Source of the DNA: Bacillus sp. ISL-45
GTDB taxonomy: Bacteria; Bacillota; Bacilli; Bacillales; Cytobacillaceae
Assembly (NCBI RefSeq): GCF_018613195.1
Contig: NZ_JAGGQQ010000009.1
Coordinates: 248,001 to 312,000 of the forward strand
Direction: 5' to 3'
DNA length: 64,000 nt
A model generated the notes under the pieces. The model ran no database searches. It was not told the DNA's origin and saw nothing but the letters and a program-made list of their open reading frames with translations. This document shows positions 1-64,000 of the stretch, in pieces. The position numbers and the translations under genes are program-made. The first letter of the stretch is position 1; every line of letters starts with the position of its first letter.

Positions 1-1
1 T

Positions 2-1138
2 GGCGACTTGTTGTTAAAGGTTGTTGCCAGCAGGCTGAAGAATGCAGTCAAGGATCAGGGGCTGGTATCACGCCAGGGCGGTGATGAATTCATCATTGTG
101 CTCAAAGCTGTCAGCAGGGAACAAGTCATTGAAGTTGCGGACAGAGTCCTAAATGAGTTTAATGAGGGGATCACCATCGATGGCCAGGAGTTTTTTGTGA
201 CCCCAAGTATCGGAATCAGCATGGCACCAGAGGATGGCCAGGATGAGGAAACGCTGATCAAGCATGCCGATACGGCGATGTACCTGGCGAAAGACAGTGG
301 AAAAAACAATTACCAGTTTTACACGACTCAGCTGCACGGGCTTTCATCACGAAAAATGGAGCTGGAGAATGGTCTAAGGAAAGCATTGGAGCATAATCAG
401 CTCATGCTTCACTATCAACCACAGTTTAATATGGAAACAGGGGAAATCATCGGAGTAGAGGCACTTGTACGCTGGATGCATCCAAAAAATGGTCTCATAT
501 CACCAGCAGAATTTATTCCCCTTGCCGAGGAAACAGGGTTGATCGTCCCGCTTGGCAAATGGGTGCTGGAAAAGGCGGCGGCGCAAAACAAAGAATGGCA
601 GGAGAAAGGCTGCAGGCCGATACCGATGTCAGTGAACATTTCTGTGCGGCAGCTCCAGGAAGAGCGTTTCATTTATACGGTAAAACAGGTACTGACCGAT
701 ACCCAGCTGGCACCGAATTATCTGGATTTTGAGATCACTGAGAGCGTCATGCAGAACAGCGAGAAGACAGCGAGGATCCTGGACCAGCTGAAGGAGCTTG
801 GTATAACGCTTGCGATCGACGATTTTGGTACCGGATATTCATCGTTAAGTTTGCTGAAGCATTTTCCAATTGATAAAATCAAAATCGATAAGTCATTTGT
901 TGATGATATCATCCATCATTCCAACCAGGGAGCTATGGTCAAAACGATCATTGACATGGGACACAATCTGCAATTCGACGTCATTGCTGAAGGCGTCGAG
1001 GAACCGGAGCAGGTTGCATTTTTGCTCGAAAACGGCTGCGTGATCGGACAAGGCTATCATTTCAGCAGGCCTTTGCCAGTAGAAGAAATGGAAGAGCTGC
1101 TTTTTAAAAATACGAAACATGAAGGCATTCTGCAGTAG
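2..1138 (+). CDS. GGDEF-EAL cyclic-di-GMP protein (5' end outside window)
   Basis: C-terminal part of a bifunctional cyclic-di-GMP turnover protein; the gene enters from the left edge and its N-terminal sensor is not visible. The frame opens inside the GGDEF domain (SRQGGDEF about 25 residues in). The EAL phosphodiesterase domain follows from about residue 120 and keeps EALVRW, the Asn of SVNIS, the Glu of EITES, the acid pair in DDFGTGYSS, the Lys of KIDKSF, AEGVE and GQGYHFSRPL, so it should hydrolyse c-di-GMP. GGDEF is intact, but the place of the RxxD product-inhibition site reads KDQG, so feedback inhibition of any cyclase activity is unlikely. Which activity dominates cannot be decided from sequence. 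Confidence 0.93.
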   Translation, partial: GDLLLKVVASRLKNAVKDQGLVSRQGGDEFIIVLKAVSREQVIEVADRVLNEFNEGITIDGQEFFVTPSIGISMAPEDGQDEETLIKHADTAMYLAKDSGKNNYQFYTTQLHGLSSRKMELENGLRKALEHNQLMLHYQPQFNMETGEIIGVEALVRWMHPKNGLISPAEFIPLAEETGLIVPLGKWVLEKAAAQNKEWQEKGCRPIPMSVNISVRQLQEERFIYTVKQVLTDTQLAPNYLDFEITESVMQNSEKTARILDQLKELGITLAIDDFGTGYSSLSLLKHFPIDKIKIDKSFVDDIIHHSNQGAMVKTIIDMGHNLQFDVIAEGVEEPEQVAFLLENGCVIGQGYHFSRPLPVEEMEELLFKNTKHEGILQ

Positions 1139-1162
1139 CGGAATGCCTTTGTTTAATTTTTT
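1122..1162 (+). terminator. Rho-independent terminator of the GGDEF-EAL gene
   Basis: AAGGCATTC pairs with GAATGCCTT around a loop that contains the stop codon, followed by a T-rich run. Confidence 0.8.
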
Positions 1163-1221
1163 AACACTGTATATTGAAGCTTGCATTTGGGATGCTAAGG
1201 TTAAAAAAAGGAGTGCCTGGG

Positions 1222-1680
1222 ATGAAAAGATTATTAATGGTGTCAACATTGGTTTTTGCTCTCTTTTTAGCCGGAGCAGTGCAGGCTCAGGGAAATGCCA
1301 ATTGTAAAAAACTAGAAAAAACATTCAATACAAATGTAGAAACCGAAAATGGTGTCTGCAAGGTGGAAATTGTCCGTGAAAATATCAACCCGACGCATAT
1401 GGGGAAAAAGCTGTCTCCGGAAACGATGGAGCTGGTCTTCCATTTCGGATTTGAAAAGGTAGATGGACAGGTTGCTGTCATGGGAGAGCTGGCGCTTATG
1501 CAGGAAGAGGTAAATCCTGTTCTTGATGAATTGCGAAAAGGGAAGCTTGAAGTAACAGCAGTTCACAACCATATGATGCATGAGGAACCGAGAATCATGT
1601 ATGTCCATTTCCAGGGGATCGGCGATATGGAACAGCAGGCAAAAACGATTAAAGCAGCGATTGATAAGACGAGTAAATAG
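1222..1680 (+). CDS. Secreted DUF1259 (LppY/LpqO-like) protein
   Basis: A 152-residue exported protein of unknown function. The ATG at 1222 is chosen because AAAAAGGAG lies 9 nt upstream and the product then starts with a clean signal peptide (MKRLLMVSTLVFALFLAGAV, cleavage near AQA); a longer reading from 1174 has no ribosome site. The mature part matches the DUF1259 pattern: MGELALMQEEVNPVLDEL followed by VTAVHNHMMHEEPRIMYVHF. The conserved His cluster (HNHMMH) suggests metal or ligand binding, but no activity is established for the family. It stands alone between a terminator and a 225 nt gap, so its neighbours give no functional clue. Confidence 0.8.
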   Translation: MKRLLMVSTLVFALFLAGAVQAQGNANCKKLEKTFNTNVETENGVCKVEIVRENINPTHMGKKLSPETMELVFHFGFEKVDGQVAVMGELALMQEEVNPVLDELRKGKLEVTAVHNHMMHEEPRIMYVHFQGIGDMEQQAKTIKAAIDKTSK

Positions 1681-1796
1681 GAAAGTTTCTTTTGAATCAA
1701 GAACTGTATCCAGCAGCAGCCAATCAATACGAAAAAGCAGCGGATTTTAATTTCGCTGTTTTTCTAAGAGATAAGATAAAATAAATTTTACTAAGA

Positions 1797-1840
1797 GAAT
1801 TGTCCAGCTCCAGCTGACCAAGTCGCTTGCGGTTTACTAA
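1797..1840 (+). repeat. AATTGTCCAGCTCC dispersed repeat, degenerate copy
   Basis: GAATTGTCCAGCTCCAGCTG matches the left part of the hairpin repeat at 8059, and AATTGTCTAGCTC at 58910 is a third relative. Here the right arm has decayed, so no long stem forms. Part of the 225 nt gap upstream of the flavin oxidoreductase. Confidence 0.5.
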
Positions 1841-1905
1841 TGATGTTTAACAGAAGTGAGATTAGGCTATACACTTTCGTATACTAAAGGAGGAGGAACA
1901 CATCA

Positions 1906-3030
1906 ATGAATGAAAAATACAAACCATTATTTGAAACCTTTACGTTCCCTAATGGAATTAACCTGAAAAACAGACTTGTCATGGCACCGATGACCAACTT
2001 TTCGTCGAATGAGGATGGAACTGTAACGGACGCAGAGGCAGAATATTATGCCCGCCGTTCGCAAGGCGTAAGCATGGTGGTAACTGCGTGTACATATGTG
2101 ACACGGAACGGGAAAGGGTTTCATGGAGAATTCGGTGCCGATACCGATGAAATGATCCCAAGCCTTAAGAGGCTGGCAGCAGCGATAAAAGCTGAAGGTG
2201 CAAAAGCGGTGCTGCAAATCTTCCATGGCGGCCGCGAGTGTCCTCCCGAGCTTGTGCCAAACGGTGATATTGTCAGTGCGAGCGAAATTCAATCAGAGCG
2301 CAATAGCGCGAAAGCACCACGTGCATTGTCGGGAGAGGAAGTGGAACAAATCATTGCCGCATTTGGGGAGACAACCCGCCGAGCGATTGAAGCAGGCTTT
2401 GATGGAGTCGAGATCCATGGGGCCAACGGGTATTTAATTCAGCAATTCTTTTCCCCTCATTCAAACAGACGCGATGATCAATGGGGCGGCTCCCTGGAAA
2501 GAAGGATGGCATTCCCATTGGCTGTTGTTGATGAGGTAAAAAGAGTGACCGCAAAGCATGCAAAGGAACCGTTTATTGTCGGATATAGGTTTTCACCGGA
2601 AGAGCCTGAGGAGCCGGGAATTACGATGGCTGATACTCTGGAGTTGATAGATGTCCTGGCAGATAAAGAGCTCGACTACTTGCATGTCTCATTGAACGAT
2701 TTCTGGTCGAAGCCAAGAAGAGGTGTCAACGATGACCGATCAAGAATGGAAATCATCCAAGAACGAGTCGGCAGCAAAGTTCCTGTCATCGGTGTCGGTT
2801 CGCTATATAGCGCAGATGATGTAATCAAAGCATTTGGAACTGGAGTACCATTGCTTGCGTTAGGCCGCGAACTAATCATTGACCCAGATTGGGTCGAAAA
2901 GGTCCAAACAGGCCGTGAAAATGAAATTGAAACAAAGATCGATACTGGTGCGCAGGCTCGGCTAGTCGTTCCGGATCCATTATGGCAGGCAATCGTCAAT
3001 ACACCAGGCTGGTTTCCAGGCATTCAATAA
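1906..3030 (+). CDS. NADH:flavin oxidoreductase, Old Yellow Enzyme family (YqiG-like)
   Basis: A 374-residue FMN-dependent ene-reductase or NADH oxidase of the OYE family, cytosolic, with unknown physiological substrate. Family signs in order: KNRLVMAPMT near the N-terminus, QIFHGGRE (His-containing substrate pocket), VEIHGANGYLIQQFFSPHSN with RRDDQWGGS (FMN phosphate and barrel signature), and the C-terminal VPVIGVGSLY...LGRELIIDPDW. Length equals that of B. subtilis YqiG, the closest relative I recall. The ATG is preceded by AAAGGAGGAGG. It is monocistronic: a terminator follows at once. Confidence 0.88.
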   Translation: MNEKYKPLFETFTFPNGINLKNRLVMAPMTNFSSNEDGTVTDAEAEYYARRSQGVSMVVTACTYVTRNGKGFHGEFGADTDEMIPSLKRLAAAIKAEGAKAVLQIFHGGRECPPELVPNGDIVSASEIQSERNSAKAPRALSGEEVEQIIAAFGETTRRAIEAGFDGVEIHGANGYLIQQFFSPHSNRRDDQWGGSLERRMAFPLAVVDEVKRVTAKHAKEPFIVGYRFSPEEPEEPGITMADTLELIDVLADKELDYLHVSLNDFWSKPRRGVNDDRSRMEIIQERVGSKVPVIGVGSLYSADDVIKAFGTGVPLLALGRELIIDPDWVEKVQTGRENEIETKIDTGAQARLVVPDPLWQAIVNTPGWFPGIQ

Positions 3031-3046
3031 AAAAATTGCATTTATA

Positions 3047-3079
3047 AGAACCAAAGCTGCTGTTTTGGTTCTTTTTTTC
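3047..3079 (+). terminator. Terminator of the flavin oxidoreductase gene
   Basis: AGAACCAAA pairs with TTTTGGTTCT around GCTGCTG, followed by seven T. Confidence 0.9.
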
Positions 3080-3115
3080 GTTCATTTTAATCGGATTTTC
3101 CTTAGCTGAGATTCT

Positions 3116-3176
3116 TATTGGCGAAGTTCACAGGTTTATTGGCGAACTGGAAATTACCCTCGTTTTTTTCCAGTTG
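3116..3176 (+). repeat. Short member of the TATTGGCG 20-21 nt array family
   Basis: Two TATTGGCG units 21 nt apart (3116 and 3137). The second runs into GAACTGGAAATT...TTTTTTTCCAGTT, a hairpin shared with the arrays ending at 12671, 46839 and 54016. It is the smallest member of the family. Confidence 0.75.
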
Positions 3177-3227
3177 TTTTGCCATAAAAGTGTAAGATAT
3201 ATCACCGTAAGCAGCAGGTGAAGTCTT

Positions 3228-3254
3228 TATAATGAAATTATGTAAGGGCTTACA
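3228..3254 (+). promoter_or_regulatory. -10 box and cre-like site of the bcd operon
   Basis: TATAAT at 3228-3233 is followed by TGTAAGGGCTTACA at 3241-3254, one base away from the palindromic CcpA site TGTAAGCGCTTACA. A cre across the transcription start would give repression by glucose. The -35 region is weak, and no -24/-12 (SigL) promoter of the B. subtilis bkd type was found. Confidence 0.55.
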
Positions 3255-3323
3255 TTTATATGAGACCTGAATCCACCTAGACTGACGCAGCTTTGCCAGG
3301 AACGACAACGGGAGGGGATGTTT

Positions 3324-4424
3324 GTGTTGCTGACGGAAGAACAGAAAATGGTGCTGGATATTTTTGAGGAAATGAAAAACCATGGGCATGAACAGGTGAT
3401 TTTCAATTATGACAAGGCAACTGGATTGAAGTCGATCGTCGCAATCCACGATACGACGCTCGGCCCTGCGCTTGGGGGATGCCGGATGTGGAATTACGAA
3501 TCTACAGAAGATGCGTTGCGGGATGTTCTGCGCCTTTCCAAAGGAATGACCTATAAATGTGGTGTTTCGGGGGTGGCGTATGGAGGCGGGAAAGCGGTCA
3601 TCATAGGTGATCCTAAGTCGGAAAAATCGGATGAGCTTTTCCAGGCTTTCGGCTCATTCATCGAAACATTAAAGGGACGCTTTTACACAGGAACGGATGT
3701 CGGTACTGTCGGGATGGATTTCGTTTCTGCATCAAAGCAAACAAAGTATCTGGTTGGGTTGCCTGAAGAATATGGCGGCAGCGGGAACTCTGCTGTTATT
3801 ACGGCCTTTGGTGTGTGGAAGGCAATCAAGGCAACTACAAAAGAAATCTTTGGCACAGATTCACTTCTCGGTCGGAGAATAGCTGTCCAAGGCCTTGGTA
3901 AGGTCGGCCGCTTTCTCGTTGGCCACCTTCATGAAGAGGGAGCGAAGCTGATTGTCACTGATATTTTTGAAGAGAATGTAAAAGAAGTCCGGGAGCAATA
4001 TCCGGATATCGAAACAATCGACCCTCTTGATATATACAGCGTAGAGTGCGATATATTTTCACCCAATGCATTGGGCGCCGTTATCAATGACATCACGATC
4101 CCAAAACTTAAGTGCCTGGCAATTGCCGGAGCAGCGAATAATGTACTGGCAGAAGAACGTCACGGCGACATGCTGCATCAGAAAGGAATCCTCTATGCTC
4201 CGGACTACGTGACAAATGCAGGCGGTTTGATTCAGGTTGCAGACGAACTTCACGAGTACAGCAAGGACAGGGCGTTCAGGAATGCAAGCATGATTTATGA
4301 CATTCTGGAAAAAATCTACAAAATCTCCAAATCTCACGATATACCAACGTATAAAGCTGCAAATATATTAGTGGAAGAGAAGATTGAAAAAATCAGCCGG
4401 ATTCAGAGCAAGTATACAGGCTGA
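3324..4424 (+). CDS. bcd: Leucine (branched-chain amino acid) dehydrogenase
   Basis: NAD-dependent oxidative deamination of Leu/Val/Ile to the 2-oxo acids, cytosolic. The N-terminal catalytic domain shows TTLGPALGGCRMW, then GGGKAVI with the catalytic Lys near residue 90; the Rossmann domain shows VQGLGKVGR near residue 190; GAANNVLAEERHGD and TNAGGLI follow as in Glu/Leu/Phe/Val dehydrogenases. The start is uncertain. GGAGG at 3311 is best spaced for GTG 3324; ATG 3318 is too close, while ATG 3348 would give an N-terminus closest to B. subtilis Bcd. First gene of a three-gene operon with ptb and buk. Confidence 0.93.
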   Translation: MLLTEEQKMVLDIFEEMKNHGHEQVIFNYDKATGLKSIVAIHDTTLGPALGGCRMWNYESTEDALRDVLRLSKGMTYKCGVSGVAYGGGKAVIIGDPKSEKSDELFQAFGSFIETLKGRFYTGTDVGTVGMDFVSASKQTKYLVGLPEEYGGSGNSAVITAFGVWKAIKATTKEIFGTDSLLGRRIAVQGLGKVGRFLVGHLHEEGAKLIVTDIFEENVKEVREQYPDIETIDPLDIYSVECDIFSPNALGAVINDITIPKLKCLAIAGAANNVLAEERHGDMLHQKGILYAPDYVTNAGGLIQVADELHEYSKDRAFRNASMIYDILEKIYKISKSHDIPTYKAANILVEEKIEKISRIQSKYTG

Positions 4425-4443
4425 ACAACGGGAGATGTTAAGC

Positions 4444-5364
4444 ATGCGCTATCGAAGCTTTACAGATGTCATTGATGCTGCACGGACAAGACCGCCTGTA
4501 AAAATGAGCGTCGCTGCCGCACACGACCGGGATGTGCTCGATGCTGTCAAAGCGGCTGTGGAGCTCGGAATCATCGAACCTTATCTAGTCGGCGACCCGA
4601 AAAAAATTTTTGAACTGGCGAAGGAAATCGACTTTTCTGTGGAGGAGTATCCTGTATATCCTGCCTATACTGAAAAGGAGAATGCTTTTAGTGCCGCTAA
4701 ACTGGCAAGCGAGGGACATGTTCAGATTATCATGAAAGGGTTCGTGAATAGCACCCCATTTTTAAAAGGGGTTCTTCATAAGGAGCTTAATTTAAAAACT
4801 GGCAGTGTCATCAGCCATATCTCCGTTTTCGATATACCGGGGGCTGAACGGCTGATCAGTATGAGTGATGGCGGGATCAATATAGCTCCGGATTTTCAGC
4901 AGAAGAAGCAGATCATCCTGAATGCGGTCGAGTTCCTCGACAGAATTGGAGTCGACCGGCCGCGGGTAGCGATTCTGGCAGCCAATGAACGAGTCAGCGA
5001 AAAGATGCCTGTGACTGTGGAAGCCGATCATCTGGCCATGCTGATAAAAAATGAAGCGAGTCAGGAGCTGCTGATAGAAGGACCGCTTCCGCTCGACCTC
5101 GCCATCAGCAGGGAATCGCTCCTGCATAAAGGGCTGGAAAGCGAGCTTGAAGGCGAAGCGGACCTGCTCATTGTTCCAACGATTGAGGCAGGAAACTTCC
5201 TTGGCAAGGCGATTACCTATTTTGCACAGGGAACTATGGCGGGAATGGTGCTTGGTGCAAAAGTGCCGCTCGTATTGAACTCCCGGTCAGATACAGCGGA
5301 GGCTAAATTGGCCTCGATTGCACTAGCCGTCGTTGCGGCATCCAATACTACGGTCAGCGTTTAG
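4444..5364 (+). CDS. ptb: Phosphate butyryltransferase
   Basis: Transfers a short or branched acyl group from CoA to phosphate (acyl-CoA + Pi to acyl-phosphate), cytosolic. At 306 residues it is the usual size of the phosphate acetyl/butyryltransferase family; signs include VQIIMKGFVNS, GSVISHISVFD, MSDGGINIAPD and the C-terminal GTMAGMVLGAKVPLVLNSRSD. The ATG at 4444 is preceded by CGGGAG at 9 nt, so an upstream in-frame extension that overlaps bcd is not used. It begins 20 nt after bcd and ends 14 nt before buk. Together the three enzymes convert branched amino-acid skeletons into energy or fatty-acid primers, given a source of acyl-CoA. Confidence 0.92.
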   Translation: MRYRSFTDVIDAARTRPPVKMSVAAAHDRDVLDAVKAAVELGIIEPYLVGDPKKIFELAKEIDFSVEEYPVYPAYTEKENAFSAAKLASEGHVQIIMKGFVNSTPFLKGVLHKELNLKTGSVISHISVFDIPGAERLISMSDGGINIAPDFQQKKQIILNAVEFLDRIGVDRPRVAILAANERVSEKMPVTVEADHLAMLIKNEASQELLIEGPLPLDLAISRESLLHKGLESELEGEADLLIVPTIEAGNFLGKAITYFAQGTMAGMVLGAKVPLVLNSRSDTAEAKLASIALAVVAASNTTVSV

Positions 5365-5378
5365 ATAGGAGAGGTATT

Positions 5379-6437
5379 ATGAAAATCCTTGCGGTAAACC
5401 CAGGGTCTACTTCTACAAAGCTAGCAGTTTATGAAAATGAAAATTTGCGTTTTGAACAGACCATCCGCCATCCTGATGCTGAAATCATGAAGCTTCCGGA
5501 ATTGGAAAACCAGCTTCCGTACAGGCTTAATTCCATCATGGAAGCTTTACGGCTGCAGGTGTTCAATCCTTCACAGCTGGATGCTGTCGTTGGCCGGGGT
5601 GGAATGCTGAAGCCAATGGACAGCGGGACCTACATGGTTGATGAAAATTTGCTGAATGATGCACGATCAGGGAGATATGGCAATCATGCTTCGAACCTGG
5701 GGTCGATGATTGCTGCCGAAATAGCTGGTGCTCACCACATCCCAGCCTATATAGTGGATCCTGTATGTGTGGATGAGCTGGCAGAGGAAGCAAGGATTTC
5801 CGGCCTGGCTGATATAGAAAGGAAAAGCCATGTTCATGCACTCAATATTAAGGCCGTTTCGCGTAAAATTGCAGCTGAACTCGGAAAGGATCTAGTTGAA
5901 ACGAACTTTGTCGTGGTCCATCTTGGAGGCGGCATTTCAGTCGCTGCACTTCAAAATGGCAGAATCATAGATGTCAACAACGCCGAAAATGAGGGGCCAT
6001 TCTCTCCCGAACGGGCAGGCGGGCTCCCTGCAAAACAGCTAGTCCAGCTTTGTTTTTCAGGGAGATATACCGAAAAGGAATTACTTCAGCGGATGACCAA
6101 GCAGGGGGGGGTGTATTCCTATCTCGGCACCAAGAATCTCATAGGTGTTGAGAAACGGGCCGCTGAGGGTGACACGGAGGCTGCCCTTATTTTAAAGGCG
6201 ATGGTACATCAGATTGGAAAAGAAATTGGGGCTATGGCCACCGTAATGGAAGGGAAGCTTGACGGAATCATCCTGACCGGGGGAATCGCCCATTCAGATA
6301 TGATAACAGGTTTAATCAAGAAGAAAATCAGTTTTCTGGGAAAAGTTTTCGTACTGCCTGGTGAAGCGGAAATGGAAGCATTGGCTGCCGGTGCTTTACG
6401 AGTGATGAACGGGCTGGAGGATGTGAAAATATATTGA
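5379..6437 (+). CDS. buk: Butyrate kinase
   Basis: Acyl-phosphate + ADP to acid + ATP; ASKHA-fold acetokinase family, cytosolic. The N-terminus reads ILAVNPGSTSTKLAVY (phosphate loop), with HLGGGISVAA in the middle and LTGGIAHS near the C-terminus; 352 residues is typical. The site AGGAGAGG precedes the ATG. Last gene of the bcd-ptb-buk operon. In B. subtilis this set continues with lpdV-bkdAA-bkdAB-bkdB; here the operon ends and a repeat follows, so the branched-chain 2-oxo acid dehydrogenase must be encoded elsewhere. Confidence 0.94.
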   Translation: MKILAVNPGSTSTKLAVYENENLRFEQTIRHPDAEIMKLPELENQLPYRLNSIMEALRLQVFNPSQLDAVVGRGGMLKPMDSGTYMVDENLLNDARSGRYGNHASNLGSMIAAEIAGAHHIPAYIVDPVCVDELAEEARISGLADIERKSHVHALNIKAVSRKIAAELGKDLVETNFVVVHLGGGISVAALQNGRIIDVNNAENEGPFSPERAGGLPAKQLVQLCFSGRYTEKELLQRMTKQGGVYSYLGTKNLIGVEKRAAEGDTEAALILKAMVHQIGKEIGAMATVMEGKLDGIILTGGIAHSDMITGLIKKKISFLGKVFVLPGEAEMEALAAGALRVMNGLEDVKIY

Positions 6438-6474
6438 AAATGGATCTGTTCATGCTAATTGTTATTTTTACAAC

Positions 6475-6727
6475 CTGTTGATTGTAGTAGAAGGCGCGAA
6501 GACTCCTCCGAAAATGCTAACGCATTTCCATCGTGCGTGGGCAGTTTCGAGGAAGCAATTCAATGTCCTGCGGGATGAGGAAGTCATGGGGCGACCCCGC
6601 ATGCGCTTAAAGCGACGAGGAGGCTCCCCCACTGTAAGGAAGAATTTGATCTTTGAAAAAGCCGGCAGTAGGGCTTTTTCATAATTCTTCCCAAGGAAAG
6701 CGAAGAACCTGGAACGAAAATCAACAG
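6475..6727. repeat. Degenerate long Bacillus-type intergenic repeat
   Basis: Bounded by inverted ends CTGTTGATT (6475) and AATCAACAG (6719). Inside are blocks I recognise from a very common GC-rich Bacillaceae repeat: GAAGGCGCGAAGACTCCT, TGCGGGATGAGGAAGT, GACCCCGCATGCGCTTAAAG, CGACGAGGAGGCTC and AAGCGAAGAACCTGGAACG. A block of about 60 nt (near 6630-6690) with its own GCC...GGGC hairpin interrupts the right part. No coding evidence. Fills most of the 407 nt gap between buk and the next gene. Confidence 0.7.
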
Positions 6728-6752
6728 CCGTTTTTAACAGAGCTATGAAATA

Positions 6753-6798
6753 AAAGGCCTGAGCCACCGTGTATTACGAGAGGCTCAGACCTTTTTTT
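6753..6798. terminator. Terminator between convergent buk and panE-like genes
   Basis: AGGCCTGAGCC pairs with GGCTCAGACCT, followed by a T run; A-rich on the other side, so it may act on both strands. Confidence 0.8.
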
Positions 6799-6844
6799 CG
6801 CTAGAAGAAAAAACTCTTAAACTGTAAATTACCGAAGACTTTTT

Positions 6845-7765
6845 TTAAGAAAGCAGGCTTTCATAGACTTTTATATTTGCATGAATAGCAGATAAAATTG
6901 GGGCATCCAAACCCAATTCCTGAGCCTTCTCCAGCAAATAGCCAAAGAGGTGATCAGCTTCTGTCGGGAGTGATTTTTCCATATCACGCTGCAGGGAGGA
7001 TTTCATTCCATGGCCAATTTCATTCATTTTCCCTAGGGTGGCTTCCATTGAGCCTTGTGCAAGATTCGCGCCGATCCTCTCCATGATTGCCGCAGCTTCA
7101 TGCACCAGTCTATCGATTGTATTCCAGCCATGCTCTTGATCGCGAATAGGGCCGATTGGTGACCTGAACAGGGAGGTGATGCCGCTTAGGGAGGTAATGA
7201 ATAAGTACTTGTGCCACATTTCCTGCTGGATCTTTTCAGAAAGGCGGAAGCTTGCCTTCGTTCCGCTGAATGCTTTTTCCAGCAGTAAAATCCGTTCCGT
7301 TTTTTCGCCATTCCATTCACCGAATACGAAATCATGGATTGGGCTGGTTTGAACGATTTTACCATCATGATCCAGTGTTGTCTCAATAAAGCATAGGCCG
7401 CCAATTATTCTTTCAGCCCCGAATGCCTCTTTCAGCACATCTACATGGGCAATTCCGTTCAATAATGGCAGAACCATCGTCTCATCTCCTACATACGGCC
7501 GGATGTCCTCGATCGCGCCCTCCAAGTGGTAGGACTTCGTAGAGACAAGAATAACATCATATGGTTCCACATTTTCTCCTGCCAAAACCGTCGCTGGTTC
7601 CGGAATATGTATATTCCCGTGAATGCTTTCCACCAGCAAACCATTTGATTGAAGCTGCTGCTGGCGTTTTTGGCGCACCAAAAACGTTACATTTTCTCCT
7701 TTTTCCAAAAGGCGTCCGCCAAAGTAGCCGCCAATTGCACCTGCTCCTACGATCAATATCTTCAT
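6845..7765 (-). CDS. 2-dehydropantoate 2-reductase family (ApbA/PanE)
   Basis: NADPH-dependent ketopantoate reductase type protein of 306 residues, cytosolic. The N-terminal dinucleotide fold starts MKILIVGAGAIGGYFGGRLL. Residues expected for the family are present: the Asn in LPLLNGIAHV, the Lys in MWHKYLFI and the Glu in TEADHLFGY. The ATG at 7765 sits 9 nt from AAGGAGG; an in-frame TTG directly abutting that site is rejected. PanE would supply pantoate for CoA, but bacilli often carry several paralogues, so the substrate is not certain. Monocistronic. Confidence 0.85.
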   Translation of the reverse strand: MKILIVGAGAIGGYFGGRLLEKGENVTFLVRQKRQQQLQSNGLLVESIHGNIHIPEPATVLAGENVEPYDVILVSTKSYHLEGAIEDIRPYVGDETMVLPLLNGIAHVDVLKEAFGAERIIGGLCFIETTLDHDGKIVQTSPIHDFVFGEWNGEKTERILLLEKAFSGTKASFRLSEKIQQEMWHKYLFITSLSGITSLFRSPIGPIRDQEHGWNTIDRLVHEAAAIMERIGANLAQGSMEATLGKMNEIGHGMKSSLQRDMEKSLPTEADHLFGYLLEKAQELGLDAPILSAIHANIKVYESLLS

Positions 7766-7835
7766 TTCCCTCAACCTCCTTGACGATGTAAAAGGGCACG
7801 CCTGGAATCAAGCGTGCACCATGGTTGTTTTAAAA

Positions 7836-8025
7836 TTAGGCTCTTTTCTCAAACTTTGTTGCTATTGACTACAAAATAGGATTGTATTACCTAAGTTTCT
7901 TTACAAAATTAACGCTTATTATGAGAAAAGAGCTTGCAAACTTAATACCGACATACAAAATGACTTTACATCACGTTAAAATCGGCTTTAGGATTTTAAC
8001 AACAAACTTTACGAAAACAGCCTAA
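7836..8025 (+). repeat. GGCTCTTTTC-TIR element, copy A
   Basis: About 190 bp, ending in TTAGGCTCTTTTC on the left and the inverse of TTAGGCTGTTTTC on the right. An internal inverted pair, GCTCTTTTCTC and GAGAAAAGAGC, spans the left half. It is nearly identical to copy C at 20205 and, inverted, to copy B at 17337. No protein is encoded, which suggests a MITE-like or structural repeat. Confidence 0.75.
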
Positions 8026-8058
8026 AATTATCAAAAAGCTTTATTTGGTTCAACTTTG

Positions 8059-8115
8059 AGAATTGTTCAGCTCCAGCGCCTAGCCAGGTCTGGACAAGGC
8101 GCTGGAGCTTTTCTA
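8059..8115. repeat. AATTGTTCAGCTCC hairpin repeat / terminator
   Basis: AGCTCCAGCGCC (8069) pairs perfectly with GGCGCTGGAGCT (8098), a 12 bp stem, followed by TTTTCTATT on the plus strand. It lies just beyond the stop of the minus-strand cstA unit and probably serves as its 3' end, although the T run faces the other way. With copy A it fills the 350 nt gap. Confidence 0.65.
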
Positions 8116-8271
8116 TTAATATGCAAGGAAGGCTGCTAGCAGCCCGCCTGCTGTAATAAGGACAAAAATGATTTTTGCAAAAAGGGGAAGCTGCTCTTTC
8201 CCTTTGTCATTAACCTGATTTTCTTTCTCGTTGACTGATTTGCGATATTCGGGGCTGCAGCATCCGCTCAT
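8116..8271 (-). CDS. 51-residue membrane protein coupled to cstA
   Basis: A small gene starting 2 nt after the cstA stop; its ribosome site AAGGTGG lies within the last cstA codons, so the two are translationally coupled. The product begins MSGCCSPEYRKSVNEKENQ, a hydrophilic Cys-Cys head of about 30 residues, and ends in one transmembrane helix (AKIIFVLITAGGLLAAFLAY). I cannot assign a family. By analogy E. coli CstA and BtsT also have a small downstream partner (YbdD/YjiX), although this sequence does not look homologous. Likely an accessory subunit or modulator of the transporter. Confidence 0.7.
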   Translation of the reverse strand: MSGCCSPEYRKSVNEKENQVNDKGKEQLPLFAKIIFVLITAGGLLAAFLAY

Positions 8272-8273
8272 CG

Positions 8274-9725
8274 TTACGCCACCTTGTTATACTTGGAAAT
8301 ATCCTCTTCAAGCGGAATGTTTTTAGCCCGCGCCTTCTTAGCAGCGTTGAAGAAAATAACCGTGATGACAGCTGTTATAATTAATGCGCCGATATTGGAT
8401 ACTGTCAGAGACTGGCCGAATCCAATTTGGGCATTAAGGATATAGGAAGTCGTAGCTGCTGTCATGAACATTCCAGGAATCACGGCGATCCAGTAATTCT
8501 TCTTGGCGATGAATAGGTACATGGCACCAACCCAAAGCGCGATGACAGCTGTTGACTGGTTAGCCCAGGAGAAGTATCTCCAAAGAAGTGTGAAATCCAC
8601 CTTTGTCAGTGCGAAAGAGATAACGAACAACGGAACAGCAATCCAAAGACGGCTGGCAATTTTCTTCTGTGAAAAATTGAAGTAGTCAGCAATAATCATA
8701 CGCGCGCTGCGGAAAGCCGTATCACCAGAAGTGATTGGCAGTACAATTACACCAAGTACAGCAAGCGTTCCGCCGATTGCTCCAAGCATCAATGTTGAAG
8801 CTTCGCTTACGATAGCAGCAGGTCCGCCGTTAGCCAGCATGTCGTTCAAGCCGTTATAGCCATCGAACAGGCTCATCGCAGCTGCTGCCCAGATCATCGC
8901 GATGACACCTTCAGCGATCATCATGCCGTAGAAAATCTTGCGGCCATTCTTTTCATTTTGCGTTGTACGAGAAATGATCGGTGTTTGTGTTGCATGGAAA
9001 CCTGATAGCGCTCCGCAAGAAATCGTTAAGAACAATAGCGGGAAGATCGCTGCATTACCAGGATGGAAATTCGTTAAAGATAATTCAGGAATCGGTGCTC
9101 CAGTGATGACAAGCATTGCGCCAACTCCGACTGCACTGATCAACAGCAATGCGCCGAAGATCGGGTAGAAACGGCCGATGATTTTATCAACAGGAAGAAG
9201 CGTCGCCAAAATGTAGTAAATAAAGATTGCCCCGATAATCAGGCCCATCGTTACTTTTCCATCCATCAGATTATGCAGCAGGCCAGCTGGAGCTGTGACG
9301 AAAACGGTTCCAACTAGAAGTAAAAGAAGAATTGCGAATGCATTAACTACGTGCTTCATGACTTTTCCGAGGAATTTTCCTGCAAGTTCAGGAAGGTGTG
9401 CGCCTCGGTTACGGATAGAAATCATACCTGTTAAGTAATCATGGACAGCACCAGCGAAAATTGCGCCAAGAACGATCCAAAGGAAAGCAACCGGTCCGTA
9501 AAGCGCTCCCATGATCGGTCCGAAAATAGGACCTACACCAGCGATATTAAGGAGTTGGATCAAAGAGTTCTTCGCTGTGGACATTGGCACATAGTCAACG
9601 TCATCTTTATGGGTATAAGCCGGAGTATAACGGCCTTCGTTCACTCCGAATACCTTCTCTACAAATTTCCCATACGTAAAATAACCAATTATTAAAATTG
9701 CGATACCAGCTAGAAAGGTATACAT
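8274..9725 (-). CDS. cstA: CstA-family (carbon starvation) pyruvate/peptide transporter
   Basis: Polytopic membrane protein of 483 residues with many hydrophobic segments, starting MYTFLAGIAILIIGYFTYGK. CstA signs are NIAGVGPIFGPIMGALYGP near residue 70, then GALSGFHATQTP and ITSGDTAFRSARM. It is shorter than E. coli and B. subtilis CstA (about 600-700 residues) and of the short type. ATG 9725 sits 6 nt from GAGGAGG. Members import pyruvate (E. coli BtsT/CstA) or peptides. The adjacent LytST pair, pyruvate-responsive in several bacteria, favours pyruvate here. A cre site overlies its promoter. Confidence 0.88.
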   Translation of the reverse strand: MYTFLAGIAILIIGYFTYGKFVEKVFGVNEGRYTPAYTHKDDVDYVPMSTAKNSLIQLLNIAGVGPIFGPIMGALYGPVAFLWIVLGAIFAGAVHDYLTGMISIRNRGAHLPELAGKFLGKVMKHVVNAFAILLLLLVGTVFVTAPAGLLHNLMDGKVTMGLIIGAIFIYYILATLLPVDKIIGRFYPIFGALLLISAVGVGAMLVITGAPIPELSLTNFHPGNAAIFPLLFLTISCGALSGFHATQTPIISRTTQNEKNGRKIFYGMMIAEGVIAMIWAAAAMSLFDGYNGLNDMLANGGPAAIVSEASTLMLGAIGGTLAVLGVIVLPITSGDTAFRSARMIIADYFNFSQKKIASRLWIAVPLFVISFALTKVDFTLLWRYFSWANQSTAVIALWVGAMYLFIAKKNYWIAVIPGMFMTAATTSYILNAQIGFGQSLTVSNIGALIITAVITVIFFNAAKKARAKNIPLEEDISKYNKVA

Positions 9726-9748
9726 ATGAAACCTCCTCAAATTTGAAT

Positions 9749-9763
9749 TGTATGCGTTTTCAT
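9749..9763 (-). promoter_or_regulatory. cre (CcpA) site upstream of cstA
   Basis: Read on the minus strand: ATGAAAACGCATACA, a full match to the consensus WTGNAANCGNWNNCW. A -10-like TATACT lies just upstream (about 9766-9771), so bound CcpA would block transcription when preferred sugar is available. Confidence 0.75.
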
Positions 9764-9849
9764 TAAGTATAATAGAGAAGGTGGAATTATGGCTGTTTTG
9801 TGAACAAGATGCAGAAAAGTGAGCTTGAAGTGCAAAATTTGTCGATTGA

Positions 9850-9878
9850 AATGCAAAAAAGCATCCTTAAGATGCTTT
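9850..9878 (-). terminator. Terminator of the lytST operon
   Basis: On the minus strand AAAGCATCTTAAGGATGCTTT is followed by TTTGC. Confidence 0.8.
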
Positions 9879-9885
9879 AAATAAT

Positions 9886-10617
9886 TTATAATTCTAGTTG
9901 GATTCTGAGCGATTTTACATAATTCCGGCTGACTGACAGCATTTCATCCCGGCCAGCGATTTCCAGTTGATAGGCTCCATTGAACCAGGGGGTAAGGCGG
10001 ATAACATAATCCAGATTCACAATATAGCTTTTATGAATGCGGAAAAAAGAATACGCTGTCAATCTGGCTTCAAGGTCCTTTAAAGGAATTTTGTTTTCAT
10101 ATTCCCTTGTTTTTGTAACAATTTTTGAATACTTTTCTTCTCTCGATATGTACAGGATGTCATTTGGGTCGAGATAAAAGATTTCGCCATCACCTTCGAC
10201 GGCGAGCTTTCCAGTCTGCTTGCCCGACTCTTGCTCGGCAGGCATCAGGAAATGCTTTTCAATTCTTAGGATCGTTTCCTTCAGCTGATTCTCGTCATAG
10301 GGTTTTAGCAGGTAATCAACTGCTTCGTATCTGAAAGCCTCGGCAGCAAATTGCGGATAGGCAGTTGCGAACACAATCAGCGGTGTTTTTTTAAGTTCCA
10401 TCAGCGCTTTTGCTGCTTCCATCCCATTCATTTTCGGCATTTCAACATCAAGGAAGACAACATCAGGATGCAGCTGTAAGGCCTTCATGACTGCAGCTTC
10501 ACCGGATTCAGCTTCCCCGACAACCTGGATGGAAGGGAAGGACTGCAATAAATGCTTCAGCTCATCCCTGCTGTATAATTCATCATCAACGATTAATGTA
10601 CGTATCATCTTGTCCAT
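9886..10617 (-). CDS. lytT: LytTR-type response regulator
   Basis: 243 residues: receiver domain with acidic pair (LIVDDE), phospho-Asp in VVFLDVEMPKMNG and Lys in YLLKPYDE, then a C-terminal LytTR DNA-binding domain (EGDGEIFYLDPNDILYI, then FFRIHKSYIVNL). Start 10617 has GGAGG 8 nt upstream, inside the lytS end; the genes are 3 nt apart. LytT/LytR regulators activate pyruvate-uptake or holin-like genes. Next to it, in the same orientation, is cstA, the likely target by analogy with BtsSR-btsT in E. coli and LytST-pftAB in B. subtilis. Confidence 0.93.
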   Translation of the reverse strand: MDKMIRTLIVDDELYSRDELKHLLQSFPSIQVVGEAESGEAAVMKALQLHPDVVFLDVEMPKMNGMEAAKALMELKKTPLIVFATAYPQFAAEAFRYEAVDYLLKPYDENQLKETILRIEKHFLMPAEQESGKQTGKLAVEGDGEIFYLDPNDILYISREEKYSKIVTKTREYENKIPLKDLEARLTAYSFFRIHKSYIVNLDYVIRLTPWFNGAYQLEIAGRDEMLSVSRNYVKSLRIQLEL

Positions 10618-10620
10618 CTG

Positions 10621-12354
10621 TTATTCCTCCGCTTGGGAAATCATAAAAGAAATCTTTGTCCCTTTTCCTGGCTCACTATCAATCCGCAGTGACGCTGATT
10701 CCCCAAAATTCATCGTTAGTCTTCTATTTACATTGAAAAGTGCAATCCCGCTCCCTGTTTCTGAATCAATTATTTGTTTACCCAACTGGTCGATCCGTTC
10801 CTTGCTCATTCCCTGTCCATTATCTCTCACCGTTACTAGTGTGCTTTTATCGACTTTATGGATCTCTATAAGAATTTGGCAGTCATGATCCATATTCTTG
10901 ATCCCGTGTTTTACGGCGTTCTCTACAATTGGCTGAAGAGTGAGCGGCGGGATTTTTACAAGCAAAGCGTCATCATCAATATCATAGGTAACCATTAGTT
11001 TTTCTACAAATCTGGCCTCTTCAATTGCTAAATAGGCTTTCACATGGGCTAATTCCTGCTCAAGAGTTGTCAATGGCACCGTCGTCGCTGTCAGGTTCTG
11101 ACGCAGGAAATGGGAAAGAGACACTAACAGCTTCCTTGCTTTTGATGGGTCAATCCTGATCAGCGAGGTAATGACGTTCAATGTATTGAAAAGGAAATGA
11201 GGGCTGATTTGTGCCTGCAGGGCCTTTACTTCAGCTTCCTTGGCAAGCTGATAGGCTTTTTCAGCTTCGGCGATTTCAAGCTGGTTGCTAAGCAGATTGC
11301 TGAGTCCGGATATCAACTCAATGACGACATTGGTGATTTCCTTTTCCGATTTAAAATAAAACTTGAGTGTGCCAATCGTCTCATCACGCAGTTTCAACGG
11401 AGCGATCACGGCTGCGCCAAGCGGGCAGCTTAGCTCGCGGCAGTGAATCGTTTCATCATTGGCGACGACAAGTTTGCCACTTTTCAGTACATCCCTCGTA
11501 ATCTGAGTCTGGATAGGACTTGTTGAGCGATGATGGTCATCAGCAAGCCCGACATGTGCCAGGATTTCAGATTGGTTTGTGATTGCGACTGCGCTAGTCT
11601 GCACTTCGGTGTGTAAAATCTGGCAGACAGCCCGTGCTGATTCTGAATTGATGCCCTTGCGCAGGTAAGCAACCGTCTGGTCGGCAATCCGCAGTGTTTT
11701 TTGCGCAAGCATCGCCCCAGTCTTTTCTTCTTCAGAAACAACATTTTTGATAACCATCAAAAATAAAGCAGATCCAAGTCCATTTGCAATAATCATTGGA
11801 ACCCCGATAATTTCGACGAGTGTTTGCGCTTGGTCATAAGGCTTGGCAATCAAAAGGATAATCAGCATTTGCACCGTTTCGGCAATCGCCCCGACCAGGA
11901 AGGCGGTCCTCAGATTGACATTATTTTTCTTCTTTTGAAAACGGCCGGCGATAATTCCGGCGACGATTGCTGCGAGTCCGCAGGCAAGAGCGGTGAAGCC
12001 TCCGAGCGTGAAACGATGGAGACCCGCGATTAGGCCTGCCCCAATACCGACCTTGTAGCCGCCCAGCAAACCGGCAATCACGATTCCGATGACCCGGGAA
12101 TTGGCAATGGCTTCATCCGATGCCAGGTCAGCAGCCCAGGGGTTGAACTGCAGATTATCCGTTGAGAAACTCATGCCGGAATATGTGCCGATAATCCCGA
12201 AAAAACCAAAAAATAGTATGGCGAGATATTGCTGTCGCCTGTTCAGGGAATCATGGTAAATCAATCCCCGGAAGAAGCGGAATCTCGTTAAAATGAAGGC
12301 AATCGTCACAATGATGCCAAGCCTTTCCAGCATCGTAATGAGTAATTCGAACAT
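10621..12354 (-). CDS. lytS: LytS-type membrane sensor histidine kinase
   Basis: 577 residues. The N-terminal 5TM-LYT region (about 1-180) starts MFELLITMLERLGIIVTIAF; a GAF-like domain follows (about 220-350, with a CxxxxC-type segment CRELSCPLGAAV); then the His-kinase segment ALQAQISPHFLFNTLNV with the phospho-accepting His near residue 390, and HATPase_c with PIVENAVKHG, DNGQGM and GSGIALFNVNRRL. Start supported by GAGGAG. The kinase probably senses a small metabolite (pyruvate in characterised members) and phosphorylates the downstream LytT. Confidence 0.94.
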   Translation of the reverse strand: MFELLITMLERLGIIVTIAFILTRFRFFRGLIYHDSLNRRQQYLAILFFGFFGIIGTYSGMSFSTDNLQFNPWAADLASDEAIANSRVIGIVIAGLLGGYKVGIGAGLIAGLHRFTLGGFTALACGLAAIVAGIIAGRFQKKKNNVNLRTAFLVGAIAETVQMLIILLIAKPYDQAQTLVEIIGVPMIIANGLGSALFLMVIKNVVSEEEKTGAMLAQKTLRIADQTVAYLRKGINSESARAVCQILHTEVQTSAVAITNQSEILAHVGLADDHHRSTSPIQTQITRDVLKSGKLVVANDETIHCRELSCPLGAAVIAPLKLRDETIGTLKFYFKSEKEITNVVIELISGLSNLLSNQLEIAEAEKAYQLAKEAEVKALQAQISPHFLFNTLNVITSLIRIDPSKARKLLVSLSHFLRQNLTATTVPLTTLEQELAHVKAYLAIEEARFVEKLMVTYDIDDDALLVKIPPLTLQPIVENAVKHGIKNMDHDCQILIEIHKVDKSTLVTVRDNGQGMSKERIDQLGKQIIDSETGSGIALFNVNRRLTMNFGESASLRIDSEPGKGTKISFMISQAEE

Positions 12355-12430
12355 AACCGTACTCCTCAGGAAGTATTTGCACTTATTTTAAATGAATGCT
12401 TAGGAAAAACAAAGATACACTGTCCGAATT

Positions 12431-12468
12431 TTTAATAAAAATAAGCCTGGCGTGCAGCTGCCAGGCTT
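12431..12468 (-). terminator. Minus-strand terminator downstream of the DUF4097 gene
   Basis: Minus strand: AAGCCTGG...CCAGGCTT followed by ATTTTTATT. It is separated from the gene by the repeat array at 12514. Confidence 0.7.
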
Positions 12469-12513
12469 TGTCCAGGGGGGAAATGAAATTTTGCTTGTGC
12501 AATTATGGTGGAT

Positions 12514-12752
12514 TATAGGGGAATTTCCTTTTTTATAGAGAGAATATCCTTTTTATAGCGACTTTCTAATTTATATAGCGGGAATTTGATTTTTATAGCG
12601 ACTTTCTCGTTTTTATAGCGACTTTTAAATTTTTATAGCGAAATGGAAATTTCACTGGATTTTTTCCAGTTCAATTGCTGGATTCAAATACGCGGGCTGC
12701 TGACTTATTGGCGAACTGGAGATTGCGCTTGGTCTTTGCCAGTTCGCCGCCA
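12514..12752 (+). repeat. TATAG 20-nt array with two terminal hairpins
   Basis: TATAG recurs at 12514, 12534, 12554, 12574, 12594, 12614 and 12634: seven units at exactly 20 nt, most reading TATAGCGA. The last runs into TGGAAATTTC...TTTTTTCCAGTT. After a short gap a TATTGGCG unit at 12706 opens a strong hairpin, GGCGAACTGG/CCAGTTCGCC. No coding potential. With the terminator it fills the 408 nt gap between lytS and the DUF4097 gene. Confidence 0.85.
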
Positions 12753-12762
12753 CTTGGAAATC

Positions 12763-13626
12763 CTAATTTATATTAATATCGCCGCTTGATACATCGGCGT
12801 TAATTTCGTATTTGCCGCTTCCGTATTTGCCGCGAAGGCGGTTATCGGATTCTTCTTTGTTTTCAAGCGGGAAATCACTTGATATGTCGCCGCTGCTGAC
12901 TTTCCCGTTCAATGTAAAGTCAGCATCATCTGGCAGATCCAGCTCGATATTGCCTGAACTTACATTTAAGTTAACGTCATCTCTCAAAGCATCCATCTGG
13001 ATTTCGAGCTCACCAGAGGAAATATCAGCATCAAGCTTGCCAGAGTAGTTTTTGACATTGACACTGCCGGAACTGACTTCAAATGAACCAGAGCCAGCAG
13101 CTAATGAGTTGATTTCCACTTCGCCTGATGAGCTTTGGTGTTTGAATGTTTCAACATCCAGGTTTTCCAGTACCATTCTTCCTGATCCGATATCAACCGT
13201 AAGTTCCTTCAGTATCATTGGAGAATCAGCGGAATGTCCTTTGAATATTGCTTCGCCTGAGCCAAGCTCGATTGCCATATTCTTTTCATAGTCTTCGGGA
13301 ATATAAACTGTCAAAGTAGTCTGATCCATTTCAAACCAGTTGAACCAGAAGAATCCTTTGCGTTTAACAGTAACCTCGATATCATCACCATGTCCAGCAA
13401 CTTTTACTGTTCCTTTGCCCTTAAGCTCGGCGCGGACATCATCCCGGTCTTCTGGCACAATCATTGTCTCGACGCTTGAAATATCAATACTGATGTTTTT
13501 CGTTTGATTGGTCACCTTCACCGCGTCTTCCGCCTGTGCAAAGTTTACTCCGCTGCCATCGAACAAATAATTCCAACCAATATAAGCCCCGGTAATCAGC
13601 AGGAAAATAACTAAAATCCGTTTCAT
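12763..13626 (-). CDS. DUF4097 (LiaG-like) beta-helical envelope protein
   Basis: 287 residues with an N-terminal membrane anchor or signal segment (MKRILVIFLLITGAYIGWNY), then a repetitive beta-rich part in which SSGE, SSGN, SSGS and SSGD recur about every 20 residues (HQSSSGEVEI, FEVSSGSVNV, ADISSGELEI, NVSSGNIEL, KVSSGDIS, DVSSGDININ). This is the pattern of DUF4097 domains, found in B. subtilis LiaG and bactofilin-like proteins, and predicts a right-handed beta solenoid outside the membrane. No liaFSR genes are adjacent. RBS AAAGGAG. Function unknown; envelope-stress involvement is inference from the family. Confidence 0.8.
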   Translation of the reverse strand: MKRILVIFLLITGAYIGWNYLFDGSGVNFAQAEDAVKVTNQTKNISIDISSVETMIVPEDRDDVRAELKGKGTVKVAGHGDDIEVTVKRKGFFWFNWFEMDQTTLTVYIPEDYEKNMAIELGSGEAIFKGHSADSPMILKELTVDIGSGRMVLENLDVETFKHQSSSGEVEINSLAAGSGSFEVSSGSVNVKNYSGKLDADISSGELEIQMDALRDDVNLNVSSGNIELDLPDDADFTLNGKVSSGDISSDFPLENKEESDNRLRGKYGSGKYEINADVSSGDININ

Positions 13627-13751
13627 TTTTTAAAATCTCCTTTCACGTTTCATTCTATATCCAGAATAAGGGAAAACGAGCTTAATCCCAATGCACCTCC
13701 GATTTAAATCTCGATAAGACCTGAGGCGGATTTTGGGTTAGGTCGCTAAAA

Positions 13752-13815
13752 TGTGGCTCCTTTCGAAAAGACTTTATCAGGTTGAGGAAGCAACAAAGTT
13801 TGCGAAAAGAGCCCA
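13752..13815 (-). repeat. Short derivative of the GGCTCTTTTC-TIR element (copy E)
   Basis: About 62 bp between GGCTCCTTTCG and CGAAAAGAGCCC, including GCAACAAAGTTTGCGAAAAG, the inverse of the left end of copy A. It abuts the pepT terminator. Confidence 0.6.
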
Positions 13816-13858
13816 AAAAAAGAAGCCAGATTCCGTACGGCTTGGGAATCTGGCTTCT
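13814..13858 (-). terminator. pepT terminator
   Basis: Minus strand: AGAAGCCAGATTCC pairs with GGAATCTGGCTTCT, then seven T. Confidence 0.9.
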
Positions 13859-13871
13859 GGTTGGGTGTTAG

Positions 13872-15104
13872 TTAGGCCTTTGCTTCGAAAAGTTTAGCTA
13901 TTTCTACAATTGTTTCAACTGATTTAATCATGTTATCAACCGAGATATATTCGAACCTTCCGTGGAAATTCTCTCCGCCTGTAAAAATATTCGGTGTCGG
14001 CAATCCCATATAGCTAAGCTGGGAACCGTCTGTGCCGCCGCGGATCGGTTTGACGATCGGCTTGATGCCGAGGTTTTCCATTGCTTCATAGGCGATATCA
14101 ACGATTTCCTTCACCGGCTCGATTTTATCCTTCATATTATAATACTGATCGTTCATTTCAAGTTCAACGCGGGTTTCACCATAAGTCAGCCTTAATTGAT
14201 TGGTGATTTTCTGCACCAAGTCCTTGCGTGCCTGAAAGCTGTCACGGTCAAAATCACGGATGATATAGTGAAGCGATGTTTCTTCCACATCACCGTTGAT
14301 CGAGCTTAGATGGAAGAAGCCTTCATATCCTTCCGTATGCTCTGGCGCTTCTTCTGCCGGAAGCTGGCTGTTGAATTCCATCGCAATTTTTGCGGAGTTC
14401 ACCATTTTTCCTTTTGCCGTTCCTGGGTGGACGTTCTTGCCTTTGAATGTCACCTTGGCGCTGGCTGCATTAAAGCTTTCATACTCCAGTTCGCCAAGCG
14501 GACCGCCATCGACGGTATAGGCGAATTTTGCATTGAAGGCCTCGACATCGAACTTATGAGGTCCTCGGCCGATTTCTTCATCTGGCGTGAAGGCGATACG
14601 AAGCCTGCCATGCTTGATTTCCGGGTGCTTGATCAAATATGCCATTGCTGTCATGATTTCGGCGATACCGGCTTTATTGTCGGCTCCAAGCAGCGTGGTT
14701 CCGTCAGTAGTAATGAGAGTATGTCCTTTATATTTAGGGAGCTCCGGAAAATCCGCAGGTGACAGGATGATATTCTGTTCCTCGTTCAGGATGATCTGGT
14801 TGCCATCGAAGTTTTCAACAATCTGCGGATTGACATTTTTGCCGGTAAAATCAGTTGCCGTATCGACATGGGCAAGGAAGCCGATCGTTGGCACTTCTTT
14901 ATCTGTATTGGCAGGAAGGGTGGCCATCACATAACCATTGCCGTCAATCGTCACTTCTTCCATGCCGATGGATTTCAACTCCTCGACGAGCATATTGGCA
15001 AGAGTGAACTGGCCTTCCGTCGAAGGGGTGGTTTCACTGTTTTCATTTGATTGAGTATCTACTTTTACATAAGAGGTAAATCTTTCGATAATCTCGTTTT
15101 TCAT
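13872..15104 (-). CDS. pepT: Peptidase T (tripeptide aminopeptidase)
   Basis: Cytosolic dinuclear zinc M20B peptidase that removes the N-terminal residue of tripeptides. At 410 residues it is full length. Zinc ligands and catalytic residues appear in order: [37 protein letters not shown] and, near the C-terminus, [30 protein letters not shown] is also typical. ATG preceded by GGGAG. Monocistronic, divergent from the small genes at 15230. Confidence 0.96.
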
Positions 15105-15229
15105 TTGCTTTCAACTCCCATTCGTATGTATATTTTCATATTAGCACAGATTGTCTGTAACACCATTTGAAAAAGAGTGAAAATTCCATTTTTTGCATGT
15201 ATAATATATAGAAAAGGAGGCTGGGGAAT

Positions 15230-15367
15230 ATGGGTTATGTGTTCACGGCTATTGTATTGTTTGTTGTGTTTTTTTCGATTTACAGAATCATCACTTCCGG
15301 GAAACTGCCAAGCAATAATTATACTCCTTTTGATGATCTTGCCGAGGGAAAAAAGAAAGATGATTGA
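15230..15367 (+). CDS. DUF3951 small membrane protein
   Basis: A 45-residue protein: one N-terminal transmembrane helix (MGYVFTAIVLFVVFFSIY), then RIITSGKLPSNNYTPFDDL and a lysine-rich tail. The NNYTPFD motif is the hallmark of DUF3951, found in bacilli, of unknown function. AAAAGGAGG precedes the ATG by 8 nt and TATAAT at 15200-15205 could be its -10 box. It overlaps the next gene by 8 nt. Confidence 0.75.
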   Translation: MGYVFTAIVLFVVFFSIYRIITSGKLPSNNYTPFDDLAEGKKKDD

Positions 15368-15515
15368 TATCGGCGTCATCATTGTCCTGATTGTGTCTCT
15401 CTGGTCTATCACGATCACATTGCAAAAATTGGCGGCAAGAATAATAGATGGGCAGGACCAGCAACTCAAGCTTCTGGAAGAGATCAAGGAAGAACTTCAA
15501 AAAAACAGAGGATGA
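15360..15515 (+). CDS. 51-residue membrane/coiled-coil protein overlapping the DUF3951 gene
   Basis: Starts at the ATG of GATGATTGA, so its start lies 8 nt inside the DUF3951 gene in another frame. Product: a transmembrane helix (MIDIGVIIVLIVSLWSITIT) then a charged helix (GQDQQLKLLEEIKEELQKNR) able to form a coiled coil. The ribosome site (GAGGG about 12 nt upstream) is weak, which suggests translation by coupling. An in-frame extension back to 15177 exists but lies antiparallel to the real DUF3951 frame and has no ribosome site. Family not recognised. Confidence 0.6.
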   Translation: MIDIGVIIVLIVSLWSITITLQKLAARIIDGQDQQLKLLEEIKEELQKNRG

Positions 15516-15580
15516 ACTTTTTCACTTTACATATATAAGAGTTAAGGCTAGGATAAAGATAATTGAATATTCGATGTACT

Positions 15581-15676
15581 ACTAGGGGTGCCCTGCTTGC
15601 GGGCTGAGAGAAAGACGCTGAGTCTTTTAACCCTTCGGACCTGATCTGGGTAATACCAGCGTAGGAAAGTGGTGTG
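15581..15676 (+). promoter_or_regulatory. TPP riboswitch (THI element)
   Basis: Carries the conserved core: GGGGTGCCC, GGGCTGAGA, a variable P3 arm, ACCCTTCGGACCTGATCTGG and GTAATACCAGCGTAGGAAAG. Binding of thiamine pyrophosphate should favour the terminator just downstream and shut off the thi operon. Confidence 0.95.
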
Positions 15677-15701
15677 AGAGAATTTTTCTTACTTTGCTTT
15701 T

Positions 15702-15738
15702 AAGCCAGGTCCATTTTATGGATCTGGCTTTTTTATTT
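15702..15738 (+). terminator. Riboswitch-controlled terminator
   Basis: AAGCCAGGTCC pairs with GGATCTGGCTT, followed by a T run, 20 nt before the ribosome site of the first operon gene: the expression platform of the TPP aptamer. Confidence 0.85.
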
Positions 15739-15757
15739 TTCCAAGGAGGTGTTTTCA

Positions 15758-16519
15758 ATGGAACTGAAAGATCAAGTGGTTTTAGTGACTGGCGGGAGCC
15801 GTGGATTGGGGACTGAAACGGTCAAGGCTTTTGCAAGAGAAGGCGCGAAGGTCATCATCAACTATTTTCAGAATGAAGAAAAGGCTAAGAATTTGGAAGA
15901 ACTGATTGGTGAGAAGGCACTTGCTGTCAGTGCGGATATAAGGGATCCAGCGCAGGTCCAAAGCATGTTCAGGCAGGCAAAAGAGCATTTCGGAGCACCG
16001 ATAACGACCATCGTGAATAATGCGCTTGTCAATTTCAAATTCGACCCTGTGGCGAACAAGGATGCGTTCTCTGTTGGATGGGAGGATTTTCACCAACAGC
16101 TTGAAGGAGCTGTTCGAGGTGCATTGAATACCACCCAGGCTGGGCTTCCGGACATGAAAGAAATGAATTTTGGCAGAATCGTCAATATAGGCACGAATCT
16201 GTTCCAGAACCCGGTTGTCGCCTATCATGACTACACAACAAGCAAGGCTGCTTTATTGGGATTTACGAGGAATATGGCGAATGACCTTGGAAAGTATGGC
16301 ATTACGGTCAATATGGTTTCTGGAGGACTGCTAAAAATGACCGACGCAAGCTCTGCTACTTCGGAGGAAGTGTTCCAGCTCATCCAATCATCCACACCGC
16401 TTCGAAAAGTAACCGAACCGGCAGAAGTGGCAGATGCGATCATGTTCTTTGCATCTCCATGGGGGCGCGCGGTTACCGGGCAGAATCTGGTCGTTGATGG
16501 CGGCCTTGTGATGGATTAA
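15758..16519 (+). CDS. Short-chain dehydrogenase/reductase in the thiamine operon
   Basis: 253-residue NAD(P)-dependent SDR. N-terminal TGGSRGLG binds the cofactor; NNA is present (VNNALVNF); YTTSK carries the catalytic Tyr and Lys. The catalytic Ser position, 13 residues before that Tyr, is Thr (IGTNLF). The C-terminus GQNLVVDGGLVMD is that of FabG-like SDRs. ATG 15758 is preceded by AAGGAGG at 8 nt. It is the first gene after the TPP riboswitch and lies 15 nt before thiM, so it should be expressed only on thiamine shortage. The substrate is unknown; a thiamine-related alcohol or aldehyde is an inference from position. Confidence 0.85.
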   Translation: MELKDQVVLVTGGSRGLGTETVKAFAREGAKVIINYFQNEEKAKNLEELIGEKALAVSADIRDPAQVQSMFRQAKEHFGAPITTIVNNALVNFKFDPVANKDAFSVGWEDFHQQLEGAVRGALNTTQAGLPDMKEMNFGRIVNIGTNLFQNPVVAYHDYTTSKAALLGFTRNMANDLGKYGITVNMVSGGLLKMTDASSATSEEVFQLIQSSTPLRKVTEPAEVADAIMFFASPWGRAVTGQNLVVDGGLVMD

Positions 16520-16534
16520 GGAGGAGGAATAGAC

Positions 16535-17350
16535 ATGGAAAAAAGAGAGATTGCTGGCTTGCTTGAAAAAGTCAGGAGGGAGAATCCGCTTGTCCATAAT
16601 ATTACCAATGTTGTGGTCACCAATTTTACCGCAAATGGACTGCTGGCTCTTGGGGCATCCCCTGTGATGGCTTATGCGCATGAGGAAGTCGCTGAAATGG
16701 CAGGCATTGCGGGAAGCCTTGTGCTGAATATCGGAACGTTGCGGCCGGAAGTTGTACAGTCGATGCTGATTGCCGGCAAAGCGGCAAATGAACAGGGAGT
16801 TCCGGTCATTCTTGATCCGGTTGGCGCCGGGGCGACTGCTTATCGTACAGAAACCGCAAGAAGGCTGATGGAAGAATTAGAGATTTCGATTATCAGGGGA
16901 AATGCTGCGGAAATAGCGAATGTAGCCGGTGAAACCTGGAGCATTCATGGCGTTGATGCAGGAGATTCAGATGGGGATGTAATCGAGCTGGCTGAATCCG
17001 CAGCACAAAAATTGAACACGATTGTAGCGCTGACAGGGAAAGAAGACGTTATTACTGACGGGAAATCTACGTTTGCAGTCAGTAATGGGCACCCAATCCT
17101 TACGAAGGTAACGGGTACCGGATGCCTGCTGACTTCAGTGATTGGGGCATTCACAGCAGTTGAAAAGGATTTTCTGAAAGCAGCAACTGTTGCAGTGATC
17201 ATTTATGGAGTAGCAGCCGAAGTTGCCGCTGACAAAAGCGCCATGCATGGACCGGGAAGTTTTCAAGTGGAATTCCTGAATCAGCTGTATCATTTGGATG
17301 CTGAAGAAATCTACCATAAAAGTTCTTTTAATAAAAGGCTGTTTTCATAA
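16535..17350 (+). CDS. thiM: Hydroxyethylthiazole kinase
   Basis: Phosphorylates the thiazole alcohol 4-methyl-5-(2-hydroxyethyl)thiazole in thiamine salvage; cytosolic. Signs: [20 protein letters not shown] at the N-terminus, [17 protein letters not shown] (anion/ATP site) and [14 protein letters not shown] with the conserved Gly-Cys. 271 residues is normal. RBS AAGGAGGAGG. The last codons (KRLFS and the TAA stop) coincide with the terminal inverted repeat of copy B of the dispersed element, which has inserted at or become the gene's end. Confidence 0.95.
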
Positions 17351-17500
17351 AAATTGTTGTATGTAATATAAAGCTGATTAGTAGGTCGGTATTAAGTTTG
17401 CATGCTCGTTTCTCATTATTAGAGTCAATTTTGCAAAGAAACATGGTTCATTCAATCCTATTTTGCGATCAATAGCAACAAAGTTTGAGAAAAGAGCCTA
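17337..17500 (-). repeat. GGCTCTTTTC-TIR element, copy B (inverted)
   Basis: Reverse-oriented relative of copies A and C. AAAGGCTGTTTTCATAA at 17337 is its right end, and GAGAAAAGAGCC near 17488-17499 is its left end; internal blocks (GGTCGGTATTAAGTTTGC, CAATCCTATTTTGC, AATAGCAACAAAGTTTGAG) match the inverse of copy A. It lies inside the thi operon between thiM and thiD. No terminator with a T run is visible in it, so the operon may read through. Confidence 0.75.
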
Positions 17501-17519
17501 ATAAAAGGAGGTAATGATT

Positions 17520-18356
17520 ATGAAAAAAGCACTGACAATCGCAGGCTCGGACAGCGGCGGCGGAGCCGGAATACAGGCAGACCTGAAAACGTTCCAGGAG
17601 CTGGGTGTATACGGAATGTCCGCGCTGACAGCAGTAACAGCGCAAAACACTCTTGGCGTGCAGGGAGTTTATCCGTTGACGGCAGAGGCTGTGGCAAGGC
17701 AAATCGAGTCGGTTGGTGAGGACATTGGGACCGATGCCGTGAAAACCGGGATGCTTTTTAACGCGGAAATCATCGAAGCGGTCGCGGAAAAAATAAAGGA
17801 GTTGTGCTGGGAAAGGGTCGTGATTGATCCTGTCATGATCGCGAAGGGAGGAGCTTCATTGCTTCAACAGCAAGCTGTTTCCGCCCTCAAAAAACATTTG
17901 CTTCCTCACTGTCTTATCATTACTCCGAACATTCCCGAGGCCGAGGTGCTGACAGGCATGTCCATCAGGACGATTGGTGACAAAAAGGAAGCAGCAAAAC
18001 GCATCTATAAGCTTGGAGCGAAAAATATTGTTATAAAAGGGGGACATGATGAGGCAACGGATGAATCTGTTGATGTCCTTTTTGACGGGATGGAATTTAC
18101 GCACTTCTCCGCTCCAAGAATTGGGACAAAGAACACCCATGGTACAGGCTGTACTTTTTCTGCAGCGATTACGGCACAGCTCGCGACAGGAGCTTCGGTG
18201 CATGAAGCGGTTTCTGTGGCGAGGGAGTTCATCCAAGCTGCTATTGCCAACCCGCTGCATATCGGGAATGGACATGGACCTACTAACCATTGGGCCTACA
18301 ATATGAAAAAGGAAAGCAGGGTCAGCTCATGGCGAGAATCAGTCCTGAACAATTGA
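17520..18356 (+). CDS. thiD: Hydroxymethylpyrimidine (phosphate) kinase
   Basis: Phosphorylates HMP and HMP-P to HMP-PP. Ribokinase-fold signs: [19 protein letters not shown] at the N-terminus, [23 protein letters not shown] and [16 protein letters not shown] (anion hole). 278 residues. Two in-frame ATGs are near; 17520 is chosen because AAGGAGG lies 8 nt upstream, while 17514 is only 2 nt from it. The 3' end overlaps thiE by 28 nt. B. subtilis has ThiD and PdxK paralogues; the operon context favours thiamine. Confidence 0.95.
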
Positions 18357-18979
18357 GAAGCTTGCTGAAGCTTTATTTTATCGCTGGCAGCGCGAATTGT
18401 TTTGCAGAACCCATCAGAGTGCTTGAAGACGCGATTCGCGGCGGGATCACGATTTTTCAGTATCGGGAAAAAGGGGAAGGGTGTCTCGGTGATCTTGAAA
18501 AGCTAAGGCTAGGCAAGAGGCTCCAAAAAGTTTGCAGGGAAAACGGCATTCCCTTCATTGTGAACGATGACATCGAACTGGCCCTGGAGCTTGATGCGGA
18601 TGGTATTCATATTGGCCAAGAGGATGAGGACGCTGCCCAGGTTCGCGAAAAAATTGGCGATAAGATACTTGGAGTTTCTGTACACAATCTGGAAGAGGCT
18701 GAAAAAGCAAAGCTTGCAGGTGCAGATTATTTTGGAGTTGGGCCAATTTTTCCGACGGCAACAAAGAAGGATACAAGAGCAGTCCAGGGAACAGCATTGC
18801 TAGAGCAGTTAAAAGACTCTGGCATCCCGATTGTCGGAATCGGCGGTATCAATGCGGACAATGCAGGAGCAGTAATGAATGCCGGAGCGGATGGTGTTTC
18901 GGTAATCACAGCGATCAGCCAAGCTGAAGACGTGCAGGAAGCAGCAGCCACACTTAAAGAAATTTGTTTACGGAGGTAA
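18329..18979 (+). CDS. thiE: Thiamine-phosphate synthase
   Basis: Joins HMP-PP and thiazole phosphate to thiamine phosphate. TIM-barrel signs: ITIFQYREKG, IPFIVNDDIELAL, GIHIGQEDED, GVGPIFPTATKKD and GIGGINADN. 216 residues from the ATG at 18329, which lies within the end of thiD; upstream in-frame codons lack a ribosome site. The overlap implies translational coupling with thiD. Confidence 0.95.
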   Translation: MARISPEQLRSLLKLYFIAGSANCFAEPIRVLEDAIRGGITIFQYREKGEGCLGDLEKLRLGKRLQKVCRENGIPFIVNDDIELALELDADGIHIGQEDEDAAQVREKIGDKILGVSVHNLEEAEKAKLAGADYFGVGPIFPTATKKDTRAVQGTALLEQLKDSGIPIVGIGGINADNAGAVMNAGADGVSVITAISQAEDVQEAAATLKEICLRR

Positions 18980-18982
18980 AAA

Positions 18983-19486
18983 ATGAGATACACACAAAAG
19001 CTTACCCTAACGGCCCTGATGATGGCGATTGGTACATTGACCAGCCATATGTTGTTCATCCCGCTCGGAATCGTCAAGGTGTTCCCTGTGCAGCATTTTA
19101 TCAATGTTTTGTCAGCGGTGCTGCTTGGTCCCTATTACGCTGTTGCCCAGGCATTTGGCATTTCTTTGTTGAGGAATATAATGGGGACCGGTTCAGTTTT
19201 CGCTTTTCCTGGAAGCATGATCGGAGCTCTTCTGGCTGCCTATTTGTATAAAAAGACGAAGAGAATGGAGTTAGCTTTTGCGGGGGAAGTAGTTGGCACC
19301 GGAATCATCGGAGCGATTGCGAGCTATCCGATTGCTGCATTGTTCCTTGGCAAAGAAGCGGCGTTGTTTGGAATGGTACCGGCATTTTTGGCCAGTTCGT
19401 TTGCTGGTGCTGCAATCGGCTTCGTGCTTCTGAAGATCTTCATGAAGAATGCAGGAGTTAGATTGGAGATGTCCAACAGGCTGTAG
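18983..19486 (+). CDS. thiW: ThiW, thiazole-specific ECF transporter S component
   Basis: 167-residue integral membrane protein with five or six hydrophobic segments, starting MRYTQKLTLTALMMAIGTLT and containing FPVQHFINVLSAVLLGPYYA and FAFPGSMIGALLAA, typical of ThiW. It should bind hydroxyethylthiazole and work with the shared ECF ATPase/T module encoded elsewhere. It begins 3 nt after thiE behind ACGGAGG. With thiM, thiD and thiE it makes this a salvage operon; the de novo genes thiC, thiG and thiS are not here. Confidence 0.9.
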   Translation: MRYTQKLTLTALMMAIGTLTSHMLFIPLGIVKVFPVQHFINVLSAVLLGPYYAVAQAFGISLLRNIMGTGSVFAFPGSMIGALLAAYLYKKTKRMELAFAGEVVGTGIIGAIASYPIAALFLGKEAALFGMVPAFLASSFAGAAIGFVLLKIFMKNAGVRLEMSNRL

Positions 19487-19589
19487 TCTGGAAAAGATTT
19501 CATCCTATTGCCTTTAGCTGGAAAAGGGAGAAGTCCTGCTATATGATTATAAATAGATTCATATATACCAGCTGAAAAGGGTGACATTT

Positions 19590-20204
19590 TTGAACAAAGA
19601 GAACAAGCTTGGATTGGTAGTGGACGTCGAGACAACTGGATTGGGACCGGATTCGGATGAAATAATAGAATTGGCTGTGAAGCTATTTTCCTTTGACGAG
19701 GAATCAGGAGAAATTATCGATATTCTAGATGAAGATTCCTATTTAAGGGAGCCGCTGTCGACAACGGCACAAAGAAACTATGACAGGGCCTACCGGATTC
19801 ATGGGATCCATTATGATATGGTGCGGGGAAAAACATTTTACGATGAGAAAGTTATCGAATACTTCAACCGCACTGACGCGGTTTTTGCCCATAATGCTTC
19901 CTTTGACAGAAGCTTTTTATTCAGGATGTATCCGGAAGTCAATGAGATGAAATGGTATTGCACGATGAAGAATGTCCAATGGAAGAACCATGGCTTCCCG
20001 AACAGCAAGCTGCTCACGTTATTGCAGGCGCATAACATTTCGAAATTCCAGACCCACAGAGCGATGGATGATATTACATATTTGACGGAACTCTTGAAGC
20101 AGCAAAACCCAAACGGCGATTATTATTTAAAAGAAGTACTGGACTATGGCCCGATGCGCAAGTACCAGCCTGCCCAGAAGCAAAGAAGAAGGATGTTCTA
20201 TTAG
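19590..20204 (+). CDS. DnaQ-like 3'-5' exonuclease
   Basis: DEDDh exonuclease domain protein, about 204 residues. Exo I: LGLVVDVETTG; Exo II: AHNASFDRSF; Exo III: THRAMDD, giving the five expected acidic/His residues. There is no polymerase or BRCT domain, so a stand-alone exonuclease of DNA or RNA; the substrate is not known. TTG 19590 is chosen because AAAGGGTGA lies just upstream; an in-frame GTG at 19581 overlaps that ribosome site. Copy C of the dispersed repeat begins directly at its stop codon. Confidence 0.85.
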   Translation: MNKENKLGLVVDVETTGLGPDSDEIIELAVKLFSFDEESGEIIDILDEDSYLREPLSTTAQRNYDRAYRIHGIHYDMVRGKTFYDEKVIEYFNRTDAVFAHNASFDRSFLFRMYPEVNEMKWYCTMKNVQWKNHGFPNSKLLTLLQAHNISKFQTHRAMDDITYLTELLKQQNPNGDYYLKEVLDYGPMRKYQPAQKQRRRMFY

Positions 20205-20393
20205 TAAGGCTCTTTTCTCAAACTTTGTTGCTATTGCCTGCAAAATAGGATTGGATTACCTAAGTTTCTTCACAAAATCAACGCTTATTACGAGAAAAGA
20301 GCTTGCAAACTTGTACCGACATACAAAATAGATATTATCACGTTAAAATCGGCTTTAGGATTTTAACAACAATCATTACGAAACAGCCATTAG
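20205..20393 (+). repeat. GGCTCTTTTC-TIR element, copy C
   Basis: 189 bp, starting at the base after the exonuclease stop codon (TAAGGCTCTTTTCTC) and ending near CGAAACAGCCATTA. It matches copy A over its whole length with scattered substitutions, including GTTAAAATCGGCTTTAGG and GAGAAAAGAGCTTGCAAAC. Confidence 0.75.
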
Positions 20394-20395
20394 TT

Positions 20396-20422
20396 AAGGT
20401 GCCTGATTGCAGGCACCTTTTG
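20396..20422. terminator. Terminator between convergent genes
   Basis: AAGGTGCCT pairs with AGGCACCTT, followed by TTGTATTTTT on the plus strand. Confidence 0.8.
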
Positions 20423-20427
20423 TATTT

Positions 20428-21075
20428 TTACAAGACATATAGATAAACGCTCAGGAAATGGGCAGTGCTTCCGAGCATGATGAAGATATGGAAGATTTCA
20501 TGGAATCCAAGGTGCTTGGAACGAAGGAAATCAGGCTTCAATGCATAAATGACGCCGCCGATCGTGTACATGATTCCCCCGGCTACAAGCCAGTAGATCC
20601 CAGCAGGACTCAGGACGGAGGAGAGGGGAGGCACAACGAAAATAACCATCCAGCCCATGACAATATAGATAGAGGTCGACAGCCATCTTGGACTCTTGAA
20701 CCAAATCATCTTAAAAAGGATTCCGCACAATGCAGCGAATGTAATGATGCCGAATAATGTCCAGCCTGTCACTCCATTGAGACTGATCAGGCAAAACGGC
20801 GTATAGGTGCCGGCAATCAGAACAAAAATCATCGAATGGTCAATTTTCCTAAGGAAGGCGATCACGCTATCTTTGCTGATGACCATATGATAGGTAGCGG
20901 ATGCCGTATACAGCAGGATCATGCTGATACCAAAAATTGCAACAGAAGTAATCGCGAGTGCAGAACCGGTAGTAATCGAAGCTTTGATGACGAGTGCAAG
21001 CAGTCCTGCAAACGATAGTAATGCACCGGCCAAATGGGTCAGGCCATTGATTGGTTCGCGGATGTAGGTATTCAT
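20428..21075 (-). CDS. Haemolysin III / PAQR family membrane protein
   Basis: 215 residues and seven predicted transmembrane helices. Conserved PAQR/HlyIII residues: NGLTHLAGALL near the N-terminus, LYTASATYHM, RKIDHSMIFVLIAGTYTPFC (the DHS metal motif) and the C-terminal LGFHEIFHIFIMLGSTAHF (paired His). These make up the zinc hydrolase-like core of the family. Function in bacilli is unclear (membrane lipid homeostasis has been suggested for relatives). The ATG is preceded by GGAGG, and a strong promoter lies upstream. Confidence 0.9.
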   Translation of the reverse strand: MNTYIREPINGLTHLAGALLSFAGLLALVIKASITTGSALAITSVAIFGISMILLYTASATYHMVISKDSVIAFLRKIDHSMIFVLIAGTYTPFCLISLNGVTGWTLFGIITFAALCGILFKMIWFKSPRWLSTSIYIVMGWMVIFVVPPLSSVLSPAGIYWLVAGGIMYTIGGVIYALKPDFLRSKHLGFHEIFHIFIMLGSTAHFLSVYLYVL

Positions 21076-21099
21076 TTTTAAACCTCCATATCACTTTAT

Positions 21100-21150
21100 G
21101 TAGTATTAATAACTACTTATAATAATATATGTATAATGATATGTAGTCAA
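21100..21150 (-). promoter_or_regulatory. SigA promoter and operator-like repeat of the haemolysin III gene
   Basis: On the minus strand TTGACT (21150-21145), a 17 nt spacer, and TATTAT (21127-21122). An inverted repeat GTAGT-N7-ACTAC (21100-21116) lies over the expected start point, and another ATGTAGT overlaps the -35 edge (21141-21147), as a repressor site would. Confidence 0.65.
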
Positions 21151-21206
21151 TGTTTACGACTTCGATTTTTTGCATTATAATAAAATAAAAACATGAGGAG
21201 TTTAAC

Positions 21207-21791
21207 GTGGATAATTTAGAACAACTGCTGGCTGAGCTCAATCTTGAAAATAATATCGCACTGGAAGAGATCCCGGAAATCGACCTGTACATGGACCAGG
21301 TAATCCAGCTGTTTGAAAAAAAATTCGGCAGTTCAACAAGGAATGAGGATGAAAAGGTCCTCACGAAAACAATGATCAATAATTACGCTAAGGGAAAGCT
21401 GTTCTTTCCTATTAAGAATAAAAAGTATTCGAAAGAACACCTGATCCTGATCAGCCTGATTTATCAGTTGAAGGGCGGTTTATCCATTCAGGATATCAAG
21501 CAGACTCTCAAAGGGATCAACGAGAAGACTGAAGCAGGGGAAATTCCACTTGGCCAGTTTTATCAAAGTTTCTTGAATCTTCATAATAAAAACATCGAGA
21601 TTTTTAATGAGGATGTTCACAAAACTGAGCAAGAAGTGAAACGAGAAGTGGAGAGGCTTGGGGCAGATGAACCAGAGGAGCTTGAAACAATCCTTTTGAT
21701 CGCATCTCTCATTAATATTAGCAATTCTTACAGAAGAACAGCGGAAAAGCTGGTTGACAGGCTTGCAGACGAAAAAAAGGAAAAGGACTGA
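21207..21791 (+). CDS. DUF1836 protein (probable regulator)
   Basis: 194 residues. The central part (KTMINNYAKGKLFFPIKNKKYSKEHLILI) is the DUF1836 signature, a MerR/HTH-like helical domain seen in Firmicutes; the rest is helical and acidic, with INISNSYRRTAEKLV at the end. Probably DNA-binding, but no target is known. GTG start behind GAGGAG. Six nt separate it from the next small HTH gene, so the two form an operon of regulators divergent from the haemolysin III gene. Confidence 0.75.
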   Translation: MDNLEQLLAELNLENNIALEEIPEIDLYMDQVIQLFEKKFGSSTRNEDEKVLTKTMINNYAKGKLFFPIKNKKYSKEHLILISLIYQLKGGLSIQDIKQTLKGINEKTEAGEIPLGQFYQSFLNLHNKNIEIFNEDVHKTEQEVKREVERLGADEPEELETILLIASLINISNSYRRTAEKLVDRLADEKKEKD

Positions 21792-21797
21792 ACCAGG

Positions 21798-22028
21798 GTG
21801 TATTTGACAGTAAAAGAAGCAGCGGAATACTTATCGATTCCGGAAAAACAGGTGGAGAACATGATTTTTCAAAGAAAAATCAGAGCTATTCATGATGGCG
21901 AGCATTATTTGATTTACAAGGATCAATTCAACACGCATATGAAACAGGTTGAGAAATATAAAAAGCTTGTAGAGGAAATAATGAATGAGCCGGTGCCTGA
22001 GGATATCGACATTAAAGATGAAGATTAA
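21798..22028 (+). CDS. Excisionase-type helix-turn-helix protein
   Basis: 76 residues. The N-terminal LTVKEAAEYLSIPEKQVENM with IRAIHDGEHYLIYKDQF is the winged-helix 'excisionase family' DNA-binding fold; the tail is acidic. The start is uncertain: GTG 21798 has AAAAGGA 11 nt upstream, inside the preceding gene. No phage genes accompany it, so it is more likely a small regulator or partner of the DUF1836 protein than a true Xis. Confidence 0.7.
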   Translation: MYLTVKEAAEYLSIPEKQVENMIFQRKIRAIHDGEHYLIYKDQFNTHMKQVEKYKKLVEEIMNEPVPEDIDIKDED

Positions 22029-22061
22029 AAAAACGCGAAGGGGTTCCTTTCGCGTTTTTGT
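22027..22061. terminator. Bidirectional terminator
   Basis: AAAAACGCGAA pairs with TTTCGCGTTTTT between the convergent HTH and kinase genes. Confidence 0.85.
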
Positions 22062-22070
22062 TTCTCTATA

Positions 22071-23774
22071 CTATTGTTTAACTCCAGTGTTTTCCGGGAT
22101 GGCCAATACGCTTTCGCTTTTCCTGGCTTCGGGCCCTTTCACTTTGTCCGCATGCTTGATCGGCAACTGAACGATCACTTCTGTTCCTTTATCAGGCTCG
22201 CTTTTAAACTTGATTGTTCCATTATGGGATTGGACAATTTTGAAGCTGACCGTCATTCCGAGTCCGGTGCCTTTTTCCTTGGAAGAATAAAAAGGTTCAC
22301 CGATTCTTTCGAGCAGCTCTTTTGATATGCCCACTCCCTGGTCCTTGACTACTACTGTTATATTGTTATCCGCACTCTGCAGAGTGATGTTGACGACATC
22401 CCCAGCAGAAGATGCTTCAATAGCATTCTTCACAATGTTGATGAACAACTGCTTAAGCTGATTTGGTTCACATTCGATCATGACAGGATGGCTTAAAACC
22501 TGGAATTCGATCTGGATATTATGCAGGCTCGCTTCTGTTTTTAAAAGTGAGATGACATCATGTAAAATACTCTGCAAATCTGCTTCCGTGTATTTAATTT
22601 GCTGCGGCTTGGCCAGTAATAGCAATTCGCTGACAATATGATTGATCCTGTTCAGCTCATCGATCATGATCTGGTAGTATAGTTGATGTTTTTCATCCTC
22701 CATCTGCAGCAGCTGGACAAGTCCCTTTAACGAAGTAAGCGGATTGCGGATTTCATGGGCAACGCTCGCGGATAACTCGCCGACTACCGAGAGCTTGTCC
22801 GTCCTCCGCAGACGCTCTTCCGTTTGGCGCAGCTCGGTAACATCCCTTGAATTGCAGATGATCCCGGCGATTTTGTCATTCACAATGATCGGAAGGGAAG
22901 TACTCTGGAAAATGATTGTCTTACCGCTCTTATGCATTAATTCTAATTCAAACATTTGTGGACGGAGATTTTCCACCACGTTGGCCACCTTATCCAAAAC
23001 AATTTGCCTGTGGGAATCTGGAATCAAGTCTGACAGGTTTTTACCGATATACTCTTCCCTGGTAAAACCAGTGATTTTTTCAAACTGTGGATTAAGGTTT
23101 GTGATGGTCCCCTTCAAGTCGAGCATCGAAACAATATCAGGACTGTACTCAAACAATGACCGATATTGCTGCCTGCTCTCTTCAAGAAGAGTTTCAACGT
23201 GTTTTCGTTCGGTAATATCCCGGCCCATTATGACTAGGCCTTGCCGGCTTCCATCATCATTGAAAAGCGGCACTTTTATCGTATCAAACGTCTTTGTTGT
23301 CCCATCAGGCTGCGGAAGTACCTCCTCGACTCTGATGATTCCGCCTGCTTTCCATGCTTCTTCATCGGAAATCTCACAATATCTCAATGCATCACTGAAA
23401 TAATTGCTGTACTCCGCAAGCTCCGAATCTTTCTTGCCTCTATAGTCAACATTTTCGATATCAAATAGTTTCAAACCAAAATCATTGACCTGAATCCATC
23501 GGCCCTCTCCGTCCTTGAAGTTTACGAAATCGACCATTGAATTGATGAGTGTGGATAGACGTTCTTCTTCTTCTTTTGTGGCACTCAATTCCTCCATCTT
23601 CGAGATGAAAAAATAGAAAAACCATCCTGCGAGCAATACATAAAGGACTTCCTTCGTATGTTCGATAATGGCAACAAATTCGGAAGGAGCATATAAATTC
23701 AGCAGATAGTTTGTTCCGAATATCCAGGCAATGCTCAGTATGAAAAAGATCAGGACATATTGCTTTTTTTTCAT
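22071..23774 (-). CDS. PAS-PAS sensor histidine kinase (sporulation kinase-like)
   Basis: 567 residues. Two N-terminal transmembrane helices (about 6-26 and 40-58), a first PAS-like domain (about 70-190, ending IMGRDITERK), a second PAS (about 205-320, YSPDIVSMLDLKGTITNLNP to CNSRDVTEL), HisKA with SVAHEIRNPLTSLKG carrying the phospho-His, and HATPase_c with NIVKNAIEAS, DQGVGISKE and KGTGLGMTVS. This layout resembles KinE/KinA-type kinases that feed the Spo0F phosphorelay. It is an orphan with no adjacent response regulator, as sporulation kinases are. The ligand is unknown. Confidence 0.88.
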   Translation of the reverse strand: MKKKQYVLIFFILSIAWIFGTNYLLNLYAPSEFVAIIEHTKEVLYVLLAGWFFYFFISKMEELSATKEEEERLSTLINSMVDFVNFKDGEGRWIQVNDFGLKLFDIENVDYRGKKDSELAEYSNYFSDALRYCEISDEEAWKAGGIIRVEEVLPQPDGTTKTFDTIKVPLFNDDGSRQGLVIMGRDITERKHVETLLEESRQQYRSLFEYSPDIVSMLDLKGTITNLNPQFEKITGFTREEYIGKNLSDLIPDSHRQIVLDKVANVVENLRPQMFELELMHKSGKTIIFQSTSLPIIVNDKIAGIICNSRDVTELRQTEERLRRTDKLSVVGELSASVAHEIRNPLTSLKGLVQLLQMEDEKHQLYYQIMIDELNRINHIVSELLLLAKPQQIKYTEADLQSILHDVISLLKTEASLHNIQIEFQVLSHPVMIECEPNQLKQLFINIVKNAIEASSAGDVVNITLQSADNNITVVVKDQGVGISKELLERIGEPFYSSKEKGTGLGMTVSFKIVQSHNGTIKFKSEPDKGTEVIVQLPIKHADKVKGPEARKSESVLAIPENTGVKQ

Positions 23775-24045
23775 CTTTTGACTCCTAAAGTAAGCATTAG
23801 CTCACGCAATTTAAAATTAGTGTTACTGTTCTATAGTAGCACAATTTTGTCATTTAAAATTAGGATTATTTTAATATATCTTCTCTTCTATTTGGGAAAT
23901 TATGCAAAGGACCGGATTGGATTCGGTCCGGAAAAGAATAAATCTATATAAGGTAGGGAGGTTTTACGCAGAGAGGATTAGCATTTGCCTGAAGAAGGAA
24001 AATACTGGCGGTCCGGCGAAAAGGTAAACAGGGGGTGAGGGCATT

Positions 24046-24546
24046 ATGGGAATGTCGAATTACTATCAGGATCTTCGGGATAAAGTGGGAAGCGGCCTGA
24101 TTTTTATGCCCAGCGTGGCAGGAATAGTAAGGAATGAATCTGGAGATATCTTATTCCAGAACAAAGGAAATGGAGAGAAGTGGAGCCTGCCGGCAGGAGC
24201 GGTCGAATTAGGCGAAGCACCGGCGGAAGCCGTTGTCCGCGAGGTGTGGGAAGAAACAGGGCTTCAAGTTGTACCGGAAAAATTACTGGGTGTATTTGGC
24301 GGGAAAGAGTTCCGGTATGAATATCCAAACGGCCACAAGGTTGAGTATGTAGTGTTTGTTTTTGATTGCAGACCTGTCGGGGGAGAGCATAATCCAATCG
24401 ACTGTGAAACTGCAGAACTCCGTTACTTCAGTCCTGAAAGCAAGCCGGAATTGGCACTGCCTTATCCTGAAAGCATTTTTATCAAAACGGATGGTGAAAC
24501 GGCTGAGTTCCAGTGGGATGATGAATGGGTGGGAAAGAGGAGATGA
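24046..24546 (+). CDS. Nudix hydrolase
   Basis: 166 residues. The complete Nudix box is visible: GAVELGE, seven residues, then REVWEETGLQ (about residues 51-73), which coordinates Mg for pyrophosphate hydrolysis of NDP-X substrates. Substrate not predictable. ATG 24046 follows GGGGGTGAGG; the next in-frame ATG (24052) is also possible. Its 3' end holds the ribosome site of the following hydrolase. Confidence 0.88.
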   Translation: MGMSNYYQDLRDKVGSGLIFMPSVAGIVRNESGDILFQNKGNGEKWSLPAGAVELGEAPAEAVVREVWEETGLQVVPEKLLGVFGGKEFRYEYPNGHKVEYVVFVFDCRPVGGEHNPIDCETAELRYFSPESKPELALPYPESIFIKTDGETAEFQWDDEWVGKRR

Positions 24547-24550
24547 AGCT

Positions 24551-25360
24551 GTGGATTGCAAAGTAAGAAAGGGCAATATTCATTATGAAGTCAATGGGGA
24601 AGGGTTTCCTCTGCTGATCCTTCATGCTATGGGTACAGACCATCGTTCGATGAAAGGCTGGCTTGAACCTGTTTTAAATAAAGTTGAAGGTTTTCAAAGA
24701 ATATACATTGATTTACCTGCCCATGGGCGGAGTACCATTGACGATAGTGTGGAATCAACGAATGACTTGCTCGGAAATCTGCTAGACTTTATTGATGATA
24801 ATTTTGAGGGAAAAGAATTTTCGCTGATTGGTGCTTCCTTTGGCAGATATTTGGCACAAGGGATTTTTCATAATAGGAGAAGCCATGTAAAAGGTATTTG
24901 CCTTTTGGCCCCAGCATTGCATTTGAATGAGAGGAATGTACCTGAAAGAGTTGTTTTAGAGAAAGATGAAGAGCTGCTTTCAAGTCTTGAGCCTGATATC
25001 CGGGCCGCATTTGAAACTCTCTTCATCTATCAAACTGAAGCGTCATTAGCAGCTTTTATGAAAGAAATCCAGCCCGGCAGATTATTAGCCAATCGTGAAT
25101 TCCTTGCTTCGGATTGGAAGGCCAAACGCTATTACCTGACTGATGAACCATTTCACAATGTGCAGACTCTGCCTAATCCGGCACTGTTGATTCTTGGGAA
25201 GCAGGATTATATTTGTGGTTACAAGGATCATTTTCCTTTGCTGGATAAGTTCCCGAATTCTGCAATGGCTGTACTGGATCGTGCAGGCCATATGCTGCAT
25301 GTTGAGAAGCGTGAACTTGTCCAGGCTATATTTGAGGATTGGCTGACAAGCAGCCATTAA
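24551..25360 (+). CDS. Alpha/beta-hydrolase
   Basis: 269 residues from a GTG 8 nt after AGAGGAG, which sits at the Nudix gene's end, so the two genes are coupled. Fold signs: LLILHAMGTDHRSMKGW (oxyanion loop), IDLPAHGRS, nucleophile elbow IGASFGRYLAQ (Ser in GxSxG, followed by Arg where Gly is common), acid in LGKQDYI and His in DRAGHMLHVEK. Substrate unknown. Reading further upstream in frame runs through the Nudix gene and is not credible. Confidence 0.85.
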   Translation: MDCKVRKGNIHYEVNGEGFPLLILHAMGTDHRSMKGWLEPVLNKVEGFQRIYIDLPAHGRSTIDDSVESTNDLLGNLLDFIDDNFEGKEFSLIGASFGRYLAQGIFHNRRSHVKGICLLAPALHLNERNVPERVVLEKDEELLSSLEPDIRAAFETLFIYQTEASLAAFMKEIQPGRLLANREFLASDWKAKRYYLTDEPFHNVQTLPNPALLILGKQDYICGYKDHFPLLDKFPNSAMAVLDRAGHMLHVEKRELVQAIFEDWLTSSH

Positions 25361-25387
25361 AAAAGAGAGCGCAAATCCGCGCTCTCA
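25360..25387 (-). terminator. Terminator of the Gfo/Idh gene (minus strand)
   Basis: Minus strand: GAGAGCGC...GCGCTCTC then TTTTTT; its T run abuts the plus-strand hydrolase stop, so it may serve both. Confidence 0.8.
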
Positions 25388-26329
25388 ACCTTTCCTTAGT
25401 TGTTCCAATACAACCTGTGCTTCATAACCGGCGGCGAAGTCGATAATCGTCGCTTCTTCACCTTTGATCGCTTTTACAAGATGATCAACCAGTGAATCTT
25501 CGAGAGTGTTATCAGCTTCCAATGGCAGGATATCCTCGCCAAGTTTGCCTCCTGCCAGCTGGCCCCAGTTCAAGAGTGATAATGTACCTTCTTCTCCAAA
25601 GGCTGTGAACTCGATTTCTTCCTTGCCGGCAATCTGGCTCATGCCGTCAATCAGTACTGGTGTACCATCCTTTAGCTTCAAGATTGCTAGGATTGCATTT
25701 TCGCTGGCGTGCGGGTCTTCAGGGAATTGAATCTGGACATCCTTTACCTCTAATGATCCAAAAATCTTTTGTAGCTGCTGGATGAAATGGACGCCAACCT
25801 CCAGGACATAACCGCCCTGTTCCTTGCTCGCAACCCATGCATTCTGCTGCCACTGTCGCGGCCATTGGGGAAAGTGCATCTTCAAATAGACTCTTCTTAG
25901 CTTGCCAACATAGTTATTCCTAATCAACCGTTCAAATGTCTTGCTGCCAGCGCTATAGTTCAGCGGAAAATTCATCGCATGCACGACACCTGCATCCTGC
26001 GCCAGTTTTAACAGACTTTCAGCTTCCTCAACTGAGTTAGCCAGCGGTTTTTCACATAAAATATGTATCCCTTTTGCAAGAACATCAGCTGCTACTGTAT
26101 GGTGGAATTTAGGGGGAACAGCGACATAAACCAGGTCTAACTCCGTATTCTCAAGCATTTCCTGATGGTCAAGATATGCTGGAACACCACCAAGCTCAGC
26201 TGCTGTTTCCATCGCTCTTTCTTTCATCGCGTCACATATGGCCGCAATTTCCATCTCCGGGTGTGTTTGAAATCCTTTTATCAAACGCTGGCCAATCGCG
26301 CCCAGGCCAATCACTCCAACTTTTAACAT
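25385..26329 (-). CDS. Gfo/Idh/MocA family NAD(P)-dependent oxidoreductase
   Basis: 314 residues. N-terminal Rossmann motif KVGVIGLGAIGQRL; LCEKPLANSVEEAE carries the EKP catalytic Lys; GVHFIQQL carries the conserved His. Members oxidise or reduce sugars, inositols and similar compounds; the substrate is not determined here and neighbours do not help. ATG 26329 follows TGGAGG on the minus strand; a longer reading from 26359 starts upstream of that site and is rejected. Confidence 0.9.
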   Translation of the reverse strand: MLKVGVIGLGAIGQRLIKGFQTHPEMEIAAICDAMKERAMETAAELGGVPAYLDHQEMLENTELDLVYVAVPPKFHHTVAADVLAKGIHILCEKPLANSVEEAESLLKLAQDAGVVHAMNFPLNYSAGSKTFERLIRNNYVGKLRRVYLKMHFPQWPRQWQQNAWVASKEQGGYVLEVGVHFIQQLQKIFGSLEVKDVQIQFPEDPHASENAILAILKLKDGTPVLIDGMSQIAGKEEIEFTAFGEEGTLSLLNWGQLAGGKLGEDILPLEADNTLEDSLVDHLVKAIKGEEATIIDFAAGYEAQVVLEQLRKG

Positions 26330-26468
26330 AGGGAGACCTCCAGTAATTCTTTTATACACTATTATACAGGTAATTTTAATAATAAAATAGTTTAGTATTC
26401 CGAAATAAATTAATATAAAACGAGTCTTTTGGACTATGGATATTTAAATTTTTAGATATTTTAGAACA

Positions 26469-26497
26469 TTGAAACATCCCTGTATACTGAGTAAAAT
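26469..26497 (+). promoter_or_regulatory. SigA-type promoter of the InhA gene
   Basis: TTGAAA, 17 nt, TAAAAT; about 40 nt before the start codon. Confidence 0.65.
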
Positions 26498-26536
26498 TAT
26501 AGTGTAATAGACTAAATGACAGGAAGGGGTAAAACA

Positions 26537-28930
26537 TTGAAAAAGAAATTGAGTCTTAAAGTCCTATCCAGCCTGACGATGACCGCAATGCTTGCAAGCA
26601 CGCTATCATTTGCGTCTGCTGGACCAGCCAAGGTCGATGCGGTTGAAAAGACAAGCTTCGCGTCACAGGGGGGAGCACCAATTGATTTAGGCATCGCGAA
26701 CGATGAAAGATTAATAGAAATGCTGAAGAAATCTGGGAAGATTGCCAGGGATGCCACACCTGGAGAAGCGGAGAAAGCACTACAAAAGTATTTGCAAAAT
26801 AAGGCAGCTGGGGCTTCCAAAGAGCCTGGGGAGTTACATAAACATGAAAAGGAATTGAGCAGCACGCTGAATGAAAAGCTCGCTGGAACCGGACTGGTTA
26901 ATGGCAAGGGAAATAAGGCAGGACAAACGAAGGGCACAACAGTTGAACCAGTAAAGGAAGAAGCTTGGAACGGAGGACAGAGACAGGATAATGTCCTTGT
27001 ATTACTAATTGAATACCCTGACCATCCAGCTGCTCAAATTAAAGCAGAAGATACAGATATGTACTATGATGAATACCTTAAACAGCATTACACAGATATG
27101 ATTTTTGGTGAAAATGGCTATGCTGGCCCTAATGGAGAAAAGCTTGTCTCTGTAAAGCAATACTATGAACAGCAATCTGGTGGAAGCTATACGATTAACG
27201 GACAGGTAGCAGGATGGTACAAAGCTTCTCAGCCAGCAGCATACTATGGAGGAAATAACGCAAGTGACAACGACAGTAATGCACGAGGACTTGTAAAAGA
27301 GGCGTTGATTGCTGCAGCTGCGGACACATCAGTAGATTTGAATCAGTTTGACCAGGAAGACCGTTATGACCTTGATGGCGACGGAAACTACCGCGAGCCG
27401 GATGGCCTTATCGATCACCTGATGGTTGTTCATTCTTCAGTCGGTGAAGAAGCGGGCGGCGGGCAATTGGGCGGAGATGCCATCTGGTCACACCGTTGGA
27501 ATCTTGGCGGCGTTGCTGAGCTTCCAGGTACTGAAGCAGAGGTTCCTTATTGGGGTGGAATGATGGCTGCCTACGACTATACAATCGAACCTGCTGATGG
27601 TGCTGCAGGCGTATTCGCACATGAATATGGACATGACCTGGGCCTTCCTGATGAATACGATACAATCTACAGCGGAGCAGGAGAGGCGGTTGCATACTGG
27701 TCAATCATGTCGAGCGGCAGCTGGGCAGGTAAAGTTCCAGGTACTGAGCCAACGGGATTCAGCCCATATGCAAGAGAATTCCTGCAAGCAACAATGCCAG
27801 GAAGCAACTGGCTGACGGGTTCCACTATCCTTGCTAATAATGTGAAGAGTACGGGTGTGGAGGTTTTATTAGACCAGGCAAACTCTAAAGGGACGAATAA
27901 CGATGCTGTAAAGGTTGACCTGCCAGACAAAGTTAACTTGATTAACACACCAGCCGCAGGCTCTTGGGAATTTTATGGCGGAAAAGGCGATGAAGCTGAC
28001 CACAGCATGGTTGCTAAAGTGGATTTAACAAATGCATCAAGTGCAACTTTAGAATATGATGCATGGTATGATATCGAATCTAACTGGGATTATGCGATGG
28101 TACAGGTGTCAACAGATGGGGGTACTAGCTGGAAGTCATTATCGACGGCGAATACAAACTCAGATCTTGTATCAGACGGTTACCCTGCTATTAAAGAAAA
28201 CCTTCCTGGTTACACAGGATCAAGCAATGGCTGGATTCATGAGTCTATTGATTTAAGTGAATATGCCGGACAAAGCATCCAGCTTCAATTCCGTTATATG
28301 ACTGACTGGGGAACTGCACTGAACGGATTCTTCGTAGACAATGTAAAGGTGACTGCTGACGGTGCTGAGTTATTGAACGACGGTGCTGAAGGAGAATCAG
28401 CTTTTGAATTTCACGGTTTTGAAAAGCACGAAGGTAAAACGGCTACAAAACATTACTATCTGTTAGAGTGGAGATCACATAACGGGGTGGATGAAGGCCT
28501 TAAGAATATCCGCCGCGGTGCAAGCTTGATGACTTATGATTCCGGGCTTGTTGTATGGTATGTTGACAACGGTTATGACAACAACTGGACAGGAGTACAC
28601 CCAGGTGACGGTTATCTGGGAGTTGTCGATGCAGACCAGACTATCAACAGATGGAGTGATGGAGCACTTGGCTCAACTCGCTACCAGATTCACGATGCAG
28701 CATTTAATCAAGGTAAGACTGAGGGCATGTTCCTTGATTATTCTAGTATCTTAGGAATCACTATGAAGGATAACGCTACTCAAAGAACACCAATTTTTGA
28801 CGACAGTGCAAATTATATCTCGCCAGTATTGCCGGATGCCGGCCGCAACGTACCTAACTACGGCCTGAAGTTCCGTGTACTCGGGCAAAGCAGCGATGGA
28901 ACTGTTGGCAAGGTGTTAATTTCTAAGTAA
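26537..28930 (+). CDS. inhA: Immune inhibitor A-like secreted metalloprotease (M6)
   Basis: About 797 residues. Signal peptide (VLSSLTMTAMLASTLSFASA), propeptide rich in Lys/Glu to about residue 130, then the peptidase M6 domain with the zinc site HEYGHDLGLPDEYD near residue 361. Further on, a jelly-roll region (SWEFYGGKGDEADHSMV, DAWYDIESNWDYAM) and the C-terminal part with GLVVWYVDNGYDNNW fit the InhA architecture. InhA enzymes degrade host antimicrobial peptides and other extracellular protein. TTG 26537 is chosen because AGGAAGGGG lies 7 nt upstream; ATG 26516 precedes that site. Monocistronic, with its own promoter and terminator. Confidence 0.92.
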   Translation: MKKKLSLKVLSSLTMTAMLASTLSFASAGPAKVDAVEKTSFASQGGAPIDLGIANDERLIEMLKKSGKIARDATPGEAEKALQKYLQNKAAGASKEPGELHKHEKELSSTLNEKLAGTGLVNGKGNKAGQTKGTTVEPVKEEAWNGGQRQDNVLVLLIEYPDHPAAQIKAEDTDMYYDEYLKQHYTDMIFGENGYAGPNGEKLVSVKQYYEQQSGGSYTINGQVAGWYKASQPAAYYGGNNASDNDSNARGLVKEALIAAAADTSVDLNQFDQEDRYDLDGDGNYREPDGLIDHLMVVHSSVGEEAGGGQLGGDAIWSHRWNLGGVAELPGTEAEVPYWGGMMAAYDYTIEPADGAAGVFAHEYGHDLGLPDEYDTIYSGAGEAVAYWSIMSSGSWAGKVPGTEPTGFSPYAREFLQATMPGSNWLTGSTILANNVKSTGVEVLLDQANSKGTNNDAVKVDLPDKVNLINTPAAGSWEFYGGKGDEADHSMVAKVDLTNASSATLEYDAWYDIESNWDYAMVQVSTDGGTSWKSLSTANTNSDLVSDGYPAIKENLPGYTGSSNGWIHESIDLSEYAGQSIQLQFRYMTDWGTALNGFFVDNVKVTADGAELLNDGAEGESAFEFHGFEKHEGKTATKHYYLLEWRSHNGVDEGLKNIRRGASLMTYDSGLVVWYVDNGYDNNWTGVHPGDGYLGVVDADQTINRWSDGALGSTRYQIHDAAFNQGKTEGMFLDYSSILGITMKDNATQRTPIFDDSANYISPVLPDAGRNVPNYGLKFRVLGQSSDGTVGKVLISK

Positions 28931-28938
28931 GAATAAAG

Positions 28939-28968
28939 AAACGCTGCCGGTTTTCCGGCAGCGTTTTT
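28939..28968 (+). terminator. InhA gene terminator
   Basis: AACGCTGCCGG-TTTT-CCGGCAGCGTT with a T run; a textbook hairpin. Confidence 0.92.
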
Positions 28969-28977
28969 ACTTGCTAT

Positions 28978-29328
28978 TTAATCAACATCCGGCTGGAACC
29001 CAATCAACTTCGCTTTTTTATCAGCAGTTGGGTCTGCATCCGGGAAGGTAATCACAGAGGCGATATAATCCCAGCGCAGGAACATGTGAGTGATACAGGT
29101 TTCCTCCACCTGATTTTCGGCCGGAATGGCGGTTCCATCTGCCTTCTGTACGGGAGTACGCTTATAGCAAGGGTTTTCAACCCAAATCCCCATATTCTCA
29201 GCATGTACAATTTTTACAAGATACCACTCATCGGGCTGGTAGATTCCTGTGATATCGCCAATCATGCTTTCGGGGAAATTTTTCAGTTTAATTTGTACCT
29301 TTTGGTTAACATAAGCGTCTAAAAACAT
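28978..29328 (-). CDS. Hypothetical 116-residue protein
   Basis: Not recognised. No signal peptide or membrane segment. It starts MFLDAYVNQKVQIKLKNFPE and contains MIGDITGIYQPDEWYLVKIV, suggestive of a small Sm-like or SH3-like beta barrel; two Cys (NPCYKR, EETCITH) might pair or bind metal. RBS AAAGGAG supports translation. Lies between the InhA terminator and the acetyltransferase on the minus strand. Confidence 0.7.
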   Translation of the reverse strand: MFLDAYVNQKVQIKLKNFPESMIGDITGIYQPDEWYLVKIVHAENMGIWVENPCYKRTPVQKADGTAIPAENQVEETCITHMFLRWDYIASVITFPDADPTADKKAKLIGFQPDVD

Positions 29329-29393
29329 GAGTAAGCTCCTTTCCTAAAAAGACTCATCCCTTTACCTACTTCCTTTTTCAGCAAAAAATAAAC

Positions 29394-29419
29394 ATGAAAA
29401 AAAGGCCAATTCAGGCCTT
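29394..29419 (-). terminator. Terminator overlapping the acetyltransferase stop
   Basis: Minus strand: AAGGCCTGAATTGGCCTT then TTTTTC; the stop codon lies in the loop side of the hairpin. Confidence 0.8.
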
Positions 29420-29917
29420 CTCTAAAAATAACACCATCAAATCTTCATCATGATAGGTTCCATCAATCAGCATAGCTTTCCTATCCACGCCATATGTTTC
29501 AAAGCCAAGAGAAGCATACAGCTTCCTGGCTGGTTCATTGCTGGCGTTCACTGTCAGATAGATTTGCTTAACGCTCTTTAATTCCTCAGCCTGTTGAATG
29601 GCTTTCTTCATTAATAACCTTCCGATGCTCTGGCCTCGTTGTGCAGGAGTCACGTACATGGCAAATATGTTTGCCCGGTGCTTTAATTTAACTTTTCCTT
29701 CTGGAACAAGCGTGACCACACCTGCCAATTGAACGCCGTCAAAAGCGCCGAATGTATAGGTGGACTTACTATCTATTCTCTGGCTGTAATCTGAGGCCTT
29801 ATAATTCTTCTCATCCTCATAGCTGGAGCTGAACGCTTCAGGATTCTTAAGTAAGGCTTCATGGCGGAGAAGCCGATAGCTCTCAGCATCCCCGCCGTTT
29901 AATCGTCGAATTTCCAA
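29411..29917 (-). CDS. GNAT family N-acetyltransferase
   Basis: 168 residues. Acetyl-CoA site: IFAMYVTPAQRGQSIGRLL (motif A, Q/R-x-x-G-x-G/A type) around residue 85-105, then LTVNASNEPARKLYASLGF (motif B). Substrate unknown; members acetylate small amines or protein termini. TTG 29917 is chosen because GAGGTGAG lies 6 nt upstream; a longer open frame to 30025 has no ribosome site. Confidence 0.85.
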   Translation of the reverse strand: MEIRRLNGGDAESYRLLRHEALLKNPEAFSSSYEDEKNYKASDYSQRIDSKSTYTFGAFDGVQLAGVVTLVPEGKVKLKHRANIFAMYVTPAQRGQSIGRLLMKKAIQQAEELKSVKQIYLTVNASNEPARKLYASLGFETYGVDRKAMLIDGTYHDEDLMVLFLEKA

Positions 29918-30077
29918 TATGCTCACCTCTGTAAAAATCGTTGCTGTATAGAATTCGAGATTAATAAGCAGATTTCCTTTGAAAAAGAGTATCTGTTTCG
30001 GGCAGATCTGAAGAGAAGAGCGCAAAAGCTTTCAGCAAGGAGTTATTGATGATAGGTTTGGTGATCAATCTCCTGCC

Positions 30078-30476
30078 GTTATTGTGAAAGGTTAGGAGGA
30101 AGAGTGGCAAAGCTGTCAAGAAACCATGATTATTGTGACAGGTTAGGAGAGAAAGAGGGCAAAGCTGTCACGAGATGAGCGAACTTCAGACAGGTTCGGC
30201 GTCAAAAGGTGAAAAGCTGTCAAAAGATGAGCAAACTTCAGACAGGTTCAGCATCAAAAGGAGAAAAGCTGTCACAAGATGAGCGAACTTCAGACAGGTT
30301 CGGCGTCAAAATGCGAAAAGCTGTCAAAAGATGAGCAAACTTCAGACAGGTTTGGGAGCAAAAGGTGAAAAGTTGTCAAAAGATGAGCAAACTTCAGACA
30401 GGTTTGGGAGCAAATAGAGAACAGCTGTCAGAAGAAGCAAAAGGAAGTTCGGCCAGGTTCGGAAGCAAGAGGAGGT
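30078..30476 (+). repeat. 52-nt tandem array (AGCTGTCA type)
   Basis: AGCTGTCA or a close variant occurs at 30111, 30163, 30215, 30267, 30319, 30371 and 30423: seven units at exactly 52 nt, with a partial unit before. Each unit also contains GACAGGTT about half-way, an inverted partner of AGCTGTC, so half-units alternate in orientation. No unique spacers and no open frame. It fills most of the 676 nt gap between the acetyltransferase start and glnS. Confidence 0.9.
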
Positions 30477-30540
30477 GTAAAAGCAGATGTGAATGATTGT
30501 ACATGTTCAAAAGCCAACACTCAACTCGATTCAGCAACAA

Positions 30541-30578
30541 ATAAAAACCTCCCCGAAATACTCACACCCGGGGAGGTC
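30541..30578 (-). terminator. glnS terminator
   Basis: Minus strand: ACCTCCCC pairs with GGGGAGGT, followed by TTTTATTT. Confidence 0.85.
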
Positions 30579-30593
30579 AAAGGTATCCAATTA

Positions 30594-32252
30594 TTAAAGC
30601 TTGAACGAGCTCTTTAGCGATACAATCCGATTGAAGACTTTCTTGTCTTCTGTTGTGTGCTTCGGATCGACGTTGAAGTAGCCGTGGCGGAAGAACTGGA
30701 ATTTGTCCTGCGGCTTGACGTCCTTCATGTTTGGTTCGATATAGCCGTTCACGATTTCAAGGGATTTTTCATTTACCTGATCCAGGAATGATTTGTTCTC
30801 AGCTTCATTTTCGGTCTCTTCCTCATCATCCAAAATCAATGGCTCATACAGGCGGAATTCTGCCGGCAGTGCATGTGTTGCATCTACCCAGTGAAGAGTT
30901 CCTTTTACCTTGCGGCCAGTAAAGCCAGTACCGCTCTTTGTTTCAGGGTCGTATGTGCAATGCAGCTCAGCCACTTCGCCATTTTCATCCTTAACGACAT
31001 CATTACATTTAATGAAGTATGCATGCTTCAGACGTACTTCATTTCCAGGGAAGAGGCGGAAGTACTTCGCTGGCGGATTTTCCATGAAGTCGTCCTGCTC
31101 GACATAGATCTCACGTGAGAATGGGATTTTGCGTGTGCCCATTTCCGGATTTTCCGGATTGATATCGGCATCAAGCCATTCAACTTCGCCTTCCGGATAG
31201 TTGGTGATGACGACTTTCAATGGACGAAGAACGCCCATCGTACGCGGAGCCTTCAGCTTAAGGTCTTCACGTACAAAGTGCTCGAGCATCTGCGCGTCAA
31301 CCGTGGAGTAACCTTTGGAAACTCCAGCTGCTTTTACAAATTCACGAATAGCTTCTGGCGTGAAGCCGCGTCTTCTCAAGCCGGAAATCGTCGGCAGGCG
31401 GGGGTCATCCCAGCCATCGACATATCCTTCTTCGACAAGCTGCTTGAGTTTACGCTTGCTCATGACCGTGTTTGTCAGGTTCAGGCGGCCGAATTCGATT
31501 TGCTGAGGTGTTGCTTTCATTTCACACTCACGGACAACCCAGTCGTACAGCGGACGCTGGTCTTCAAATTCAGTCGTGCACAAGCTGTGAGTAACACCTT
31601 CAAGCGCATCCTCAATCGGATGGGCAAAGGCGTACATTGGGTAGATGCACCATTTGTCGCCGGTATTATGGTGTGTTGCATGAGAAATTCGATAAATGAC
31701 CGGGTCACGAAGATTGATGTTTGGTGAAGACATGTCAATCTTCGCACGCAATACCTTTTCACCATTACCGAATTCTCCGTTCTTCATGCGCTCGAATAAA
31801 GCAAGGTTTTCTTCCACTGAACGATCACGGTACGGACTATCCTTGCCTGGCTCGGAAAGTGTCCCGCGGTACTCACGGATTTCATCGGCCGACAAATCAT
31901 CGACATATGCCAATCCCTTTTTAATCAACAGGACGGCTCGGTCGTACATTTCATCGAAGTAGTCGGATGCAAAGAACAGGTCTTCCCATTCATAGCCCAG
32001 CCATTCGACATCTTCCTTGATGGCATCCACGAATTCCTGGTCTTCCTTCAGCGGGTTTGTGTCATCGAATCGGAGGTTTGTTTTGCCGCCGAATTCATCA
32101 GCAAGTCCGAAGTTGATGACGATGGATTTTGCGTGACCGATATGTAGGTATCCATTTGGTTCTGGCGGGAATCGGGTCACGACTGTATCGCGCTTGCCGC
32201 TTTCCAGATCTTCCTTAATGATTGTTTTTATAAAATTAGAGTTTTCTTCCAA
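30594..32252 (-). CDS. glnS: Glutaminyl-tRNA synthetase
   Basis: 552-residue class I synthetase that charges tRNA-Gln with Gln directly. Signature [16 protein letters not shown] (HIGH), DDTNP, and VMSKRK as the KMSKS equivalent; the C-terminal anticodon-binding beta barrels continue to [13 protein letters not shown]. There is no C-terminal YqeY fusion. Start is TTG behind AGGAAAGG. Most Bacilli lack GlnRS and use GluRS with GatCAB, so this is an accessory or acquired gene. No T-box leader was found in the 150 nt upstream. Confidence 0.96.
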
Positions 32253-32370
32253 TTAAATCAGCCTTTCCTTTGATCAGTCTCATTATCTTTATTTTAATGA
32301 TTACTATAATATATTTCCACTGAACTATATAGTAATAAGAAAAAAGCGGAAAAACAAGTAGTGAAATATC

Positions 32371-32398
32371 AAAAAGGTGCCTTAAAATTAAGGCACCT
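32371..32398 (-). terminator. Terminator of the M20 peptidase gene
   Basis: Minus strand: AGGTGCCTTAATTTTAAGGC and its closing ACCT, then TTTTTG. Confidence 0.85.
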
Positions 32399-32403
32399 GC
32401 TGA

Positions 32404-34056
32404 TTATTCCGCTAAAAGATTCCGGATGAGTTCGTAAGTCAGATTCGGGACTATTTTAACAGAGTAGTCTATTTCCATCCGTTCGTACCGTTTATGGGCG
32501 TCAAGCCCGTACGGACCGATGTTGATGACTGGTACGTTCAACTCGCGGATTTCCTGGTAATCCACGAAAAACTTCGTTCCCCAGCTTGGATTGTTCCGGG
32601 ATGCGAAGTCCAGAGCTTCGTCATCATCACTCAAAGCGACAAAGCTCATATCAGATATATAAGGAAAGAAATTGCGGACAACAATTGGTTCCTCATATTC
32701 AGGCTGAACCACTTTAACCGCAGCGTCCAAAGCTTCAATCAGATTTCGCTCATCCTCAGTTTCGCCAGCCACTTCAATCCTTGGTGAGTAGAGGGAGGAA
32801 TAGAAGACGATGATGGCCGGACTCTGGTCGGGCATCCACTTCCAGGCTTCCTCGACGACTCTGGCTGCATACATCCTTAAGTCCAGGCTGGCATCGAGAA
32901 GAAGGGTATCCTTGAAATCCACCATATGGGCTGTGTATTCGGATCCATGAGCATTAATGAGTTCGGTTTCCATTTCTTCATACGTCATCACCCTCGGCTG
33001 CCATTGAAGCTCCCTGCATGGTTCACCGCTGATTTTACAAAATTGCTGATAGCGTTCCTCGTACAGCTTCAATGCTTTTACAAAAGCAATATGGGCCTGC
33101 TCTTTCAACTTCCATAGCACATCCTTTGGTGTCCAGGAGTGTATGAAAAAATTATAATATACATAAGCAGCGAGTGCGGTTTGAACGGTATAGTTTGGCT
33201 TTAGGTCCATTTGCTTCAGAGAAACAGGCGGCATCGTCGTCTCGCCGAATGCCTCATTGCACAGGTCAGGGTTATAGTCGATCTGTCTGGTCAGTTCAGC
33301 AGCGACCAAGTTCGGGTCAAGGCCTTCGAAAGCTGAACCGACATGGGTTTCAGACCCCGTAATGTAAAAAGAAGGGAGCAGCTTTCCGACAGTTCCTTTA
33401 TAGATGTAGCGGTTCTTATCTCCCGAAAACCGGGGTGAGACAAAGTCACTGTTGACTGCAGCGACATATTCAAAACCATGCTCATCTTTCCAGCTCTTAA
33501 GGTCCTTGACTGCGGAGAGGATTCCATAAGAGCTGTCCTCTTCATCACATTCCGCTAAAAAAACAATGTTGCCATCGAGCTCCTCTGGGTGTTCAGAAAA
33601 GTATTTCAGAAGATATAGATTGGAAGCGACACCGCTCTTCATATCGAGCACTCCGCGGCCGAACATCCACTCACCTGAGTGCGCATGCTCGTTGACAAGT
33701 TGTGGCAGCTTCTCTTTTTTTAGCTCAACAATCAGCTGGTCCGGATCAAACGCCACATCAGCCAGCTGTGTAAAATCGTCAATCCCTACTGTATCAAGGT
33801 GGCCCATCAAAATGACAGTACGATTGCTATTCCCCTTTGTACCTTTTACAAAAGCCATGACATTATAGCGTTCGAGGACATCATTCTGGGTGTGCGGTCT
33901 GATAACATGTCCCGGATTTTCTATAAAATAAGGAAACGATGAAATCATCGTATAAAGTGCCTGGGCAATCTCGTTCTCTCCATTGGTGTTGACAATGCTC
34001 CCGATGTTCACAAGCTGCTTCGTATAGAATAAAACTTCATCCCTGCAATCAAGCAT
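32404..34056 (-). CDS. M20 family metallopeptidase (RocB-like)
   Basis: 550 residues, the size of B. subtilis RocB (arginine utilisation), and longer than ordinary M20 peptidases. Metal and catalytic residues: ILMGHLDTVG, GRGVLDMKSG and LAECDEEDSS; the C-terminal ligand is probably in the NIGPYGLDAHKRYERM segment (His). Probably a di-zinc amidohydrolase acting on a peptide or acylated amino acid. ATG 34056 is 9 nt from AAAGGGG; another ATG 9 nt further upstream abuts that site. Monocistronic. Confidence 0.85.
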   Translation of the reverse strand: MLDCRDEVLFYTKQLVNIGSIVNTNGENEIAQALYTMISSFPYFIENPGHVIRPHTQNDVLERYNVMAFVKGTKGNSNRTVILMGHLDTVGIDDFTQLADVAFDPDQLIVELKKEKLPQLVNEHAHSGEWMFGRGVLDMKSGVASNLYLLKYFSEHPEELDGNIVFLAECDEEDSSYGILSAVKDLKSWKDEHGFEYVAAVNSDFVSPRFSGDKNRYIYKGTVGKLLPSFYITGSETHVGSAFEGLDPNLVAAELTRQIDYNPDLCNEAFGETTMPPVSLKQMDLKPNYTVQTALAAYVYYNFFIHSWTPKDVLWKLKEQAHIAFVKALKLYEERYQQFCKISGEPCRELQWQPRVMTYEEMETELINAHGSEYTAHMVDFKDTLLLDASLDLRMYAARVVEEAWKWMPDQSPAIIVFYSSLYSPRIEVAGETEDERNLIEALDAAVKVVQPEYEEPIVVRNFFPYISDMSFVALSDDDEALDFASRNNPSWGTKFFVDYQEIRELNVPVINIGPYGLDAHKRYERMEIDYSVKIVPNLTYELIRNLLAE

Positions 34057-36020
<1,964 letters not shown>

Positions 36021-36033
36021 ATAAACATATTTA

Positions 36034-36066
36034 TAACGGCATTTCCCTGGTGGGGTGCCGTTTTTA
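36034..36066 (+). terminator. Amylase gene terminator
   Basis: ACGGCATTTCCC pairs with GGGGTGCCGT, followed by TTTTAC. Confidence 0.85.
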
Positions 36067-36246
36067 CACATATAAGCATTTGTAATAATAAAATAAAATA
36101 AAGATTAAACCCATTTTATCGGTGAATAACTGTAGTAAATCAACTTTGGCTGACATTTTGCGTGGTCAATTTTAGTAATTCCATCCTCATATAAACCCTT
36201 TTTTTTGGAGAAAGTATAAAAAGTATTTCCAGAGGAGGATGAAAAA

Positions 36247-36846
36247 ATGGAATTTGATTTTATTTGGAAAGCGTTTGTTCTGATTGTATCCGGGGTTTTG
36301 CTGCTTAGAATAGCGGGGAGAAAGTCAATTTCACAAATGACCCTTGGTCAGACTATTGTTATGATCTCGATTGGTACGATTATCGTCCAGCCAATAGTGG
36401 AAAAAAGTGTGTGGAAGGCCATCGCTGGTGCTGGTATCTTCGTGGTAGCAATAGTTCTAATTGAATTTTTACAAATGAAAATCAATTTATTTGAAAAGTT
36501 TATCACTGGCAAATCTAAGATTGTAATCCAAAATGGTCAGTTAGAGACCAAGATGCTTAAGAAACTTCGGCTTACGGTAGACCAATTGGAGATGCGTTTG
36601 AGAGATAAGGGGATTTCCAGGATTGAGGATGTTAAAACAGCAACAATCGAGCCTAATGGGCAGCTTGGTTATGAGCTGAAGGATGAGGCCAAGCCGTTGA
36701 CGGTAGGTGAGTTCAAGAAAGCTTTAAATGATTACCTCCCAGCAATGCTCATGAGTATGAAAGAAAAGACCGAAGGCAGTAAGCCCAATATATTCGAGGA
36801 GCTAAACAAATCCAAAAAGCAACATAATCCCAATTACTTACAATGA
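36247..36846 (+). CDS. DUF421 (YetF-type) membrane protein
   Basis: 199 residues: three N-terminal transmembrane helices (to about residue 80) with LRIAGRKSISQMTLGQTIV, the DUF421 hallmark, then a cytosolic part with VIQNGQLETKMLKKLRLTVDQ and a mixed alpha/beta domain. Relatives in B. subtilis (YetF, YdfR, YkjA group) take part in spore germination or are uncharacterised. RBS AGAGGAGG. Monocistronic. Confidence 0.85.
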   Translation: MEFDFIWKAFVLIVSGVLLLRIAGRKSISQMTLGQTIVMISIGTIIVQPIVEKSVWKAIAGAGIFVVAIVLIEFLQMKINLFEKFITGKSKIVIQNGQLETKMLKKLRLTVDQLEMRLRDKGISRIEDVKTATIEPNGQLGYELKDEAKPLTVGEFKKALNDYLPAMLMSMKEKTEGSKPNIFEELNKSKKQHNPNYLQ

Positions 36847-36911
36847 ACAGTTTTTCCCTTTTATTTCTTTGCCCTGCTGTGCTATTATTTAGAAATGCGA
36901 AATATAATGAT

Positions 36912-36946
36912 AAAATCTTCTGGTGCAGAAGATTTTTTCTTTTTTT
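36912..36946 (+). terminator. Terminator between the YetF-type and MFS genes
   Basis: AAATCTTCT-GGTGC-AGAAGATTT followed by a long T run. A TATAAT lies just before it (36902), so attenuation of the MFS gene is conceivable but not shown. Confidence 0.8.
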
Positions 36947-36979
36947 AATCAACTGCATAAATTAAAGGGGAGAAACAAT

Positions 36980-38179
36980 TTGCCACAAACAAAAGAGCCT
37001 CTATGGACCTCGTCATTCATAAAATTAATGGTAGGAAACCTATTCATATTCATGTCCTTCCAGATGCTGATTCCAACACTGCCTCCTTATATCAAATCAA
37101 TTGGTGCGAGCGGGACTGAAATTGGGCTGGTTACGGCACTTTTTTCAATCGGGGCTGTTTTGAGCAGACCTTTCATTGGCTTTATGCTGGAGTACAGAGC
37201 GAGAAAACCACTTGTCTTAATAGGGGCGCTTATGCTCTTATTGATTACATTCCTTTATCCGCTGTCTCAAGTAGTTATAATTTTTCTGGCGTTCCGACTG
37301 CTTCATGGTCTTGCATGGGGCTGGTCAACTACGGTGAATGGAACCGCGGCAGTTGATGTAGTCCCTAACTCCAGACTTGGCGAGGGGATGGGGTATTATG
37401 GTCTTTCCATAACGATCGGGATGATCATCGCTCCAAGCCTGGGTATCTTCTTATTCCAGGTTACGTCTTTTGAAAATCTAGTCTATATATCGGGAGCGCT
37501 GGGTGTAATAGCGCTTGTACTCCTTGGAACAATAAGATATCAAACTCCTCAGGAAGTAATCGATACGAAGAAAGAGGATTTAAAATTCACCTATTTAGGT
37601 TCCCTGGTTGAAAAATCAGGTTGGTTCCCGGCATTTGTTACCCTGATGGTTTGTTTGGGATATGGAGCTATTGTCACCTTCATTGTCATCTTTGCTGAGG
37701 AGCGGCAAATCGATCAAATTTTCTTTTTTTACCTGTTTAATGCAATTCTTGCGTCCTTTTCACGACCGGTTGCCGGAAAGTGGTTTGACAGGAAAGGGCC
37801 AAGAGGACTTGTGATTGTAACGATAGCCATCACATTTACCGGGATGTGGGTACTATCCTTTGCCCATTCCAATTTCGCGATAGCCATTGCTGGAGTATTG
37901 TTCGGTATTGGGTTTGGCTCATTGATTCCGACACTCCAGTCTTGGACATTATCAATGACGCCGTCAAATCGCCGCGGAGTCGCGAACGGTATGTACTTTT
38001 CTTCGATTGACCTTGGCATAGGGATCAGTGGTTTTGTTTTCGGAGTGATGGCACAATACGTTTCAATCGGAGCTTTATTTCAGTTTTCAAGTCTCTTTTT
38101 GGTCATAGCTTTAATAATGACTATTATGGAGGGGCGCAAGTCCAAAGAAGTACGCCAGCCAAAAGAAGCAATCTCATAG
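36980..38179 (+). CDS. MFS transporter
   Basis: 399 residues, 12 predicted transmembrane helices. The loop 2-3 motif is EYRARKP and the second-half copy KWFDRKGPRG, both reduced versions of the MFS motif A; FRLLHGLAWGWSTT and GYYGLSITIGMIIAPSLG fit drug:H+ antiporter-like DHA1 exporters. Substrate unknown. TTG 36980 lies 8 nt after AAAGGGGAG; reading to 36923 would run through the terminator hairpin. Confidence 0.85.
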   Translation: MPQTKEPLWTSSFIKLMVGNLFIFMSFQMLIPTLPPYIKSIGASGTEIGLVTALFSIGAVLSRPFIGFMLEYRARKPLVLIGALMLLLITFLYPLSQVVIIFLAFRLLHGLAWGWSTTVNGTAAVDVVPNSRLGEGMGYYGLSITIGMIIAPSLGIFLFQVTSFENLVYISGALGVIALVLLGTIRYQTPQEVIDTKKEDLKFTYLGSLVEKSGWFPAFVTLMVCLGYGAIVTFIVIFAEERQIDQIFFFYLFNAILASFSRPVAGKWFDRKGPRGLVIVTIAITFTGMWVLSFAHSNFAIAIAGVLFGIGFGSLIPTLQSWTLSMTPSNRRGVANGMYFSSIDLGIGISGFVFGVMAQYVSIGALFQFSSLFLVIALIMTIMEGRKSKEVRQPKEAIS

Positions 38180-38193
38180 TTAGGATATCAGAA

Positions 38194-38226
38194 TGCCAGT
38201 CCCCCTTAAAAGGTGCTGGCTTTTAT
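38194..38226 (+). terminator. MFS gene terminator
   Basis: GCCAGTCCCCCTT pairs imperfectly with AAGGTGCTGGC, then TTTTATC. Confidence 0.7.
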
Positions 38227-38303
38227 CTTGTTGCTAATATCCTCTCTTATGATTTAAACTGATAAAGAAATTTACTAGTACGGATTGGTATGTGAGGATC
38301 ATT

Positions 38304-39062
38304 ATGGAGAATCAGGATCAAACAATTGAAGTGATGCGTGCCTGCCTGCTGGCTGGTAAAATTATGCTCCAAAGCGGGGCTGAGACATATCGAGTGGAGG
38401 ATACGATGTCTCGGATGGCCTCGGCGTTCGGCATTGATCAGACGCATAGCTATGTGACACCGACCGGCATTATTTTTTCAGTAGAAGGGGTAGGACCAGA
38501 ACGGACGAAGCTTGTAAGGATTTCTGACCGGACAACTGATTTAAGGAAGGTGGCAATGGTCAACAGCGTTTCGCGCAGAATCAGCAGCGGCGAAGTTGGA
38601 TTGAAGGAAGCTTGCGAGCTCTTGGGAGAGATTCAGGAGGCTAACCTGACGTACTCTTTTATGATACAAATCCTGGCGGCAGCGATTGCGAGCGGCTGTT
38701 TTACCATCATGTTCATGGGAAGCTGGCTAGACTTCCTGCCTTCGATGGTGGCGGGTGGAATAGGCTTCTTCCTTGTCGTTTATTTTCACAGGATTGTTCC
38801 GGTAAAATTTTTCGCGGAATTTCTGTCTTCCTTTTTTATTGGGATGATTTCGTTTTTCTTTGTAAAATTTGGGCTTGGCCAGGAGCTAGATAAAATCATC
38901 ATCGGCTCGGTCATGCCGCTTGTACCAGGATTGCTGATCACAAATGCAGTCAGGGACCTGATGGCAGGCCATCTGGTTTCAGGGTTGTCCAAAGGAGCGG
39001 AAGCGCTGTTGACGGCGTTTGCGATTGGATCAGGCATAGCGGCAATTTTATCTTTCTTGTAG
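38304..39062 (+). CDS. Threonine/serine exporter, large subunit (DUF1212, YjjP-like)
   Basis: 252 residues. The N-terminal soluble half holds LQSGAETYRVEDTMSRMA and YVTPTGIIFSVEG, the DUF1212 signature; the C-terminal half has five transmembrane helices including GSVMPLVPGLLITNAVRDLM. With the following gene it equals a split ThrE. ATG 38304 is 6 nt from GTGAGG; an upstream in-frame GTG overlaps that site. It lies 15 nt before its partner. Confidence 0.88.
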   Translation: MENQDQTIEVMRACLLAGKIMLQSGAETYRVEDTMSRMASAFGIDQTHSYVTPTGIIFSVEGVGPERTKLVRISDRTTDLRKVAMVNSVSRRISSGEVGLKEACELLGEIQEANLTYSFMIQILAAAIASGCFTIMFMGSWLDFLPSMVAGGIGFFLVVYFHRIVPVKFFAEFLSSFFIGMISFFFVKFGLGQELDKIIIGSVMPLVPGLLITNAVRDLMAGHLVSGLSKGAEALLTAFAIGSGIAAILSFL

Positions 39063-39077
39063 TCAGGAGAAGTGGCG

Positions 39078-39521
39078 ATGATTTATATAGAACACCTTAT
39101 TACAAGTTTTATTGCTTCGGCTGCGTTCGGAATCATTTTTAACGCACCGAGGGAATCCCTCATCAAATGCGGCATTTCCGGGATGGCTGGCTGGATCGTC
39201 TATTTTACACTTGATACCAATGGGTTCGGCACGATTTTTGCGACATTGATGGCATCGTTCTTAATTGCCGTTGTCAGCCAGGTGTTCGCGAAGGCGTATC
39301 GGACGCCAATCATCATTTTTAGTGTCGCCGGGATTATTCCTCTTGTCCCCGGAGGACTGGCGTATGATGCAATGAGGAACTTAGTGGAGAATGATTACAG
39401 TGTAGCTCTTTCTCTGGCAGCAAAAGCATCGATGATTTCGGGAGCAATAGCCGTCGGGCTTGTGTTTTCCGAAGTGATCAACCAGGTGATCCGAAGGTCA
39501 AGCCTTGGGCCGGTAAAATAG
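39078..39521 (+). CDS. Threonine/serine exporter, small subunit (DUF3815, YjjB-like)
   Basis: 147-residue membrane protein with four or five helices; SASFGI-type start (SFIASAAFGIIFNAPRESL) and FSVAGIIPLVPGGLAYDAM match the second half of ThrE. In E. coli the YjjP/YjjB pair exports succinate; in corynebacteria fused ThrE exports Thr/Ser, so the substrate is open. ATG 39078 has AGGAG at 8 nt. Confidence 0.87.
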   Translation: MIYIEHLITSFIASAAFGIIFNAPRESLIKCGISGMAGWIVYFTLDTNGFGTIFATLMASFLIAVVSQVFAKAYRTPIIIFSVAGIIPLVPGGLAYDAMRNLVENDYSVALSLAAKASMISGAIAVGLVFSEVINQVIRRSSLGPVK

Positions 39522-39616
39522 GGAGAAGCTTACAAGCAGTTCATAATGTAACAGACTGAAGAATATGTGAATTGGAAGGCAAGTTCATTTAAACAGATTA
39601 GTAACACAAATAAACA

Positions 39617-39650
39617 GAAGCTCAGAGTATTATGACTCTGAGCTTTTTAG
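39617..39650. terminator. Terminator between convergent thrE-like and hypothetical genes
   Basis: AAGCTCAGAGT pairs with ACTCTGAGCTT, followed by TTTAG. Confidence 0.88.
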
Positions 39651-39679
39651 TATGATGATGATCCAGGAAATGATATTTT

Positions 39680-40255
39680 TTATTTTTCATCAATTTTATG
39701 CCACTTATAATCTTCGCTCTTAAATACATTTGTATCTTGTGGGTATCCGTAATAATAAAGTTTTTTTCCATCTTTATTAAATGCTGTTGGGTAAAGGAAA
39801 TCTAATTGTTCACTAAAAGGGAACAAGAATGAAATTCGCTCTCCCTTGCTTATTGCTTTTCTTTCTACATTAGGCTCCACACCAGCCTCTATATATGCAA
39901 CATCTTCATCATACGAAATTACGCTCAATAAAGTGACTGCATCATTTTCTGTGGTGGCGCTAATACCTCCAACTGTTTGAACCTTATCCGAGCTATATGG
40001 AATATTGGTTGATACACTGCCGCGGAAGAACACACCTGACTTTTCAGATAGTACCGTTTGGTAGATCTGTTCTTCATTGTTCCTAAATAAAGAGATAACA
40101 GATGAATCCGTCTCATATTGTTCCATCAATTCTGCGTCTTTTGAAAGGAATGAATGACTTTTTGCCGCACTTAACGCTGTAAACCTATAGCCGCCTATAA
40201 AAACTATAAAAATGATTATAAATAAAAATGGTGTTATGAAAATCAATTTTTTCAT
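39680..40255 (-). CDS. Hypothetical membrane-anchored protein
   Basis: 191 residues, not recognised. One N-terminal transmembrane or signal segment (LIFITPFLFIIIFIVFIGGY) and an extracellular mixed domain without Cys; a run of charged residues (EDVAYIEAGVEPNVERK) and an aromatic C-terminus (GKKLYYYGYPQD). ATG 40255 has GGGGGAG 6 nt upstream. AT-richer than its neighbours. Monocistronic. Confidence 0.7.
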   Translation of the reverse strand: MKKLIFITPFLFIIIFIVFIGGYRFTALSAAKSHSFLSKDAELMEQYETDSSVISLFRNNEEQIYQTVLSEKSGVFFRGSVSTNIPYSSDKVQTVGGISATTENDAVTLLSVISYDEDVAYIEAGVEPNVERKAISKGERISFLFPFSEQLDFLYPTAFNKDGKKLYYYGYPQDTNVFKSEDYKWHKIDEK

Positions 40256-40458
40256 TATAGACTCCCCCTGAAAATCCATCTTCCCCTAATTCATTAAGCA
40301 TCCACATCTAGAATATTTTAGCATATATTTCCTATTTTCGTTTATCTTGTTTTTAAATTCCGTTTGAATGGGAGCATTTTTACTTTTACGGCAAAGGGTT
40401 TTTTCTTAAATATAGAGAATTAATCTAGGTAGATTTATATAAAAGAGGATGGGATTTA

Positions 40459-41094
40459 ATGGAGATCTTATTGATCAGACATGGAGAGTCGGAGGGGGAT
40501 ATCCTCCAGGTCCATGAAGGCCGGGCGGATTTGCTTTTGACGGATCATGGCCGCAGGCAGGCAAGGGAAATGGCGAAAGTGGTAAAGGAGAAATACATGC
40601 CGGAGGTCATTTGGGCAAGTACATTGAAAAGGGCGCGTGAGACGGCGGAAATCCTCAGCGGCGAAACGGGTATTGCCGTGATTGAAGATGATGGATTAAG
40701 AGAATTCAATAATGGAGTTTTGGCAGGGCTGCCCTATGCGGAGGCCAAGCTGCGCTATCCCGAGCCAGAGGGCGGAAGGAAGCCTCATGTACCCATTGAG
40801 GAAGGAGAATCTGAACTGGAATTCCGATTCCGCGCTCAAACGGTATTTTCCAAGATTCTAACAGAAAGCGCAGGAAGGAAGAGAATTGCGATTGTCTCAC
40901 ACGGCGGGATGATCTCCAACCTGCTAAGGGCGTTTTTGAACCTGCCCGTTTTATCGGATACGTATTTCCCTACTGGAGATACCGGAATCCATTTGCTTAA
41001 ACTGAATGGCAGCCAGAAGGTCGTGATGTTCATGAATGACTGCGGGCATCTGGAAAAAATAGATTCAGAGCAACCAGTCATGCAGGGTTCCTAG
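40459..41094 (+). CDS. Histidine phosphatase family protein
   Basis: 211 residues. Phosphoglycerate-mutase-like motif LLIRHGES at the N-terminus (catalytic His), STLKRARETAEIL (second Arg pocket), acid in LREFNNGVLAG and the second His in IAIVSHGGMISNLL. Probably a phosphatase of a small phosphorylated metabolite rather than a mutase; the substrate cannot be told. RBS AGAGGATGGG. Monocistronic. Confidence 0.88.
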   Translation: MEILLIRHGESEGDILQVHEGRADLLLTDHGRRQAREMAKVVKEKYMPEVIWASTLKRARETAEILSGETGIAVIEDDGLREFNNGVLAGLPYAEAKLRYPEPEGGRKPHVPIEEGESELEFRFRAQTVFSKILTESAGRKRIAIVSHGGMISNLLRAFLNLPVLSDTYFPTGDTGIHLLKLNGSQKVVMFMNDCGHLEKIDSEQPVMQGS

Positions 41095-41108
41095 ATTGAT
41101 TTTACATA

Positions 41109-41146
41109 AAAACAGCCCGGCTCCTAAATGAGAAACCGGGCTGTTT
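41109..41146. terminator. Bidirectional terminator
   Basis: AAACAGCCCGG pairs with CCGGGCTGTTT between the convergent phosphatase and reductase genes. Confidence 0.88.
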
Positions 41147-41151
41147 GTCTT

Positions 41152-42141
41152 TTACATCTTTACGATGGTCCTGCCGCGGTTCTCGCCTTTTAAAATACTG
41201 GCAAGTGTACCAGGCAGTTCGCCTAATGTTATTTCATTTTGAATTGTTTCGAGTAAACCATCCGGCTTCAAATCAGATGCCATCCGCTGCCAGAGGAGCT
41301 TTCTTGTTTCCATCGGGCAATATACTGAGTCGATGCCTAGAAGGTTGATGCCTCTGAGAATGAACGGGAAGACTGTCGCAGGTACATCTGTTCCGCCGGT
41401 CAGGCCGCTGACGGCAACGGAACCGTTATACTCAAGCTTGCTAAGAATCGCAGTTAATGACTTGCCGCCAACCGGGTCAACGGCTGCCGCCCAAAGTTGC
41501 TTATCCAATGGTTTTATTTTTTCACCGGCAAGCTCTTCACGGCTGATGATTTCGGCTGCGCCAATTTCGCGAAGGTAGTTATGTTCTGATTCTTTTCCTG
41601 TGCTAGCTACAACATGATATCCCCGCTTAGCGAGCATCGCCACTGCCACACTGCCGACTCCGCCAGTTGCTCCGGTCACCAGGACTTTGCCTTTCTCCGG
41701 TTTCAAACCGTTTTCCTCCAGCCGATGTACGGACAAAGCAGCGGTGAACCCGGCAGTCCCGAAAACCATCGCTTCCTTCAATGTAAGACCTTCTGGCAAT
41801 GGGACAATCCAATCTCCTGGAATCCTCGCATACTCGCTGTATCCGCCATAGTGGGAAACCCCTATTTCATAGCTTGTGGCAATGACTTCATCGCCTTCCT
41901 TATAGCGGCTGTCATCCGAACGGACCACGGTGCCGGCAAGGTCAATTCCCGGGATGAATGGATAGGACCTGACAATCTTGCCATTCGGGATGCTTGCAAG
42001 CCCGTCTTTAAAGTTGACGCTCGAGTAGGCCACCTTGATTACTACTTCACCAGCAGGCAAATCTTCCAATCCGATCGTTTTTACTTCTGCTGAAAAATCA
42101 TCATCTGTCTTGTTCACGATAAAAGCTTTGAAATTGTCCAT
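41152..42141 (-). CDS. yhfP: Acryloyl-CoA reductase/quinone oxidoreductase family (YhfP-like)
   Basis: 329-residue zinc-independent medium-chain dehydrogenase, cytosolic. YSSVNFKDGLA near residue 40, IPGIDLAGTV, EVIATSYEIGVSHYGGYSEYA, AMVFGTAGFTAALSVHRLE and the NADPH site VLVTGATGGVGSVAVAML match B. subtilis YhfP and the E. coli AcuI/YhdH group, which reduce acryloyl-CoA or enones. ATG preceded by GGGGAG. Divergent from the molybdoenzyme operon. Confidence 0.9.
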   Translation of the reverse strand: MDNFKAFIVNKTDDDFSAEVKTIGLEDLPAGEVVIKVAYSSVNFKDGLASIPNGKIVRSYPFIPGIDLAGTVVRSDDSRYKEGDEVIATSYEIGVSHYGGYSEYARIPGDWIVPLPEGLTLKEAMVFGTAGFTAALSVHRLEENGLKPEKGKVLVTGATGGVGSVAVAMLAKRGYHVVASTGKESEHNYLREIGAAEIISREELAGEKIKPLDKQLWAAAVDPVGGKSLTAILSKLEYNGSVAVSGLTGGTDVPATVFPFILRGINLLGIDSVYCPMETRKLLWQRMASDLKPDGLLETIQNEITLGELPGTLASILKGENRGRTIVKM

Positions 42142-42338
42142 AACTCCCCAACCTTTCCTAGCTTGATAGTTTTAGTATAGGCCATAAGCATGCCAGACTT
42201 CTAATAACTTAACTTAATGAGGGCAAACCATTTTAACAACTATTAAAAAGCTCGGGTATGACTTTTGTTGCTGACAAAATACGAGGTCGGATATCACCTA
42301 CGATTGAAGAATCACGGTACGGTGATACATCCATAGGG

Positions 42339-42515
42339 ATAATGTGCGGATGAATCAAGGCGTCTATTAATTATCGTCACATAAGAGGAGATAATGTGCG
42401 GATGAATCAAGGTGTCCATAAATTATCGTCACATAAAAGGAGATAATGTGCGGATAAATCAAGTCGTCCATTAATTATCGTCACATAAAAGGCAACAATG
42501 TGTCCATAAACGAGA
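42339..42515 (+). repeat. 52-nt tandem array (ATAATGTG type)
   Basis: ATAATGTGCGG begins at 42339, 42391 and 42443, and a decayed copy (ACAATGTG) at 42495: exact 52 nt period. Each unit also holds ATTATCGTCACATAA, whose inverse TTATGTGACGATAAT resembles the forward motif, so half-units alternate in orientation as in the unrelated array at 30078. Part of the 641 nt gap upstream of the molybdoenzyme operon; the stretch 42142-42338 shows nothing I can name. Confidence 0.88.
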
Positions 42516-42579
42516 AAGAGGCTGCTAGTTTGTTAAGGTCATCACGAATTTATTACGATTTTGTGTCCACTCCTTATGG

Positions 42580-42622
42580 TGTGACGGACTTCACATATCT
42601 TTTATTCTGCCTCCCTTAAGAT
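42580..42622 (+). promoter_or_regulatory. Fnr box and -10 element of the molybdoenzyme operon
   Basis: TGTGA-CGGACT-TCACA at 42580-42595 is a perfect Fnr/Crp-type palindrome. TAAGAT at 42617-42622 is a plausible -10; a start 7 nt later puts the Fnr box centre at -41.5, the activating position. Oxygen-limited expression is predicted. The start codon is about 160 nt downstream. Confidence 0.7.
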
Positions 42623-42782
42623 TTAGATAAGTAAGGAACACAGTGGAGGTTAGTGCTTCTAAACATTGTTAAAACAATTTTTCACTATTCACAAAGTGTT
42701 TACAATTTCACCCTAATTCGACTGTTTTTCCATGATAAGATGATTTTTGAAATCGGAAACGATTCACAGGGAGGTAGCAAAG

Positions 42783-43952
42783 TTGTACAAATTCGAGAAA
42801 TCTTTTTACTCCAAAACAAGCATGTATTCCTTTGTCGTTGTGATGATACTGTTCTTCTCAATGTGGTATTCAACATCGAAGTTTGTCCATATCGATATGG
42901 CGCTTCTGGGATATGCAATATCTTCAGCGGTCTTTGCGATTGGCCTGACAATCCGGATGAGCTTCTGGATGTGGCGCAAAGCCACTAACAGAGTGGCAAA
43001 GCGGAGTGTTGATAACCTTTTTAATAAAGAAAGATTGAAAAGAAATTCAAAAGCATTAGTGAAAACTTTAATCGATAATATCATTTTGCAAAAATTCATT
43101 TTCCAGCGGGGTATCTACCGCGGAATCCAGCACTTCATGATTTCATGGGGCTGTATCATCTCATTCGCTATCACATTCGGGCTTACATTCGGATGGATGC
43201 GTTTTGATCTGATTGATCCGGAAACATACCAGATTGTCGTGTTCGATATGCCAACCATCACGATGGCAGCTCACGGGATTTTCGCCGAGATCGTCTATAA
43301 CGGCTTGAATATCGGCGCAATCATGGTGCTGATCGGAGCGGGGATGGCCCTTTACCGACGCATCACTGACTACGATGTAAAAGTAACCCAGCGATTCGAG
43401 TTCGATATTCTGCCATTGATCATTCTTCTGGCAGTAACTGTTACAGGCTTGATCCTGACTATCCAATACACATTCCTTGATGGCTGGATGCATCATTATA
43501 TGTCACTCATCCACCAGGTAACAGTCATTATCATGCTGATGTACTTCCCATTCGGAAAACTGTTCCACGTGCCGATCAGGCCGCTGGCTACAGCTGTACC
43601 AATGAGTTATCAAGAGGTGGTCAAAGTGGATACGAAATCATGTAAAAGCTGCGGACAGCCTTACAGCAATGATGACCAGATTGCGGATGTCCAGGCAATT
43701 CTAAAAAGCCAGAATTTCGACCTGCAGCTCGCGGACGGCTCATACCTTTCAGATTATTGCACAGGCTGCCGCCGCAGGATGAGAGCATTGAAGCAAATGA
43801 ATCTTGAAGCGCCACAAGGCAATCCATACGGACCAGTAAGCACAAACAACGGAATTCACTTATCAGGCTTCAGCAAGAAGCGTTCAGAAGAGTTTTACGG
43901 ACTTGACCAGGATTCAAAGGAGGAAAAAATCGATGAGCCAGTTTCTCGTTAA
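42783..43952 (+). CDS. Cytochrome b-like (NarI/DsrM-type) membrane subunit with C-terminal CxxC pairs
   Basis: 389 residues with five or six transmembrane helices. FQRGIYRGIQHFMISWG, TMAAHGIFAEIV, WMHHYMSLIHQ and FPFGKLFHVPIRPLA provide membrane His residues and a C-terminal motif as in NarI/DsrM/HmeC quinol-oxidising cytochromes, so it should pass electrons from menaquinol to the next two gene products. The last 100 residues are soluble and carry CKSCGQ and CTGCRR, a zinc-ribbon or iron site that NarI lacks. TTG 42783 has AGGGAGGT 8 nt upstream. First gene of the operon. Confidence 0.75.
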   Translation: MYKFEKSFYSKTSMYSFVVVMILFFSMWYSTSKFVHIDMALLGYAISSAVFAIGLTIRMSFWMWRKATNRVAKRSVDNLFNKERLKRNSKALVKTLIDNIILQKFIFQRGIYRGIQHFMISWGCIISFAITFGLTFGWMRFDLIDPETYQIVVFDMPTITMAAHGIFAEIVYNGLNIGAIMVLIGAGMALYRRITDYDVKVTQRFEFDILPLIILLAVTVTGLILTIQYTFLDGWMHHYMSLIHQVTVIIMLMYFPFGKLFHVPIRPLATAVPMSYQEVVKVDTKSCKSCGQPYSNDDQIADVQAILKSQNFDLQLADGSYLSDYCTGCRRRMRALKQMNLEAPQGNPYGPVSTNNGIHLSGFSKKRSEEFYGLDQDSKEEKIDEPVSR

Positions 43953-46062
43953 AGAAGGCGTAAAAAACCAAATCCGAAAAGGTGAAAAGCTAGTCACAAC
44001 CCATTGCTGCTACTGCGGGATGCAGTGCGGGATGCACATTCGCGTCGATGAAAAGAATAACAAGGTTGTCGGTGTCGAACCGCGGTATGACTGGGTTTTA
44101 ACAAAAGGAAAAATGTGCCCTAAAGGGGTTACTGCCTACCAGACGATCGATCATCCGGACCGCATCAAGACTCCTTTGATCAAAAAGAACGGCCAGTTCG
44201 TCGAAGCAACATGGGATGAAGCATTGGATTTGATAGAAATCCAATATAAAGGGATCCAGGAAAACTACGGAAAAGATGCAATCGGAGTATACGGCGGTGT
44301 GTCGATGACAAATGAAAAATGTTACCTTGTCGGCAAGTATGCCCGCGTAGGACTGGGAACTCGCTATATCGACTATAACGGACGTTACTGCATGAGCTCC
44401 GCTGCCGGCGGATTCAACAAGACGCTTGGAATGGACCGCGGCTCGACGCTTCCTTGGACTGAGCTTGAGCATACTGATACATTTTTCATGGCAGGTTCGA
44501 ATACAGCGGAATGCCACCCGACAAGCATCCAGTGGTTCTGGAAGGCAAAGGACAAAGGCGCAAAGCTTATCGTAGCAGATCCGCGTGAAACCGCTACTGC
44601 ACGTGTGGCTGACGTACACTTAGACTTGCTTCCAGGAACAGACGCTGCTTTAGCGAACGGCATCATGCATCTTTTGATCAAATATGATTACGTTGACAAT
44701 GAATATGTACAGGAACGCTGCAATAACTTTGAAGAATTGAAGGAAATGACGGCGAAATTCACGCCAGAATATACATCCAAGCTTACAGGTGTTGCGGCTG
44801 AGAAAATCATCAAGGCAGCGCACATTTTCGGAAAATCACCACGCTCAGTCGTGATGTTCGCACGCGGTGCGGAACAACAGACATCAGGCGTTGATAATGT
44901 AAGTCTTTATACATCAATGGCCTTGTTAAGAGGCCAAATCGGCAAATTCGCATCAGGCGTTGCTACTTTTACAGGTCAGGGCAATGGCCAGGGCGGACGC
45001 GAACACGGGCAGAAAGCAGATGCTCTTCCAGGCTACCGTAAAATCGCAAACCCTAAAGATGTTGAGCATGTCGCTGGAGTCTGGGGCATCAAGCCAGAAG
45101 AAATGCCTAAGGAAGGTGTTTCTGCATACGAAATGTTCCACCTGATGCAGAACAAGACAATCCGCGCATTGCATGTCATCTGCTCGAATCCGGTTGTTTC
45201 TTCACCAAATATCAATTATGTCCAGGATTCATTAGAGAAGCTAGATTTCCTTGTCGTAAATGACTTCTTCATGTCAGAAACAGCTGAGCTTGCGGATGTC
45301 GTTCTTCCGGCAACGACTTGGGCTGAAGACGAAGGAACGACTACTAATATCGAAGGTCGTGTCATCCGAATCCGTAAGGTAGTCGAGCCAATTGGGGAAT
45401 CGAAGCCTGACTGGGAGATTATGCAGCTGATTGCTGACCGTCTTGGAAAAGGTAAATACTTCGATTACAGCGAACCGAGAGAGATTTTTGACGAGCTTCG
45501 CCACGCTTCAAAGGGCGGCAAGGCTGATTACTACGGTGTAACTTACGAGAAAATCGACGAACAGGACGGCGTTTTCTGGCCAGCTCCAGCAGAAGACCAC
45601 AAAGGAACTCCATCCATTTTCCAGGAGCGTTTTGCTACGGAAGATGGAAAAGCGAATCTCGCAGTCTGCGATTTCAGAGGACCTTCTGAAGTTCAATCAA
45701 ACGAGTATCCTTTATGGCTGACTACAGGCCGCGTTGTCTTCCACTACTTGTCAGGCAACCAGACACGACGCGTTGACTTCCTCATGGAGCAATGCCCTGA
45801 GCCATTCGTTGAAATGCACCCAGAACTGGCCAGCAAGTACCAGATTGAAAACGGTGAAAGAGTGAAGCTTTCCACACCGCGTGGCGAGATGATCACACCG
45901 GTTAAAATAACTAAAGCAATCCGCAAAGACACAATGTTCGTCCCTTATCACTGGGGCAAGAAGCTGGCAGTCAACCAATTGACCAGCCCGGCACTGGATC
46001 CATTCTCTAGGATGCCTGAATTTAAAGTCTGTGCTGTAAAGCTTGAAAAACTGACTAAATAG
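43933..46062 (+). CDS. Molybdopterin oxidoreductase catalytic subunit (NasC-like)
   Basis: 709 residues, the size of B. subtilis assimilatory nitrate reductase NasC. A 4Fe-4S site is formed by C25/C28/C32 (CCYCGMQCG) and C62 (GKMCPKG); the probable molybdenum ligand is Cys153 (NGRYCMSSAAGG); DPRETATARVADVHL, GQGNGQGGREHGQKA and the C-terminal molydopterin-binding domain (LWLTTGRVVFHYLSGNQTRR, FVPYHWG) follow. No Tat signal, so cytosolic. Unlike nasC it is encoded with a cytochrome b-like protein and a ferredoxin subunit behind an Fnr box, which suggests respiration. Nitrate is one candidate acceptor; the substrate is unproven. Overlaps the upstream gene by 20 nt. Confidence 0.88.
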   Translation: MSQFLVKEGVKNQIRKGEKLVTTHCCYCGMQCGMHIRVDEKNNKVVGVEPRYDWVLTKGKMCPKGVTAYQTIDHPDRIKTPLIKKNGQFVEATWDEALDLIEIQYKGIQENYGKDAIGVYGGVSMTNEKCYLVGKYARVGLGTRYIDYNGRYCMSSAAGGFNKTLGMDRGSTLPWTELEHTDTFFMAGSNTAECHPTSIQWFWKAKDKGAKLIVADPRETATARVADVHLDLLPGTDAALANGIMHLLIKYDYVDNEYVQERCNNFEELKEMTAKFTPEYTSKLTGVAAEKIIKAAHIFGKSPRSVVMFARGAEQQTSGVDNVSLYTSMALLRGQIGKFASGVATFTGQGNGQGGREHGQKADALPGYRKIANPKDVEHVAGVWGIKPEEMPKEGVSAYEMFHLMQNKTIRALHVICSNPVVSSPNINYVQDSLEKLDFLVVNDFFMSETAELADVVLPATTWAEDEGTTTNIEGRVIRIRKVVEPIGESKPDWEIMQLIADRLGKGKYFDYSEPREIFDELRHASKGGKADYYGVTYEKIDEQDGVFWPAPAEDHKGTPSIFQERFATEDGKANLAVCDFRGPSEVQSNEYPLWLTTGRVVFHYLSGNQTRRVDFLMEQCPEPFVEMHPELASKYQIENGERVKLSTPRGEMITPVKITKAIRKDTMFVPYHWGKKLAVNQLTSPALDPFSRMPEFKVCAVKLEKLTK

Positions 46063-46076
46063 GAGGAACGGCCACT

Positions 46077-46628
46077 ATGAATAAAATAATGTATCTAGAA
46101 TTTGAGCGCTGTATAGGATGCCGTGCCTGCCAGGCAGCCTGCCGTGAATGTGGGGACCATGATGCCAAGGAACGGAACTATGTAGAATATGTTGACTTCA
46201 CTGAATCTCGCCAGACATTCCCGATGCTGTGCATGCAATGTAAAGACCCTGCATGTGCGCGTGTCTGCCCGGCAAATGCGATTCAGATCACGGATGAGGG
46301 CGTCGTGCTTTCAGCAATGGAGGAAAAATGTATCGGATGCCGCAACTGTACATTCGGCTGCCCATTCGGCATTCCTAAGTTCGATTTCGAAACGAACAAA
46401 ATGTACAAATGCGATATGTGCTATGACAGAACGCGTCATGATATTGCGCCAATGTGTGCATCTGTCTGCCCGAGTGATGCGATCCGCTTCATCGACTTTG
46501 ATGAAATGCAGCAGCTGCGCAGAAGACGTACCCAAATGAACCTGGTTGAAGGGAAAAAGCCGCAAGAGGGCAATAAATGGGATTACGTACCTGAATTCTT
46601 CGGAGTTTATACGGATTCACAGTCATAA
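46077..46628 (+). CDS. Four-cluster ferredoxin-type electron transfer subunit
   Basis: 183 residues with four Cys groups typical of DmsB/NrfC/FdhB-type subunits: CIGCRACQAACREC, CMQCKDPACARVCP, CIGCRNCTFGCP and CDMCYDRTRHDIAPMCASVCP, enough for four 4Fe-4S clusters. No Tat signal or membrane anchor, so it should sit on the cytosolic side between the cytochrome and the molybdenum subunit. RBS AGGAGG, 14 nt after the catalytic gene. A terminator closes this transcription unit. Confidence 0.92.
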   Translation: MNKIMYLEFERCIGCRACQAACRECGDHDAKERNYVEYVDFTESRQTFPMLCMQCKDPACARVCPANAIQITDEGVVLSAMEEKCIGCRNCTFGCPFGIPKFDFETNKMYKCDMCYDRTRHDIAPMCASVCPSDAIRFIDFDEMQQLRRRRTQMNLVEGKKPQEGNKWDYVPEFFGVYTDSQS

Positions 46629-46634
46629 TTTAAT

Positions 46635-46685
46635 GGAGCCGGCCGGAAAAGAGCGCTAAGTTCATTAGGGCCGGCTCTATTTTTG
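46635..46685 (+). terminator. Terminator after the ferredoxin subunit gene
   Basis: GAGCCGGCC pairs with GGCCGGCTC, then TATTTTT; separates the molybdoenzyme genes from the ATPase-Rieske genes. Confidence 0.8.
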
Positions 46686-46700
46686 GACTGATTTTCACGA

Positions 46701-46840
46701 TATTGGCGAAAATTTGATTTTATTGGCGGTTTTCACAAGTTTATTGGCGAAAATCTGATTTTATTGGCGATGTTCACATGTTTATTGGCGAAAATAAAAA
46801 AATATTGGCGAACTGGAAATTTCCGGCGGTTTTTTCCAGC
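46701..46840 (+). repeat. TATTGGCG 20/21-nt array with terminal hairpin
   Basis: TATTGGCG at 46701, 46721, 46742, 46762, 46783 and 46803 (spacing 20, 21, 20, 21, 20). Inter-unit text alternates between GAAAATYTGATTTT and a TTCACA-GTTT type, a 41 nt higher-order repeat. The last unit continues as GAACTGGAAATTTCC...TTTTTTCCAGC, the hairpin shared with other arrays. Confidence 0.88.
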
Positions 46841-46906
46841 AAAGGTTTCAACCAATTTTAGATAAGGTAGGGAATTATAACCCATCCAAAAAAGAGGTGC
46901 TTTCAA

Positions 46907-47647
46907 ATGTTAAAAGGAAATGTGCTGGCAGTGACAAGCGGCAAGGGCGGAGTTGGCAAGTCTTCATTATCAGTGAATCTTGCGCTTGCGCTGCAAAATC
47001 TTGGCAAGTCAGTCGCGATCATCGACCTTGATATATACGGATTCAGTGTACCGAAAATACTTAATATAGATGCAAAACCAAAAACGTTCAACGGAAAAAT
47101 CATTCCGGTTGAGGCGTACGGCATTAAAGTAATGTCCATGGGCTTCCTTGTGAAGGACAATGAACCGATTGTCTGGCGCGGCCCGATGCTTGGAAAAATG
47201 ATTCAGCACTTTACAGAGGATGTGCTGTGGGGAGAAATGGATTATTTCATCCTTGATATGCCTCCTGGGACGGGCGATGTCGCCCTTGACATGCACCTGA
47301 TGATTCCGCAGAGCAAGGAAATCGTCGTGACGATACCGCATAAGGCTGCTTCATTCGTAGCGGAACGTGCCGGATCAATGGCGATTAAGAGCAAGCATGA
47401 AGTGATCGGCGTGGTTGAAAATATGTCCTACTTCAAGCCTGAAGACAGTGACCAGAAGTACTATATTTTCGGAAAAGGCGGCGGCGAGGAACTGGCTTCA
47501 CAGCTTGGCACGGATTTGCTCGGGCAGCTGCCAATCCAGGAAGCCGATGAGAACAGTGAAACGCCTGCTATCGCTGCAGAGAATACTGTGCTATTCAAGG
47601 AATATCTAAACCTGGCAGAAAAAATCGATGCAAAGTTTCAGCTCTAG
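46907..47647 (+). CDS. SalA/Mrp-family P-loop ATPase without the N-terminal domain
   Basis: 246 residues. Deviant Walker [20 protein letters not shown] at the N-terminus, switch [17 protein letters not shown] and the family block [15 protein letters not shown]. It aligns with the ATPase part of B. subtilis SalA and ApbC/Mrp but lacks the DUF59 N-terminal domain. The Fe-S-binding CxxC usual in ApbC before [11 protein letters not shown] reads KPEDSDQ, so a cluster-carrier role like ApbC is doubtful. It lies 18 nt before the Rieske gene; a maturation role for this cluster is inferred. RBS GAGGTG. Confidence 0.85.
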
Positions 47648-47665
47648 GAACAGGAGGATTTGGTT

Positions 47666-48193
47666 ATGAGTGATGATAAAAAAAAGACCCATCATGAAGA
47701 TGATAAGGATATGATCAAGCTGATCGATAACCTGAACAGGAAAGACGATGTCCATTTGAATAGAAGGGCATTCCTGAAGGCATCTTTTGGCGCAACTGTT
47801 GCGATCGGACTGGCAACGACTCCATTCGGTATTTTCACCTTCCTGCGCGATGAAAATGGTGAAGTGAAGCGAGTGGAAATCACAGATATCGATGATCTGG
47901 CAGTCGGGGAATCAAGAAACTTTAACTATCCAACGAAGAACGAACCAGCAATTTTGGTCAGGACACCGGAGGACAAATTTGTTGCCTACAACAATAAATG
48001 CACACATCTTCAATGCCCGGTCTTTTACGAGCATAAGGAAAATGTCCTTCTTTGCCCATGCCATAAAGGATACTTTAACGTAGACAGCGGACATCCGATG
48101 GCAGGTCCGCCACAGCGCGAGCTTCCAAAAATCCTTCTTGAAATCAAAGATGGCAAGGTGTTCGCAGTAGGGAGGGAAGTAAGGCATGGATAA
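47666..48193 (+). CDS. Tat-targeted Rieske 2Fe-2S protein
   Basis: 175 residues. Near residue 32 a twin-arginine motif (NRRAFLKASFG) precedes a membrane anchor (ATVAIGLATTPFGIF); the Rieske centre follows as CTHLQC (about residue 112) and CPCHKGYF (about 130), with two Cys and two His ligands, and HPMAGPPQREL closing the loop. Expected on the outer face of the membrane. It resembles QcrA, but no cytochrome b6/QcrBC follows; its neighbours are the ATPase and two small proteins. ATG 47666 sits 8 nt after CAGGAGG. Confidence 0.9.
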   Translation: MSDDKKKTHHEDDKDMIKLIDNLNRKDDVHLNRRAFLKASFGATVAIGLATTPFGIFTFLRDENGEVKRVEITDIDDLAVGESRNFNYPTKNEPAILVRTPEDKFVAYNNKCTHLQCPVFYEHKENVLLCPCHKGYFNVDSGHPMAGPPQRELPKILLEIKDGKVFAVGREVRHG

Positions 48194-48383
48194 AAAACGA
48201 ATTGCGTTTTTCTCGATTTTCCTGTTCCTTGCCATCAATGTATTCTCGCTTTCAAATGCAATCGAGGGCTATTATGGACACGAAGATGAGCGTGTATATG
48301 GCGCGGTTGCTGTTGCGCTGATTTCCACTATCCTGGCAACAACAGCCTTCTTCATCTGGAGGAAGGCAGAGTATAAAAAGTAA
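48186..48383 (+). CDS. Small two-helix membrane protein
   Basis: 65 residues: two hydrophobic helices (IAFFSIFLFLAINVFSLSNA and AVAVALISTILATTAFFIWR) joined by a charged loop EGYYGHEDERVYG. Overlaps the Rieske gene by 8 nt, with GGAGGGAAG upstream, so translationally coupled. Family not recognised; probably a membrane partner of the Rieske protein. Confidence 0.75.
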   Translation: MDKKRIAFFSIFLFLAINVFSLSNAIEGYYGHEDERVYGAVAVALISTILATTAFFIWRKAEYKK

Positions 48384-48494
48384 GCTGGTGGCGATGATAA
48401 AAAGAGAGCTCTTTTGAGATTGGAAACAAGTTCCGCAGTATTTGGAACTGGTTGCATAACCATTACGAAAAGAGTTTTAAAGGGAGGATTGAAC

Positions 48495-48716
48495 ATGGTT
48501 TCCCATTCTTTTTTTCATCACGACAGCAAAAAAGAATCAATTGAGGAAGTACTTGAAAGTTCCGTCGAAATTGAAGAAGATTTGATGCGTACTTACTTAA
48601 TTACGGCTGAACGAGTCCATGACGATCCTGTGCTGAAGGAACGCCTTGAAAACTTCGCGGAAGGAAATGCGAAACGGACAAAGCAACTGCTTGATGAATT
48701 GAAAAAAGGCAAATAA
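48495..48716 (+). CDS. Small helical protein
   Basis: 73 residues from an ATG 8 nt after AGGGAGG; further upstream in-frame codons lack a site. Starts MVSHSFFHHDSKKES, then two amphipathic helices (IEEVLESSVEIEEDLMRTYL and VLKERLENFAEGNAKRTKQL), reminiscent of half a ferritin/rubrerythrin-like bundle, though the full metal motif is not present. About 110 nt after the small membrane protein and closed by a terminator; it may belong to the same transcript. Confidence 0.7.
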   Translation: MVSHSFFHHDSKKESIEEVLESSVEIEEDLMRTYLITAERVHDDPVLKERLENFAEGNAKRTKQLLDELKKGK

Positions 48717-48717
48717 A

Positions 48718-48748
48718 GAAGCAGCGGAATTTTCCGCTGCTTTTCTAT
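48718..48748 (+). terminator. Terminator of the Rieske cluster
   Basis: GAAGCAGCGGAA-TTTTCCGCTGCTTTTC hairpin with a T-rich tail. Confidence 0.85.
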
Positions 48749-48765
48749 ATAATGTTTTCGCTCTG

Positions 48766-49275
48766 TTAGCTAAACTGGTTAGTGGGTATAATCTTAATAT
48801 TTTCTCCTTCGAACTTCCTTTCACCAAAAAGGGTAATCAAGGTACAGCTTTTGATTCGGAACGGGCTTTCAGCGATTTCATACTCAGCAAGCAAGCCGGA
48901 TCCCAGTTCTTCACCCTCTGGATTCATTGCCTGCACGTTCTGGCCTTCAAGTGTCCTTAGTTTGGCTTTCATCAGGAATACCTTCCACTCTTCCCAATTC
49001 TTGATCAAAAACGCCTTCTCACCATTCTCCAGATAGCCGAGCTGGCAGCCTCTTTCGTCGATGGCGGCTTCGTTTCCATAGCTGAGCTCCATGATCAAAT
49101 CCCGTAAAAATTGAAATTCATCGAGGTCAAGATAGGGGTCAATCTGGAACTCGACTTCATTTCCTGTCTCTTTGATTGCAGCAAGTGTCTTATTATTTCT
49201 TATAACTGATGTGTTTTTGATATGTTCGGATTTAATATGTTCGAGGGGAGTGCCCATAAGTTTCAAAGTAAGCAT
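48766..49275 (-). CDS. Hypothetical 169-residue protein
   Basis: Not recognised. Soluble, acidic, no signal peptide; starts MLTLKLMGTPLEHIKSEHIK and contains FQIDPYLDLDEFQFLRDLI and GERKFEGENIKIIPT. ATG 49275 has AAGGAG 6 nt upstream; the open frame reaches further but without a site. Monocistronic, convergent with the Rieske cluster. Confidence 0.7.
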   Translation of the reverse strand: MLTLKLMGTPLEHIKSEHIKNTSVIRNNKTLAAIKETGNEVEFQIDPYLDLDEFQFLRDLIMELSYGNEAAIDERGCQLGYLENGEKAFLIKNWEEWKVFLMKAKLRTLEGQNVQAMNPEGEELGSGLLAEYEIAESPFRIKSCTLITLFGERKFEGENIKIIPTNQFS

Positions 49276-49649
49276 AATAATCTCCTTTTTTGCGATCGTC
49301 TTGTTACCTTTATTATAATGATTTTGCCCTATCTGCGGTGTGTCAAACTTCATTTCTTACCCATAAATTGCGGGTATAGTTCGAAAGCTATAGGTAACAG
49401 GATTATTCGACAATAACTGGCAAATATTTGGATTTTTTATTAAAAAGGTTACAAATTTGGCGATGCTTGTAGCGAAACTGAAAGCTGGCTGAAATCTTGA
49501 ATGAAAAATAGTTTGATAGAATACAATGATAAGGTTTGAGCGCAAGCCAGCAAAGGGAAAAAGAACAGTTAGCTAATACAAATTTTTATGTCTGAAGGAG
49601 TCTGAAGGCTTTTTTTGGATTGATATTTTGAAGAGGTCGGAGGAAAGTC
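49276..49649. other. Intergenic region between divergent genes
   Basis: 374 nt. It contains an imperfect palindrome TATAG-TTCGAAAG-CTATA (49375-49392), perhaps a regulator site, and the promoter regions of both flanking genes, which I cannot place with confidence. No open frame or repeat family member seen. Confidence 0.5.
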
Positions 49650-52394
49650 ATGACATTTGAAGAGCAATTAATCAAAAAGTCGTATTATGAAACTTTTATG
49701 GAATCTGGGAACAGGGCACACCCTGTCCGTGTACTCGGGGAGCTTTACCTTGAAGAGCAGAAGAATGATATGCCTGATTTGTCATACATCCGTTTTGCTC
49801 AGGGGGAGGTCTATTTTCATAACAAGGACTACGAAGCGGCGATTTTTAAGTGGGAGAATATTACGAATGAGCTGGAGCCGTGGGCGAAAAAGAACATGGG
49901 GGATGCCTTTCTGGAGATTGGTCTGCTCACATCTGCAGAGGACCTGTACCTGTCGATCGAAACGGAGAGCAATATTCTGAGGATTGAAAGCGGCCTGCAG
50001 CTATTGACGCTTTACCTAGAGCAGGGAGAGCTTGACAAAGCAGTTGCTGTTATCAAGAAATCAGTGACGCTTGATCCGGATTATCCGGGTGTAACGGAAA
50101 TAGCCCGCGCTTTCTTTGAAGAGCACCAGGACTGGGAAAATGCTGTCGAATTGGCGGTCAATGAAGGTGTTCGAACCGGTTCGCCTAAATGGTTCGACGT
50201 CTTGAATCAGTATGTAGAACAGGGGCATACCATCCAATTCTCACCGGATTATTTTAGCGAGGCATTATCCGTCCTATTCCAGGTGGACCGAAGCCGGTTT
50301 GAACAGCTCGCTGTCTCATTGTGGGAAAGCTACAAAGACCAAAGCTCATACATGACATGGCTGAGGGAATTTAACCAATTGTTCAGCGGGATGGACGGCA
50401 ATAGAAGAGACGGATGGACTCATCTTTCTGCTGCCTATCAGGACACCTATTTCGAGTTGATTAATGGGGATCGATTGATTAAGGAAATTTCACCGTTGAT
50501 TCCGGAGTTGCTGACTAACTGGCTCAAAATAACAAGTCCTGTTAACAGCCTTGTGTCGGCATCATCGATTATAGCGTGGAATGAAGTATTTCCAGGGACC
50601 ATTACCGCGTCGGCAATTCACGATGCCGAGAATCTTGTGCTGAATTCGCGCGAATACCATGATGGCTACGAGGATAGCATGCAGCTATTTGAAACAATCA
50701 TTAAATGGGCAGAGAATCATGAGATAGAGGTAGGCAACAGGATTAAGTGGCTGGTTCAGGAGCTGCAGGAATCCAATGTCCATAATCTGCTGATCGCCGG
50801 TTTATCTGGCAATGGAAAGTCTTCCTTCGTCAATACCATTATTGGGGAAGAACTGATTACATCTCCTACTGCGGCGGTCATCCGGTTCACGAACGAGGAG
50901 AATCAGGAAATCCATGAAATCACCGATACGGACGTCCGCCAAATCACGGATATCGAGGACTTCAAGGAAAGTGCAGGAGTTCGCCGACAGAACCATAAAA
51001 ATGAAACGATCATTGATTTCAGAGCTGAGTTTCCGTTCCTGCGCGACCATGGACTGGCGCTGATTGATACTCCTGGAGTCAATCGCAATAACTATGACAA
51101 TCACCCGTTGTACAATTACCTGAGGTTTGCAGATAGCTTACTTTTTGTGCTCAATGCCAATGATCCTTTTACGGAAAAAGAAAGGGAAATCCTCTCGAAA
51201 ATTTCAGAGTACTTCCCGCAGCTTCCAATACACTTCCTGTTGAATAAAATAGATTCAATATACAGTCAGCAGGAGGCAATAGAAGTTTTTGACCAAACAT
51301 GGGCTGAAATCAGCCAATACTATCCTGACGCAAAAATGTTTGCTTTCTCAGCTAACTATGATCTAGGCAAGCAGCTGAAAGATTTCTCTGATTTTATTAA
51401 AACAAACAACAGGACATTCGACATCGAGCAGGAGCGCACAGCAAAACTGCAATTCTTTGTCAGAAGGGCCATTACGTATTTGCTTGATAAACGGATTGAA
51501 ATTGAGAACAACCATATGGAAACAATTAACTGGAACGAAGAAATGGTGAGCAAGCTGAACGGTGCCATCAACCAGCTGGGAGACATTGAAGAAGAGAAAT
51601 CGAAATCCATTCAGAAGTCATACCGTAAAATCAAGGATGAGACCCGTGCGGAAATCATTGAAAAAATCCCGGAGATCCTTCGCAGTTGTTCTGAATTGGT
51701 GACAGAGGATACCGATTTCGGAAAAATCCATACTGAAATGGATGAAGCAATGAACAAGAAGATTAGGGAATATCTTGATGAAACCGTTTTGCCGAAATTC
51801 CATGAAGATTTGCAGGGCTGGATTCAGCATTCGAAGGACGAATTCGAGCATAGCCAAAACTACTTGAATGAAATGGCCGAGGGCTTTAACTCGATGTATG
51901 GAGATGAACGGATCAGTCTTGACTGTGATTTCAGGGTGCTTGATGACTGGCGCCGCGATGCAAGCCGGATGACGAACGGTGTACACTATGAAAATGTCAA
52001 CATCATGAACCGCCCGACGCCGCAGCAGTTCTTCCTGAAAAGCGCCGGCAAGCTGCTTGGCGTGCTGCCGCAAAATAATGCGATGCTTTATAACCGTTAC
52101 AAAACCTATCTGGAGTCAGAAGACTATTATGATATCGGCGTAACCATCGCGAAAAGATTCCTGCAGCAATTCGAGATTTTTGAAAAATCGATTGAACGCG
52201 ATGTGAACCTGTTCTTCAAAAACCCATTCAATGTACTGGAAGAAGCAGTAGAAGAAGCCAAATCGGAAATCGATTATGGCAAGGCGGAACTTGAAAAAAT
52301 GAGGATCAACCCGGAACTGTACCGCGACCCATTGACACTGTACGAAGTAAAGCTCCGACAGTTTGAATGGATGACCGCGGCAGGCAGAGGTTAA
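49650..52394 (+). CDS. TPR-containing dynamin-like GTPase
   Basis: 914 residues. The first 200 residues are helical TPR-like repeats (VYFHNKDYEAAIFKWEN, LEQGELDKAVAVIKKS, DPDYPGVTEIARAFFE). A GTPase domain follows: G1 GLSGNGKSS near 384, a probable G2 Thr in LITSPTAAVI, G3 LIDTPGVN near 473, G4 LLNKID near 531. The rest (about 600-914) is long helices as in a dynamin stalk. The order suggests a bacterial dynamin-like protein acting on membranes; it is not B. subtilis DynA (two fused dynamins). Start behind GTCGGAGG. Monocistronic; role unknown. Confidence 0.8.
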   Translation: MTFEEQLIKKSYYETFMESGNRAHPVRVLGELYLEEQKNDMPDLSYIRFAQGEVYFHNKDYEAAIFKWENITNELEPWAKKNMGDAFLEIGLLTSAEDLYLSIETESNILRIESGLQLLTLYLEQGELDKAVAVIKKSVTLDPDYPGVTEIARAFFEEHQDWENAVELAVNEGVRTGSPKWFDVLNQYVEQGHTIQFSPDYFSEALSVLFQVDRSRFEQLAVSLWESYKDQSSYMTWLREFNQLFSGMDGNRRDGWTHLSAAYQDTYFELINGDRLIKEISPLIPELLTNWLKITSPVNSLVSASSIIAWNEVFPGTITASAIHDAENLVLNSREYHDGYEDSMQLFETIIKWAENHEIEVGNRIKWLVQELQESNVHNLLIAGLSGNGKSSFVNTIIGEELITSPTAAVIRFTNEENQEIHEITDTDVRQITDIEDFKESAGVRRQNHKNETIIDFRAEFPFLRDHGLALIDTPGVNRNNYDNHPLYNYLRFADSLLFVLNANDPFTEKEREILSKISEYFPQLPIHFLLNKIDSIYSQQEAIEVFDQTWAEISQYYPDAKMFAFSANYDLGKQLKDFSDFIKTNNRTFDIEQERTAKLQFFVRRAITYLLDKRIEIENNHMETINWNEEMVSKLNGAINQLGDIEEEKSKSIQKSYRKIKDETRAEIIEKIPEILRSCSELVTEDTDFGKIHTEMDEAMNKKIREYLDETVLPKFHEDLQGWIQHSKDEFEHSQNYLNEMAEGFNSMYGDERISLDCDFRVLDDWRRDASRMTNGVHYENVNIMNRPTPQQFFLKSAGKLLGVLPQNNAMLYNRYKTYLESEDYYDIGVTIAKRFLQQFEIFEKSIERDVNLFFKNPFNVLEEAVEEAKSEIDYGKAELEKMRINPELYRDPLTLYEVKLRQFEWMTAAGRG

Positions 52395-52476
52395 GCGGAA
52401 AAGGAGGATTCCGATTTGGGGTCTTCCTTTTTGCTGCTTGAAGTAAAAAGAATAAAATTTAATTTTCATAATAATA

Positions 52477-52505
52477 TTGACAATATGAGTATAGGAGTTT
52501 AAAGT
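52477..52505 (+). promoter_or_regulatory. SigA promoter of the SAM-riboswitch operon
   Basis: TTGACA, 17 nt spacer, TAAAGT; transcription would begin some 35 nt before the aptamer. Confidence 0.65.
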
Positions 52506-52544
52506 AAAATTTATCGATTTGCAACATTAACTCAATAAAGAAAT

Positions 52545-52656
52545 TCTCTTATCAAGAGTGGCAGAGGGACTGGCCCTGTGACGCCCAGCAACCGTTCCAG
52601 ATGGAATTGGTGCTAAATCCTGCAAAACAATTTTTTGTTTTGAAAGATAAGAGAGG
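52545..52656 (+). promoter_or_regulatory. SAM-I (S-box) riboswitch
   Basis: P1 is TCTCTTATC (52545) with GATAAGAGA (52646). Conserved core: CAAGAGTGGCAGAGGGACTG, GGCCCTGTGACGCCCAGCAA, CC, then GGTGCTAAATCCTGC and GAAAGATAAG. The 3' side of P1, AAGAGAGG (52649-52656), is the exact complement of CCTCTCTT (52688-52695) in the terminator, so antiterminator and P1 compete as in known S-boxes: SAM turns the operon off. Confidence 0.95.
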
Positions 52657-52684
52657 AATCCGACTTTGCATTTTATTGCGTTTG

Positions 52685-52715
52685 AAACCTCTCTTTTCTG
52701 GAGAGGTTTTTTTAT
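52685..52715 (+). terminator. S-box-controlled terminator
   Basis: AACCTCTC-TTTTCTG-GAGAGGTT followed by a T run; expression platform of the SAM-I aptamer. Confidence 0.92.
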
Positions 52716-52755
52716 TTGTTTTAAATAAGCAAATCAATCAAAGGGGGAGAATCAG

Positions 52756-53853
52756 ATGAAAAAAGGAATTAAAAAAGTATTTTTAGGTGCAGTTGCTTCT
52801 GCTTTGCTGCTGACAGGCTGCGGCGGCGGAGAGACGAAGACGGCCAGCGGACCTGTAGAAGGTGTTCCTGATCGATTTGCCAAAGGGGAGGAAGTCAAAA
52901 TCAAAGTCATCCGCAAGATTGGCGGAGATGACCATACAGCGCAATTTTTAGCCGGAGCGAAAGCAGAAGGGGAAGCGCTCGGCTTCAAGGTAGATGTCTT
53001 CACAGCGAATGGAGATACAGCCAAATTCCATGATGCAATCAACCAGGGGCTGCAGCAGGATTATGATGGATTCATCATTTCCCATGGAGATGACGCAGCT
53101 ACTGTAGATGATGTGAAAAAATTAGTTGAAAAAGGCAAAAGCGTCGTAACTTTCGATTCAAATCCGGATTTGGCTCAGGTAGAGGGAGTCACACTTACAT
53201 CCCAGGATGATGAGGCTCTCGCCACGCAGGCACTAGACCAGCTTGTGAAGGACCAAAATGGAGAAGCGAATATCGTTTACCTCTGGGTTGATGGCTTCCC
53301 GCCAATGGTCAGAAGAAATAAAGTTTACCAGGAAACCTTGAAGGCAAACCCAGGAATTAAAGAGGTTGAGAGATTCGGAGTGGCCGCTGCTGATACAAGT
53401 GTCCAAACGCAGAATGCTGTGGCCGCGATGCTCAATAAGCATCCAAAAGGAGAAATCGACGCAATTTTCGCGACGTGGGACGCTTTTGCGATCGGCGCAG
53501 CACGTGCCATTAAGGAAGCTGGCCGCGATGAAATCAAGATCTACGGAATTGATGTTTCCAATGCTGATCTGCAGGAAATTCAGGGAGAAGGCAGCCCATG
53601 GAAATATACAGCAGCTGTCGATCCGAAGCTGATCGGGGAAGTGAATATGAGATTGCTGGCGAAGAAGCTGGCTGGCGAGGAAACACCAGCAACCTATGAC
53701 CTTGAAGCATCACTGATTTCACAGGAACAGCTGCAGCAGTCAAAAAATCCGGTGAACATGGTCAATCTTGCTGAAATCATCGAAGGCTGGGGCGAATCAG
53801 ACGCATTTTTGGAAGATTGGATGGAGAAATTGAAGGATCACTATAAGAAATAA
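52756..53853 (+). CDS. Sugar-type ABC transporter substrate-binding lipoprotein under SAM control
   Basis: 365 residues. Lipoprotein signal with lipobox LLTGCGG (Cys about 22), then a periplasmic-binding-protein type I fold (VIRKIGGDDHTAQFLAGAKA, GFIISHGDDAATVDDVKKLV, TFDSNPDL, AIFATWDAFAIGAARAIKEA, YGIDVSNADLQ), as in ribose/LsrB-like proteins. The S-box upstream ties uptake to methionine/SAM shortage, so a sulfur-containing ribose derivative such as 5-methylthioribose, or another SAM by-product, is a better guess than ribose. RBS AAGGGGGAG. First gene of a three-gene importer. Confidence 0.9.
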   Translation: MKKGIKKVFLGAVASALLLTGCGGGETKTASGPVEGVPDRFAKGEEVKIKVIRKIGGDDHTAQFLAGAKAEGEALGFKVDVFTANGDTAKFHDAINQGLQQDYDGFIISHGDDAATVDDVKKLVEKGKSVVTFDSNPDLAQVEGVTLTSQDDEALATQALDQLVKDQNGEANIVYLWVDGFPPMVRRNKVYQETLKANPGIKEVERFGVAAADTSVQTQNAVAAMLNKHPKGEIDAIFATWDAFAIGAARAIKEAGRDEIKIYGIDVSNADLQEIQGEGSPWKYTAAVDPKLIGEVNMRLLAKKLAGEETPATYDLEASLISQEQLQQSKNPVNMVNLAEIIEGWGESDAFLEDWMEKLKDHYKK

Positions 53854-53879
53854 CCAATAAAAAGGTTGGTTTAGAATTT

Positions 53880-54018
53880 TATAGCGAAAAAATTGGTTTT
53901 ATAGCGACTTTTCCCATTTTATAGCGACTTTCCCAATTATATAGCGACTTTTCCGATTTTATAGCGGAAATCTCATTTTTATAGCGAATTGGAAATTTCA
54001 CGCGATTTTTTCCAGTTC
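53880..54018 (+). repeat. TATAGCGA 20-nt array with terminal hairpin
   Basis: TATAG at 53880, 53900, 53920, 53940, 53960 and 53980: six units at exactly 20 nt. The last leads into GAATTGGAAATTTC...TTTTTTCCAGTT, the same hairpin as the arrays at 12514 and 46701. It lies inside the importer operon, between the binding-protein and ATPase genes. Confidence 0.9.
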
Positions 54019-54029
54019 AGCGAACAAAG

Positions 54030-54064
54030 CAGACACTCTCAAAAAAAAGAGTGTCTGTTTTACA
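54030..54064 (+). terminator. Intra-operon terminator
   Basis: CAGACACTCT pairs with AGAGTGTCTG, followed by TTTTAC, 25 nt before the ATPase gene. Partial termination would leave the binding protein in excess over the ATPase and permease. Confidence 0.8.
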
Positions 54065-54088
54065 GATTGATAGGGAGGAGGAACCTGG

Positions 54089-55585
54089 ATGAAACTTCAA
54101 ATGAACAACATCAGTATTGATTTTCCGGGGGTGCGTGCGCTGAACGATGTTAATTTCAGCACGGAAACTGGCAGCATCCATGCGTTGATTGGCGCGAACG
54201 GCGCGGGTAAATCGACATTGATGAAGGTGCTTTCCGGTGCCCACAATCATTACACAGGGGAAATCCTGCTAGGTGGCGAGAGTGTGGAAATCAGAACGCC
54301 GGCTCATGCGCAGAAACTCGGGATTCAGACGGTCTACCAGGAGGTTGATACTGCCATCATCCCGTCGCTGACTGTTGGAGAAAATATCATGCTCAATCAC
54401 ACGGTGCAGGCAATGGAAAACAAGCACTGGGTGAATTGGAAGCAGCTTTTCAAACAAGCAGAGGATATTCTATCAGGCATGAACCTTCAGATTCCTGTGA
54501 AAAAGCTTGCCGGTGAGCTGACGCTTGCGGAGAAACAGCTGGTCCTGATTGCGCGTGCGATTTCAAGTGATTGCTCCTTCTTGATCCTTGATGAACCAAC
54601 CGCTCCGCTCAGCCACACCGAAACATCGGAATTGTTCCGGATTGTCAGGAACCTGGCTAAAAGGAATGTGGGCATCATCTTCATCTCCCATCGAATGCCC
54701 GAGATCTTTGAGTTGTGTGATGAGCTGACCATTATGCGAAATGGCGAGCTGGTTGTGAAAAAAGGTATTCCTGAAGTCGACACTCACAAGGTGATTGAAT
54801 ACATGCTTGGGCGGAAGCTGGAAGACCAATTCCCCGCAAGGGTCAGCACGTTTGGAGATACCCTGCTGGAAGTCGAAGGTATAACTGATGAGGACAAGGT
54901 GAAAAATACTTCCCTCCATGTTAAAGCAGGGGAGATTGTCGGGCTGGCCGGCCTCGTAGGAGCGGGAAAGACAGAGCTGTGCAAAGTGCTGTTTGGCGCG
55001 GCACCGATAAAGAGCGGAACTGTAAAGCTAAAAGGAAAAACCCTAAAGCTTACGAGTCCTCATGCTGCTGTAAAAAGCGGGTTGGCACTGGTGCCTGAAG
55101 AGCGGCGCAAGGAAGGTGTCCTTGTCGCAGAATCCGTTGCCTCCAACCTGACAGCGGTCAACTTAAAAAAGTTCTCCCGAATCTTTAGTTTTATCGACAG
55201 GCGGGCTGAAAAGAAAACGGCTCAGGAATACATAAAGGCTCTAGGCATCAAAACTGCATCGGAAAATGCCAAAGTTGAAAATCTCTCAGGCGGGAACCAG
55301 CAGAAGGTAGCGATTGGCAGGTGGCTGATTGCCGATGCGGATGTGTATATCTTTGATGAGCCAACCAAGGGTGTTGATGTAGGTGCGAAGCGGGATATTT
55401 TTGAATTGATTGCCCAGCTTGCAGCTCAAGGGAAGGGTGTCATTTATGCATCCTCCGAGCTGTCAGAAATCGTCGGCATCACGAATCGGGTTTACGTGCT
55501 CTATGACGGTGAACCAGTCAAGGAGCTTGAAACAGCCGCAACAACAGAAGAGGAACTTTTATTTTATTCAACAGGAGGAAGATAG
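54089..55585 (+). CDS. Sugar ABC transporter ATP-binding protein (RbsA/LsrA type)
   Basis: 498 residues with two fused nucleotide-binding domains. First: GANGAGKSTLMK, signature LTLAEKQLVLIARA, Walker B FLILDEPTAPL. Second: GLAGLVGAGKTELCK, signature LSGGNQQKVAIGRW, Walker B VYIFDEPTKGVD. As usual in this family the first domain's signature and second domain's Walker A deviate somewhat. Powers import by the permease downstream. RBS GGGAGGAGG. Starts 2 nt before the permease ATG after its own stop. Confidence 0.93.
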   Translation: MKLQMNNISIDFPGVRALNDVNFSTETGSIHALIGANGAGKSTLMKVLSGAHNHYTGEILLGGESVEIRTPAHAQKLGIQTVYQEVDTAIIPSLTVGENIMLNHTVQAMENKHWVNWKQLFKQAEDILSGMNLQIPVKKLAGELTLAEKQLVLIARAISSDCSFLILDEPTAPLSHTETSELFRIVRNLAKRNVGIIFISHRMPEIFELCDELTIMRNGELVVKKGIPEVDTHKVIEYMLGRKLEDQFPARVSTFGDTLLEVEGITDEDKVKNTSLHVKAGEIVGLAGLVGAGKTELCKVLFGAAPIKSGTVKLKGKTLKLTSPHAAVKSGLALVPEERRKEGVLVAESVASNLTAVNLKKFSRIFSFIDRRAEKKTAQEYIKALGIKTASENAKVENLSGGNQQKVAIGRWLIADADVYIFDEPTKGVDVGAKRDIFELIAQLAAQGKGVIYASSELSEIVGITNRVYVLYDGEPVKELETAATTEEELLFYSTGGR

Positions 55586-55586
55586 G

Positions 55587-56591
55587 ATGGAAGCGAAACT
55601 CCCATTGAAGCAAAAACCAACACCGAAAAAGACATTCGAACTGTTCCAGTTCCTATATAAATATGGGACGATTTTGACAATCTTTGTCCTGGTTGCAATC
55701 TTCGCGGCAGTCAATCCTTCTTTTATCAACGGCGATAATGTCATCAATATCCTGCGTTCGATTTCAATCGTGACCATCATCGCGATCGGCATCACCATCT
55801 CCTTGACAGTTGATGGCTTTGATTTATCTGTCGGCTCTGTCGCATCCCTATCAAATGCCATTGTCATCTCGATGTTCGTCTGGTTCTCACAGAACACTCT
55901 GATTGCCGTACTATCGGCGATCGCAGCCGCCTTGATTGTAGGGGCACTCAATTCATTGATGATTGTGAAGCTGAAGATTCCGGATATGCTGATGACACTG
56001 GCAATGATGTTCATCATCCAGGGAACAGCGCTGACTTATACGAAAGGCGCTACGGTTTCAGAGAATATGATTCTGCCTGATGGAAGTTTTTCAACAGGAA
56101 CGATCAGCCCGTTTTTCGCTAAAATAGGGCAGGTTCCGTGGATCATTTTGATCATGGCGATTGCTGTCATCATTGTCCATATATTCTTGACGTATACAAA
56201 GCACGGCCGCTACATGTATGTGATTGGCGGGAATAAAGAGGCGGCCAGGCTTTCGGGTATCCCGGTCAACCGCTATAAAACAGCTGCCTACCTGCTGTCT
56301 GCTTTATTTGCAGCAATTGGCGGCATTGTCCTTGCTTCACGTGTCATGACTGCGGAAATCAATGCTGGTTCACCGTATTTAATGGATTCGGTTGCTGCTG
56401 CCTTCATTGGCTTTTCCGTTCTGGGAGCAGGCAAGCCGAACGCATTCGGAACCTTTGTCGGAGCCGTGCTCATCGGCATTTTGCAAAACGGCCTCGTTAT
56501 GATGTCAGTCCCATATTATGCGATGGATATCGTGAAAGGGACTGTGCTGGCCTTTGCCCTGGGGATCACTTACTATAAGCAAAAACATTGA
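55587..56591 (+). CDS. Sugar ABC transporter permease (RbsC/LsrC type)
   Basis: 334 residues, about nine transmembrane helices. Conserved ITISLTVDGFDLSVGSVASL and GKPNAFGTFVGAVLIGILQN match the BPD_transp_2 family (RbsC, MglC, LsrC). Probably a homodimer with the double ATPase. ATG 55587 follows AGGAGG, one base after the ATPase stop. No kinase or isomerase gene follows, so the imported compound is processed by enzymes elsewhere. Confidence 0.92.
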   Translation: MEAKLPLKQKPTPKKTFELFQFLYKYGTILTIFVLVAIFAAVNPSFINGDNVINILRSISIVTIIAIGITISLTVDGFDLSVGSVASLSNAIVISMFVWFSQNTLIAVLSAIAAALIVGALNSLMIVKLKIPDMLMTLAMMFIIQGTALTYTKGATVSENMILPDGSFSTGTISPFFAKIGQVPWIILIMAIAVIIVHIFLTYTKHGRYMYVIGGNKEAARLSGIPVNRYKTAAYLLSALFAAIGGIVLASRVMTAEINAGSPYLMDSVAAAFIGFSVLGAGKPNAFGTFVGAVLIGILQNGLVMMSVPYYAMDIVKGTVLAFALGITYYKQKH

Positions 56592-56601
56592 TGAGCAAAT
56601 A

Positions 56602-56640
56602 AAGCCGGATTTATCAGCGACCAAAATCCGGCTTTCATTT
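56602..56640 (+). terminator. Terminator of the importer operon
   Basis: AAGCCGGATTT pairs with AAATCCGGCTT, followed by TCATTTTG. Confidence 0.8.
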
Positions 56641-56650
56641 TGTCGTATCC

Positions 56651-57490
56651 CTATTCTTCAAAAAACGGTCGATTCGCATAGTAATACATCCAGCCCATCA
56701 TGATACCTCCGCCTATGAGATTGCCGATCGTCACTGGAATCAAATTATGAATAACGCCTGCAAAGGTAACAGACTGAGGGTCGTCCAAAACCATGCTGAT
56801 GGCAAAGGTACACATATTGGCGATGCTGTGCTCATAACCGGAAATGAAAAAACAGTAGACAAAAAACACCATCGCAAACATTTTTGCTCCGTCGCCCTTC
56901 ATCGACATTGGCAGGAAGAACGCCAGGCAGACGAGCCAGTTACAGAGAATCCCCCTGAAAAAAAGCTCTGAAGTTGGCGCAAGTGTCTTTTTTTCAGCGA
57001 CACTTAACAAGAAACCATTTACCGAATGATCATCAAACAATCCTGTTGTATAGATTAAAAAGGCAAACGCAGCTGCGCCAATGATATTGCCGATATAGCT
57101 GTAAATCCACATCCTGGCCACCTGCAGCCAGGCCATTTTCTTCCTCAAAGCTGTAAATGTATAGTAAAACGTGTTTCCTGTGAACAGGTCTCCTCCGCCA
57201 TAGGCAATCAGGATAATGGCGGCACCAAAGGTGATTGCAGCAATTGGGTAGGCAAAGGGGGAATGCTCGACATAAAAAGGATTCCCCGTCTTGAATGCGA
57301 CAATTACGCCAAAGCCTATGAACATTGAAGCTAGGGCAGCCCTTGCAAGATAACGTATTTTGCTTTGCTTAAAAATCTTCTGTTTTTTTAAGGCGAGTTT
57401 TTCAACTTCCTCCAATGCTTGTACTTCCAATTCAAAATCACCACATCTGTCGTTAATATGAACATATTCTGTCCTAAACCTTCTGGCCAT
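56651..57490 (-). CDS. Formate/nitrite transporter (FNT) family channel
   Basis: 279 residues with six membrane helices. A helical N-terminal extension (EALEEVEKLALKKQKIFKQ-like) precedes ARAALASMFIGFGVIVAF; GGGDLFTGNTFYYTF is the FNT omega-loop motif, ILCNWLVCLAFFLP the second, FISGYEHSIANMCTF the His-containing gate, and NLIPVTIGNLIGGG the last. It may move formate, nitrite or another small anion. ATG 57490 follows GGGGAA; a much longer frame upstream has no site. A link to the Fnr-type cluster is possible but speculative. Confidence 0.87.
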   Translation of the reverse strand: MARRFRTEYVHINDRCGDFELEVQALEEVEKLALKKQKIFKQSKIRYLARAALASMFIGFGVIVAFKTGNPFYVEHSPFAYPIAAITFGAAIILIAYGGGDLFTGNTFYYTFTALRKKMAWLQVARMWIYSYIGNIIGAAAFAFLIYTTGLFDDHSVNGFLLSVAEKKTLAPTSELFFRGILCNWLVCLAFFLPMSMKGDGAKMFAMVFFVYCFFISGYEHSIANMCTFAISMVLDDPQSVTFAGVIHNLIPVTIGNLIGGGIMMGWMYYYANRPFFEE

Positions 57491-57534
57491 ATGTAATTGT
57501 TCCCCAGGCTGACCATCTAAAATTGAATAGATGG

Positions 57535-57570
57535 AAAAAAGACTGAATCTGTGAAGATCCAGTCTTTTTT
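57535..57570. terminator. Terminator of the minus-strand MFS gene
   Basis: AAAAAAGACTG...CAGTCTTTTTT; A/T-flanked on both sides. Confidence 0.85.
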
Positions 57571-57575
57571 GCCTG

Positions 57576-58790
57576 CTAAAATGTATCTCTAACGAACTGG
57601 GGATTGCGCTGCATCGAGGCAAACAGGACAATGCCGCTTACGAGCAGCAGGCCGCTTGTCAGGACGAATACCGAGGTGAAGCCGAAGTAACCCGCAAGAA
57701 AACCGCCAAGTATTGGACCTACAATGTTCCCGAAGAAACGGAGACTCGTGTTGTAGCCGAGTACCTCTCCCTGCATGGCCACCGGTGCTTCCTGTCGGAT
57801 GTAGGCAACCCTGACTGGGATGATTCCGCCGATGGTGATTCCGAGCAGGAACCGGATCAGGACCAGCTGCCAGATGTTACCCACAAAACCCCCTGGCAGA
57901 TAGATGATCGCTGATAAAAACAGGAGCACAACAAGTATTTTTATATAGCCGACCCGGTCGGCAATTTGCCCCCATTTCCGTGCCATTAACAAATTGCCGA
58001 GCCCTGCTGCTGAAAAGGCGATTCCTGAAAAGAAGGCGAGGTTTTCAGGCCCGTGCAGCTCACCCACATATAGCGACAGTATTGGCTGGATACTGAAATG
58101 GGCAATCTGGACAAGCATCGACATGAGCAAGACATTCACCATGATTGGGTTTTTGAAGATATGCTGAAGAACTTCTTTGCGGCTGTAATTTGTTTTGGTT
58201 CCTTTTGTGATATCGACTCTGTATTCCATGACAAAGAATACGAGCAGACCCGAAAGGACGATAAAGGCCGAGGTTGATTGGAAGGTTACCGCGTAGCCTA
58301 GAGAATCGGCAAGGACCCCGCCGATCATCGGTCCTAGAAGGGCGCCGGTTATACTGCCTGTCTGGAGAGTACCTAATACCTTGCCGGCCTGTTCCTTTGA
58401 TGTCTGTGTTGAAATCAGAGCCTGTGACACAGGAATGAAGCCTGAGAATAATCCCATAAACATCCTAAGTAAAAATAATTCCCATACAGAATTGGCTAAT
58501 CCTAACAGGAAAACCGAAAAACCCATCCCGAAAGCCATGAATATCAGGATCATTTTTCGGCCGAACCGGTCTCCCAGCCTTCCGATTGCCGGAGAGAATA
58601 GAAATGCAGTAACGAATGTAATCCCGAACGTCAATCCCGACCAGTTCTGAACATACCTTTCTGAAAAATCACCGAACGTCTCAATGTACAAAGAGAGAAA
58701 AGGCATTACCATTGTCATGCTGCCGGCGATAAAGAAATTCGCGAACCACATAATCATCAAGTTGCGTTTCGCCTTTTGCTGCTGGGTCAT
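57576..58790 (-). CDS. MFS multidrug-type transporter
   Basis: 404 residues, 12 predicted helices. Motif A GRLGDRFGRK in loop 2-3, LFLLRMFMGLFSGFIPVSQA, motif C-like GSITGALLGPMIGG (antiporter signature), and the second-half copy KWGQIADRVGYIK. A drug:H+ antiporter of the DHA1 group (YfiS/YfmO-like); substrate unknown. The ribosome site before the ATG (GATGGA) is weak. Monocistronic. Confidence 0.87.
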   Translation of the reverse strand: MTQQQKAKRNLMIMWFANFFIAGSMTMVMPFLSLYIETFGDFSERYVQNWSGLTFGITFVTAFLFSPAIGRLGDRFGRKMILIFMAFGMGFSVFLLGLANSVWELFLLRMFMGLFSGFIPVSQALISTQTSKEQAGKVLGTLQTGSITGALLGPMIGGVLADSLGYAVTFQSTSAFIVLSGLLVFFVMEYRVDITKGTKTNYSRKEVLQHIFKNPIMVNVLLMSMLVQIAHFSIQPILSLYVGELHGPENLAFFSGIAFSAAGLGNLLMARKWGQIADRVGYIKILVVLLFLSAIIYLPGGFVGNIWQLVLIRFLLGITIGGIIPVRVAYIRQEAPVAMQGEVLGYNTSLRFFGNIVGPILGGFLAGYFGFTSVFVLTSGLLLVSGIVLFASMQRNPQFVRDTF

Positions 58791-58909
58791 TCCATCAACA
58801 CTTCTTTCTCAGCACGAATATTTCGCTTTTCTAAATATGATACCAAATTTTTGCTCGCATGAAAACCAATCGAGCAAGCAGCGCCTTTTTAGGATACGCA
58901 GATTCCGAA

Positions 58910-58957
58910 AATTGTCTAGCTCTGACGCCGGTCGGAGCTAAGTAAGCTTTTTACGCA
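58910..58957. repeat. AATTGTCTAGCTC hairpin repeat, third copy
   Basis: AATTGTCTAGCTCTGACGCC is followed by GGTCGGAGCT, forming AGCTCTGAC/GTCGGAGCT, then TTTTT 8 nt later. Relative of the repeats at 1797 and 8059. Confidence 0.6.
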
Positions 58958-58965
58958 TATTTTTC

Positions 58966-59340
58966 TTAGTACGAGATCCATTCGAGCAATTCAATTCGAT
59001 TGCCAAATGGATCGTGGACATAAATCCTGTTCGCACCTGGCAGATTTTCGTCTTTAATATAATCGACTCCTGATGAAGTCAAATGTTCTTTCAATCCTTC
59101 GATATTTTCGATTTCAAACGCTGGATGTGCTTTGCGTGCAGGTACAAATGGCTCCTCAATGCCTACATGGATTTGGCAATGGCCATACTTAAACCATGCG
59201 CCGCCACGCTTTTTCAGCACTGCCGGCTTTTCAATTTCCTCAAACCCCAATATTTCCCTGAAAAACTTCCGGGCCTGATCTTCTGAACCCTTAGGTGCTG
59301 CAAGCTGTACATGATCAATCGTTTTGAATTTGAATGGCAT
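58966..59340 (-). CDS. VOC (glyoxalase/bleomycin resistance) family protein
   Basis: 124 residues, two beta-alpha-beta-beta-beta modules: KTIDHVQLAAPKGSEDQARK with a metal His at the start, HCQIHVGIEEPF in the middle, and HDPFGNRIELLEW with the Glu ligand at the end. A metal-dependent lyase or dioxygenase-like protein of unknown substrate. ATG 59340 has GGGAGGG 6 nt upstream; further upstream codons are not credible. Confidence 0.88.
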   Translation of the reverse strand: MPFKFKTIDHVQLAAPKGSEDQARKFFREILGFEEIEKPAVLKKRGGAWFKYGHCQIHVGIEEPFVPARKAHPAFEIENIEGLKEHLTSSGVDYIKDENLPGANRIYVHDPFGNRIELLEWISY

Positions 59341-59511
59341 ATTGATCCCTCCCTGATAAAATCTTAATCCAAAAGGAAACATAAGGAAATAACAAGGTAT
59401 GAATCTATAAATATAAGTTTTTCTTATCACCATAAAAAGTAATACAGGCCTATCTGATTACATATAAATTATTAAAGTTCTGTACGTTTTTTAAAAGAGG
59501 GGGCTATCAGA

Positions 59512-60330
59512 ATGAAAAAAAGATTTCTTGCCATTGTAATGATGGCAATCATGGCACTTGTAGTTTCGGCATGCGGAACAAGCTCAGGCGGAGGGGGATC
59601 CGAGGCTGAGAAGAAGGAATTAAGGGTGGTCACGGACGCAGCATATGCACCATTTGAGTACATGGAAGGTGACAAGATTGTTGGTTTCGACATTGATTTC
59701 CTGAAGGCTGCTGCAAAAGAAGCAGGGTATGAACTGAAATTTGAGAATGTCGGATGGGATCCGATTTTTGTTGAGATCAAGAGCAAGCGAGCTGATCTGG
59801 CAGTATCCTCGATCTCTATCAATGATGAGCGCAAACAGACATATAACTTTTCATTGCCATATTTCTTATCCACCAATAAAATCCTTGTCCGCGAAGACAG
59901 CGATATTAAAAGCGCTGCAGATCTGAAGGGCAAGGTCGTGGCTGTTCAAAACGGCACAACCGGACAGGAAGCAATGGATAAGCTCCTTGGCAAGAACAAC
60001 AAGGATATCAAGAAATTCGATAACAACAACCTGGCAATCATGGAAATGCTCTCTGGAGGAGCAGATGCAGTCGTTGCCGATAACGGCGTAGTCGAAGTAT
60101 ATGCAAAAAATAACCCGAATGAAAAGCTGAAGGTGATTGAAGACAGCGGCAGCTTCGAGGCTGAATATTATGGAATCCTGTTCCCTAAAGGCACAAATCT
60201 GAAGGCGGACTTTGATAAAGCAATCAAGACAATCGTCGAGAATGGCACATATGAAAAAATCTATCTAGAATGGTTCGGCCAGGAGCCTAACCTGGAAATG
60301 CTGAAAGCGGAACAGGAAGCATCAGAGTAA
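59512..60330 (+). CDS. Polar amino acid ABC transporter binding lipoprotein (ArtP-like)
   Basis: 272 residues. Lipobox VSACG (Cys about 21), then a type II binding fold: VVTDAAYAPFEYMEGDKIVG, FDIDFLKAA, DLAVSSISINDERKQTYNFS, LPYF, and the hinge VAVQNGTTGQEAMDKL. These fit family-3 solute binders for Arg/Lys/His or Gln. The closest I recall is B. subtilis ArtP; the exact amino acid is unproven. RBS AGAGGGGG. Separated by 257 nt, including a repeat, from its permease. Confidence 0.9.
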   Translation: MKKRFLAIVMMAIMALVVSACGTSSGGGGSEAEKKELRVVTDAAYAPFEYMEGDKIVGFDIDFLKAAAKEAGYELKFENVGWDPIFVEIKSKRADLAVSSISINDERKQTYNFSLPYFLSTNKILVREDSDIKSAADLKGKVVAVQNGTTGQEAMDKLLGKNNKDIKKFDNNNLAIMEMLSGGADAVVADNGVVEVYAKNNPNEKLKVIEDSGSFEAEYYGILFPKGTNLKADFDKAIKTIVENGTYEKIYLEWFGQEPNLEMLKAEQEASE

Positions 60331-60398
60331 TTTCTCATAAACTATGAATCTTCGATGATGCGTAACTCTTGAAAACAGCGTTATGCATTTTTTTGTAG

Positions 60399-60483
60399 AG
60401 CTCTTTTCGCAAACTTAGCTGCTTTTACAGCCCAAGTGATTAAAAATAAAGTTCCGGTTCAGAAGTCACATCGAAAAGAGCCC
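60399..60483 (+). repeat. Short derivative of the GGCTCTTTTC-TIR element (copy D)
   Basis: Bounded by AGAGCTCTTTTCGCAAAC and CGAAAAGAGCCC; about 85 bp. Its middle differs from copies A-C. It lies inside the amino acid transporter operon. Confidence 0.6.
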
Positions 60484-60587
60484 GATACCTTTCAGAAATG
60501 CAAGATATGTCCAAAAGGCAACAGTCAATGCAATTGTAAACTTCATCAAAATCTAGTCCCAGGCCTGGGGGCTTTGGAGGGCAAGCT

Positions 60588-61244
60588 ATGGATTTTCGTT
60601 TTGATATTATCATTGAATATACTCCTTATCTAATAAAAGGGACGCTGCTGACGATCGGGCTATCATTGGCAGGGATCTTAATTGGGACAATCCTCGGCCT
60701 ATTCATCGGGCTCGGCAAGATTCAGCGCCGAAAACTGCTGACATGGCCGTTTGTCTGGTATATCACTTTTTTTCGCGGGACCCCGCTATTTGTACAAATA
60801 TTGCTGATTCATTTTGGCGTGGTTCCAATGCTCATTGGGGAAACGAACGGAATTGTGGCAACAATCATCGCACTGTCCCTGAATGCGGCAGCCTATATTG
60901 CCGAGATTTTCAGGGCAGGAATCCAGTCGATCGACCGCGGCCAGATGGAGGCTGCCCGGTCGTTGGGAATGACCCATGTCCAGGCGATGAGGTATGTGAT
61001 TTTGCCACAGGCCTTCAAGCGGATGATTCCTCCTCTGGGTAACGAATTCATCGTGCTTATAAAAGAATCATCCCTCGCGGCGATTGTCGCGACTCCTGAA
61101 ATCATGTACTGGGGCCGGGCAATGGCAGGACAGTATTACCGCGTCTGGGAACCGTACCTGACCGCCGCAGTCATATATCTCATCCTGACACTCTCGCTTA
61201 GCTTTTTACTAAATCTCCTTGAAAGAAGGCTGAAAACAGAATGA
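60588..61244 (+). CDS. Polar amino acid ABC transporter permease (ArtQ-like)
   Basis: 218 residues, about five helices, of the HisM/GlnP type: [19 protein letters not shown] early, [19 protein letters not shown] and [11 protein letters not shown] (EAA loop contacting the ATPase), then [20 protein letters not shown] 60588 follows TGGAGGG. Overlaps the ATPase gene by 4 nt (ATGA). Confidence 0.94.
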
Positions 61245-61963
61245 TCAAAGTCGCTAATCTGCAGAAGTCATTTGGCAGCCACAAGGTTTTGAATGGAATA
61301 GATGTTGAGGTCCAGCCCCAGGAGGTTGTGGTGGTGATTGGTCCATCAGGTTCCGGTAAATCCACCTTCCTTCGCTGCATAAACCTGCTGGAAACGATTA
61401 CGGATGGACATGTGCTTATTGAAGATATCGATATAACTGATAAGGATTCGGATATCAACAAAGTGCGTGAAGAGGTCGGAATGGTTTTCCAGCACTTCAA
61501 CCTGTTTCCGCATAAAACAGTGATTCAAAATATCATGATGGCTCCGCTGAAGGTACGAGGTATTCCTGAACAGCAAGCAAGGGAGAAAGGAATGGAGCTG
61601 CTGAAAAAGGTAGGACTCGAGGACAAAGCAGAGACCTACCCAGACTCACTATCCGGCGGGCAAAAGCAGCGGGTGGCCATCGCCCGCGCCCTGGCGATGG
61701 AGCCAAAAATCATGCTGTTCGACGAACCAACCTCAGCGCTTGATCCAGAAATGGTCGGTGAGGTTTTAGAGGTCATCAAACAGCTAGCCCGTGAAGGAAT
61801 GACAATGGTTGTCGTCACCCATGAAATGGGCTTTGCCCGCGAAGTCGGCGACCGCGTCATTTTCATGGACGGGGGATTGATCGTGGAAGAAAACAAGCCG
61901 AATGAGATTTTTGAAAATCCGCAGCATGAGCGGACGAAAGCGTTTTTGAGTAAGATATTGTAA
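61241..61963 (+). CDS. Polar amino acid ABC transporter ATPase (ArtR/GlnQ-like)
   Basis: 240 residues. Walker [15 protein letters not shown]-loop [14 protein letters not shown], signature [16 protein letters not shown], Walker [15 protein letters not shown] and switch His [13 protein letters not shown]: complete and typical. Starts at the ATGA overlap with the permease stop, so expression is coupled. Terminator follows. Confidence 0.95.
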
Positions 61964-61972
61964 TTTGAAAAA

Positions 61973-62008
61973 GGAAGCCCGATTTTTATAGTCGCGGCTT
62001 CTTTTTTA
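61973..62008 (+). terminator. Terminator of the amino acid transporter operon
   Basis: GAAGCC pairs with GGCTTC around a 16 nt loop, followed by TTTTTTAC. Confidence 0.7.
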
Positions 62009-62013
62009 CGGTT

Positions 62014-62118
62014 AACCGTTAATAAATCGGCCACAACCGTTAATAAAAGTTGTGAAACCGTCGATAAATTGATGGCAACCGATAATAAAACTCTTGCAAC
62101 CCTCAATAAATTTCATTC
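62014..62118 (+). repeat. 21-nt array (AACCGTTAATAAA type)
   Basis: AACC-start units at 62014, 62035, 62056, 62077 and 62098: five units at exactly 21 nt, each AACCNNNAATAAA or similar (SATAATAAA variants) with a free second half. The inverse of TATTGGCGA (TCGCCAATA) resembles this unit, so it may be the same family in the other orientation. Lies in the 361 nt gap after the transporter operon. Confidence 0.85.
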
Positions 62119-62258
62119 ATCCCGAAATGACCATCAGTAAAACTGAAAAGTCCACTGCCAATCAACTGGAAACCTGATATCAAAACGGTTTAATATCGCC
62201 ATTAAAGTACTATTAGTGAGGAAACCTGGCCATTTAAATAAATTTATCCAATTTACGA

Positions 62259-62305
62259 TTGCTAAAACTAATATCATTAGTTAAAATAAAACTAATGATA
62301 TTAGT
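62259..62305 (+). promoter_or_regulatory. Promoter with two TetR-type operators
   Basis: TTGCTA (62259-62264), 17 nt, TAAAAT (62282-62287). Two 15 bp palindromes ACTAAT-NNN-ATTAGT lie at 62267-62281 (in the spacer) and 62291-62305 (at the start point), centres 24 bp apart. Binding of the TetR protein encoded downstream would block RNA polymerase. Confidence 0.82.
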
Positions 62306-62324
62306 TTTATGGAGGTCGAATAAA

Positions 62325-63032
62325 ATGAGAGTGATCAAAGAGGAGTATTTATATCAGCTGACGTTCATGCCAAGGTTTTTTCCTGTGAATTGTTATTTTA
62401 TCGAGGAGGAGGATGGGCTGACTTTAATTGATGCTGCTCTTCCATATAGCGTGAAGCCGATTTTGCAGGCTGCTGAAAAAATCGGAAAACCAATCAAGCG
62501 GATTGTTTTGACCCATGCTCATGGCGACCACATTGGGGCGCTTGATGAACTGAAAGCCAAACTCGATGTTCCGGTTTATATTTCTAACCGCGATTCGCGC
62601 CTATTAGCTGGTGATACCTCTCTTGACTCAAATGAGCCTCAGACACAGATTCGCGGCGGTGTGCCAAAGAACATTAAAACAACGCCGGATATGCTCCTGA
62701 AGGAAGGGAATGAAATTGGTTCTTTGCTGGCGATCTCAACTCCAGGACACACACCTGGATCGATGTCATTCCTTGATCGGAGAACCAATTTGTTGATTGC
62801 GGGCGACGCCTTCCAGACCAGGGGCGGGACTGCTGTCTCAGGGGTGACAATCCCGTGGTTTCCTTTTCCGGCAATGGCGACATGGAACCAGGAAGCTGCC
62901 CTTCAAAGTGCCCGGAAAATCAGGGAGCTAAGACCAAACCTTCTCGCGGTTGGGCACGGAGACCTGCTTGGGAATCCTTCAGCACCTATCGAAAAAGCCA
63001 TTCAAAAAGCGGAAGCAGCTTTTACAAAATAA
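62325..63032 (+). CDS. Metallo-beta-lactamase-fold hydrolase
   Basis: 235 residues. Metal motif THAHGDHIGAL (HxHxDH), later His in STPGHTPGSMSFL, Asp in IAGDAFQTRGG and His in AVGHGDLLG, a full dinuclear site. Substrates of the family include thioesters, lactones and lactams; none can be assigned here. ATG 62325 follows TGGAGG at 9 nt; an upstream in-frame ATG lies within the operators. Followed 14 nt later by the TetR gene, so hydrolase and repressor share one operator-controlled transcript. Confidence 0.9.
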   Translation: MRVIKEEYLYQLTFMPRFFPVNCYFIEEEDGLTLIDAALPYSVKPILQAAEKIGKPIKRIVLTHAHGDHIGALDELKAKLDVPVYISNRDSRLLAGDTSLDSNEPQTQIRGGVPKNIKTTPDMLLKEGNEIGSLLAISTPGHTPGSMSFLDRRTNLLIAGDAFQTRGGTAVSGVTIPWFPFPAMATWNQEAALQSARKIRELRPNLLAVGHGDLLGNPSAPIEKAIQKAEAAFTK

Positions 63033-63046
63033 AGGAGTTCGAAAAC

Positions 63047-63616
63047 ATGTCACCAAGACCGAAAATTGCACTTGATAAAAATACAATTATGATTGCAGCT
63101 GCTGAGCTTGCGAATGAGCATGGAAGTGAGTATATCACTCTTGCACTGCTTGCCAAGAAGCTAAATATTAAACCGCCTTCTCTATACAATCACTTTGACG
63201 GTCTGCCAGGTATCAAAAAAGAACTGACTATTTTTTCTCTTGAAAAACTCTTCAACAGCCTGGCAGAAGAAGCGGAAGGCAAGTCTCATGGGGACGAAGC
63301 AGTAATGGCATTAAGCCAGGCCTATTTAACCTTCGCCAGGAGAAATCCAGGATTGTACGAGTTCGCCTTATCAGCCCCTGATCCAGCGGATGAGCATGTT
63401 CATGACGCCGGCAAAAAAATCGTGGAACTCGTCGTGTCTGCTATCGAGCCTTTTGAACTTTTAGAAGAAGAAGCGATCCATGCTGTCCGCGGGTTAAGAA
63501 GCCTGATGCATGGGTTTGCATCGCTGGAGCAAAGAGGTGGTTTCGGGATGCCGCTTGATTTGGATGAAAGTTACCAGCTGGCAGTCACTGCTTTTATCAG
63601 GGGCTTGAAAAAATAA
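63047..63616 (+). CDS. TetR family repressor
   Basis: 189 residues. N-terminal HTH: MIAAAELANEHGSEYITLAL then LAKKLNIKPPSLYNHFDGLP, the TetR_N recognition helix. The C-terminal part (LTFARRNPGLYEFALSAPDP, LRSLMHGFASLEQRGGFGMP) fits the WHG/TetR_C_33 ligand domain. It should bind the paired ACTAAT-NNN-ATTAGT operators upstream of the hydrolase gene and so regulate itself. RBS AAAGGAG; a long frame upstream overlaps the hydrolase and is not used. Confidence 0.92.
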   Translation: MSPRPKIALDKNTIMIAAAELANEHGSEYITLALLAKKLNIKPPSLYNHFDGLPGIKKELTIFSLEKLFNSLAEEAEGKSHGDEAVMALSQAYLTFARRNPGLYEFALSAPDPADEHVHDAGKKIVELVVSAIEPFELLEEEAIHAVRGLRSLMHGFASLEQRGGFGMPLDLDESYQLAVTAFIRGLKK

Positions 63617-63702
63617 AGCGAATTTTCATCTTCTGAAATAGATTCCAAAGCTACTCATATACATATCTATAGATGCAACTTTGAAAGAACAGGAGGCACA
63701 CT

Positions 63703-64000
63703 ATGGATATATATGTGAGAAGAGGAGACTCCTTTTGGTATTTCAGCAATATTTTCAACATCCCTCTCCAGTTGATTATAGATTCCAACCGTGATATCGA
63801 CCCAAATGCCCTGGATGTGGGACAGACGGTGAGGGTTCCTGGTTTTGCAGCGGTGGATTATCGGATCCGTGCAGGGGATACCCTTTGGAAAATTGCCCAA
63901 AGCAGAAACCTGCAGGTGGATGCGCTGCTGCTGGCCAACCGAAATATTAATCCGAATGGACTGTACATCGGACAGATGGTCAAGGTTCCGCTAAGAATCA
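63703..64000 (+). CDS. LysM-domain cell-wall protein, probably an M14 endopeptidase (3' end outside window)
   Basis: First 99 residues of a gene that runs off the right edge. Two LysM repeats are visible: YVRRGDSFWYFSNIFNIPLQ to VGQTVRVPGF, and YRIRAGDTLWKIAQSRNLQ to IGQMVKVPLR. There is no signal peptide. This start is typical of Bacillaceae LysM-LysM-M14 proteins (gamma-D-glutamyl-diaminopimelate endopeptidase type), but the catalytic part is not in the window. ATG preceded by AGGAGG. Confidence 0.8.
   Translation, partial: MDIYVRRGDSFWYFSNIFNIPLQLIIDSNRDIDPNALDVGQTVRVPGFAAVDYRIRAGDTLWKIAQSRNLQVDALLLANRNINPNGLYIGQMVKVPLRI

What the first reader, a model, noticed from the sequence alone, without database searches (positions are those of the whole stretch)
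53880..54018. Exact 20-nt TATAGCGA array ending in a shared hairpin, inside an operon
Six TATAG boxes spaced exactly 20 nt run into GAATTGGAAATTTC...TTTTTTCCAGTT. The same design occurs at 12514 with seven boxes at exactly 20 nt and the same final hairpin. Spacing is better kept than unit sequence, so what is selected is position, about two turns of DNA. T-tracts at this spacing could bend DNA; the RNA could instead act as a structured 3' UTR. I know of no name for this family.
Basis: seen in the sequence. Interest (0 to 1): 0.78.

Follow-up and report, generated by a model that had tools for sequence, protein, structure and literature searches.

The report
Six-box DNA arrays with switching dialects
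Across the chromosome of a soil Bacillus relative, mostly in the half around the replication origin, about thirty gaps between genes carry a ladder of about six short words set two DNA turns apart; the word differs between lineages and, at one place, changes together with a neighbouring nuclease-like gene, which suggests an undescribed protein-DNA addressing system.

Summary
In 246 Mesobacillus arrays from 15 genome sets, TATAGCGA boxes are spaced 20 nt in 710 of 765 steps; arrays share a 38-nt inverted-repeat end and prefer six boxes. Chained boxes lie almost only between genes, usually just beyond a terminator (131 of 171). In six complete genomes 103 of 115 stronger hits lie in the origin half (T-boxes 47 of 116). 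A second word, TATTGGCGA, builds the same element; 243 of 246 arrays use one word throughout, and 12 of 36 shared sites carry both words across species. Some other genera of the order have such ladders with other words. A NERD / zinc-ribbon / winged-helix gene stands beside an array in four genera; at one locus protein type and word were exchanged together between conserved flanks. The array is unstructured as RNA. Best reading: a DNA binding platform for a cognate NERD protein, probably serving origin-half organisation or maintenance. Binding and role are untested. The structured 3' UTR idea is not favoured. Nine paper searches found no description.

The parts
53880..53987 (+). Dialect-1 array: six TATAGCGA-type boxes at exactly 20 nt
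53980..54017 (+). 38-nt terminal inverted-repeat module (last box + AATTGGAAATT...TTTTTTCCAGTT)
54030..54062 (+). Terminator-like hairpin CAGACACTCT..AGAGTGTCTG plus T-run, soon after the module; a like hairpin follows the array at the orthologous site in G018 (L221), which carries the other dialect
12514..12641 (+). Dialect-1 array: seven boxes at 20 nt, first two degenerate
12634..12671 (+). Terminal module of the second dialect-1 array
12705..12748 (+). Lone dialect-2 module (TTATTGGCGAACTGG...CCAGTTCGCC) beside the dialect-1 array; read as a relic of the other dialect at the same site (inference)
46702..46811 (+). Dialect-2 array: six ATTGGCG boxes at 20-21 nt
46804..46841 (+). Terminal module of the dialect-2 array
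3117..3175 (+). Two-box dialect-2 remnant with terminal module

Best explanation
Each array is a DNA-level binding platform, not an RNA element: about six copies of a short word on nearly the same helical face (20-21 bp apart), capped by an inverted repeat that begins with the same word. A sequence-specific protein is inferred to bind the direct repeats cooperatively and the inverted repeat at the end. The most likely protein is the array-linked NERD / zinc-ribbon / winged-helix protein (about 320 aa), whose gene lies beside an array. About thirty such platforms per genome lie in pockets next to terminators, mainly in the origin half, and are inferred to serve organisation or maintenance of that half of the chromosome. 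Shown by computation: architecture, spacing, intergenic position, origin bias, conservation of sites, several dialects, linkage of NERD type and dialect at one locus. Inferred: binding by NERD, cooperativity, the chromosomal role.
For: Spacing 20 nt in 710 of 765 dialect-1 steps; 20 or 21 in 288 of 297 dialect-2 steps. Box perfect in 89, 92, 79, 66 and 46% of 213 arrays at units -1 to -5 from the module, 7% at -6; 107 of 246 arrays have exactly six boxes. Boxes kept while spacers drift at orthologous sites. Terminator-like hairpin between module and facing stop codon in 131 of 171, against 2 of 88 base-shuffled. 60 of 226 arrays with both neighbours known lie between convergent genes, where a promoter is not expected. 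Array RNA less folded than shuffles. Origin half: 103 of 115 stronger and 60 of 68 weaker hits, against 47 of 116 T-boxes; K-S against uniform p 9e-17, but sites are shared between genomes; per genome 2-4 of 27-34 hits in the terminus half. NERD gene divergent from an array, first GCGA 77-108 nt from its start, in 11 loci with six words. NERD tree splits by dialect (100/100 and 98/98) against the neighbour-gene tree (98/96); ISL-41 against G019: 0.89-0.95 before the array, 0.58 over most of it, 0.61-0.69 over NERD, 0.88-0.97 beyond. Two further own NERD paralogs each have a 21-nt ladder of an unrelated word beside them. Model pLDDT 88.5 with a C-terminal helix-helix-helix-strand-strand unit after a four-cysteine stretch.
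Against: No binding, expression or phenotype data. Own, G018, G008 and G019 hold both dialects, but in each only one NERD of the dialect-1/2 kind was found (own: 1.35 Mb of 4.6 Mb scanned; the others: array loci only). The words of the two extra own NERDs were not found dispersed in the own sequence held, and in one of them (L397) the arrays are not in the divergent place. The differences between NERD types are spread along the protein and absent from its last part, including most of the winged helix, so the reading part is not located. Intact nuclease-like residues are not needed for a structural role. Nine of the 11 NERD-array loci were fetched because they held arrays. Arrays at different sites of one genome are a little more alike (0.592) than across genomes (0.558), as copying or local drift would give.
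Confidence: 0.5

Rival explanations
1. Selfish or homing-like array family: NERD is a site-specific nuclease that spreads or converts arrays, with places behind terminators as preferred landing sites; dialects are competing lineages that overwrite each other.
For: Nuclease-like residues invariant in 12 proteins; weak fold matches to nucleases such as Bax1, R2, Can2 and Hjc, none at E <= 0.001; NERD plus array exchanged as a cassette; arrays pure in dialect although sites differ in dialect; lone dialect-2 module beside a dialect-1 array at 12705-12748; arrays within a genome slightly more alike than across genomes.
Against: Sites are shared across species (36 sites in two or more genome sets), boxes are kept while spacers decay, near-copies between sites of one genome are rare (0.5% of 1392 pairs above 85%), and a preferred six boxes is hard to explain by spread alone. 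NERD has no match in 72,556 plasmid records and one weak match in 50,697 phage records.
Confidence: 0.25
2. Transcription roadblock or insulator: a protein-coated array placed just after a terminator stops read-through RNA polymerase.
For: Median 47 nt between module and facing stop codon, with a terminator-like hairpin in 131 of 171; the module faces a gene 3' end in 171 of 238 arrays with a known downstream neighbour.
Against: 67 of 238 arrays face the other way, including the window site; a roadblock does not predict the origin bias or dialect coupling.
Confidence: 0.12
3. RNA element: structured 3' UTR or a small RNA carrying repeated protein sites.
For: Module folds better than shuffles (mean z -2.4 and -1.8); at ++ and +- sites (107 of 226) the array could be read as the 3' end of the upstream transcript, and a terminator-like hairpin before the array was seen in only 18 of 47 and 32 of 60 of these.
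Against: Array less folded than shuffles on both strands; no covariation at the two variable pairs; A-runs and T-runs interchange at the same unit columns; arrays occur in either orientation to transcription.
Confidence: 0.06

Closest known systems
Iteron arrays of plasmid origins (recalled, not read here)
   Same: Several direct repeats near 20-22 bp plus an inverted repeat of the same core; cognate DNA-binding protein encoded close by; word specificity between families.
   Different: About thirty dispersed chromosomal copies; the gene found beside the NERD-linked arrays is a NERD protein, not a replication initiator.
ParR/parC plasmid centromeres (PMC9426499: only the search listing with the start of its abstract seen; 20-bp repeat structure recalled)
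   Same: Direct repeats of similar period; specificity of the protein for its site decides compatibility.
   Different: Many chromosomal sites; nuclease-related protein; no partition genes were noticed beside arrays, but no family search over all flanks was made.
RacA/ram and Noc/NBS sites of Bacillus subtilis (recalled)
   Same: Chromosomal protein sites biased to the origin side or away from the terminus.
   Different: Single palindromic sites, not six-box ladders; no dialects recalled.
TAACTGA direct repeats of Beggiatoaceae (PMC4679880, abstract and outline)
   Same: Many sets of a short word repeated between genes, function unknown.
   Different: There mostly just upstream of start codons in the main genome studied, with one word across lineages; here ladders at 20-21 nt near 3' ends with many words.
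DNA uptake sequence dialects (recalled)
   Same: Lineage-specific words, often near gene ends.
   Different: Uptake words are single sites; here the words are chained, and chained boxes are almost never in genes.

Membership tests
NERD domain proteins (PF08378), for the linked protein | Pfam NERD match above the curated cut-off | tested here: met
   Two proteins scanned (from G276 and L084): 63.6 and 72.1 bits, cut-off 22.1
NERD domain proteins (PF08378), for the linked protein | Acidic and lysine residues of the nuclease-like core | tested here: met
   E49, D82 and K97 invariant, D or E at 95, in 12 of 12 aligned proteins; that these are the catalytic residues is recalled
Plasmid iteron origin | Direct repeats of about 17-22 bp with an inverted repeat of the same core | tested here: met
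Plasmid iteron origin | Replication initiator (Rep) encoded beside the repeats | tested here: inconclusive
   The gene beside the NERD-linked arrays is NERD; no Rep family search was made over the other flanks
ParMRC / TubZRC centromere | Cognate centromere-binding protein and NTPase genes in the same operon | not tested
   No family search was run over all flanking genes
CRISPR array | Repeats of about 21-48 nt with unique spacers, and Cas genes | tested here: not met
   The shared word is 8-9 nt and spacers are AT-rich and low in complexity; Cas genes were not searched for
Described Rfam RNA family | Match at the family's gathering score | tested here: not met
   Only a SAM and a TPP riboswitch in the window

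The most novel reading that the evidence does not exclude
A widespread, undescribed protein-DNA address system of the order: each NERD / zinc-ribbon / winged-helix paralog owns a word, reads it only as a ladder of about six copies two DNA turns apart with an inverted-repeat cap, and tens of such addresses in the origin half of the chromosome are rewritten as a set when the protein type is exchanged.
Probability: 0.35. Interest if true: 0.95.

Novelty: categorically new. Interest (0 to 1): 0.85.

Why it matters
It would be a chromosomal code with interchangeable words and a candidate reader that can be tested at once: two dialects, both present in single genomes, and natural cassettes in which reader and word were swapped between conserved flanks. 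PMC9040797 (passages read) says that the function of the NERD domain in bacteria had to its authors' knowledge not been studied before that 2022 work, so a DNA target would give the domain a function. The origin bias bears on how Bacillus relatives mark the origin half of the chromosome.

Tried and rejected
RNA hairpin or 3' UTR: disfavoured on folding, missing covariation and terminator position. Known RNA family: none but two riboswitches in the window. Mobile element on plasmids or phages: the own NERD has no plasmid match at 1e-10 and one weak phage match, 24% identity over 52%. Copying of arrays between sites of one genome: little sign. Defence gene: only weak partial matches to PglW, MkoA and MAD6, under the curated cut-offs where these are given. 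Operator regulon: disfavoured because 60 of 226 arrays lie between convergent genes. Sequence search for solved relatives: only the zinc-ribbon stretch, E 0.12 or worse. Literature: nine searches; six aimed at the repeats, two at NERD, one at ParR. None showed a description; the library holds only open-licence papers, several searches were narrow, and only two papers were opened. The control column is not usable where the word ends in AGCGA, and part of its 127 genomes are chance, coding or plain tandem repeats: of 24 inspected loci 6 fell inside an ORF by my caller, and L275 and L276 look like chance. DNA curvature and empty sites were not examined.

Rows dropped and weak points: a pair table with a wrong offset and one on 84 modules that had lost right arms with TTTACC were replaced, which placed 218 of 246 modules. 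One search anchored 213 of 246. The six-genome counts use rows typed, whose lists were cut by the tool; second hits within one array were left out, hits within 300 nt on a strand were merged, and genome sizes were rounded. The 9:1 origin bias counts shared sites several times. clusters rest on one matching flank at 58% identity or more; in at least 2 of the 12 mixed clusters (3 and 10) some genome sets hold both dialects at the site. 12 of 246 arrays lay inside an ORF of 80 aa or more by my simple caller; it had found 0 of 127 in the first set. Loci of named genomes were fetched with a dialect-1 pattern, so dialect counts per genome are biased. The terminator test is a home-made rule, its control a base shuffle of 88 segments.

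Full report
The window lies in a 4.6-Mb genome of 27 contigs whose named relatives are Mesobacillus. At 53880 six TATAG boxes stand exactly 20 nt apart and run into a conserved 38-nt module; a second copy is at 12514. BLAST with the 211-bp region gave 25 matches in the own genome, and matches in 19 of 20 same-genus relatives and 0 of 20 genomes outside the genus. A sequence-only profile of the last two units and the module (R1, 83 sequences) found 21 of 21 genus members and, weakly, 7 of 172 other family members.

Architecture. In the first 127 arrays 505 of 561 steps are 20 nt. The larger set has 246 arrays from 15 genome sets: 176 of dialect 1 (TATAGCGA; 710 of 765 steps at 20), 67 of dialect 2 (TATTGGCGA; 184 at 20 and 104 at 21 of 297) and 3 of dialect 3 (ATTCCGCGA-like); 243 of 246 are pure in dialect. 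From the module outwards the box is perfect in 89, 92, 79, 66 and 46% at units -1 to -5 and in 7% at -6 (213 modules); 107 of 246 arrays have six boxes and 62 have five. Unit columns 10-11 are A or T only, in about equal parts. The module is an inverted repeat, TATAGCGAAYTGGAAATT-N8-TTTTTTCCAGTT; its two variable pairs do not covary. As RNA the array folds less than shuffles (z +0.98 and +0.89, 100 arrays) and the module more (z -2.4 and -1.8).

Position. In 1.354 Mb of own sequence (81.5% coding) TATAGCGA is chained 57 times between genes and 0 times in an ORF of 100 aa or more; ATTGGCGA 41 times between and 3 times inside; five control words never. In array orientation the neighbours of 226 arrays are --99, +-60, ++47, -+20; background gaps of 150-700 nt are ++139, --130, -+102, +-77. 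Between the module and the stop codon of a gene that faces it there is a terminator-like hairpin in 131 of 171 (72/99, 50/60, 9/12) against 2 of 88 shuffled segments; median distance 47 nt. Between an upstream gene's stop and the array it is seen in 32 of 60 (+-) and 18 of 47 (++). Six complete genomes, dnaA located in each, hold 115 merged hits of 42 bits or more, 103 in the origin half, and 68 weaker ones, 60 in the origin half; of T-box leaders, the control, 47 of 116. Per genome 2 to 4 of 27 to 34 hits lie in the terminus half. Sites are shared between genomes, so pooled counts are not independent, but single genomes show the bias. 35 of 115 arrays point with the leading strand, against 98 of 116 T-boxes.

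Dialects. Of the low-scoring profile hits, 20 were read and all 20 are arrays of TATTGGCGA-type boxes with the same kind of module. The dialect occurs in the window too: 46702-46841, a remnant at 3117-3175, a lone module at 12705-12748. Clustering by flanking genes gives 53 sites, 36 in two or more genome sets; 12 of the 36 hold both dialects, in at least two of them partly within one genome set. At the window site 53880, own (dialect 1) and G018 (dialect 2) are 0.77-0.93 identical in most flanking bins but 0.52 over the array, while own and G019 (both dialect 1) keep 0.80-0.93 over it. Spacers at orthologous sites are only a little more alike (0.635) than at other sites of other genomes (0.558) or of the same genome (0.592), so boxes are held while spacers drift.

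Beyond the genus. A pattern of four GCGA at 20-21 nt matched 127 of 397 genomes and 47 of 135 genera of the order; this is an upper figure, since its control fails for words ending in AGCGA and some matches are chance, coding or plain tandem repeats. The better evidence is the sequences printed for 24 genomes: many show their own word before GCGA, for example TCCGGCGA and TTAAGCGA in G276, TATCAGCGA or TAACGGCGA in genus g52, TTGAGCGA in G305. Some arrays end in an inverted repeat that begins with the word (G469 GGCGAACGCT..AGCGTTCGCC). In G276 a 59-kb stretch holds 16 ladders in two dialects, several with six boxes, plus one chance match in a gene.

Candidate protein. Genes beside arrays in own, G276 and G499 (L273) belong to one family: NERD domain, four-cysteine zinc-ribbon-like stretch, C-terminal winged helix in the model. 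In 11 loci (own, ISL-41, G010, G008, G018, G019, G011 twice, G499, G131, G276; four genera) the gene runs away from a ladder whose first GCGA lies 77 to 108 nt from its start, with six words. Most loci were fetched for their arrays, which favours such finds; G131 was fetched on a weak profile hit. Two further own paralogs came from stretches of contigs known to hold arrays but not chosen for these places. Both have a 21-nt ladder of an unrelated word: L397 has six GTGCAAT-like boxes 55 nt after its stop and five about 0.7 kb upstream; L405 has five TATCTCCGGTT-like boxes, divergent, 105 nt from its start. At the syntenic locus NERD groups as {own, ISL-41, G010} (dialect 1, 100/100) and {G008, G018, G019, G011} (dialect 2, 98/98), while the gene on the other side of the array groups {own, ISL-41, G018, G019} against {G010, G008, G011} (98/96). 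DNA identity of ISL-41 and G019 in 150-nt bins is 0.89-0.95 before the array, 0.58 over most of it, 0.61-0.69 over NERD, 0.43 at its end and 0.88-0.97 after; own and ISL-41, same dialect, keep 0.83 over the array and 0.86-0.93 over NERD, though they too differ just behind it (0.41 and 0.57). So word and protein type move together at this locus. Fixed differences lie along the protein except its last 40 columns. Structure matches are weak (best E 1.5e-3, none at 0.001) and include nucleases and, lower down, winged helices.

Against the reading. There are no binding data. Genomes with both dialects should have two NERDs of these kinds; only G011 showed two (dialects 2 and 3), and in own, with 1.35 Mb scanned, the other two strong paralogs go with other words, which were not found dispersed in the sequence held. 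Box quality does not separate live from relic dialects: own 0.73 and 0.54, G019 0.91 and 0.92 for dialects 1 and 2.

Conclusion. The finding is real and much larger than described. The array is best read as a DNA binding platform with a preferred six boxes, one of about thirty mostly in the origin half, with a NERD protein as its probable reader. The chromosomal role is inferred. A selfish system with a homing-like nuclease is the main rival.

Noticed in passing
window 52546-52653 and 15574-15684: SAM riboswitch upstream of the ORF 52756-53853 that precedes the array, and a TPP riboswitch. By its look the ORF is a substrate-binding lipoprotein of an ABC transporter; SAM control suggests a methionine-salvage substrate (inference, no family search run).
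   Followed up: no
L396:4313-4449 and L411:17340-17471 (own genome): Two further ladders of up to seven TTTACGGT-type boxes at 20-22 nt at separate sites; another word family in the same genome.
   Followed up: no
L418:10688-10781, L062:1109-1199, L402:7875-7942, L378:4809-4877 (own genome): Other short ladders at 20-22 nt with words GAGCGATATA, CAGTTGA, GCGAAT and CAATTA.
   Followed up: no
L401:1905-2819 and L425:13916-14869 (own genome): Two distant NERD-like proteins (about 86 bits) with other, longer-period repeats close by.
   Followed up: partly
L294-L296 (G276 contig 17): Sixteen ladders of two dialects within 59 kb, often in pairs, around NERD and other genes.
   Followed up: partly
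G028 contig 1, e.g. L297, L298: Ladders with the word CGCGCGA, and elsewhere long runs of near-identical 21-nt TTTGGTGCGA units, perhaps plain tandem repeats.
   Followed up: no
L234 (G007): A Mesobacillus relative with only three weak profile hits has a module preceded by degenerate TTCCGCGA/AAAATCCC-like boxes; array loss or another dialect.
   Followed up: no
L070 and other JAGGQZ contigs; L068 and other VEEP contigs: Records titled Chryseobacterium sp. ISL-80 and Cytobacillus oceanisediminis DE0166 carry Mesobacillus arrays at Mesobacillus sites; the titles look wrong.
   Followed up: no
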